A stretch of 20,849 nt of DNA from the IMG/VR virus record IMGVR_UViG_3300036892_000025, positions 1-20,849 of that record, one strand, 5' to 3'. The notes under the pieces are model-generated. The model was given only the letters and a program-made list of their open reading frames with translations. It was not told where the DNA came from and did not search any database. Source of the stretch: a virus. The position numbers and the translations under genes are program-made. Shown here one piece after another: positions 1 to 20,849 of this stretch; the first letter of the stretch is position 1, and each line of letters starts with the position of its first letter.

Positions 1-35
1 GTCAATTAGAGAAAATTTAACGTGGACAGTACTCT

Positions 36-684
36 TTATCCACCAATGGTTGAAACCGGGTCAAACGATGATGCTGGCGCGTCTGTTACGACACGGCAAT
101 CAATCGTCTTCCAATCTCCGTCATCGAGGTCAGTGTCGCCCGGAACCTGCAGCCAAACGCCGATCATCGCGTAGTTACCGAATACGTAGGTACGGTATCC
201 GATCTTTCCGGTTGATTCGTAGTTAGCTGTGGTGGTTACGAACGGGGTCTGCATGAAACCAATGTTCGTGCCTGGGAGGACGATGACCTTGTTCTGGTCA
301 CTGCCCGCCATTGCGTCGAACTTGTCCATGTTTTCGTACTTCCACAAGTCGGCGATTGAGTTGTTCACTGTCGTCGAGTTGTAGATATCACCCAACACGT
401 TCGGGCTGATTGCGCCTAGGAACATGCCGCGCTTGCAAGGCAATACGTTCTTTGAAACAAGTTGCTGCTTCAATTCACGAATGGTGCCTAGGTCAAGCGT
501 GTACGGTGATGCCAGCAAGCTGCTCTGGTTAACCGCACTGTCAACGCCCGACGCGCTGTCTGCTACCGCGCTGTACAACTCGCTGATGGATTGCCCAGCT
601 TGGTAGCCGAGTTCCACTGCGCTGTTGCCAACAAGCTCGTCAATCGCCGCTGCAATCGCGAACGATGAAAAGTTGCTGTAGTTG
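36..684 (-). CDS. Major capsid protein, exon 2 (C-terminal two thirds)
   Basis: This is the downstream exon of the major capsid gene. The reading frame continues upstream of the first usable start (GTG at 617) back to about 684, encoding NYSNFSSFAIAAAIDELVGN before VELGYQAGQ. Together with exon 1 (ending IGEW) this restores the capsid pattern IGEW-x-NY...AID...LGYQAG, typical of N4-gp56/HK97-fold capsid proteins. The joined product would be about 308 residues. The C-terminal part (IRELKQQLVSKNVLPCKRGMF, then VIVLPGTNIGF) fits the same family. The exon is separated from exon 1 by a group I intron, so this is a split gene, not a broken one. The exact 3' splice site is inferred: a G at 685 would be the intron's last base, but a repeated AACT at both junctions leaves a few bases of ambiguity. 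Confidence 0.82.
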
Positions 685-742
685 CATTGTGTTTATGGAT
701 TCCCACATCTCTGTAGGGTCGCTCTTGCTGTCACCAACAAGT

Positions 743-1531
743 TCAGACTGTGTCTTTACTCTCAGGTAAGAGAGTGCTCAACATTTCAGTCGTTGCGGAA
801 CCTTGTTCAGATGCTCTTAAAGACGCAAGCAAATTTTTAGCCTTGTCCTTTTTTAGGATTAGGTGCGGAATCACATCAAGCAGAAAATCGTGTTTGTTTT
901 TTCTACCTGATAGACGCCATCTAAAATAAGTCTTACCGCCATTCATACTACGCTCATCAAACCTGCCGCCGTAGTGTGCTAGTAACCAACGCACGAGAAT
1001 AAATCTCTTCTGCGTAAGTTCTATACTCACTCCGATTGAGCCGTCTCCGTCAAATAGCCCTGCTACGAAAGCAGAGGCTTCTTGGGGTGTGAACTTTGGT
1101 AATACTTGTGCTCTGTCTTTGTTTATATCACTAACCTTAGCAGACTTAATCTCTTCTGCTATTTCAAGTTTTCGTTCCTTACTCCATCCAGCCATACGAG
1201 CAAACTCAAGAGCCAAAACCGCCTCTTGTTTCTTTGCCGTAATATAAGGCAGGATACCTAGTAGAAACGCTTCTTGATTTCCTTTACCAAACAAGTGCCA
1301 AAAATAGATGTCCGGGGAATCGAGAGTAGAAAAACCTCGATTATTTTTTCGGCGATAAAACTTACCACCAAAATTCTTAACCAGCCAATCCATGATGCGC
1401 TTATCCGTGTTAGTAATGATTACTTGAAGTCCCAGTCCTATAATTCCGTTCAGTCGATTATGAACAGTAATTTGGATTGTTCCTTCTGCATCTAGCATTC
1501 CGGCCACATACGGCCACGCTTTCTTTTCCAT
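743..1531 (-). CDS. LAGLIDADG homing endonuclease (intron-encoded)
   Basis: This 262-residue protein has two LAGLIDADG motifs: WPYVAGMLDAEGTI at about residues 6-19 and ASAFVAGLFDGDGSI at about 152-166. It is therefore a single-chain, pseudo-dimeric enzyme. The acidic residues expected for metal binding are present (D14/E16 and D161/D163). Proteins of this family cut an intronless allele so that the intron is copied in by repair. The target would be the capsid gene around the EW-NY codons. The ATG at 1531 has a GAGGAAA ribosome site about 7 bases upstream. A strong promoter inside the intron (1584-1556) can drive it independently of splicing. Its last 16 or so codons overlap the intron's P3', P8 and P7 elements. 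Confidence 0.92.
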   Translation of the reverse strand: MEKKAWPYVAGMLDAEGTIQITVHNRLNGIIGLGLQVIITNTDKRIMDWLVKNFGGKFYRRKNNRGFSTLDSPDIYFWHLFGKGNQEAFLLGILPYITAKKQEAVLALEFARMAGWSKERKLEIAEEIKSAKVSDINKDRAQVLPKFTPQEASAFVAGLFDGDGSIGVSIELTQKRFILVRWLLAHYGGRFDERSMNGGKTYFRWRLSGRKNKHDFLLDVIPHLILKKDKAKNLLASLRASEQGSATTEMLSTLLPESKDTV

Positions 1532-1555
1532 TAAGGTTTCCTCAAACTCGTCTTA

Positions 1556-1584
1556 ATACTACCATATTGCTATGTTAGTGTCAA
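1556..1584 (-). promoter_or_regulatory. Sigma70-type promoter for the intron endonuclease
   Basis: TTGACA (1584-1579) and TAGTAT (1561-1556) are separated by exactly 17 bases. TGG precedes the -10 element, making an extended -10. The predicted start lies about 20 bases upstream of the endonuclease ATG. The same layout occurs before tRNA-Pro(CGG) and tRNA-His. Confidence 0.72.
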
Positions 1585-1628
1585 GAGGTAATTTGATATA
1601 GTTGAGTTTTAAGTGGAACAATTAGTTT

Positions 1629-1906
1629 TTCCACTCACCGATTTGTGCCGGTGACGACAACTGGGAGATGACTTCCGGGTTGCCCACGGTGCCATCTGCG
1701 TTCTGTACAGTGTCACCCGATAGGGTGTTGTACTGGAAGAACGTACGGTTCACGCCCATGTGAAGACCCTGGACGCGACGTTCTGCTGCTCCAACGAATG
1801 CGTTGGTGTTGCCCTTTAGGTTCGGAATCAGTTCCTTATCGAAAATGATTGCCTGTGCCGTTAGGACGTTTGCTACGTTTCCTGCTGAGGGATTAGGTCC
1901 GCTCAT
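1629..1906 (-). CDS. Major capsid protein, exon 1 (N-terminal third)
   Basis: The ATG at 1906 has an AGAGATAA ribosome site. The frame encodes about 92 residues ending SSPAQIGEW, then reaches an in-frame TAA at 1624-1622 inside the intron. Without splicing a 94-residue truncated product would result. The position directly after the scaffold-position gene, and the match of its end with the start of exon 2, identify it as the N-terminal part of the HK97-fold major capsid protein. It includes the extended N-arm (AQAIIFDKELIPNLKGNTNAF). The protein forms the icosahedral head shell. The exon-intron border is provisional within about six bases. Confidence 0.82.
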
Positions 1907-1965
1907 GTTTATCTCTATCAGTCGGTCTCAACGCTTAGCGCTGGTGAATTAGTTGTTTGGAAAGT

Positions 1966-3273
1966 TCAAACTTGGATGCCAGCGGCACGTAGTTGCTTGA
2001 CGAATTGAGGGTCCGTCTTCACCTTATGTGCCATTACTTTGCCGTCCATTTTTGCAACTTTCTGGAGGAATTCCTTCCTCGTGAGTGCCGGGTCAGGCGT
2101 TCCGGGGCGTTGTGCGCTCAACGTTCCCGGTGGCAAGCCACCGTTTACTCCCGGACGACGGGCAGCGGGCGCGGCGTTATTGGCCGCTACTGCAGGCGTC
2201 GTTACCGTTGTGGTCGGTGCCGCTTGACTGCTAGGCGGAACCTCCACGGGTACTACTGGTGCTGTCTCCACGGCGGCTATCGGAGGAGCGGTTATTGCCG
2301 CTGCCGGGGCTGCTGAGGATGTTGGCGGTGCCGGATTAGCAGCAACGTCAACTCGTGTCTGACCACCTCGGTTAGGAAGTGGTACAAGTTTTCCCTCGCG
2401 TGTCAAGTCTTGAAATGCAAACTCAACCGCGTCGAGAGTAAATTCAATGTCTGGGTTTGCGTCGAAGTAATCCTTCAACGCTTTCTTATTCGCATCACAA
2501 TCATAGTAGTCGTAGACGTGGTTCATCTTGAACTGTACGGCGATTGCACGACCGTTTTCCAAAGCAATGCGATTACGAAGTTCAACTTCCTGCTTCTCAA
2601 AGTCATTGCGAAGAATCTCACGAACAACATCAACGGCTTTGTCGCCGCTTTTCTCTTCCAATGCAATGCGGGCCGCTTCCTGAATCTGCTCAGGGGTCAG
2701 CAACGACTTTGGTTGATCTGACTTGAATTGCAACTTCTGCTTCTTCATGCGGTAACCGAAGCGTACGGCTTCTTCATGGGCTTTGCGTTGCTTACCCATA
2801 AGTTCGAGAAGGTTCTTGGCTTCCAAGTGTGTTGGACGACCGATGGATGTACCATCCTCATCGCGAACTTGATATTCCTGCACGAGCTTATAAATCTTAC
2901 CTTGTCCATCGCGATGTGGCGTAATGCCGTTATCACGAAACTCAACGTCTTCAGCGGAGGAATCTGGTGTAAATGATGGTGCAAGAACGGGCGGTTCTTC
3001 AGTAACCGTTTCAGTTGGCGCTTCTTCAACCATCGCATTTGCTTGTTCAGCCAACTCTTCTGTTGTTGGAGGAATAGTTGCAGCAAGACGGTCTGCGGTG
3101 TTCTCGCGAGCTTCTAACGCCTGCTTATGCTGCATCATCTTCTCTGAAACATAGACCGCAACTTCTCGGTCGCGTAGAAGAGACTGCATTCCGGCGCTCG
3201 TTTCCGGATTCTTAATTGCTGCCGTGATGGCAGGGAAGTCCATTTTTAGGACTTCTGGTTTTGTGATTGTCAT
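1966..3273 (-). CDS. Putative capsid scaffolding / head assembly protein
   Basis: This 435-residue protein sits between the portal-proximal gene and the capsid gene, the usual place for a scaffold. Residues 1-80 are helical (with the run REVAVYVSEKMMQHKQALEAR), followed by an acidic Pro/Glu stretch. A charged helical centre (about 115-310) contains LTPEQIQEAARIALEEKSGDKAVDVVREILRND. A long Ala/Pro/Thr low-complexity linker (about 315-395) leads to a basic helical tail (TRKEFLQKVAKMDGKVMAHKV). Scaffolds commonly bind capsid through such basic C-terminal helices. No protease motif was seen. The call rests on position and composition, since no family signature was recognised. Confidence 0.55.
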   Translation of the reverse strand: MTITKPEVLKMDFPAITAAIKNPETSAGMQSLLRDREVAVYVSEKMMQHKQALEARENTADRLAATIPPTTEELAEQANAMVEEAPTETVTEEPPVLAPSFTPDSSAEDVEFRDNGITPHRDGQGKIYKLVQEYQVRDEDGTSIGRPTHLEAKNLLELMGKQRKAHEEAVRFGYRMKKQKLQFKSDQPKSLLTPEQIQEAARIALEEKSGDKAVDVVREILRNDFEKQEVELRNRIALENGRAIAVQFKMNHVYDYYDCDANKKALKDYFDANPDIEFTLDAVEFAFQDLTREGKLVPLPNRGGQTRVDVAANPAPPTSSAAPAAAITAPPIAAVETAPVVPVEVPPSSQAAPTTTVTTPAVAANNAAPAARRPGVNGGLPPGTLSAQRPGTPDPALTRKEFLQKVAKMDGKVMAHKVKTDPQFVKQLRAAGIQV

Positions 3274-3284
3274 TTGTCACCCGC

Positions 3285-3677
3285 TTAATTTGATTGATTC
3301 TCTTGCTGTCCCGGTACTGCGTCGGGGGATTCTGGCATCGGCATTCGAAAACGAGGAGCGGCCTTCGGTTTTTCTTCCGCTGGCTTCTCTTTTCGCTGTG
3401 CCTCTTGTACGGCCTTACGTTGGTGCAACTTGACGGAGTCGAGAACATCTGCCGCGAATTTGTTCATAGCTCGCGAAGTTGTCTGCAACCCAACCAATGT
3501 CTGCTCGTAACGCTCCGTACTGGGGTCCAGTTTGATAACTGCCTCGGTCGCGCGACGGCAACGTTCTGCAATCAAGCGTACGAGAATTTTCCAGCCGGGT
3601 TGGTTCACGAGTTGCGCGAGAGCGATACCTTCTTCAAAGGTAAGGTTCTCACTTAGTATTACTCTGTTTTCGCTCAT
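3285..3677 (-). CDS. Unknown protein between portal and scaffold genes
   Basis: This 130-residue protein has a good ribosome site (AGGAAAAC) before the ATG at 3677. The first 95 residues are predicted helical and mildly basic. The tail is rich in Lys, Glu and Pro (EKPAEEKPKAAPRFRMPMPESP) and probably disordered. It ends 12 bases before the next gene and starts shortly after the portal stop, so it belongs to the head operon. A head assembly or minor capsid role is inferred from position only. Confidence 0.75.
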   Translation of the reverse strand: MSENRVILSENLTFEEGIALAQLVNQPGWKILVRLIAERCRRATEAVIKLDPSTERYEQTLVGLQTTSRAMNKFAADVLDSVKLHQRKAVQEAQRKEKPAEEKPKAAPRFRMPMPESPDAVPGQQENQSN

Positions 3678-3734
3678 TGGGGTTTTCCTAAAGGTTTCCG
3701 TGGGACGAGTTGCCCCGTCCCCGGAGATTGTCTT

Positions 3735-5840
3735 TTATAAAGCTGTCGTGGCTCCGAAACCTTGCGTCTGGTCTGGTCCGCCCGACAACTCTGGGTTAGT
3801 AGATTTTTCGATAGAAGAACGGAATGCTTCGTTTCCAGCCTTTCCGAGTTGCTTCTGGTTCTCCAGCGTCTGTTCTTGCTGGAACTTGGCTGTCTGTTGC
3901 TTGTCTGCGGCTGCTTGTTGTGCTTGCTGCATTGCCGCTGGGCTGTTCGCGTCGTGCTTCTTCTTTTCCTCTGGTGTCATTACACGTAAGAACTTCTGGC
4001 TGAACTTCCAACCAGCCGCGTCAACGAACGCTTGGAAAATAGCAACTGCGTCGAACTGATACCCGGCATCATTGGCATTGGCCGTGAATACTGGGTTGTT
4101 AAGCAACTGAATCATGATTGGTAGTGCTTGTGCCATTTCTTTCTTGGCACCGAGGTTTGCACCCGCGAGAACTTCGTACTCGAACTTCGAATTACGGTAA
4201 TCGATGTGATCTACCTTGAAGTCGTTTCCGATTTTCTCTCCGAGCACTTCCTTGATAACACTGGTCGGTAGCAAGTCATTGTCAAGATCGTCCATCTGAT
4301 GCAACCACGGTTCGAATACTTGACGGATAAAGCGGCCTGTTGGCCCATCCAGACGTGAAGCGTTGGCTTGAACAACCGCCGCTGCTCCCGTTCCTGAACG
4401 CATACCCGTCGTAGAGATTCCGGCGTGTCCTGCACCTTGAACGACTTGCTCGTTTGCGCCCGAGGTGGACGCACCCGATGACTGCGACTGCTGAATGAAT
4501 TGGAATGCTTCACTCGGTGGAGCGGGCATTTGTAGGAACTTGAACGCCTTCTCAACGTCTTCATCAACGTCGATGATGCCGCCTTGTTCCCATCTCGTGT
4601 TCTGTGTTGGCGCGTTCATACCCTTCTTTCGAAGGGCAACGGGCTGCAAACAGTAAGCTAGAAGATCGAGTGCAAGGTTCGTTACCCCTTGCTCAACGAT
4701 TTGCTCGCTTCCGATAAGCATCCCCAATCCCTGTCCATAAAAGTTATCAGGGATGTTACGCCAGTTCGCTGAGTAGAACGGTACCTTTCCGTACGGGTTC
4801 GCTTCATTGCGAATCAAAATGTTATGGCCGTTGTAGTGTAGAACGACGATTACTTTCTCGGCATCCCAATACTCCAACAACTCAATCGGATTACGGTTCG
4901 GGTCCGCGCTGGTCTTACGTGCGCGAGGGAACGCGTGCTGCAAATAACCCATCATCCCTTCCGGGATGGTCATTGAGATGTTGTCTGGGTCTGCCCCGAT
5001 TGCCTTGTTGAACATCGCGCGGAGAAGTGATTCCTCCGGGATTTCATACCCTTCCTGCCCGCGCAGGCGGTTCAAGTCTTGATATGAGGCGTAATCGCGA
5101 TAGACTACCCACGGTGCATTGCGAATATCACCGACACGGAGACCGGGGTCCACAAGCACAGTTCGAATGTCGCAAAACTTTAACCACGGATGCGACACCT
5201 TCTTTGTATAAAACTCGATTTCAAAATCATCTGAATCTGGTGTGTCAATTGGCGTTGTTTCAAGGCCATCTGGCACATGTGCCTTCGGCGCATAACGCTT
5301 ATACTTCTTGACAGTCTTGTCGTACTCGGTGTAGCCCCACTTCCAAATCGCAGTGCCAAGCAATGCCATTTGTTCGAGGCCGCGCTCAACTTCCTCTTCA
5401 AAGCGCATTGCCTTGAGTTGAAAGGTGAACATCGCTGTCTTCGCATCAATTACGTTCTGACTTACATCCGGAGCAGGGCGCAAAAGGAAGCACGGGTCTT
5501 CATAAAAGATGCCGCCCATAACCTTCGGCACGATGCTGCTGATATGGTTCGAGACCATGAACTTCGGCACTGCCGAGTTCGCAACGTCTTGTCCGCCGTC
5601 GAATGATGATGTCGAGATTGGCGATTGGTACAGCAAGTCGGACATCGTCCAACCGCTGGCCCACTGGTTAATGTTTATGAAGTTGTCCGCAAGTTCCGTG
5701 TTGTCAAGGACGAGTTTAATTGCAGCGGCGTTCTCGAACTGTATCGTGTTCGTATCCGAGTCCAGATAAGTGTTCTCGGTTGTAATCTCCGCAGCAGGCT
5801 CCGTATTAAGGGCCTCTACGCGTACATCTTCGTCGCTCAT
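3735..5840 (-). CDS. Portal protein
   Basis: This 701-residue protein directly follows TerL and precedes the head genes, as a portal should. A dodecameric portal forms the DNA channel at one capsid vertex and docks the terminase. Portal-like features include an acidic N-terminus, a segment with MVSNHISSIVPKVMGGIFYEDPCFLL (about 95-120), the stretch FYSANWRNIPDNFYGQGLGMLIGSEQIVEQGVTNLALDLL, and ASTSGANEQVVQGAGHAGISTTGMRSGTGAAAV before a helical region. The C-terminal 60 residues are Gln/Ala rich. I chose the ATG at 5840, because AAGGAAG lies 6 bases upstream. An upstream GTG at 5867 would add nine residues but would place that ribosome site inside the gene. Confidence 0.85.
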   Translation of the reverse strand: MSDEDVRVEALNTEPAAEITTENTYLDSDTNTIQFENAAAIKLVLDNTELADNFININQWASGWTMSDLLYQSPISTSSFDGGQDVANSAVPKFMVSNHISSIVPKVMGGIFYEDPCFLLRPAPDVSQNVIDAKTAMFTFQLKAMRFEEEVERGLEQMALLGTAIWKWGYTEYDKTVKKYKRYAPKAHVPDGLETTPIDTPDSDDFEIEFYTKKVSHPWLKFCDIRTVLVDPGLRVGDIRNAPWVVYRDYASYQDLNRLRGQEGYEIPEESLLRAMFNKAIGADPDNISMTIPEGMMGYLQHAFPRARKTSADPNRNPIELLEYWDAEKVIVVLHYNGHNILIRNEANPYGKVPFYSANWRNIPDNFYGQGLGMLIGSEQIVEQGVTNLALDLLAYCLQPVALRKKGMNAPTQNTRWEQGGIIDVDEDVEKAFKFLQMPAPPSEAFQFIQQSQSSGASTSGANEQVVQGAGHAGISTTGMRSGTGAAAVVQANASRLDGPTGRFIRQVFEPWLHQMDDLDNDLLPTSVIKEVLGEKIGNDFKVDHIDYRNSKFEYEVLAGANLGAKKEMAQALPIMIQLLNNPVFTANANDAGYQFDAVAIFQAFVDAAGWKFSQKFLRVMTPEEKKKHDANSPAAMQQAQQAAADKQQTAKFQQEQTLENQKQLGKAGNEAFRSSIEKSTNPELSGGPDQTQGFGATTAL

Positions 5841-5905
5841 TATTTCTTCCTTGACATTGCGTGCCACCGATTAAGGTGTCTTCGCGTGCCCCGGCGTGGG
5901 GCTGT

Positions 5906-8215
5906 CTAAAGTCTAAAGGCCCGGTTGTTGCCAAAAATGCGCATACGCGGGTCTTGGGGTTTGGCTTCTTCAATTGCTGGCTCCGAGGTTGGGGTCGGAG
6001 GGACATCGGCTTGATAGCCTAGTCTCCACTGACTCAACTTCGGCGCTTGAGAGTTGCCGCCCTCTTTCTGAGTGCGGATGCGTTGCCCGTAATACATCTC
6101 GTAATGACGGGCCTTTCGGTACGCTTTGTCTTCCTCTTCTTGCCGTATACGTTCGTCTTCCTCGTTCACCTTCAAGTGTACAAAGGTGTTGGGTGGAAGA
6201 GTACGAGCGGCCATCGCGATACCATCGGGGATGTCGTCTTTACGACCCTTGTTGGTTTCGCCTGTGAACCGTTCAAACTGTCTATACAGTTCATCAATGT
6301 GTGACCCAGATACGAAGTGAAGACGGTCATCTTGGAGCAAGATTTCCAAACACTTGATGCGGTTTGCCTTCGCGTTTGCTGATTTATCAACAGGAACAAA
6401 TCTGATTGTATTCAGAAGTTCCTCACACCCGAGGTGTTTTGCTTGTGCCTTAATTGCTAGTTCAAGCAAATCTGCTCCCGGTGCTCTTTCAATCAGTGTT
6501 TGAATCGGTTTGTATTGTCGCAAAAATAGCACTATCTTAAGTGCTAGGTCTGATGCCTTCCACTTGTTGCACCAAACATCTAGAACGATAAGTTCCTGCG
6601 TCAGGTCCTCGCGCGTGTGACGGCGAATAGCGGCTATGGATGAAAAGTCAGATTGTCGATTGGCTGTGTAAGCCCAGTCAACAGTAACGATGGTCGGACC
6701 TGAAGTAGGCGCTGCCGATAGTTGATACGTGTGACTACGAAGTGTTTCCTTATCGAAATGCACTATTAAGTCGCTAAGTGTTTCTGGGTCGGTAGCAATA
6801 TTCAAGTACTGATTCTTGAACCCACGTTCCTTGTACTCACGCAATCTCGTGCGAAGGTTTGACCAGTGCAATTTGTAAGGAAACCAAAGGTCAACCATGT
6901 CTTCAGTAATTTCGAAGACACCGTTTGGTTTATCTAGTAACTGCTGATACCTAACTTCGAATCCCGGTTTAGGAGTGTAGCACGGGATGCATAAGTAAGC
7001 GAACGGCTCCGTTCCGATATCTCCCTCTGGGTCGTTCGGGTCGGGTGCTTGGCCCATACGCCACCCATACCAATCAGTCGTGAAATAACGGGTGCCAATG
7101 ATGTCTGTCTTGCCCCAATCTTCAACAAGCGCGTTGGTAGCTTTAATTTTTTCTTTCAGTTTCTCGCGAAGCTCTTCGTCTGCAGAATTCTTATCTTCTA
7201 CAATATCGTCCAGTTTGCGAATATCGCAACGTTGGCCAACGAAAGACGAATCGAGCGACGTAACCCAGACGTGCGGTTCCTTCGCATTAAACATCTGTGC
7301 TGGGCAGAAAATTGGTTGATAACTACGCCCATCAACACCGCGCAAGATGTACTCAGGAAATAACACTTGAAACGCGGTTGGCGTACCTCTATCAGGGAGA
7401 TAAAAATACCCTTTAATTTCTCCCATCAACTGCTCAGAAAGATTTTTGACCGAAGTCATAATCATGATACGAATATCGGGACAGTTCAGCATCCACTGTG
7501 CCGCATCCAAACCATCGATGGTTGACTTAAAACCTGAACGAGGAGCAAACAACATCATCGTGTTCGTACGTGTGCCATCTGCCGCGTAACGTTTCTGCGC
7601 ACCAATCGCTTCATGCGAGTCATCAAAAGTGTAATCTGGGAAGTACAATCCGTCAAAATCTTTCTGCACAAAGGCATCGCAGATGATTTGATGGGTGTCG
7701 CGAAATAGACTCTTCTCCAGCAGTCGCCCCAACCAGAACAGGTCCTTGCGGGCCTTGTCTCGGTATTGAAGCCAGCGCTCGAATGAGAGCACGCCATCAA
7801 CCTCGAACGTTTTACGGTGCCGTTTATCGTTCGGGGCAATTTGCTTGCCATCTATTTCTATAGCGCGAATCTTAATTGGTTGCAGGAACGGAATCGGGAG
7901 GTTCGACGGTTTCTTGCTGTCGGCCTTAGCCTTTTCTGCTAGCGCTGCCTCATTAGTCTCATCAATGATTTCAAGACCACGACCCTCATAAACTTGTAAA
8001 AGGGTGGTCAATGGGCGGCATTCGCTACGATAATATGTGCCAAGCGCATCCTGCTCTTGCGCCCATGCAAGATTCTGCTCACGTGTTTGGGACATTTCCG
8101 CATGCACATTTTGCTCGGCTTCAATCTTCGCGACGTACTCTGGGCCAAACGGGTCCGGGAGTCCTCTTTCTTTTGCGCGTTGACGTTGCTTTCGCTGTGC
8201 AGGTGTTAGTCCCAT
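5906..8215 (-). CDS. terL: Terminase large subunit
   Basis: This 769-residue packaging motor has an ATPase half with the Walker A-like APRSGFKST (about 224-232) and a Walker B region IRKLDDIVED (about 333-342). The nuclease half has the RNase H-like acidic residues: VDWAY (D513), the IERAPGADL segment (about 576-583) and KDDIPDGIAMAA (about 659-670). It translocates DNA through the portal and cuts concatemers. The N-terminal extension of about 200 residues before the ATPase makes it longer than typical TerL proteins (roughly 450-600). No separate small terminase gene was recognised in the window. The ATG at 8215 is preferred over a TTG at 8221, because the AGAGG ribosome site is spaced correctly only for the ATG. 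Confidence 0.93.
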   Translation of the reverse strand: MGLTPAQRKQRQRAKERGLPDPFGPEYVAKIEAEQNVHAEMSQTREQNLAWAQEQDALGTYYRSECRPLTTLLQVYEGRGLEIIDETNEAALAEKAKADSKKPSNLPIPFLQPIKIRAIEIDGKQIAPNDKRHRKTFEVDGVLSFERWLQYRDKARKDLFWLGRLLEKSLFRDTHQIICDAFVQKDFDGLYFPDYTFDDSHEAIGAQKRYAADGTRTNTMMLFAPRSGFKSTIDGLDAAQWMLNCPDIRIMIMTSVKNLSEQLMGEIKGYFYLPDRGTPTAFQVLFPEYILRGVDGRSYQPIFCPAQMFNAKEPHVWVTSLDSSFVGQRCDIRKLDDIVEDKNSADEELREKLKEKIKATNALVEDWGKTDIIGTRYFTTDWYGWRMGQAPDPNDPEGDIGTEPFAYLCIPCYTPKPGFEVRYQQLLDKPNGVFEITEDMVDLWFPYKLHWSNLRTRLREYKERGFKNQYLNIATDPETLSDLIVHFDKETLRSHTYQLSAAPTSGPTIVTVDWAYTANRQSDFSSIAAIRRHTREDLTQELIVLDVWCNKWKASDLALKIVLFLRQYKPIQTLIERAPGADLLELAIKAQAKHLGCEELLNTIRFVPVDKSANAKANRIKCLEILLQDDRLHFVSGSHIDELYRQFERFTGETNKGRKDDIPDGIAMAARTLPPNTFVHLKVNEEDERIRQEEEDKAYRKARHYEMYYGQRIRTQKEGGNSQAPKLSQWRLGYQADVPPTPTSEPAIEEAKPQDPRMRIFGNNRAFRL

Positions 8216-8231
8216 GTCCAACCTCTATTGG

Positions 8232-8468
8232 TTATTGCTGTGATGCTTTCACGTATTGATTGACGTTGTCGGCCTTAGCCTTCAATTCGTCGTTAACTGT
8301 TGGTACGTTATCTGGGTGCGCCGCGTGATATGTGATTGGGGCCGAAGACGTGCGATGAGGTGGGGTTGGGTCACCCACTTTCTTGTTCCCGGTGTCGCGT
8401 TGACCAAAGTTGCTGGCGTTCTTCAGTGCTGCCTTTGCGGCGTCTAGCGGGTTCGGTGGCGTGCTCAT
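8232..8468 (-). CDS. Small unknown protein upstream of terL
   Basis: This 78-residue hydrophilic protein is rich in Ala, Lys, Asn and Pro and has no membrane segment. The ATG at 8468 overlaps the stop of the preceding gene by four bases, with AAGGACAA as ribosome site. It ends 16 bases before terL. A small terminase subunit would be expected about here, but the length and the lack of a recognisable DNA-binding helix-turn-helix do not support that call. Confidence 0.7.
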   Translation of the reverse strand: MSTPPNPLDAAKAALKNASNFGQRDTGNKKVGDPTPPHRTSSAPITYHAAHPDNVPTVNDELKAKADNVNQYVKASQQ

Positions 8469-8731
8469 ATCTTGTTGTCCTTATTCGCGAATGCTTGAAT
8501 CGTGGTACCTGCCTTGCTTGCGGTATACGGCGCGATAATGAATCCGCCGAGGTCTGTCCAAGCAGAGGGCCAAACGTGATTATGAAACACAGAATAACCT
8601 ACGACACTCATAGCAAATACGAGAGCAGCACTGCTCGCGCAGCGACCCCAGCTTAAAGTATCATTCGCATTCTCACGATGAATGCTACCAAGTTTCGTAG
8701 CGACCCATGTCGCCCACCCGGGCATTTGCAT
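8465..8731 (-). CDS. Small membrane protein, holin-like
   Basis: This 88-residue protein has two hydrophobic stretches: SSAALVFAMSVVGYSVF (about 33-49) and LGGFIIAPYTASKAG (about 61-75). Its start overlaps the previous stop as TAATG, indicating translational coupling. The size and the motif of a membrane helix ending near APYxxxKA resemble some phage holin-like or unknown inner-membrane proteins. Holin function is an inference. Confidence 0.68.
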   Translation of the reverse strand: MQMPGWATWVATKLGSIHRENANDTLSWGRCASSAALVFAMSVVGYSVFHNHVWPSAWTDLGGFIIAPYTASKAGTTIQAFANKDNKI

Positions 8732-8922
8732 TAGTGTTTCCAGTGTTTCATGTTTGCTGCCATTTGAGCCATCTTACGGACATGCTCATTTGGCGAATTC
8801 TTCGCGGCACTCAAACGGTCTGCCGGGATGTGTTGATCCTGGGGGATGTGTAATGCGTCATGAAGCCCGCCCTTACGGAGGTGCAACACGAGACGATGAC
8901 GTGAGACTTTGTGCTCGGCCAT
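8731..8922 (-). CDS. Small basic unknown protein
   Basis: This 63-residue protein is rich in His, Lys and Arg (MAEHKVSRHRLVLHLRKGGLHDALHIP). It has a strong AGGAG ribosome site and is coupled to the next gene by TAATG. I do not recognise the family. It lies two bases downstream of the His-rich gene at 8925-9224 in the same operon. Confidence 0.72.
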   Translation of the reverse strand: MAEHKVSRHRLVLHLRKGGLHDALHIPQDQHIPADRLSAAKNSPNEHVRKMAQMAANMKHWKH

Positions 8923-8924
8923 GA

Positions 8925-9224
8925 TTAAGCTCCTGCGGCTGGCGGTGCGCCCGCTGCGAGAGGTGCCCCGGCTGCTGGCGGTGCGCCTGCTGCTGCCATC
9001 GGCTGGTTAGCTTCGTCGTTACCTTCGCCTGGGTTCGGCTGCGATGTGTGCTCCATCATGTGGTCCATCATCGAGTCGTGGTCGCCCGCGCCGCCTTTCA
9101 CATCACCTTCTTTCTCTGGCGCAGTGTGAACGTGGTTATGTTTTTCATGGATGTGATGAATTGTGTGTGAACCGTCTTTGTGATGTTCAACCACGGTGTG
9201 ACTGTAAGGGTGCTTCTTCTTCAT
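8925..9224 (-). CDS. Histidine-rich protein with Ala-Gly-Pro repeat tail
   Basis: This 99-residue protein starts at the ATG at 9224, where AGGAAATAA provides the ribosome site. The open frame continues upstream, but only through the phosphatase gene. Residues 1-40 are histidine rich (HTVVEHHKDGSHTIHHIHEKHNHVH), suggesting metal binding. The middle has DHDSMMDHMMEH, and the tail is an AGAPPA/AGAPLA repeat that is probably disordered. The ATG is one base after the phosphatase stop. The function is unknown. Confidence 0.75.
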   Translation of the reverse strand: MKKKHPYSHTVVEHHKDGSHTIHHIHEKHNHVHTAPEKEGDVKGGAGDHDSMMDHMMEHTSQPNPGEGNDEANQPMAAAGAPPAAGAPLAAGAPPAAGA

Positions 9225-9225
9225 G

Positions 9226-9864
9226 TTATTTCCTATGAGGAGATTCCCGTTTGAAGATTGGGATAGCCTCAAAATTTCCCGACTCTGTCGGATAAATTGC
9301 AATGACTCCACCGGGGTCGGTCAATGCTGAATCCATATCGTTGTTGAAAACCTTTCCAGCTACGTGTTCGATGCTGTGATGAACTGCAAAGATTGGAGGT
9401 TTTCCTGTGCGATAGTAAGATTCGATACCCCTCATCAACTCAGGTTCGACACGTTGATCGAAGTGGTTCACAGACTCACCACCGGGAATAGTCTCGTGGG
9501 GGTTGTCCTTATGGTGTTGAATGATTCGGTCGGCCTCATCTTTATCAGATATTTTAGAGACTGCACCCACATCAAGGGAGTCCAAATCTTTTCTGGTTGA
9601 TGTCTTCTTTCCAAGTACCTTGCCAATGATACTTGCTGTTTCTTTTGCTCTATCCATCTCTGATGAGACGATGTCTCCAGTTTTTCGACCGGAAAGAAAC
9701 GCTGCCGCTTGTGCCCCTTCTTTGCGACCTTGCTCAGTAAGTTTAGGATTTGTAGGTCCGCTATATGTGTCGTCGTCTACGGTTGCACCGTGACGAACTA
9801 AATACAAAACAGGTTCCTTCTTTATACCAGCCATACTGTATGGGGTATTTTCAAACTGTCTCAT
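9226..9864 (-). CDS. Histidine phosphatase (phosphoglycerate mutase-like fold)
   Basis: This 212-residue protein has the family's catalytic elements in order: LVRHG (R24, H25), SSEMDRAKET (R72), the conserved GGES (128-131) and VHHS near 161-164 with the second catalytic histidine. Enzymes of this superfamily remove phosphate through a phosphohistidine intermediate, but the substrate cannot be told from sequence. The first ATG (9864) has AGGA at proper spacing, and an internal ATG ten codons later is possible. It follows a long structured leader (9887-10014), which may control its expression. Confidence 0.88.
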   Translation of the reverse strand: MRQFENTPYSMAGIKKEPVLYLVRHGATVDDDTYSGPTNPKLTEQGRKEGAQAAAFLSGRKTGDIVSSEMDRAKETASIIGKVLGKKTSTRKDLDSLDVGAVSKISDKDEADRIIQHHKDNPHETIPGGESVNHFDQRVEPELMRGIESYYRTGKPPIFAVHHSIEHVAGKVFNNDMDSALTDPGGVIAIYPTESGNFEAIPIFKRESPHRK

Positions 9865-9886
9865 GTCAGTCCTGGGAAATCAAGAG

Positions 9887-10014
9887 TCCAGTGAAGGTGC
9901 CGTCTGGCCGCTCCTGGGTGGAGTGGTTAGGTAAGAAAAGGGGTTAGCCCTAGTCCGAGATCAATTTCGGGTGCGCCGACCGCTCTTGTTCAGTCGGTTC
10001 TTCCCTTCACTGGA
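9887..10014 (-). ncRNA. Multibranched structured RNA leader before the phosphatase gene
   Basis: An 11-bp perfect helix pairs TCCAGTGAAGG (10014-10004) with CCTTCACTGGA (9897-9887). Inside lie five small hairpins: CCGAC/GTCGG (9997-9976), CCGA/TCGG (9970-9955), GGG-CTAA-CCC (9950-9941), CTCC/GGAG (9923-9911) and GCC/GGC (9908-9899). The outer helix ends 22 bases before the phosphatase ATG. The layout resembles a junction-type riboswitch or a stable leader RNA. I do not recognise a known family. Confidence 0.55.
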
Positions 10015-10021
10015 AAAACTA

Positions 10022-10051
10022 GTTATAAAGCCCTAACTTGTTTTTAAACAA
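10022..10051 (-). promoter_or_regulatory. Possible promoter of the structured leader RNA
   Basis: TATAAC (10027-10022) is a good -10 match. TTGTTT lies 18 bases upstream as a weak -35. The expected start, near 10015, coincides with the first base of the leader's closing helix, which supports the pairing of promoter and RNA. Confidence 0.35.
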
Positions 10052-10078
10052 TGCCCACTGAAGTTGAATGCGTTTCCA

Positions 10079-10094
10079 GACTATTAGAATAGTC
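10079..10094. repeat. Perfect 7-bp inverted repeat (possible operator)
   Basis: GACTATT-AG-AATAGTC lies just downstream of the stop at 10103 and upstream of the possible promoter at 10022-10051. No T-run follows it on the minus strand, so a terminator is unlikely. A protein-binding dyad is possible. Confidence 0.35.
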
Positions 10095-10102
10095 AGATGC
10101 AC

Positions 10103-10405
10103 TTAAACTGCATCAGGGTAACTGGCTGGGTTCTGGCCGTGCGTGGTCTCGTTGTAGAGAGCGCGTGCGGATGCGAGCGCGGACTGGCCATAAGTAACTT
10201 CCTTGACCGCTTCCGGCTTCGGCTTCGAACCTTGGCGTAGAGACTCCAAGTTAGAATCACCGTCCGAGGTCGTGTTCTCGGTCTTGCCCTGGCTGTTGCC
10301 CGGTGCCTTCAGTCCGCCGTTACCGCTCGGCTTGCTGCCGTTGCGCAACGTCGACTCTGGTCCGTCTGCTGCTCCGCCGCTCGTACCCATAGGTGCTTCA
10401 CTCAT
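10103..10405 (-). CDS. Low-complexity unknown protein
   Basis: This 100-residue protein is rich in Gly, Ser, Asn and Lys (TLRNGSKPSGNGGLKAPGNSQGK) and mostly disordered. The only ordered-looking part is YGQSALASARALYNETTHG near the end. Its start overlaps the previous gene's stop (TCATGAG), indicating coupling. The function is unknown. Confidence 0.7.
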   Translation of the reverse strand: MSEAPMGTSGGAADGPESTLRNGSKPSGNGGLKAPGNSQGKTENTTSDGDSNLESLRQGSKPKPEAVKEVTYGQSALASARALYNETTHGQNPASYPDAV

Positions 10406-10608
10406 GACTCTTTCCTTGCCGCGCGAGCGGTCTTATAAGATGCCTTCTTGTGCACATGCTGTGGCAGACCCTTCTCAGGCGTGGACGCAAAGTCGTGCAG
10501 TTGCTGGTGCGTCATATCCTTCAAACCCGCGTTCTTCGCGCTAAGTTCTTCCGGATGATGCTCCGCAATCGCCATCGCGATGCGCTGTGCCTTGGATTCT
10601 GCTGGCAT
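10402..10608 (-). CDS. DUF3008-like small protein
   Basis: This 68-residue protein begins MPAESKAQRIAMAIAEHHPEEL and contains MTHQQLHDFASTPEKGLPQHVHKK. This matches the layout MPAKSKAQQ...MT...LxDFAxTxxKGLPxxV of small phage proteins annotated as DUF3008. Their role is unknown. The protein is basic and coupled to the following gene. Confidence 0.72.
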   Translation of the reverse strand: MPAESKAQRIAMAIAEHHPEELSAKNAGLKDMTHQQLHDFASTPEKGLPQHVHKKASYKTARAARKES

Positions 10609-10610
10609 GG

Positions 10611-10835
10611 TTAAACCTTGATGCCGACTTTATTTGCTAGATAGTGCAGGCCGGTGACAATCGGAATGACGCAAGCTGAGACGACAAAATGGCGCGTGTC
10701 TTTCGACTTGACGTCGGCCTCGATTGCCTCGAAGCGCTTATCGTGCGCCGCAACAGTCGCAGTTAACGTGCCTTCGATGCGCCCGATGCTCTGTTTTATG
10801 TCTGTTAAAATAGTTAGTTCAGCATCAGTTGCCAT
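10611..10835 (-). CDS. XhlA-like coiled-coil protein with C-terminal membrane helix
   Basis: This 74-residue protein starts at the ATG at 10835, with TAGGAA 5-10 bases upstream. A start at 10889 would lack a ribosome site. Residues 5-45 form a likely coiled coil (LTDIKQSIGRIEGTLTATVAAHDKRFEAIEADVKSK), and HFVVSACVIPIVTGLHYL makes one membrane helix. Hemolysin XhlA-type proteins that accompany holins have this plan, so a role in lysis is possible. Confidence in the function is modest. Confidence 0.65.
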   Translation of the reverse strand: MATDAELTILTDIKQSIGRIEGTLTATVAAHDKRFEAIEADVKSKDTRHFVVSACVIPIVTGLHYLANKVGIKV

Positions 10836-10936
10836 CAGGGTTCCTAAGAAAATTTGCCAAGACTGTAACGAGGCTGTCGGGGATTTCACCCGTTAACCCG
10901 TGGTGGTCGCTCTGTGCGAGCGCCCCAGCCAACAGG

Positions 10937-10969
10937 GAAGAAGAAAGGGCGACGCTGCTATGCCGCCCC
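10937..10969 (-). terminator. Probable intrinsic terminator after the 10977-11600 gene
   Basis: The stem GGGCG/CGCCC (10968-10964 with 10951-10947) is followed on the minus strand by the pyrimidine run TTTCTTCTTC. It begins eight bases past a stop codon. The loop is 12 bases. Confidence 0.48.
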
Positions 10970-10976
10970 TAAAGAC

Positions 10977-11600
10977 TTAATCAGCCGCGATCTGGAACTG
11001 GTACAAGCGAGCCACGTTCAACAGCGGCGAAGTTACTGCGCTGCTGAATGTCGCACGGACAACTAGACCAAACGGGTTGGTCGGGTTGAGCGGGTTCGAC
11101 AAGTTCGGCGGGTTGGCCTGACCGAAGTTGATGCCCGACAGGTTGTTGGTGAGCGTGGTAGCAGCGATCAAAACGCCACCCTTCACACCAGTGTACGAAC
11201 CCTGTACGATGCCCGACTTGGTTGTGCCGTACATGCTGACCTTGAGTGCTACGTCTTGCGAGCCTGCGAACGCTGGAGCCGCAGTTGTTGCGGTCGCGAC
11301 CACGGTGTAGATCGGGGTCAAGATGGTGCCGGTGTTCGCAACTAGTTCCAACGTGCCGGTCGCCGATGAGTCGGAAGCGTCCGGCGAGAATGTTGCGCCA
11401 ACGAGAACTTGGAACCACTGTCCGTTAAGCTCGTTGTTGCCCGGAACCACTAGCTGACCAGCAGCCGAGGATGCGGACGGTGCCACGCTCTGGACGCCAA
11501 TGCTGGTGCCGAGGATGCGCGGGAAATACTGAGCGGTGGTGACCGCAGCCGATACGACTGACGGGAACAAACCGTTTACTTGAAAATCATTGATAATCAT
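10977..11600 (-). CDS. Putative virion structural protein
   Basis: This 207-residue protein starts at MIINDFQVNGLF (11600), where AAAGGAAAG gives a clear ribosome site. The frame is open further upstream, but that part looks non-coding. Composition is rich in Ala, Thr, Ser, Gly and Val with alternating hydrophobic residues, as in beta-rich virion proteins. Segments such as NNELNGQWFQVLVGATFSPDASDSS and GLVVRATFSSAVTSPLLNVARLYQFQIAAD suggest a decoration or appendage protein. No named family was recognised. Confidence 0.7.
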   Translation of the reverse strand: MIINDFQVNGLFPSVVSAAVTTAQYFPRILGTSIGVQSVAPSASSAAGQLVVPGNNELNGQWFQVLVGATFSPDASDSSATGTLELVANTGTILTPIYTVVATATTAAPAFAGSQDVALKVSMYGTTKSGIVQGSYTGVKGGVLIAATTLTNNLSGINFGQANPPNLSNPLNPTNPFGLVVRATFSSAVTSPLLNVARLYQFQIAAD

Positions 11601-11715
11601 TTTGCTTTCCTTTATCCCCGGAGTACGACGTTTAAGCCAATACCCAGAGGAGGTAAGCGGACGGTTTGATCGTGCTACCGATTCGCGCTTATTTCCCCAA
11701 GATGGGAGAAAATTG
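11601..11715 (-). other. Untranslated leader of the 10977-11600 gene
   Basis: These 115 bases contain no start with a ribosome site until the ATG at 11600. No strong promoter or terminator was found. They may simply be a long 5' leader. Confidence 0.4.
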
Positions 11716-11961
11716 TTATCTGCTCTGTGTTGACTGCGACCCAACACAAGTGACCGTGCGGTAATCGCTCGGGAAGTCTCCGATATATGGATTCGGATAC
11801 CCGGGCCACGGCTGTGTGTTTGGAGCCGTATAAGGTGCCTGAATCGGAGATGCTGCCGGAATAAAAGTCGAGCGAAATGATAGAGTGAGAACCTGCGACT
11901 GCAAGTCCATCACGATCTTCTCAAGTTGCGCGACCTTCTCCTCTAATTGCTTCTTCGTCAT
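11716..11961 (-). CDS. Small coiled-coil protein with Pro-rich tail
   Basis: This 81-residue protein starts MTKKQLEEKVAQLEKIVMDLQSQVLTL, a short heptad-type coiled coil. A Pro/Tyr/Asn-rich tail follows (APYTAPNTQPWPGYPNPYIGDFP). The ATG overlaps the stop of the adhesin-like gene as TAATG. A larger open frame running to 12501 is only a shadow of that gene. The coupling suggests that it acts with the upstream virion protein, possibly as an assembly partner. Confidence 0.68.
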   Translation of the reverse strand: MTKKQLEEKVAQLEKIVMDLQSQVLTLSFRSTFIPAASPIQAPYTAPNTQPWPGYPNPYIGDFPSDYRTVTCVGSQSTQSR

Positions 11962-13721
11962 TAGGACCCCGATGCCACTCCGTTGTGGTCGAGCACGTAT
12001 GAGACGTTTCCACCGAGGTTCACGATGTGAACGATGTCGAGCAACGATGGGTTGGTGAATGCATCGTTGAACAACTGAGCGATGGTTGCACCCGATGTGA
12101 GTCTGGTGAAATACTGTCCAAGACGCACGCCGTACGTTGGTGTGAAAGCTGCCGTCAATGTAGCGGTCCCTGCGTGGGTCTCTGCGACCTGCGCAGTCGT
12201 TACGACTACCAAGGTGGTTGCCGTACTTGCTACGACGATGGCGTTCGCCACGTTGTTTGCGCCGGATGACGCTACGAAACCCGAGAAGCTGACGTTGCGA
12301 CCGGCGAGTGCGTTCAACGCGCCGCCTGCGATTGTGCCTGTGTAAGTTGCGAGAGATACGCCCACAACTTGAGCAGTGCCCGCGTGAGTCTCGGTCACCT
12401 GCGAAGTTAGTAGACCGACCAATGTGGTTGCAGTGGAAGCCGTGACCGCAAACGTTATGTTGTTGCCAGCGTTTGTGAATCCTGCTACGACTGCGTTGCA
12501 TCCTAGATAAGCGTTCGATGCGCCGCCCGTGATCGTGCCGTTGTAGGTCGCCGTGCTGAAGCCGGTAATCGACGCGGTAGCCGATGCGCTCTCATCGGTT
12601 AGACCGCCGACTGCCACAGTGATCGTGGTGGTCGTTGAAGCCGTGATAACCTTTGAGCCGTTGTTGCCTGGGTTGGTGAAGCCGAGGATTTCCGCAGTCT
12701 GACCAACGTATGCGTTAGAACCACCGCTCGGGAAGGTTCCCGTGTACACGCCCGTTGATGCAACCACGGATGCGACCGCGAAGGTAGACAACGCGACGGA
12801 AGTTAATACAAACTGACTAACCGCCACAGAGGTCAACGGGAAGCTGGCCGCGAAACTGCCGGTGCCGCCGTGGACTGCGCCCGTGTAATCGACGTTTGAA
12901 AGAACCGTGCCGCCCTCGTCAATGATCTGAAGAAGATCAAGGTCGAGAGGACCCGCGACACCCGGTGTAACTTGAGGGTACGCTTGCAGGAATGTCTGTC
13001 CCGGTTGAGACGCGATCAATGCCTGCGCTTGTCCGCCTGCCGTGGTCGGGTTGCTTGCGGAAGGAGAGGTGGTCATAGTCAATGCTGTCGCGATAGTGAT
13101 AGCGCCTGAACTGGTGACTAGTCCTGCTAGTGCGCGACCATTGAATACTCCACCGCCTAACGTGATAGACGTGTTGGCTAGAACTTGTCCGTTAAACACA
13201 GACACGCCTGCGAAGACGGTTGTAAGAGAACTGCCCACCAACCAAACGATGTTGTTTGCGTTTGCGCCGTTCGCTAGAAGAATAGAAGCGCCGCTCTCCA
13301 ACGTGACAGTACTGCCCGACTTGAATATGAACACAGCATTAGGGTTTCCCTGCGCATCTAGTGTGATAGATGTCGGGATGTCCATACTTGAGCCAGCGGA
13401 GTAGTTGCCAGGAAGGTAAGTCGAAGCGGTACCACCGTTTCCGAGAACGGAAAGGTTTGCAGAGGATGCTGACAGCGAAACGAAGGTTAGTGCGGAAAAG
13501 AAATTGTAAGCGGCGAGCCCATCTAGGTTTGCTTGATGAGCGTCGGCGTTATCGATAACACTGGGCGGGATGAGCACCCAAGCACCGGGGGTGATCGATG
13601 TGGTCGGGAATGAACCGACATTGCCGCCCTTAATGACTGTCGAGCCGGAATTTGTAATGCCTGCCGCAGCAAGGAGCGCGTAATTTGCTGCCGTTAATAG
13701 TTGCGAAGTGACTGTAGCCAT
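11961..13721 (-). CDS. Adhesin-like virion protein with DUF3494 (ice-binding-like) domain
   Basis: This 586-residue protein starts at an ATG preceded by AGGAGATA. Residues about 10-215 match the ice-binding-like/DUF3494 beta-solenoid. Its features are YALLAAAGITNSGSTVIKGGNVGS, TLDAQGNPNAVFIFKSGSTVT, a NIVWLVGSS segment, a SITLGGGVFNGRALA segment and GAITI. Residues about 326-527 are three tandem repeats with a 67-residue period, at Y326, Y393 and Y460 (TYxGTIxGGxxNAxxG...ASTATT...ETHAGTA). Two related short modules, DLLQIIDEGGTVLSNVDYTG (262-281) and DIVHIVNLGGNVSYVLDHNG (562-581), flank the repeats. No signal peptide is present, unlike secreted bacterial members, which fits a virion component. 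A surface-binding or appendage role is inferred. Ice binding is not implied. Confidence 0.78.
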   Translation of the reverse strand: MATVTSQLLTAANYALLAAAGITNSGSTVIKGGNVGSFPTTSITPGAWVLIPPSVIDNADAHQANLDGLAAYNFFSALTFVSLSASSANLSVLGNGGTASTYLPGNYSAGSSMDIPTSITLDAQGNPNAVFIFKSGSTVTLESGASILLANGANANNIVWLVGSSLTTVFAGVSVFNGQVLANTSITLGGGVFNGRALAGLVTSSGAITIATALTMTTSPSASNPTTAGGQAQALIASQPGQTFLQAYPQVTPGVAGPLDLDLLQIIDEGGTVLSNVDYTGAVHGGTGSFAASFPLTSVAVSQFVLTSVALSTFAVASVVASTGVYTGTFPSGGSNAYVGQTAEILGFTNPGNNGSKVITASTTTTITVAVGGLTDESASATASITGFSTATYNGTITGGASNAYLGCNAVVAGFTNAGNNITFAVTASTATTLVGLLTSQVTETHAGTAQVVGVSLATYTGTIAGGALNALAGRNVSFSGFVASSGANNVANAIVVASTATTLVVVTTAQVAETHAGTATLTAAFTPTYGVRLGQYFTRLTSGATIAQLFNDAFTNPSLLDIVHIVNLGGNVSYVLDHNGVASGS

Positions 13722-13736
13722 CGTATCTCCTGAATC

Positions 13737-14336
13737 TTAATCGTGAACTGCCATCAAGTGAATGACAGCCGAATGGGGAATAGAGTCTGCGTTCGCGACG
13801 GTGACAATTACACCTGCGCCGCCCGCGAGTAGTTCCAATGAAGCGATATTGATTATGCTGGTGACTGCGCCGTCGCTGGTAGCTTCTCCGATAACGGCCT
13901 GGGCCACCACGGTGTAGTTATTGTCAGCGAATGGTGTCGACCAGTTGATCGTGATAGGCAAGGAGATTAGAGCGGAGCCGATTGTGCCCGCGCTGACTCG
14001 CTTGGTCTGGACTGCGGAGCCGCCACCGCTAGCAGGAACCCAAGAAGTCTGCTGAGGAGTGCCGCCATCGGTAGACAGAAGCTGCCCAGCTAATCCTGTG
14101 GTCAGGGGTAGAACGATTGGAGCCGGACTTCCGGCCACAGCAGCCGCTTGCATTACTGCGGAGCCGCTGGTTGACCCGGAAAGATTTAATTGAGTAGCGC
14201 TTACACGGGCGACCGGAAAAGGTGTTCCCGTTGCGTCTAATCCGAATACGATGTTGCCGTTTTCGTCCTTAACGTGAAGGACGTCCTGCGTACCATCGCT
14301 CTTGACTTCACCGAGTAAAGGGTTGGTTGTAGCCAT
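13737..14336 (-). CDS. Putative tail or appendage structural protein
   Basis: This 199-residue protein has an AGGAGA ribosome site. Residues about 48-95 (QLNLSGSTSGSAVMQAAAVAGSPAPIVLP, then GQLLSTDGG) follow a connector motif common in phage tail-fibre and structural proteins. The C-terminal beta-rich part (INWSTPFADNNYTVVAQAV to SIPHSAVIHLMAVHD) resembles small receptor-contact or fibre-tip domains. It lies 15 bases upstream of the DUF3494 gene. The precise location in the virion is not known. Confidence 0.7.
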   Translation of the reverse strand: MATTNPLLGEVKSDGTQDVLHVKDENGNIVFGLDATGTPFPVARVSATQLNLSGSTSGSAVMQAAAVAGSPAPIVLPLTTGLAGQLLSTDGGTPQQTSWVPASGGGSAVQTKRVSAGTIGSALISLPITINWSTPFADNNYTVVAQAVIGEATSDGAVTSIINIASLELLAGGAGVIVTVANADSIPHSAVIHLMAVHD

Positions 14337-14351
14337 GTGTCTCCTGAAAAA

Positions 14352-14426
14352 TGGTTGCCCAAAAAGGACTCGAACCTTTATGCGTGGCTTCAGAGGCCAC
14401 TATCCTACCGATTAGATGATCGGGCA
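14352..14426 (-). tRNA. tRNA-Gln(CTG)
   Basis: Full cloverleaf: acceptor TGCCCGA/TTGGGCA, anticodon stem GTGGC/GCCAC with loop CTCTGAA, T-loop TTCGAGT, and encoded A-CCA. It is the last tRNA of the array and sits 15 bases before the ATG of the next protein gene. Confidence 0.9.
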
Positions 14427-14440
14427 ACAGAAATAAAAGT

Positions 14441-14462
14441 CGTCCCCACTAAGGCGATGGGG
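14441..14462 (-). terminator. Possible terminator-like hairpin between two tRNA-Gln genes
   Basis: CCCCA/TGGGG with a nine-base loop lies in the 99-base gap between tRNA-Gln(TTG) and tRNA-Gln(CTG). It is followed on the minus strand by ACGACTTTTATTT. It could equally be a spacer structure or a tRNA remnant. Confidence 0.3.
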
Positions 14463-14525
14463 TCTTTTTCCTTCGAGGTTACATCGCGCTGCTTCCTCAA
14501 AGTACCCGACCAACGACTCGACGAT

Positions 14526-14600
14526 TGGATGGCGGTTTTGGACTCGAACCAAAATTCAAGAGGTCAAAGCTCTTTGTCCTACCGATTAGACGAACTGCCA
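14526..14600 (-). tRNA. tRNA-Gln(TTG)
   Basis: Acceptor TGGCAGT/ACCGCCA has one A-C mismatch. The anticodon stem AAGAG/CTCTT carries loop CTTTGAC, the T-loop is TTCGAGT, and T-CCA is encoded. With the CTG isoacceptor it reads both Gln codons. Confidence 0.88.
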
Positions 14601-14609
14601 TCAGAAAAT

Positions 14610-14683
14610 TGGTCCTTGCTCAACGAATCGAGCGTTGTCTGCCTGTGTTTCAAACAGGAGTGCTACCTCTACACCAAACAAGG
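14610..14683 (-). tRNA. tRNA-Phe(GAA)
   Basis: Acceptor CCTTGTT/AGCAAGG, anticodon stem CCTGT/ACAGG with loop TTGAAAC, and encoded A-CCA. The T-loop is CTCGATT, with C in place of the usual first T. Only one base separates it from tRNA-Ser(TGA). Confidence 0.87.
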
Positions 14684-14684
14684 A

Positions 14685-14769
14685 TGGAGGAAGAGTGAGT
14701 AATCGAAACCCCTACCTTTCGGTAGCCTCGGTGTTCAAGACCGATTGCCCGCCACGGACGGAATCTTCC
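14685..14769 (-). tRNA. tRNA-Ser(TGA)
   Basis: Class II tRNA: acceptor GGAAGAT/CTCTTCC (last pair mismatched), anticodon stem TCGGT/ACCGA with loop CTTGAAC, and a variable-arm hairpin CTACC-GAAA-GGTAG. The T-stem is weak, and T-CCA is encoded. Confidence 0.82.
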
Positions 14770-14779
14770 TTAAAAATTT

Positions 14780-14869
14780 TGGCAGAAGAACAGGGATTCG
14801 AACCCCGGTAACCCTTTCAGGTTAGCCTCGCTTTAGCAAAGCGGCACAATTCCACTCTGTCATTCTTCT
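14780..14869 (-). tRNA. tRNA-Ser(GCT)
   Basis: Class II tRNA: perfect acceptor AGAAGAA/TTCTTCT, anticodon loop TTGCTAA, variable-arm helix TAACC/GGTTA, T-loop TTCGAAT, and encoded G-CCA. Its 5' end is only four or five bases downstream of the 3' end of the RNase P RNA, so both probably come from one transcript. Confidence 0.9.
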
Positions 14870-14873
14870 GCGT

Positions 14874-15139
14874 CTTAGTTAGGCGAACTGATACCCTGGA
14901 TTCTGTAGCCTTGCGGCTGACTGTTATCCGTCTTCGCACCCTACCCGACCTTCATCACGCTAAACGAGCGCTCCGGTCCTATTTGGGCTTGCACCTGAAG
15001 AGAGTTACTTCGCTTGAATGAGTCTTGCGACTACGAAGCCTTACTCGTACGCTTTCACGTCCCACAGCTTCCATGGTTCAGCGTTTAGTCGTGTCCAGAA
15101 GTTCCTCGGTTTCCCGCAACAGTCTGGCTCGCCACTAAG
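14874..15139 (-). ncRNA. rnpB: RNase P RNA (phage-encoded, compact)
   Basis: This is the catalytic RNA that removes 5' leaders from precursor tRNAs. P1 pairs CTTAGT and GGCGA (15139-15129) with TCGCC and ACTAAG (14886-14874). Conserved region I reads GAGGAACTTCTGGAC (15107-15093) and region V reads ACAGAATCCAGGGTA (14906-14892). They form P4 with a bulged U and compensatory changes relative to the E. coli RNA: A-U to C-G, G-C to U-G, C-G to U-A and G-C to A-U. Also present are GTGAAA followed by a TACGA/TCGTA hairpin with GTAAG in its loop, GTGCAAGCCCAAATAGG (region IV), GACC/GGTC (P15-like), GGGTAGG, and a hairpin AGCC-GCAA-GGCT before region V. At about 266 nt it is shorter than typical bacterial RNAs (roughly 350-400). 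The RNA starts one base after a protein stop codon and lies inside the tRNA array. Confidence 0.9.
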
Positions 15140-15140
15140 A

Positions 15141-15458
15141 TTAATCTACTAAACTTACTTGAAGGAATACCGCTGGGTTCCCGTATTCGTAAACGAACCA
15201 AACATTGTTCGGTCCCATTACGACGTACACGTCTTGGTCGAACACCCAGGCTGGCCAATACCTGCAACCGAACCAGTAACCTTCGAACTGTACTTCCAAA
15301 TCGTTGCCGACATAACGTCGGCTGTCGATTCTATGATGTGTGTCACGGTCGAAGGTGCGGGGGTCTCTACGCCCACGGTTGTTGTGTCGCTCGTGCCTTT
15401 CGTCTTGTCGTTCGTGTCGAACTTCTTGATGCTCTTGATGTTGTGCGTGATGTTGCAT
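15141..15458 (-). CDS. His/Arg-rich protein with aromatic C-terminal domain
   Basis: This 105-residue protein uses the ATG at 15458, which overlaps the previous stop as TAATG. A longer frame to 15530 lies inside the upstream gene. Residues 1-50 are extremely rich in His, Arg, Glu and Gln (MQHHAQHQEHQEVRHERQDERHERHNN). Residues 55-105 are aromatic, with spaced tryptophans (FEGYWFGCRYWPAWVFDQDVYVVMGP, then NVWFVYEYGNPAVFLQV). The second half resembles small bacterial exported proteins with repeated Trp/Tyr, but no signal peptide is seen. The function is unknown. The stop is one base before the RNase P RNA. Confidence 0.7.
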   Translation of the reverse strand: MQHHAQHQEHQEVRHERQDERHERHNNRGRRDPRTFDRDTHHRIDSRRYVGNDLEVQFEGYWFGCRYWPAWVFDQDVYVVMGPNNVWFVYEYGNPAVFLQVSLVD

Positions 15459-15874
15459 TATGGTATCAGTGCCGCCAACTTCTTCAAAGTCAAAAACAAC
15501 CATGCAATCGGTGTAAAGGTCAGAAGCCACAACCCTAGACTAATCAATCCGTCGCCGATGCTGAAGATATCATGCCCTAGAGGGAAGATATCCGCAAGAA
15601 CTTTCAGGTGCGAGTTAGGACCCATGACGCTATGCACGTCGTCTAGCATCTCGCCGCCGACCTTGCAGGACGCTGGGATGTAATCCGAGGCGTCTTCGTC
15701 AGGTCCTAGACGGCAGAAGTGATCCTTCCATGTCTGGTTCAACATCACGGGGAACTTACCGTGGTTAGCCACCAGCACAGCCTGGTTAGAGGCTATACCC
15801 ATGGATGTCAACAGAACAGGTATCGCAATCAGATACCAATACGGAAACTTACGAAGAACTTTCGGAAGATTCAT
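15458..15874 (-). CDS. DUF5317-like membrane protein
   Basis: This 138-residue protein has a GGAG ribosome site. A membrane helix occupies residues about 12-35 (YWYLIAIPVLLTSMGIASNQAV) and another about 107-132 (LISLGLWLLTFTPIAWLFLTL). Between them is the pattern VLVANHGKFPVMLN ... DDVHSVMGPNSHLKVLADIFPL ... FSIGDGLISLG. This matches the order of conserved elements in DUF5317 proteins (ANxGxxPV, H..., T/S-HL...LAD, SIGD). The role is unknown. It is coupled to the following gene. Confidence 0.7.
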   Translation of the reverse strand: MNLPKVLRKFPYWYLIAIPVLLTSMGIASNQAVLVANHGKFPVMLNQTWKDHFCRLGPDEDASDYIPASCKVGGEMLDDVHSVMGPNSHLKVLADIFPLGHDIFSIGDGLISLGLWLLTFTPIAWLFLTLKKLAALIP

Positions 15875-15956
15875 GTGTCTCCGCTTGTGTTGGCATGGCG
15901 CACAAGTAGAACTGCTGCCGTTCCCTGATGGGAGCCCATGTTCGGCATTTCAAAAT

Positions 15957-16030
15957 TGGCAGACCGCGTAGGAATTGAACCCACTCTCGCCGGGTTGGAG
16001 CCGGAAGTGCTACCGTAACACTTGCAGTCT
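15957..16030 (-). tRNA. tRNA-Trp(CCA)
   Basis: Acceptor AGACTGC/GCGGTCT, anticodon stem CCGG/CCGG with loop CTCCAAC, T-loop TTCAATT, discriminator G as in bacterial tRNA-Trp, and encoded CCA. Confidence 0.9.
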
Positions 16031-16038
16031 GTAGAAAC

Positions 16039-16128
16039 TGGTGGAGGAGGAGGGATTCGAACACTCTGTGGCCACAAGGACCTTCTGTTTTACAGACAGA
16101 CGCGACCCTCCAACTTCGCCGCTGCTCC
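16039..16128 (-). tRNA. tRNA-Tyr(GTA)
   Basis: Class II tRNA as in bacteria: anticodon stem TCTGT/ACAGA with loop CTGTAAA, a long variable region, T-loop TTCGAAT, and encoded A-CCA. The acceptor GGAGCAG/CTCCTCC and the T-stem each have one mismatch. It begins one base after the stop codon of the endonuclease gene. Confidence 0.85.
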
Positions 16129-16129
16129 A

Positions 16130-16513
16130 TTAAACTCTAAACTCTGCTGTCGATAGTCCGACAGTGAACGATGAGCGCGAGTTGATTCTATCTGCTGGGA
16201 TCAAGTAGCGCTCACCACTCTGTGTTGCAATGAATACTATATCAACTGCGGTTGGGTCAAAACTGCTGACACGCTCTCCGCTTTTATTGCCACCTTTAGT
16301 TCTCATCTCTACTGACCATGATCCGCTATTCTTTCGGCATGTAGATGTTTTCACTTGCACGCGTTTGATGATGCCGTCGTCTATAATCAAATCATACGCT
16401 TGGCTATCGGTCAATGGAATCGATACCGTGCAACCAAGACCCGTGAAGTATGCAATAGCAAGACCAAGACCTACATCACCCTGTTTCTTAGAATTTCTCT
16501 GTCTCAGCATCAT
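16130..16513 (-). CDS. PD-(D/E)XK homing-type endonuclease (I-Ssp6803I-like)
   Basis: This 127-residue protein has an AGGAGAA ribosome site before ATGATG. It matches the PD-(D/E)XK endonuclease family that includes the intron enzyme I-Ssp6803I. KQGDVGLGLAIAYFTGLGCTVSIPL (about 10-34) is the first helix region. YDLIIDDGIIKRVQVKTS (about 40-57) carries the catalytic D41 and the Q-x-K motif (Q53, K55). VDIVFIATQSGERYLIPADRI follows near residues 90-110. Such enzymes cut tRNA or similar conserved genes. Here no intron surrounds it, since it stands alone between tRNA-Gly and tRNA-Tyr, so it is probably a free-standing homing nuclease targeting a tRNA-array site. A Vsr- or Holliday-type role is less likely. 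Confidence 0.82.
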   Translation of the reverse strand: MMLRQRNSKKQGDVGLGLAIAYFTGLGCTVSIPLTDSQAYDLIIDDGIIKRVQVKTSTCRKNSGSWSVEMRTKGGNKSGERVSSFDPTAVDIVFIATQSGERYLIPADRINSRSSFTVGLSTAEFRV

Positions 16514-16536
16514 GTTCTCCTCTGCAAAGGAATTAG

Positions 16537-16600
16537 TGGGGAGTGTTGCAGCACTCCCCGTTGTAGCTACAAAATTTTATGGCGTTTGTCGATACGCCTA
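16537..16600 (-). promoter_or_regulatory. Hairpin-rich leader of the PD-(D/E)XK gene
   Basis: In the transcript, GGCGT/ACGCC (16598-16581) comes first, followed by ATAAAATTTT. Next is the perfect palindrome TTGTAGCTACAA (16572-16561). An 8-bp hairpin GGGGAGTG/CACTCCCC (16559-16538) comes last, about 20 bases before the ribosome site. The first could be a terminator for the tRNA transcript, while the others may control the nuclease. Confidence 0.4.
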
Positions 16601-16643
16601 AACGAAGCCTTTTCAATTCGTACTGATTCTGCTCAGGAAAGAC

Positions 16644-16717
16644 TGGAGCGTAGTGCGATAATCGAAATCGCGCCCGGACGTTGGCAACGTCCCGTTCTGC
16701 CACTAAACTAACCACGC
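16644..16717 (-). tRNA. tRNA-Gly(GCC)
   Basis: Acceptor GCGTGGT/ACTACGC, anticodon stem GGACG/CGTCC with loop TTGCCAA, T-arm GCGAT-TTCGATT-ATCGC, discriminator U as expected for Gly, and encoded CCA. Confidence 0.92.
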
Positions 16718-16726
16718 TTTGAAAAC

Positions 16727-16800
16727 CTTGTCTTCTGCTTCTCATATCCCTTTCGGGTCACGACGACAAACATCGCCAGACATTAGGCACGTGAGACAAG
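16727..16800 (-). ncRNA. tRNA-sized structured element without CCA
   Basis: A 7-bp helix CTTGTCT/AGACAAG (16800-16794 with 16733-16727) closes a 74-base segment between tRNA-Thr(CGT) and tRNA-Gly. Inside are CACG/CGTG, GCC-TAATGTCT-GGC and CCC-GAAA-GGG hairpins. It has no T-loop motif, no credible anticodon arm and no CCA. It may be a decayed tRNA or a small RNA. Confidence 0.4.
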
Positions 16801-16803
16801 ACT

Positions 16804-16878
16804 TGGAGCACCGTTTCCGATTTGAACGGAAGTTGCCGCTTTACGAAAGCGGAGTCGTTGCCGCTGGACCAACAGTGC
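16804..16878 (-). tRNA. tRNA-Thr(CGT)
   Basis: Acceptor GCACTGT/ACGGTGC, anticodon stem CCGCT/AGCGG with loop TTCGTAA, T-arm TTCCG-TTCAAAT-CGGAA, and encoded T-CCA. All helices are good. Confidence 0.91.
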
Positions 16879-16890
16879 TTTGTTTAAAAT

Positions 16891-16964
16891 TGGAGCCGTG
16901 TGCACGTGCTGCCCATGCGTTTGTGAGGTACAAGCTCACCGTCTTGCTGTTAGACGAACTCGGC
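16891..16964 (-). tRNA. tRNA-Thr(TGT), atypical T-loop
   Basis: Acceptor GCCGAGT/ACACGGC has one A-A mismatch. The anticodon stem GTGAG/CTCAC carries loop CTTGTAC, and T-CCA is encoded. The T-arm is GCATG-GGCAGCA-CGTGC: the stem is intact but the loop lacks the usual TTC...A, so the tRNA may be decaying or unusually folded. Confidence 0.75.
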
Positions 16965-16972
16965 TTTGAAAC

Positions 16973-17049
16973 TGGAGCAGAAGCAGGGAATCGAACCCCG
17001 ACGATGTCCTTACCAAGGCAGACATGCTGGCCGCTAACATCACAGCCGC
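16973..17049 (-). tRNA. tRNA-Thr(GGT)-like, degenerate
   Basis: The T-arm CGGGG-TTCGATT-CCCTG is normal, the anticodon loop TTGGTAA is typical for Thr(GGT), and T-CCA is encoded. However, the acceptor GCGGCTG/CTTCTGC has two mismatches, and the 5' anticodon-stem strand (TGTCTGCC against GGACA) has about three extra bases. It is probably a damaged or diverged tRNA. Confidence 0.55.
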
Positions 17050-17059
17050 TCAGAAACTT

Positions 17060-17170
17060 TTAATGCCTTCTCAACAACAGAACTAGTGTTCCAATGCCGG
17101 TCATCAAAGCGCCGAAGGCACGGATGATGTACATGACAAACATCCAGTCTTCTCGCGTGACCTTTTTCAT
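17060..17170 (-). CDS. 36-residue membrane peptide inside the tRNA array
   Basis: The ATG at 17170 is preceded by TTTAAGGACCACCA, a usable ribosome site. The peptide starts MKKVTREDWMFVMYIIRAFG and continues through ALMTGIGTLVLLL to RRH. It is a basic N-terminus followed by one membrane helix (about residues 9-32) and a positive end. It is flanked by the degenerate tRNA-Thr and tRNA-Met. The membrane-like pattern and the ribosome site favour a real gene. The function is unknown. Confidence 0.6.
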   Translation of the reverse strand: MKKVTREDWMFVMYIIRAFGALMTGIGTLVLLLRRH

Positions 17171-17185
17171 TGGTGGTCCTTAAAT

Positions 17186-17263
17186 TGGTTGCGGAAGTGG
17201 GAATCGAACCCAACCTTTATACAGTTTATGAGACTGTCCAGTTCACCAGAACTGTACACCGCA
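17186..17263 (-). tRNA. tRNA-Met(CAT) (elongator, or Ile2 if modified)
   Basis: Anticodon stem ACAGT/ACTGT with loop CTCATAA, D-arm CAGTT/AACTG, T-loop TTCGATT, and encoded A-CCA. The acceptor TGCGGTG/TTCCGCA has one U-U mismatch. It lacks the three G-C pairs of initiator tRNA. Sequence cannot separate Met from lysidine-modified Ile(CAT). Confidence 0.85.
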
Positions 17264-17272
17264 ATTGAAAAT

Positions 17273-17347
17273 TGGTAATCGATCAAGGACTCGCACCTTG
17301 GTCTCTCGCTAATCAGGCAAGCATCCTAGCTGCTGGACGAATCGATT
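17273..17347 (-). tRNA. tRNA-Ile(GAT)
   Basis: Perfect acceptor AATCGAT/ATCGATT, anticodon stem CTTGC/GCGAG with loop CTGATTA, T-arm CAAGG-TGCGAGT-CCTTG, and encoded A-CCA. Oddities are a U at position 37 and a G at T-loop position 55. Confidence 0.8.
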
Positions 17348-17348
17348 A

Positions 17349-17425
17349 TGGTGGAGCCACGGGGACTCGAACCCCGATTGTTCTTCCTTGCAAAGGAAGT
17401 GCCATCCCAGTTAGGCGATGGCCCC
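17349..17425 (-). tRNA. tRNA-Ala(TGC)
   Basis: Acceptor GGGGCCA/TGGCTCC, anticodon stem CTTCC/GGAAG with loop TTTGCAA, T-arm CGGGG-TTCGAGT-CCCCG, and encoded A-CCA. One base separates it from tRNA-Ile. Confidence 0.93.
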
Positions 17426-17429
17426 AAAA

Positions 17430-17505
17430 TGGTTGCCCGCGAGAGATTCGAACTCCCGGTGTCTGGGTGTAGGCCAGATGCCTTAGACCGCTTGGCGAGC
17501 AGGCA
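17430..17505 (-). tRNA. tRNA-Val(TAC), C33
   Basis: Acceptor TGCCTGC/GCGGGCA, D-stem GCC/GGC, anticodon stem TCTGG/CCAGA with loop CCTACAC, T-arm GGGAG-TTCGAAT-CTCTC, and encoded A-CCA. The base before the anticodon is C rather than the near-universal U33. Confidence 0.8.
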
Positions 17506-17666
17506 ACAGAAACTTCGCCGAGGTCTGGCACCATTGAACTAGCGTGCGATGATGCCTCAGCGGAAAATTGGTGGGCAACTTTACGCAAGGCCCAGAGTCG
17601 CGCGAGCGACAGCGCCCGGGTCTTTTCCCGGGAAGATTGGTGGAGCGCGAAGCAGCGGATTAAAAC
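17506..17666 (-). other. tRNA-remnant region with two orphan CCA ends
   Basis: These 161 bases hold no full cloverleaf. A segment ending GCGCTCC-A-CCA (to 17638) and one ending GTTGCCC-A-CCA (to 17569) look like tRNA 3' ends without the matching halves. Also present are a hairpin GTCGC/GCGAC, the arms CCCGGG-AAAAGA-CCCGGG (17634-17617) and an 8-bp helix CGCTGAGG/CCTCGGCG (17563-17515) around a GCAC/GTGC hairpin. They look like decayed tRNAs or small RNAs. Confidence 0.45.
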
Positions 17667-17741
17667 TGGAGTTCAGTCAGAGACTTGCACTCTGATTTGC
17701 GGTTTCGTAGACCGCCGTCGTGTCTGTTGGACCAACCGAAC
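17667..17741 (-). tRNA. tRNA-Arg(ACG)
   Basis: Acceptor GTTCGGT/ACTGAAC, anticodon stem GCGGT/ACCGC with loop CTACGAA, T-arm CAGAG-TGCAAGT-CTCTG, and encoded T-CCA. The A34 would normally be turned into inosine by the host TadA. Confidence 0.88.
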
Positions 17742-17747
17742 GTAAAC

Positions 17748-17789
17748 TGGAACCCCTCTCAAGGATTTGCAGCACCCCCGAACCTTGAT
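17748..17789 (-). pseudogene. tRNA 3'-half remnant with T-loop insertion
   Basis: A T-stem CAAGG/CCTTG is followed by an acceptor-like strand and TCCA. Between TTC and AAAT of the T-loop sit 11 extra bases (GGGGGTGCTGC). No 5' half exists in the short gap to tRNA-Leu. An alternative GGAACC/GGTTCC pairing would link it with the end of tRNA-Leu. Confidence 0.45.
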
Positions 17790-17799
17790 GCATCAAACT

Positions 17800-17884
17800 T
17801 GGTTCCCCGCGAGGGACTTGAACCCCCAATCTCTTGCGAGCGACGCGTTCTAAGCGCGTTCCGTATGCGTTCCGGCAGCAGGGA
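17800..17884 (-). tRNA. tRNA-Leu(TAG)
   Basis: Class II tRNA: acceptor TCCCTGC/GCGGGGA, anticodon stem ACGCG/CGCGT with loop CTTAGAA, a long variable region (CTC...GAG), T-loop TTCAAGT, and encoded A-CCA. Confidence 0.9.
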
Positions 17885-18195
17885 ATGGAAACCATCGACG
17901 CGCTCTCTTGTTGCTGTCTTCGCGTCGAGTCACCCATAAAAATCAGTTTCAAGAGATGGGCAACAAATCTAAATCCGAGGGCATATTTAGTCAACGCGCC
18001 TGCCCCTTATGGCGCTTCGGGTGGACGCTTTCAGCGAGCCACCGTGAGTGTATGCCCCTTACCAGTGCACGAGGCCGAGTCAGGCCGCCGTCGCGGTGAC
18101 CGTTTGACTCACTGTTGTACAACATGTTCGACGCGCGGCGGGTGCGATTATCCCAGTGGGACAGAACCGAGACCGAGAGTCATCTCTTATAAGAC
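17885..18195 (-). other. 311-base gap without a convincing protein gene
   Basis: The stretch between tRNA-Pro(TGG) and tRNA-Leu has no open frame with a ribosome site. A frame starting at 17994 runs into tRNA genes. Most of the gap is taken up by the structured RNA at 17951-18188. The remaining 66 bases (17885-17950) show only a GACGCG/CGCGTC pairing. Confidence 0.5.
17951..18188 (-). ncRNA. Large unknown structured RNA in the tRNA array
   Basis: A perfect 8-bp helix pairs AAGAGATG (18188-18181) with CATCTCTT (17958-17951) and encloses about 220 bases. One arm nests CAGTG/CACTG, GAGTCA/TGACTC (18110-18105 with 18082-18077) and CCGC/GCGG. A second arm is closed by GGGGCATA/TATGCCCT (18058-18051 with 17985-17978). 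It carries the hairpins GGTGG..CGCT-GAA-AGCG..CCACC and GCGCC/GGCGC. The palindrome TGTTGTACAACA lies between. Such stacked pairing is far beyond chance for non-coding sequence. I do not recognise tmRNA, RNase P or another known class. Confidence 0.6.
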
Positions 18196-18275
18196 TGGTC
18201 GGGGATATTGGATTTGAACCAATGAATCTCTCGCTTCCAAAGCGAGCGGGATAAGCCAGACTACCCTAACCCCCG
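18196..18275 (-). tRNA. tRNA-Pro(TGG)
   Basis: Acceptor CGGGGGT/ATCCCCG with the Pro-typical C1-G72 pair, anticodon stem CTCGC/GCGAG with loop TTTGGAA, T-arm ATTGG-TTCAAAT-CCAAT, and encoded A-CCA. Confidence 0.92.
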
Positions 18276-18294
18276 AAACTTGTACTGCAAAACT

Positions 18295-18371
18295 TGGCGG
18301 AAATGATGAGATTCGAACTCACGATTTGTTCCGTGACAGGGAACCGAGGACGGCCTCTCCTCCACATCTCC
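18295..18371 (-). tRNA. tRNA-Asp(GTC)
   Basis: Acceptor GGAGATG/CATTTCC, anticodon stem GTTCC/GGAAC with loop CTGTCAC, T-arm TGAG-TTCGAAT-CTCA, discriminator G as expected for Asp, and encoded CCA. Confidence 0.91.
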
Positions 18372-18379
18372 GTAGAAAT

Positions 18380-18468
18380 TGGCTGGGGCGGCACGAGTCG
18401 AACGTGCAGGTGTCTTTGAGGACTCTTGGGTAACAGCCAAGCGGGTCTACCAATTCCCCTACACCCCA
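18380..18468 (-). tRNA. tRNA-Asn(GTT) with a long variable arm
   Basis: Acceptor TGGGGTG/CGCCCCA, anticodon stem CTTGG/CCAAG with loop CTGTTAC, T-arm GCACG-TTCGACT-CGTGC, and encoded G-CCA. The variable region has about 17 bases with a GTC/GAC hairpin, as in class II tRNAs, which is unusual for Asn. Confidence 0.83.
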
Positions 18469-18478
18469 TCTGTAAATC

Positions 18479-18552
18479 TGGTCGAGGATGGCTGAATCGA
18501 ACAGCCGCCACAGGCTTCCGACGCCCGGAGACTACCACTATCAGAACCCTCG
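18479..18552 (-). tRNA. tRNA-Pro(CGG)
   Basis: Acceptor CGAGGGT/ATCCTCG with C1-G72, anticodon stem CGGGC/GCCTG with loop GTCGGAA, T-arm GGCTG-TTCGATT-CAGCC, and encoded A-CCA. It is the first gene after the promoter at 18591-18563. Confidence 0.9.
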
Positions 18553-18562
18553 ATTTAAAAAT

Positions 18563-18591
18563 ATACTACCACAACTTCGAAACTTTATCAA
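18563..18591 (-). promoter_or_regulatory. Sigma70-type promoter of the main tRNA/RNase P block
   Basis: TTGATA (18591-18586) and TAGTAT (18568-18563) lie 17 bases apart with TGG before the -10. The predicted start is about five bases before tRNA-Pro(CGG). The flank AGTGCTTGAYARAGTTT is shared with the tRNA-His promoter. Confidence 0.75.
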
Positions 18592-18598
18592 GCACTAT

Positions 18599-18910
18599 TT
18601 ACAACAAACCTTTGTAAGCCCCGAGTCTAATCAGCCGACGGATGCCGCGCTCGAATCTGGGTCCGTGTCCCACGCTTATCGGGAGACTGACGTGCACCAT
18701 CTCGTGAAGCAAGATCAAACGAGATAGGCGGGGAAAATTCTTCAATCCGATCTCGATGGTGATCGTCGGGTAACAGCGGTCGAAGAAGGTCGTCTCTCCG
18801 GACACGTCCTTCATTTTCCCGTAACAGATGCCCGATATCTTCAACTTGCCGTGGAAGTACTGGCGGTTATACTTGGCGAAAGCGAACTTTAACCGACTGT
18901 TTGGCCCCAT
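18599..18910 (-). CDS. SprT-like zinc metalloprotease domain protein
   Basis: This 103-residue protein has the SprT-like N-terminal pattern LKFAFAKYNRQYFHGKLKISG (about 7-27). The zinc motif LLHEMVH follows (H69, E70, H73), with GHGPRFE supplying the third ligand H82. SprT/Spartan-type domains are zinc proteases, some acting on DNA-protein crosslinks. This one is short, being the catalytic domain only with no C-terminal zinc ribbon. Its start overlaps the previous gene by 22 bases. A role in phage DNA metabolism is possible but not shown. Confidence 0.82.
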   Translation of the reverse strand: MGPNSRLKFAFAKYNRQYFHGKLKISGICYGKMKDVSGETTFFDRCYPTITIEIGLKNFPRLSRLILLHEMVHVSLPISVGHGPRFERGIRRLIRLGAYKGLL

Positions 18911-19098
18911 GCGTCCTTCGGCTTCCCTGCCTCGATCAACTTCTCGATCTCGTCGTCCAGCAGGCTGAGTTGTTCTTCATACAGCTTCTGCACTTCCGGT
19001 TTCAGCACTTCAAACGTCTTCAAGGCTTGTTCTCTCGCCTCCACCAACTTCGTCAGTCGAGACGGGTTCGCCTTACTCCCTTCTGGGGGTGTCGCCAT
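18889..19098 (-). CDS. Small helical unknown protein
   Basis: This protein has about 69 residues if it starts at MATPPEGSK (19098), where AAAAGG lies at good spacing. A start at 19134 would add 12 residues, but its AGGG is too close to the ATG. Residues 15-55 are highly charged helix (LVEAREQALKTFEVLKPEVQ, then LYEEQLSLLDDEIEKLIEAGK), probably a coiled coil. It precedes and overlaps the SprT-like gene. The function is unknown. Confidence 0.68.
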   Translation of the reverse strand: MATPPEGSKANPSRLTKLVEAREQALKTFEVLKPEVQKLYEEQLSLLDDEIEKLIEAGKPKDAWGQTVG

Positions 19099-19151
19099 CG
19101 TTGGCCTTTTGAAGATGAGGTAACTATCAAACATAGCCCTACTTTCTAAAA

Positions 19152-19228
19152 TGGGGTGGGCGGTGAGAATCTAACTCACTTATGCGGATTCACAGTCCGC
19201 TGCGTCAAACGGTTTCGCCTCGCTCACC
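19152..19228 (-). tRNA. tRNA-His(GTG)
   Basis: Acceptor GTGAGCG/CGCCCAC (one mismatch), anticodon stem GCGGA/TCCGC with loop CTGTGAA, T-arm GTGAG-TTAGATT-CTCAC, and encoded C-CCA. An extra G before the acceptor faces C73, as in tRNA-His. It has its own promoter. Confidence 0.9.
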
Positions 19229-19239
19229 ATTGCAAAGAC

Positions 19240-19268
19240 AGTTTACCATTGCCTTCAAACTCTGTCAA
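19240..19268 (-). promoter_or_regulatory. Sigma70-type promoter of tRNA-His
   Basis: TTGACA (19268-19263) and TAAACT (19245-19240) lie 17 bases apart with TGG before the -10. The predicted start is about five bases before tRNA-His. Confidence 0.72.
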
Positions 19269-19290
19269 GCACTTTCTTAAAATAATTTTT

Positions 19291-19320
19291 GAGGGCACTG
19301 GGGTTCGGACCCGTGCCCCC
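19291..19320 (-). terminator. Hairpin after the 19329 gene, probable terminator
   Basis: GGGGGCAC/GTGCCCTC plus an inner GGG/CCC makes an 11-bp broken stem eight bases after a stop codon. It is followed by AAAAATTATTTT. It separates this gene from the tRNA-His promoter. The lack of an immediate T-run leaves doubt. Confidence 0.5.
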
Positions 19321-19328
19321 GAATCTGA

Positions 19329-19616
19329 TTACAGCTTGATACCAACTTTTGCGATGAGAGCGTCAATCTTCGCTTCCACGGCTGCGAGGTCCGACTTCGA
19401 CGCCGACTCAACCTTGGCTGCGAGGGTTACCGCGTGTGCTTCCACGGTCGTCTTTACTTTCGCAAACTCCTGCGCAAGCGTGCCTTCGACTGCCACGGCT
19501 TCAACCTTCGTTCTTGCGAAGATGGCTTCCGCGTCGGTCTTGACCTTCGTCGCGACCGCTTCCGCGTCTACGACGATGTCGTGACCTACTGCCTTGATAT
19601 CTGCTTCGATTCCCAT
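19329..19616 (-). CDS. Ala/Lys/Val-rich helical protein
   Basis: This 95-residue protein has AGGGGACC before its ATG. It is almost entirely a predicted amphipathic helix with repeated Ala-Glu-Val-Lys units (DAEAVATKVKTDAEAIFART, then SDLAAVEAKIDALIAKVG), so it is likely a coiled coil. No family was recognised. Confidence 0.75.
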   Translation of the reverse strand: MGIEADIKAVGHDIVVDAEAVATKVKTDAEAIFARTKVEAVAVEGTLAQEFAKVKTTVEAHAVTLAAKVESASKSDLAAVEAKIDALIAKVGIKL

Positions 19617-19632
19617 GAGGTCCCCTTTAAAT

Positions 19633-19953
19633 TTAGTTATTGCTGCCGAACTCTTTCTTCTTTTCTACGTGAGTATTAATCGCGTAACGATTATCCCCAG
19701 TCTGTATTTGAACACACTTGGTCGTTACGCCTGTCTTAACTTCAGCGGTGGTAACCGCTTCTGCCTTCGGCAACGGTCGTCCGGGGTAGCTCTGACCCCC
19801 GACTTCTTTCTGAGTCTCTAGGATTCCTTGCTTCGCACCGAAGCGTGGCTCCTTTTGAAGGGCCACATCGTTTGCCGCAGTAACCTTTGGGTCGCCGTAT
19901 GTCGGCTTGTAGTCGTCCGGGTTGCTGGTCGTGCTGTACGTTAACTTACTCAT
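19633..19953 (-). CDS. Unknown hydrophilic protein
   Basis: This 106-residue protein starts at MSKLTYSTTSNPDDYK (19953), where the ATG overlaps the previous stop (ATGAGTAA). An upstream ATG at 19980 would add nine residues. It is hydrophilic with many Lys, Thr and Gly residues and has no membrane segment or known motif. Confidence 0.7.
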   Translation of the reverse strand: MSKLTYSTTSNPDDYKPTYGDPKVTAANDVALQKEPRFGAKQGILETQKEVGGQSYPGRPLPKAEAVTTAEVKTGVTTKCVQIQTGDNRYAINTHVEKKKEFGSNN

Positions 19954-20140
19954 GTGGGTTTTCTCGGGTGTGCTGTACAAGTCTGCCGCCCGTTAATCCT
20001 TGCGGGTCTCTCCCGCGACGCACCGCTCTCGCGGAAGCGCCTTTATACTCGTATACTCGATAGCCGTCTTTATTCTCGAACGTCAGACGGTGGGTGTTGT
20101 TGTCCACTTTCTCTTCGTGGATTATGTTTTCTCTGCTCAT
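19946..20140 (-). CDS. Small unknown basic protein
   Basis: This 64-residue protein has GAAGG upstream of its ATG. The N-terminal half alternates in a beta-like way (HRLTFENKDGYRVYEYKG), and the C-terminal half is rich in Arg and Gly (RAVRRGRDPQGLTGGR). It overlaps the next gene by eight bases. The function is unknown. Confidence 0.68.
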   Translation of the reverse strand: MSRENIIHEEKVDNNTHRLTFENKDGYRVYEYKGASARAVRRGRDPQGLTGGRLVQHTRENPHE

Positions 20141-20161
20141 CGAAAGCCTTCAATTCTTCGG

Positions 20162-20785
20162 TCACGAGGTTAGCGGCTTCGAACCGCTAATCATGATTTC
20201 AATAGCCTCGCTACCACCTGAAATCGGTAGAGCACCGAGACCACCATGCTTTACGATGCTGTGAATCGGCAAATAAGTCGTCTTCTTTACGCCGACTGAA
20301 TCTGCGCGGTAGCCGTAGCGAGTTAACAATGCCTTCAATTCGACTTCCAATGATGATGTTGAGTTGGTCGGCTGGCCTGTTGCTTCCAACTTCGACAGAC
20401 GGGCTAGCACGCCGCTCAACGATGAGCGAACGTTATAGATGTTCTCTACATCTGTTCTACTCTGGCCTTCCAAAGCGGAGATGCGAGAGTTAAACTTGGT
20501 GAGCGCGGTCTGCACCTTGCTCATATCTTCGCGGACGGCATCGAACGCAACCTGCGTGCTGTCCTTCAACGCGTTCAGCGCCTTGGTCGTTCCGGTCGCG
20601 TTGTCGCGAAGGTTCTGGTTTGCTTTCTCAACTAACTGCGATAGCGTGGTCTCAACTTGAGTTAGTTCTTCTCGCGTCTCGCGGTCGTGGGCTGCAACAA
20701 CCGAGATGCGGTCTTGCAACTTCTCCAAAAGCACGGCGAGCGTGGTGGATAGATTGCCAATCTTGCTGTCTTTGATTTTGCTCAT
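20162..20785 (-). CDS. Coiled-coil protein, possible fibre or structural component
   Basis: This 207-residue protein has AGAGGACC before its ATG. Residues about 8-140 are long heptad-type helix (NLSTTLAVLLEKLQDRISVVAAHDRETREELTQVETTLSQLVEKANQNL and onward), probably a trimeric or dimeric coiled coil. A small globular end contains a short helix and YLPIHSIVKHGGLGALPISGGSEAIEIMISGS. The plan of a stalk with a compact tip suits a phage fibre or spike, but no family was recognised. Confidence 0.72.
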   Translation of the reverse strand: MSKIKDSKIGNLSTTLAVLLEKLQDRISVVAAHDRETREELTQVETTLSQLVEKANQNLRDNATGTTKALNALKDSTQVAFDAVREDMSKVQTALTKFNSRISALEGQSRTDVENIYNVRSSLSGVLARLSKLEATGQPTNSTSSLEVELKALLTRYGYRADSVGVKKTTYLPIHSIVKHGGLGALPISGGSEAIEIMISGSKPLTS

Positions 20786-20794
20786 TGGGTCCTC

Positions 20795-20849
20795 TTACTT
20801 CTTTCCGCGTTTGCGGGATTGGGTCTTGCGTACTGCTTTAGCCTTACGA
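20795..20849 (-). CDS. C-terminal end of a very basic protein (partial)
   Basis: Only the last 17 residues and the stop lie in the window: RKAKAVRKTQSRKRGKK. The gene continues beyond 20849. The Lys/Arg-rich tail could bind nucleic acid. It ends nine bases before the next ATG. Confidence 0.6.
   Translation of the reverse strand, partial: RKAKAVRKTQSRKRGKK

Follow-up and report, generated by a model that had tools for sequence, protein, structure and literature searches.

Covariance analysis identifies an RNase P RNA of a bacteriophage directly ahead of its own tRNA gene

Comparison with the Rfam model of bacterial class A RNase P RNA confirms, at the level of sequence and predicted structure, that the minus strand of positions 14873-15140 of the analyzed window (the whole 20,849-nt stretch, i.e. 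a 20.8-kb metagenome fragment of a phage) encodes an RNase P RNA, and that a bacteriophage possesses such an RNA directly ahead of a tRNA gene of its own (Table 1). RNase P is, to our knowledge, one of two ribozymes thought to be nearly universal in cells; phages usually rely on the RNase P of the host, and the assumption has been that viruses borrow the enzyme. The phage RNA shows that this reliance has a recurring exception. It probably represents a reduced class A ribozyme that is owned by the phage and retained for removing 5' leaders from phage tRNA precursors; the most likely reading is that the RNA is functional and would mature phage tRNAs together with the RnpA protein of the host. 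The evidence comprises homology to RNase P RNA, an intact architecture of the catalytic domain, structural selection across phages, and placement in tRNA arrays.

Table 1. Features of the phage RNase P RNA and its surroundings in the window
Feature	Position	Strand	Evidence or remark
Phage RNase P RNA, class A-like, 268 nt P1 to P1	14873..15140	-	RF00010 match, extended by P1 helix
P1 5' strand UCUUAGU GGCGA	15129..15140	-	pairs with 14873-14886, 12 bp with UA bulge
P2 5' strand GACUGUU	15118..15124	-	partner 14919-14925
CR-I and P4 5' strand, GAGGAACUUCUGGA	15094..15107	-	bulged U at 15099; RF00010 alignment
P6 pseudoknot 5' strand CUAAACG	15082..15088	-	complement of 14960-14966, 7 bp
Specificity domain P7-P12, 87 nt, without P13/P14	14995..15081	-	helix reading, RF00010 alignment
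CR-IV, GCAAGCCCAAAUAGG	14978..14992	-	RF00010 alignment, helix reading
P6 pseudoknot 3' strand CGUUUAG, in L17	14960..14966	-	P6 covariation across phages
L15 GGU motif, CGGGUAGG	14940..14947	-	sequence match
P19 hairpin AGCC GCAA GGCU	14907..14918	-	helix reading
CR-V and P4 3' strand, ACAGAAUCCAGGGUA	14892..14906	-	RF00010 alignment, helix reading, P4 covariation
P1 3' strand UCGCC UA ACUAAGA	14873..14886	-	ends 3 nt ahead of tRNA-Ser 5' end
tRNA-Ser(GCU), encoded CCA, directly downstream	14780..14869	-	ARAGORN, Rfam
18-tRNA array, encoded CCA in all	14352..18552	all -	ARAGORN and CCA reading
129-aa ORF, stop adjoins RNase P RNA 5' end	15141..15530	-	ORF list
Terminase large subunit	5906..8221	-	phrog_38, E=1.7e-38; phage marker, links relatives
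Portal protein	3735..5867	-	phrog_1216, SU10_portal

The class A model (RF00010) matches positions 14876-15135 of the minus strand over its full length (model positions 1-367) with 78.4 bits and E=4e-24; it is the best match within its clan, and the same match was reproduced on the whole IMG/VR record. The first-pass annotation, made from the sequence alone, had placed an RNase P RNA within a phage tRNA array and proposed a covariance-model search as the check. The high significance of the match, the covariation in P4 and P6 described below, and the terminase and portal genes on the same contig bear out this placement. The span that it had given, 14874-15139, is covered by the element, but the P1 helix sets the ends at 15140 and 14873, on the minus strand. 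At the Rfam gathering threshold of 100 bits, a curation threshold rather than a biological feature, RF00010 reports no RNase P RNA in the window and only tRNAs are recovered. Because 78.4 bits lies below this cut-off, routine annotation pipelines pass over the element, and standard annotation misses phage RNase P RNAs in general since most copies score under the threshold. MFE folding of the element is only weakly unusual (z -1.9), thus the case for RNase P rests on the covariance model and on comparative evidence.

Reading of the helices by coordinate reveals P1-P12, P15-P17, and P19; P13/P14 and P18 are absent according to both the helix reading and the RF00010 alignment. The same two analyses recover all of the elements that the first-pass annotation had listed in the core, namely P1, P4 with the bulged U, and the conserved regions CR-I (GAGGAACUUC), CR-IV, and CR-V. 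The hairpin with a GTAAG loop that it had also listed is not there: P12 and P19 are capped by GCAA loops and P9 by a GAAA loop. P3 comprises 3 bp with a GAAA loop, and the specificity domain consists of P7 (CUGAA/UUCAG), P8, P9, P10/P11, and a short P12. The helices P6, P16, and P17, which separate class A from class B, are present, as is CR-IV together with P15 and the GGU in L15, a motif that we take to read the 3' RCCA of tRNA in bacterial RNase P, on the model of the known class A enzymes. The GGU is intact, and CCA is encoded by 18/18 window tRNAs.

Comparison with known systems places the phage RNA closest to the bacterial class A form (RF00010, rnpB or M1 RNA), with which it shares the full-length match, P1-P12 and P15-P17, the bulged U of P4, CR-I/IV/V, the P6 pseudoknot, and the L15 GGU. 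It differs from this form in its length (268 nt vs about 377 nt in E. coli), in the absence of P13/P14 and P18, the presence of P19, and the altered P4 pairs beside the bulge, as well as in being encoded by a phage within a tRNA array and scoring below the Rfam cut-off. P13/P14 and P18 are typical of class A, although some class A RNAs miss them; since P8 is the docking site of both L14 and L18 in these enzymes, the joint loss of P14 and P18 is coherent. Class B RNAs (RF00011), which possess P5.1, P10.1, and P15.1, resemble the phage RNA in having P19 and no P13/P14, but they lack P6, P16, and P17, which the phage RNA keeps. Shrunken peripheral domains are also known from the type T RNA of Pyrobaculum and from mitochondrial RPM1 (the RNase P RNA gene of yeast mitochondria also has tRNA genes around it), from which the phage RNA is distinguished by its bacterial-type core with P6 and by its viral origin. 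Phage tRNA arrays and the tmRNA of huge phages (PMC7162821) are likewise translation-supporting RNA genes of similar genomes, whereas the ribozyme would make tRNAs rather than being one; the main text of that paper does not mention RNase P.

Analysis of P4 argues strongly for selection on structure. The catalytic P4 helix is nearly invariant in bacteria, with AAG(U)CCGGG / CCCGGCUU in E. coli. The window RNA has 5'-ACU(U)CUGGA / UCCAGGGU, i.e. 4 of the 8 pairs are altered on both sides, in agreement with the four compensatory changes counted in the first-pass annotation. In 20 distinct phage sequences, aligned in a register set solely by the GAGGAA and ACAGAA motifs, all 160 of 160 cells are paired, two-sided changes occur in 6 of the 8 pairs, and only the first A-U and the C-G just 3' of the bulged U are invariant. 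The covariation score is 0.751, compared with 0.155 (sd 0.033) for shuffled and at most 0.15 for slid strands. A fairly independent test is provided by P6, since this pseudoknot is unpaired in the Rfam structure line: the phages exhibit at least 8 different P6 helices with a mean of 5.8 Watson-Crick pairs, whereas 2000 shuffles gave 3.54 (sd 0.17) and swapped partners 3.45. Among the Microbacterium phages compared, whose elements are 85-100% identical, P6 changes from GAAUCAUA/UAUGAUUC to GAAUGACA/UGUCAUUC and to AAAUCACA/UGUGAUUU, so that two-sided changes keep 8/8 pairs in three phages; P5 exhibits two-sided changes at several pairs (5/6 pairs are kept in L319), P3 co-varies likewise, and P4 switches type from GUU/GGC to AAG/CUU. 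Covariation in homologous phages, which the first-pass annotation had suggested as a check (for P4/P1), is thus found for P4 and P6, and its view that the structure is under selection and the element no recent copy from a host is well supported.

These results bear directly on the possibility that the element is a host rnpB that was picked up by chance and is now decaying by drift. Its low covariance score and missing P13/P14 and P18 would fit such a fate, as would the fact that some IMG/VR contigs (L276-L285) have host rnpB of about 330 bits at their ends, but the divergence is compensatory, with P4 fully paired and P6 covarying, several phage groups retain the RNA with conserved neighbours, and host-type copies score 250-335 bits and come without tRNA arrays. 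We regard this explanation as very unlikely.

Relatives were gathered by DNA patterns, by terminase homology, and by searching whole records with RF00010. We found phage RNase P RNAs in 29 further IMG/VR phage contigs (records of 20-455 kb, about 25 distinct sequences), some of which exceed the Rfam threshold (102-208 bits); the records that bear the RNA contain 10-64 tRNA genes each. Among the terminase relatives, 7 of 35 contigs carry the RNA, all of them longer than 25 kb; several other terminase-related contigs above 25 kb gave no RF00010 match, and fragments could miss the RNA. Weak matches to this type of terminase were also obtained in the 455- and 332-kb records. In Tunturi_3, the nearest cultured terminase relative (28% identity, 3 tRNAs), no RNase P RNA was found. 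P18 is present in the relatives L159, L171, L286, and L301. tmRNA genes accompany the RNase P RNA in the tRNA arrays of L002 (4423-4727) and L174 (136-527). A terminase relative was also found in a bin labelled 'uncultured archaeon LFW-28', two contigs of which (L309, L310) contain phage-type RNase P RNAs; we take it to be phage sequence sorted into this bin, which does not prove that the host is an archaeon.

A number of candidates were rejected. Matches of about 330 bits in L276-L285 and L297, as well as those in L298, L299, L316, L317, and the Acinetobacter 'phage MD-2021a', were excluded as host-type rnpB; in several isolate-derived IMG/VR contigs among them (L276-L285) the gene lies near one end, and proviruses may integrate beside or into rnpB. 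L168, L296, and L306 were dropped as chance or partial matches, and a blastn match in phage LR756511 (595 kb) was not backed by RF00010 at E<=0.05. Most hits of a loose pattern (GAGGAA..CCAAATAGG..AGAA), which served as a negative control, arose by chance, with an RNase P match in only 4 of 80 tested records.

Searches with blastn using the phage copies as queries led to unannotated gaps in cultured phages, which were then checked with RF00010. In Stenotrophomonas phage DLP6 (KU682439.2, 105774-106022; L313, 2306-2554) the element scores 54.7 bits (E=2.5e-14) and tRNA-Arg begins 3 nt later; in Microbacterium phage Zooman (OK040793.1, 89338-89558; L315, 2356-2576) it scores 53.0 bits (E=8.9e-14) and is flanked by two tRNA-Arg genes. 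Both RNAs are unannotated, and the paper on DLP6 describes 30 tRNAs and no RNase P RNA. The element of Microbacterium phage Big4 is 99.5% identical, and those of A3Wally and a fourth Microbacterium phage (L319) score 72 and 64.3 bits, respectively. In the Microbacterium phages the element occupies a gap of about 216 nt separating two tRNA genes. The RNA itself is only about 210 nt long, which places it among the smallest bacterial-type RNase P RNAs known to us.

The isolates also decide on an artefact of assembly or binning, in which bacterial DNA would have been fused to a phage contig. The window is a metagenome fragment and so are most of its relatives, yet contigs with related terminases bear the RNA within the tRNA array, and its presence in the sequenced isolates DLP6, Zooman, Big4, and A3Wally removes this explanation, to which we assign a negligible probability. 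Since Zooman, Big4, and A3Wally were isolated on Microbacterium foliorum, the RNA can be tested at the bench now.

The genomic surroundings suggest what the RNA is for. In the window it shares its strand with the 18-tRNA array that contains it, and the tight fit between a protein stop codon and tRNA-Ser noted in the first-pass annotation is borne out: the UAA at 15143-15141 abuts P1, and tRNA-Ser (14869) starts 3 nt past it. Judged by ARAGORN, Rfam, or inspection of the acceptor and T arms, 16 of about 26 distinct elements are followed by a tRNA that starts at most 14 nt downstream (L173 is uncertain), usually at a spacing of 3-14 nt; three others have a tRNA within 3 nt upstream, and 7 adjoin no tRNA, e.g. 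L294 has none within 1.5 kb. Between the ribozyme and the next tRNA, L291, L293, and L305 share a conserved hairpin, AUAUUUACA-GCAUG-UGUAAAUAU. In L160, L162-L165, L167, L292, and L304 the 3' strand of P1 terminates with ACCA, resembling the 3' end of a tRNA, which is perhaps a stop for 3' trimming.

The spacing suggests that the RNase P RNA is transcribed together with its substrate tRNAs. The phage RNA would fold and cleave pre-tRNA with a borrowed host RnpA protein, and the adjacent tRNA-Ser(GCU) is its likely cis substrate. With the tRNA only 3 nt past P1, cutting at the tRNA 5' end would also form the 3' end of the ribozyme, so that cleavage of this tRNA, in cis or in trans, could free the ribozyme. 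Its purpose may be to add processing capacity while many phage tRNAs are produced together, and to make tRNA maturation independent of turnover of, or attack on, the host RnpB; the first-pass annotation had offered scarcity of host RnpB or a preference for phage precursors as possible reasons. Points that speak against this reading are the score below the Rfam threshold, the missing P13/P14 and P18, the negative results in Tunturi_3 and in some related contigs, the elements that adjoin no tRNA, and a search near the element that yielded no promoter-like site.

The main target of a working ribozyme could instead be another phage or host RNA, e.g. junctions in operon mRNAs, and a protein gene does adjoin the element on one side in the window (5') and in L165, L300, and L304 (3'). 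This is improbable, given that no record bearing the RNA has fewer than 10 tRNA genes, that a tRNA adjoins the majority of the elements, and that the GGU/RCCA matching is kept.

No RnpA-family gene (PF00825) was found in 33 phage records (30 contigs, many of them partial, and 3 isolate records). The host protein is therefore the simplest partner, which could serve in place of a phage-encoded one, although with no such gene in these records any protein partnership is guesswork. The same result could be taken to favour a decoy, i.e. a catalytically inactive mimic that ties up host RnpA or pre-tRNAs and thereby slows host RNase P and with it the tRNA supply of the host. Phages are known to make decoys, and the specificity domain is partly reduced. 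However, the best-kept parts are the catalytic core (the bulged U of P4, CR-I, CR-IV, and CR-V) and the RCCA-reading loop, beyond the protein-binding surface; a decoy needs no placement beside substrates, and blocking RNase P would hurt the phage's own tRNA array. We therefore consider a decoy improbable as well. A bolder proposal, which we put forward tentatively and hold to be rather unlikely, is a virus-specific RNase P independent of the host enzyme, which would work with no protein at all or with an unrelated protein of the phage. By cutting at the neighbouring tRNA it would release itself from a polycistronic tRNA transcript, and it would keep tRNA maturation going after loss or blockage of host RNase P; the altered P4 pairs, and the disappearance of both P14 and P18 with their P8 docking, would then be adaptations.

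In the open-licence literature we found no published phage RNase P RNA. The ribozyme family is already known; what is new, as far as we have found, is that a virus owns such an RNA and that its core is rewired and reduced. A viral RNase P RNA that recurs across several tRNA-rich phage groups, infecting gamma-proteobacteria and actinobacteria, would constitute a new class of viral translation genes, would make available dozens of naturally occurring variants of the catalytic helix P4, and would raise the question of how phages process large tRNA arrays.

Elsewhere in the window, a LAGLIDADG-type homing endonuclease ORF (743-1531) lies between ORFs 36-617 and 1622-1906. It may belong to an intron or be a free-standing insertion within a structural gene; at the Rfam threshold the window yielded no group I intron. 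The phage genes also include those for a protein with an ice-binding-like domain (11961-13721) and a protein with a histidine-phosphatase domain (9226-9864).
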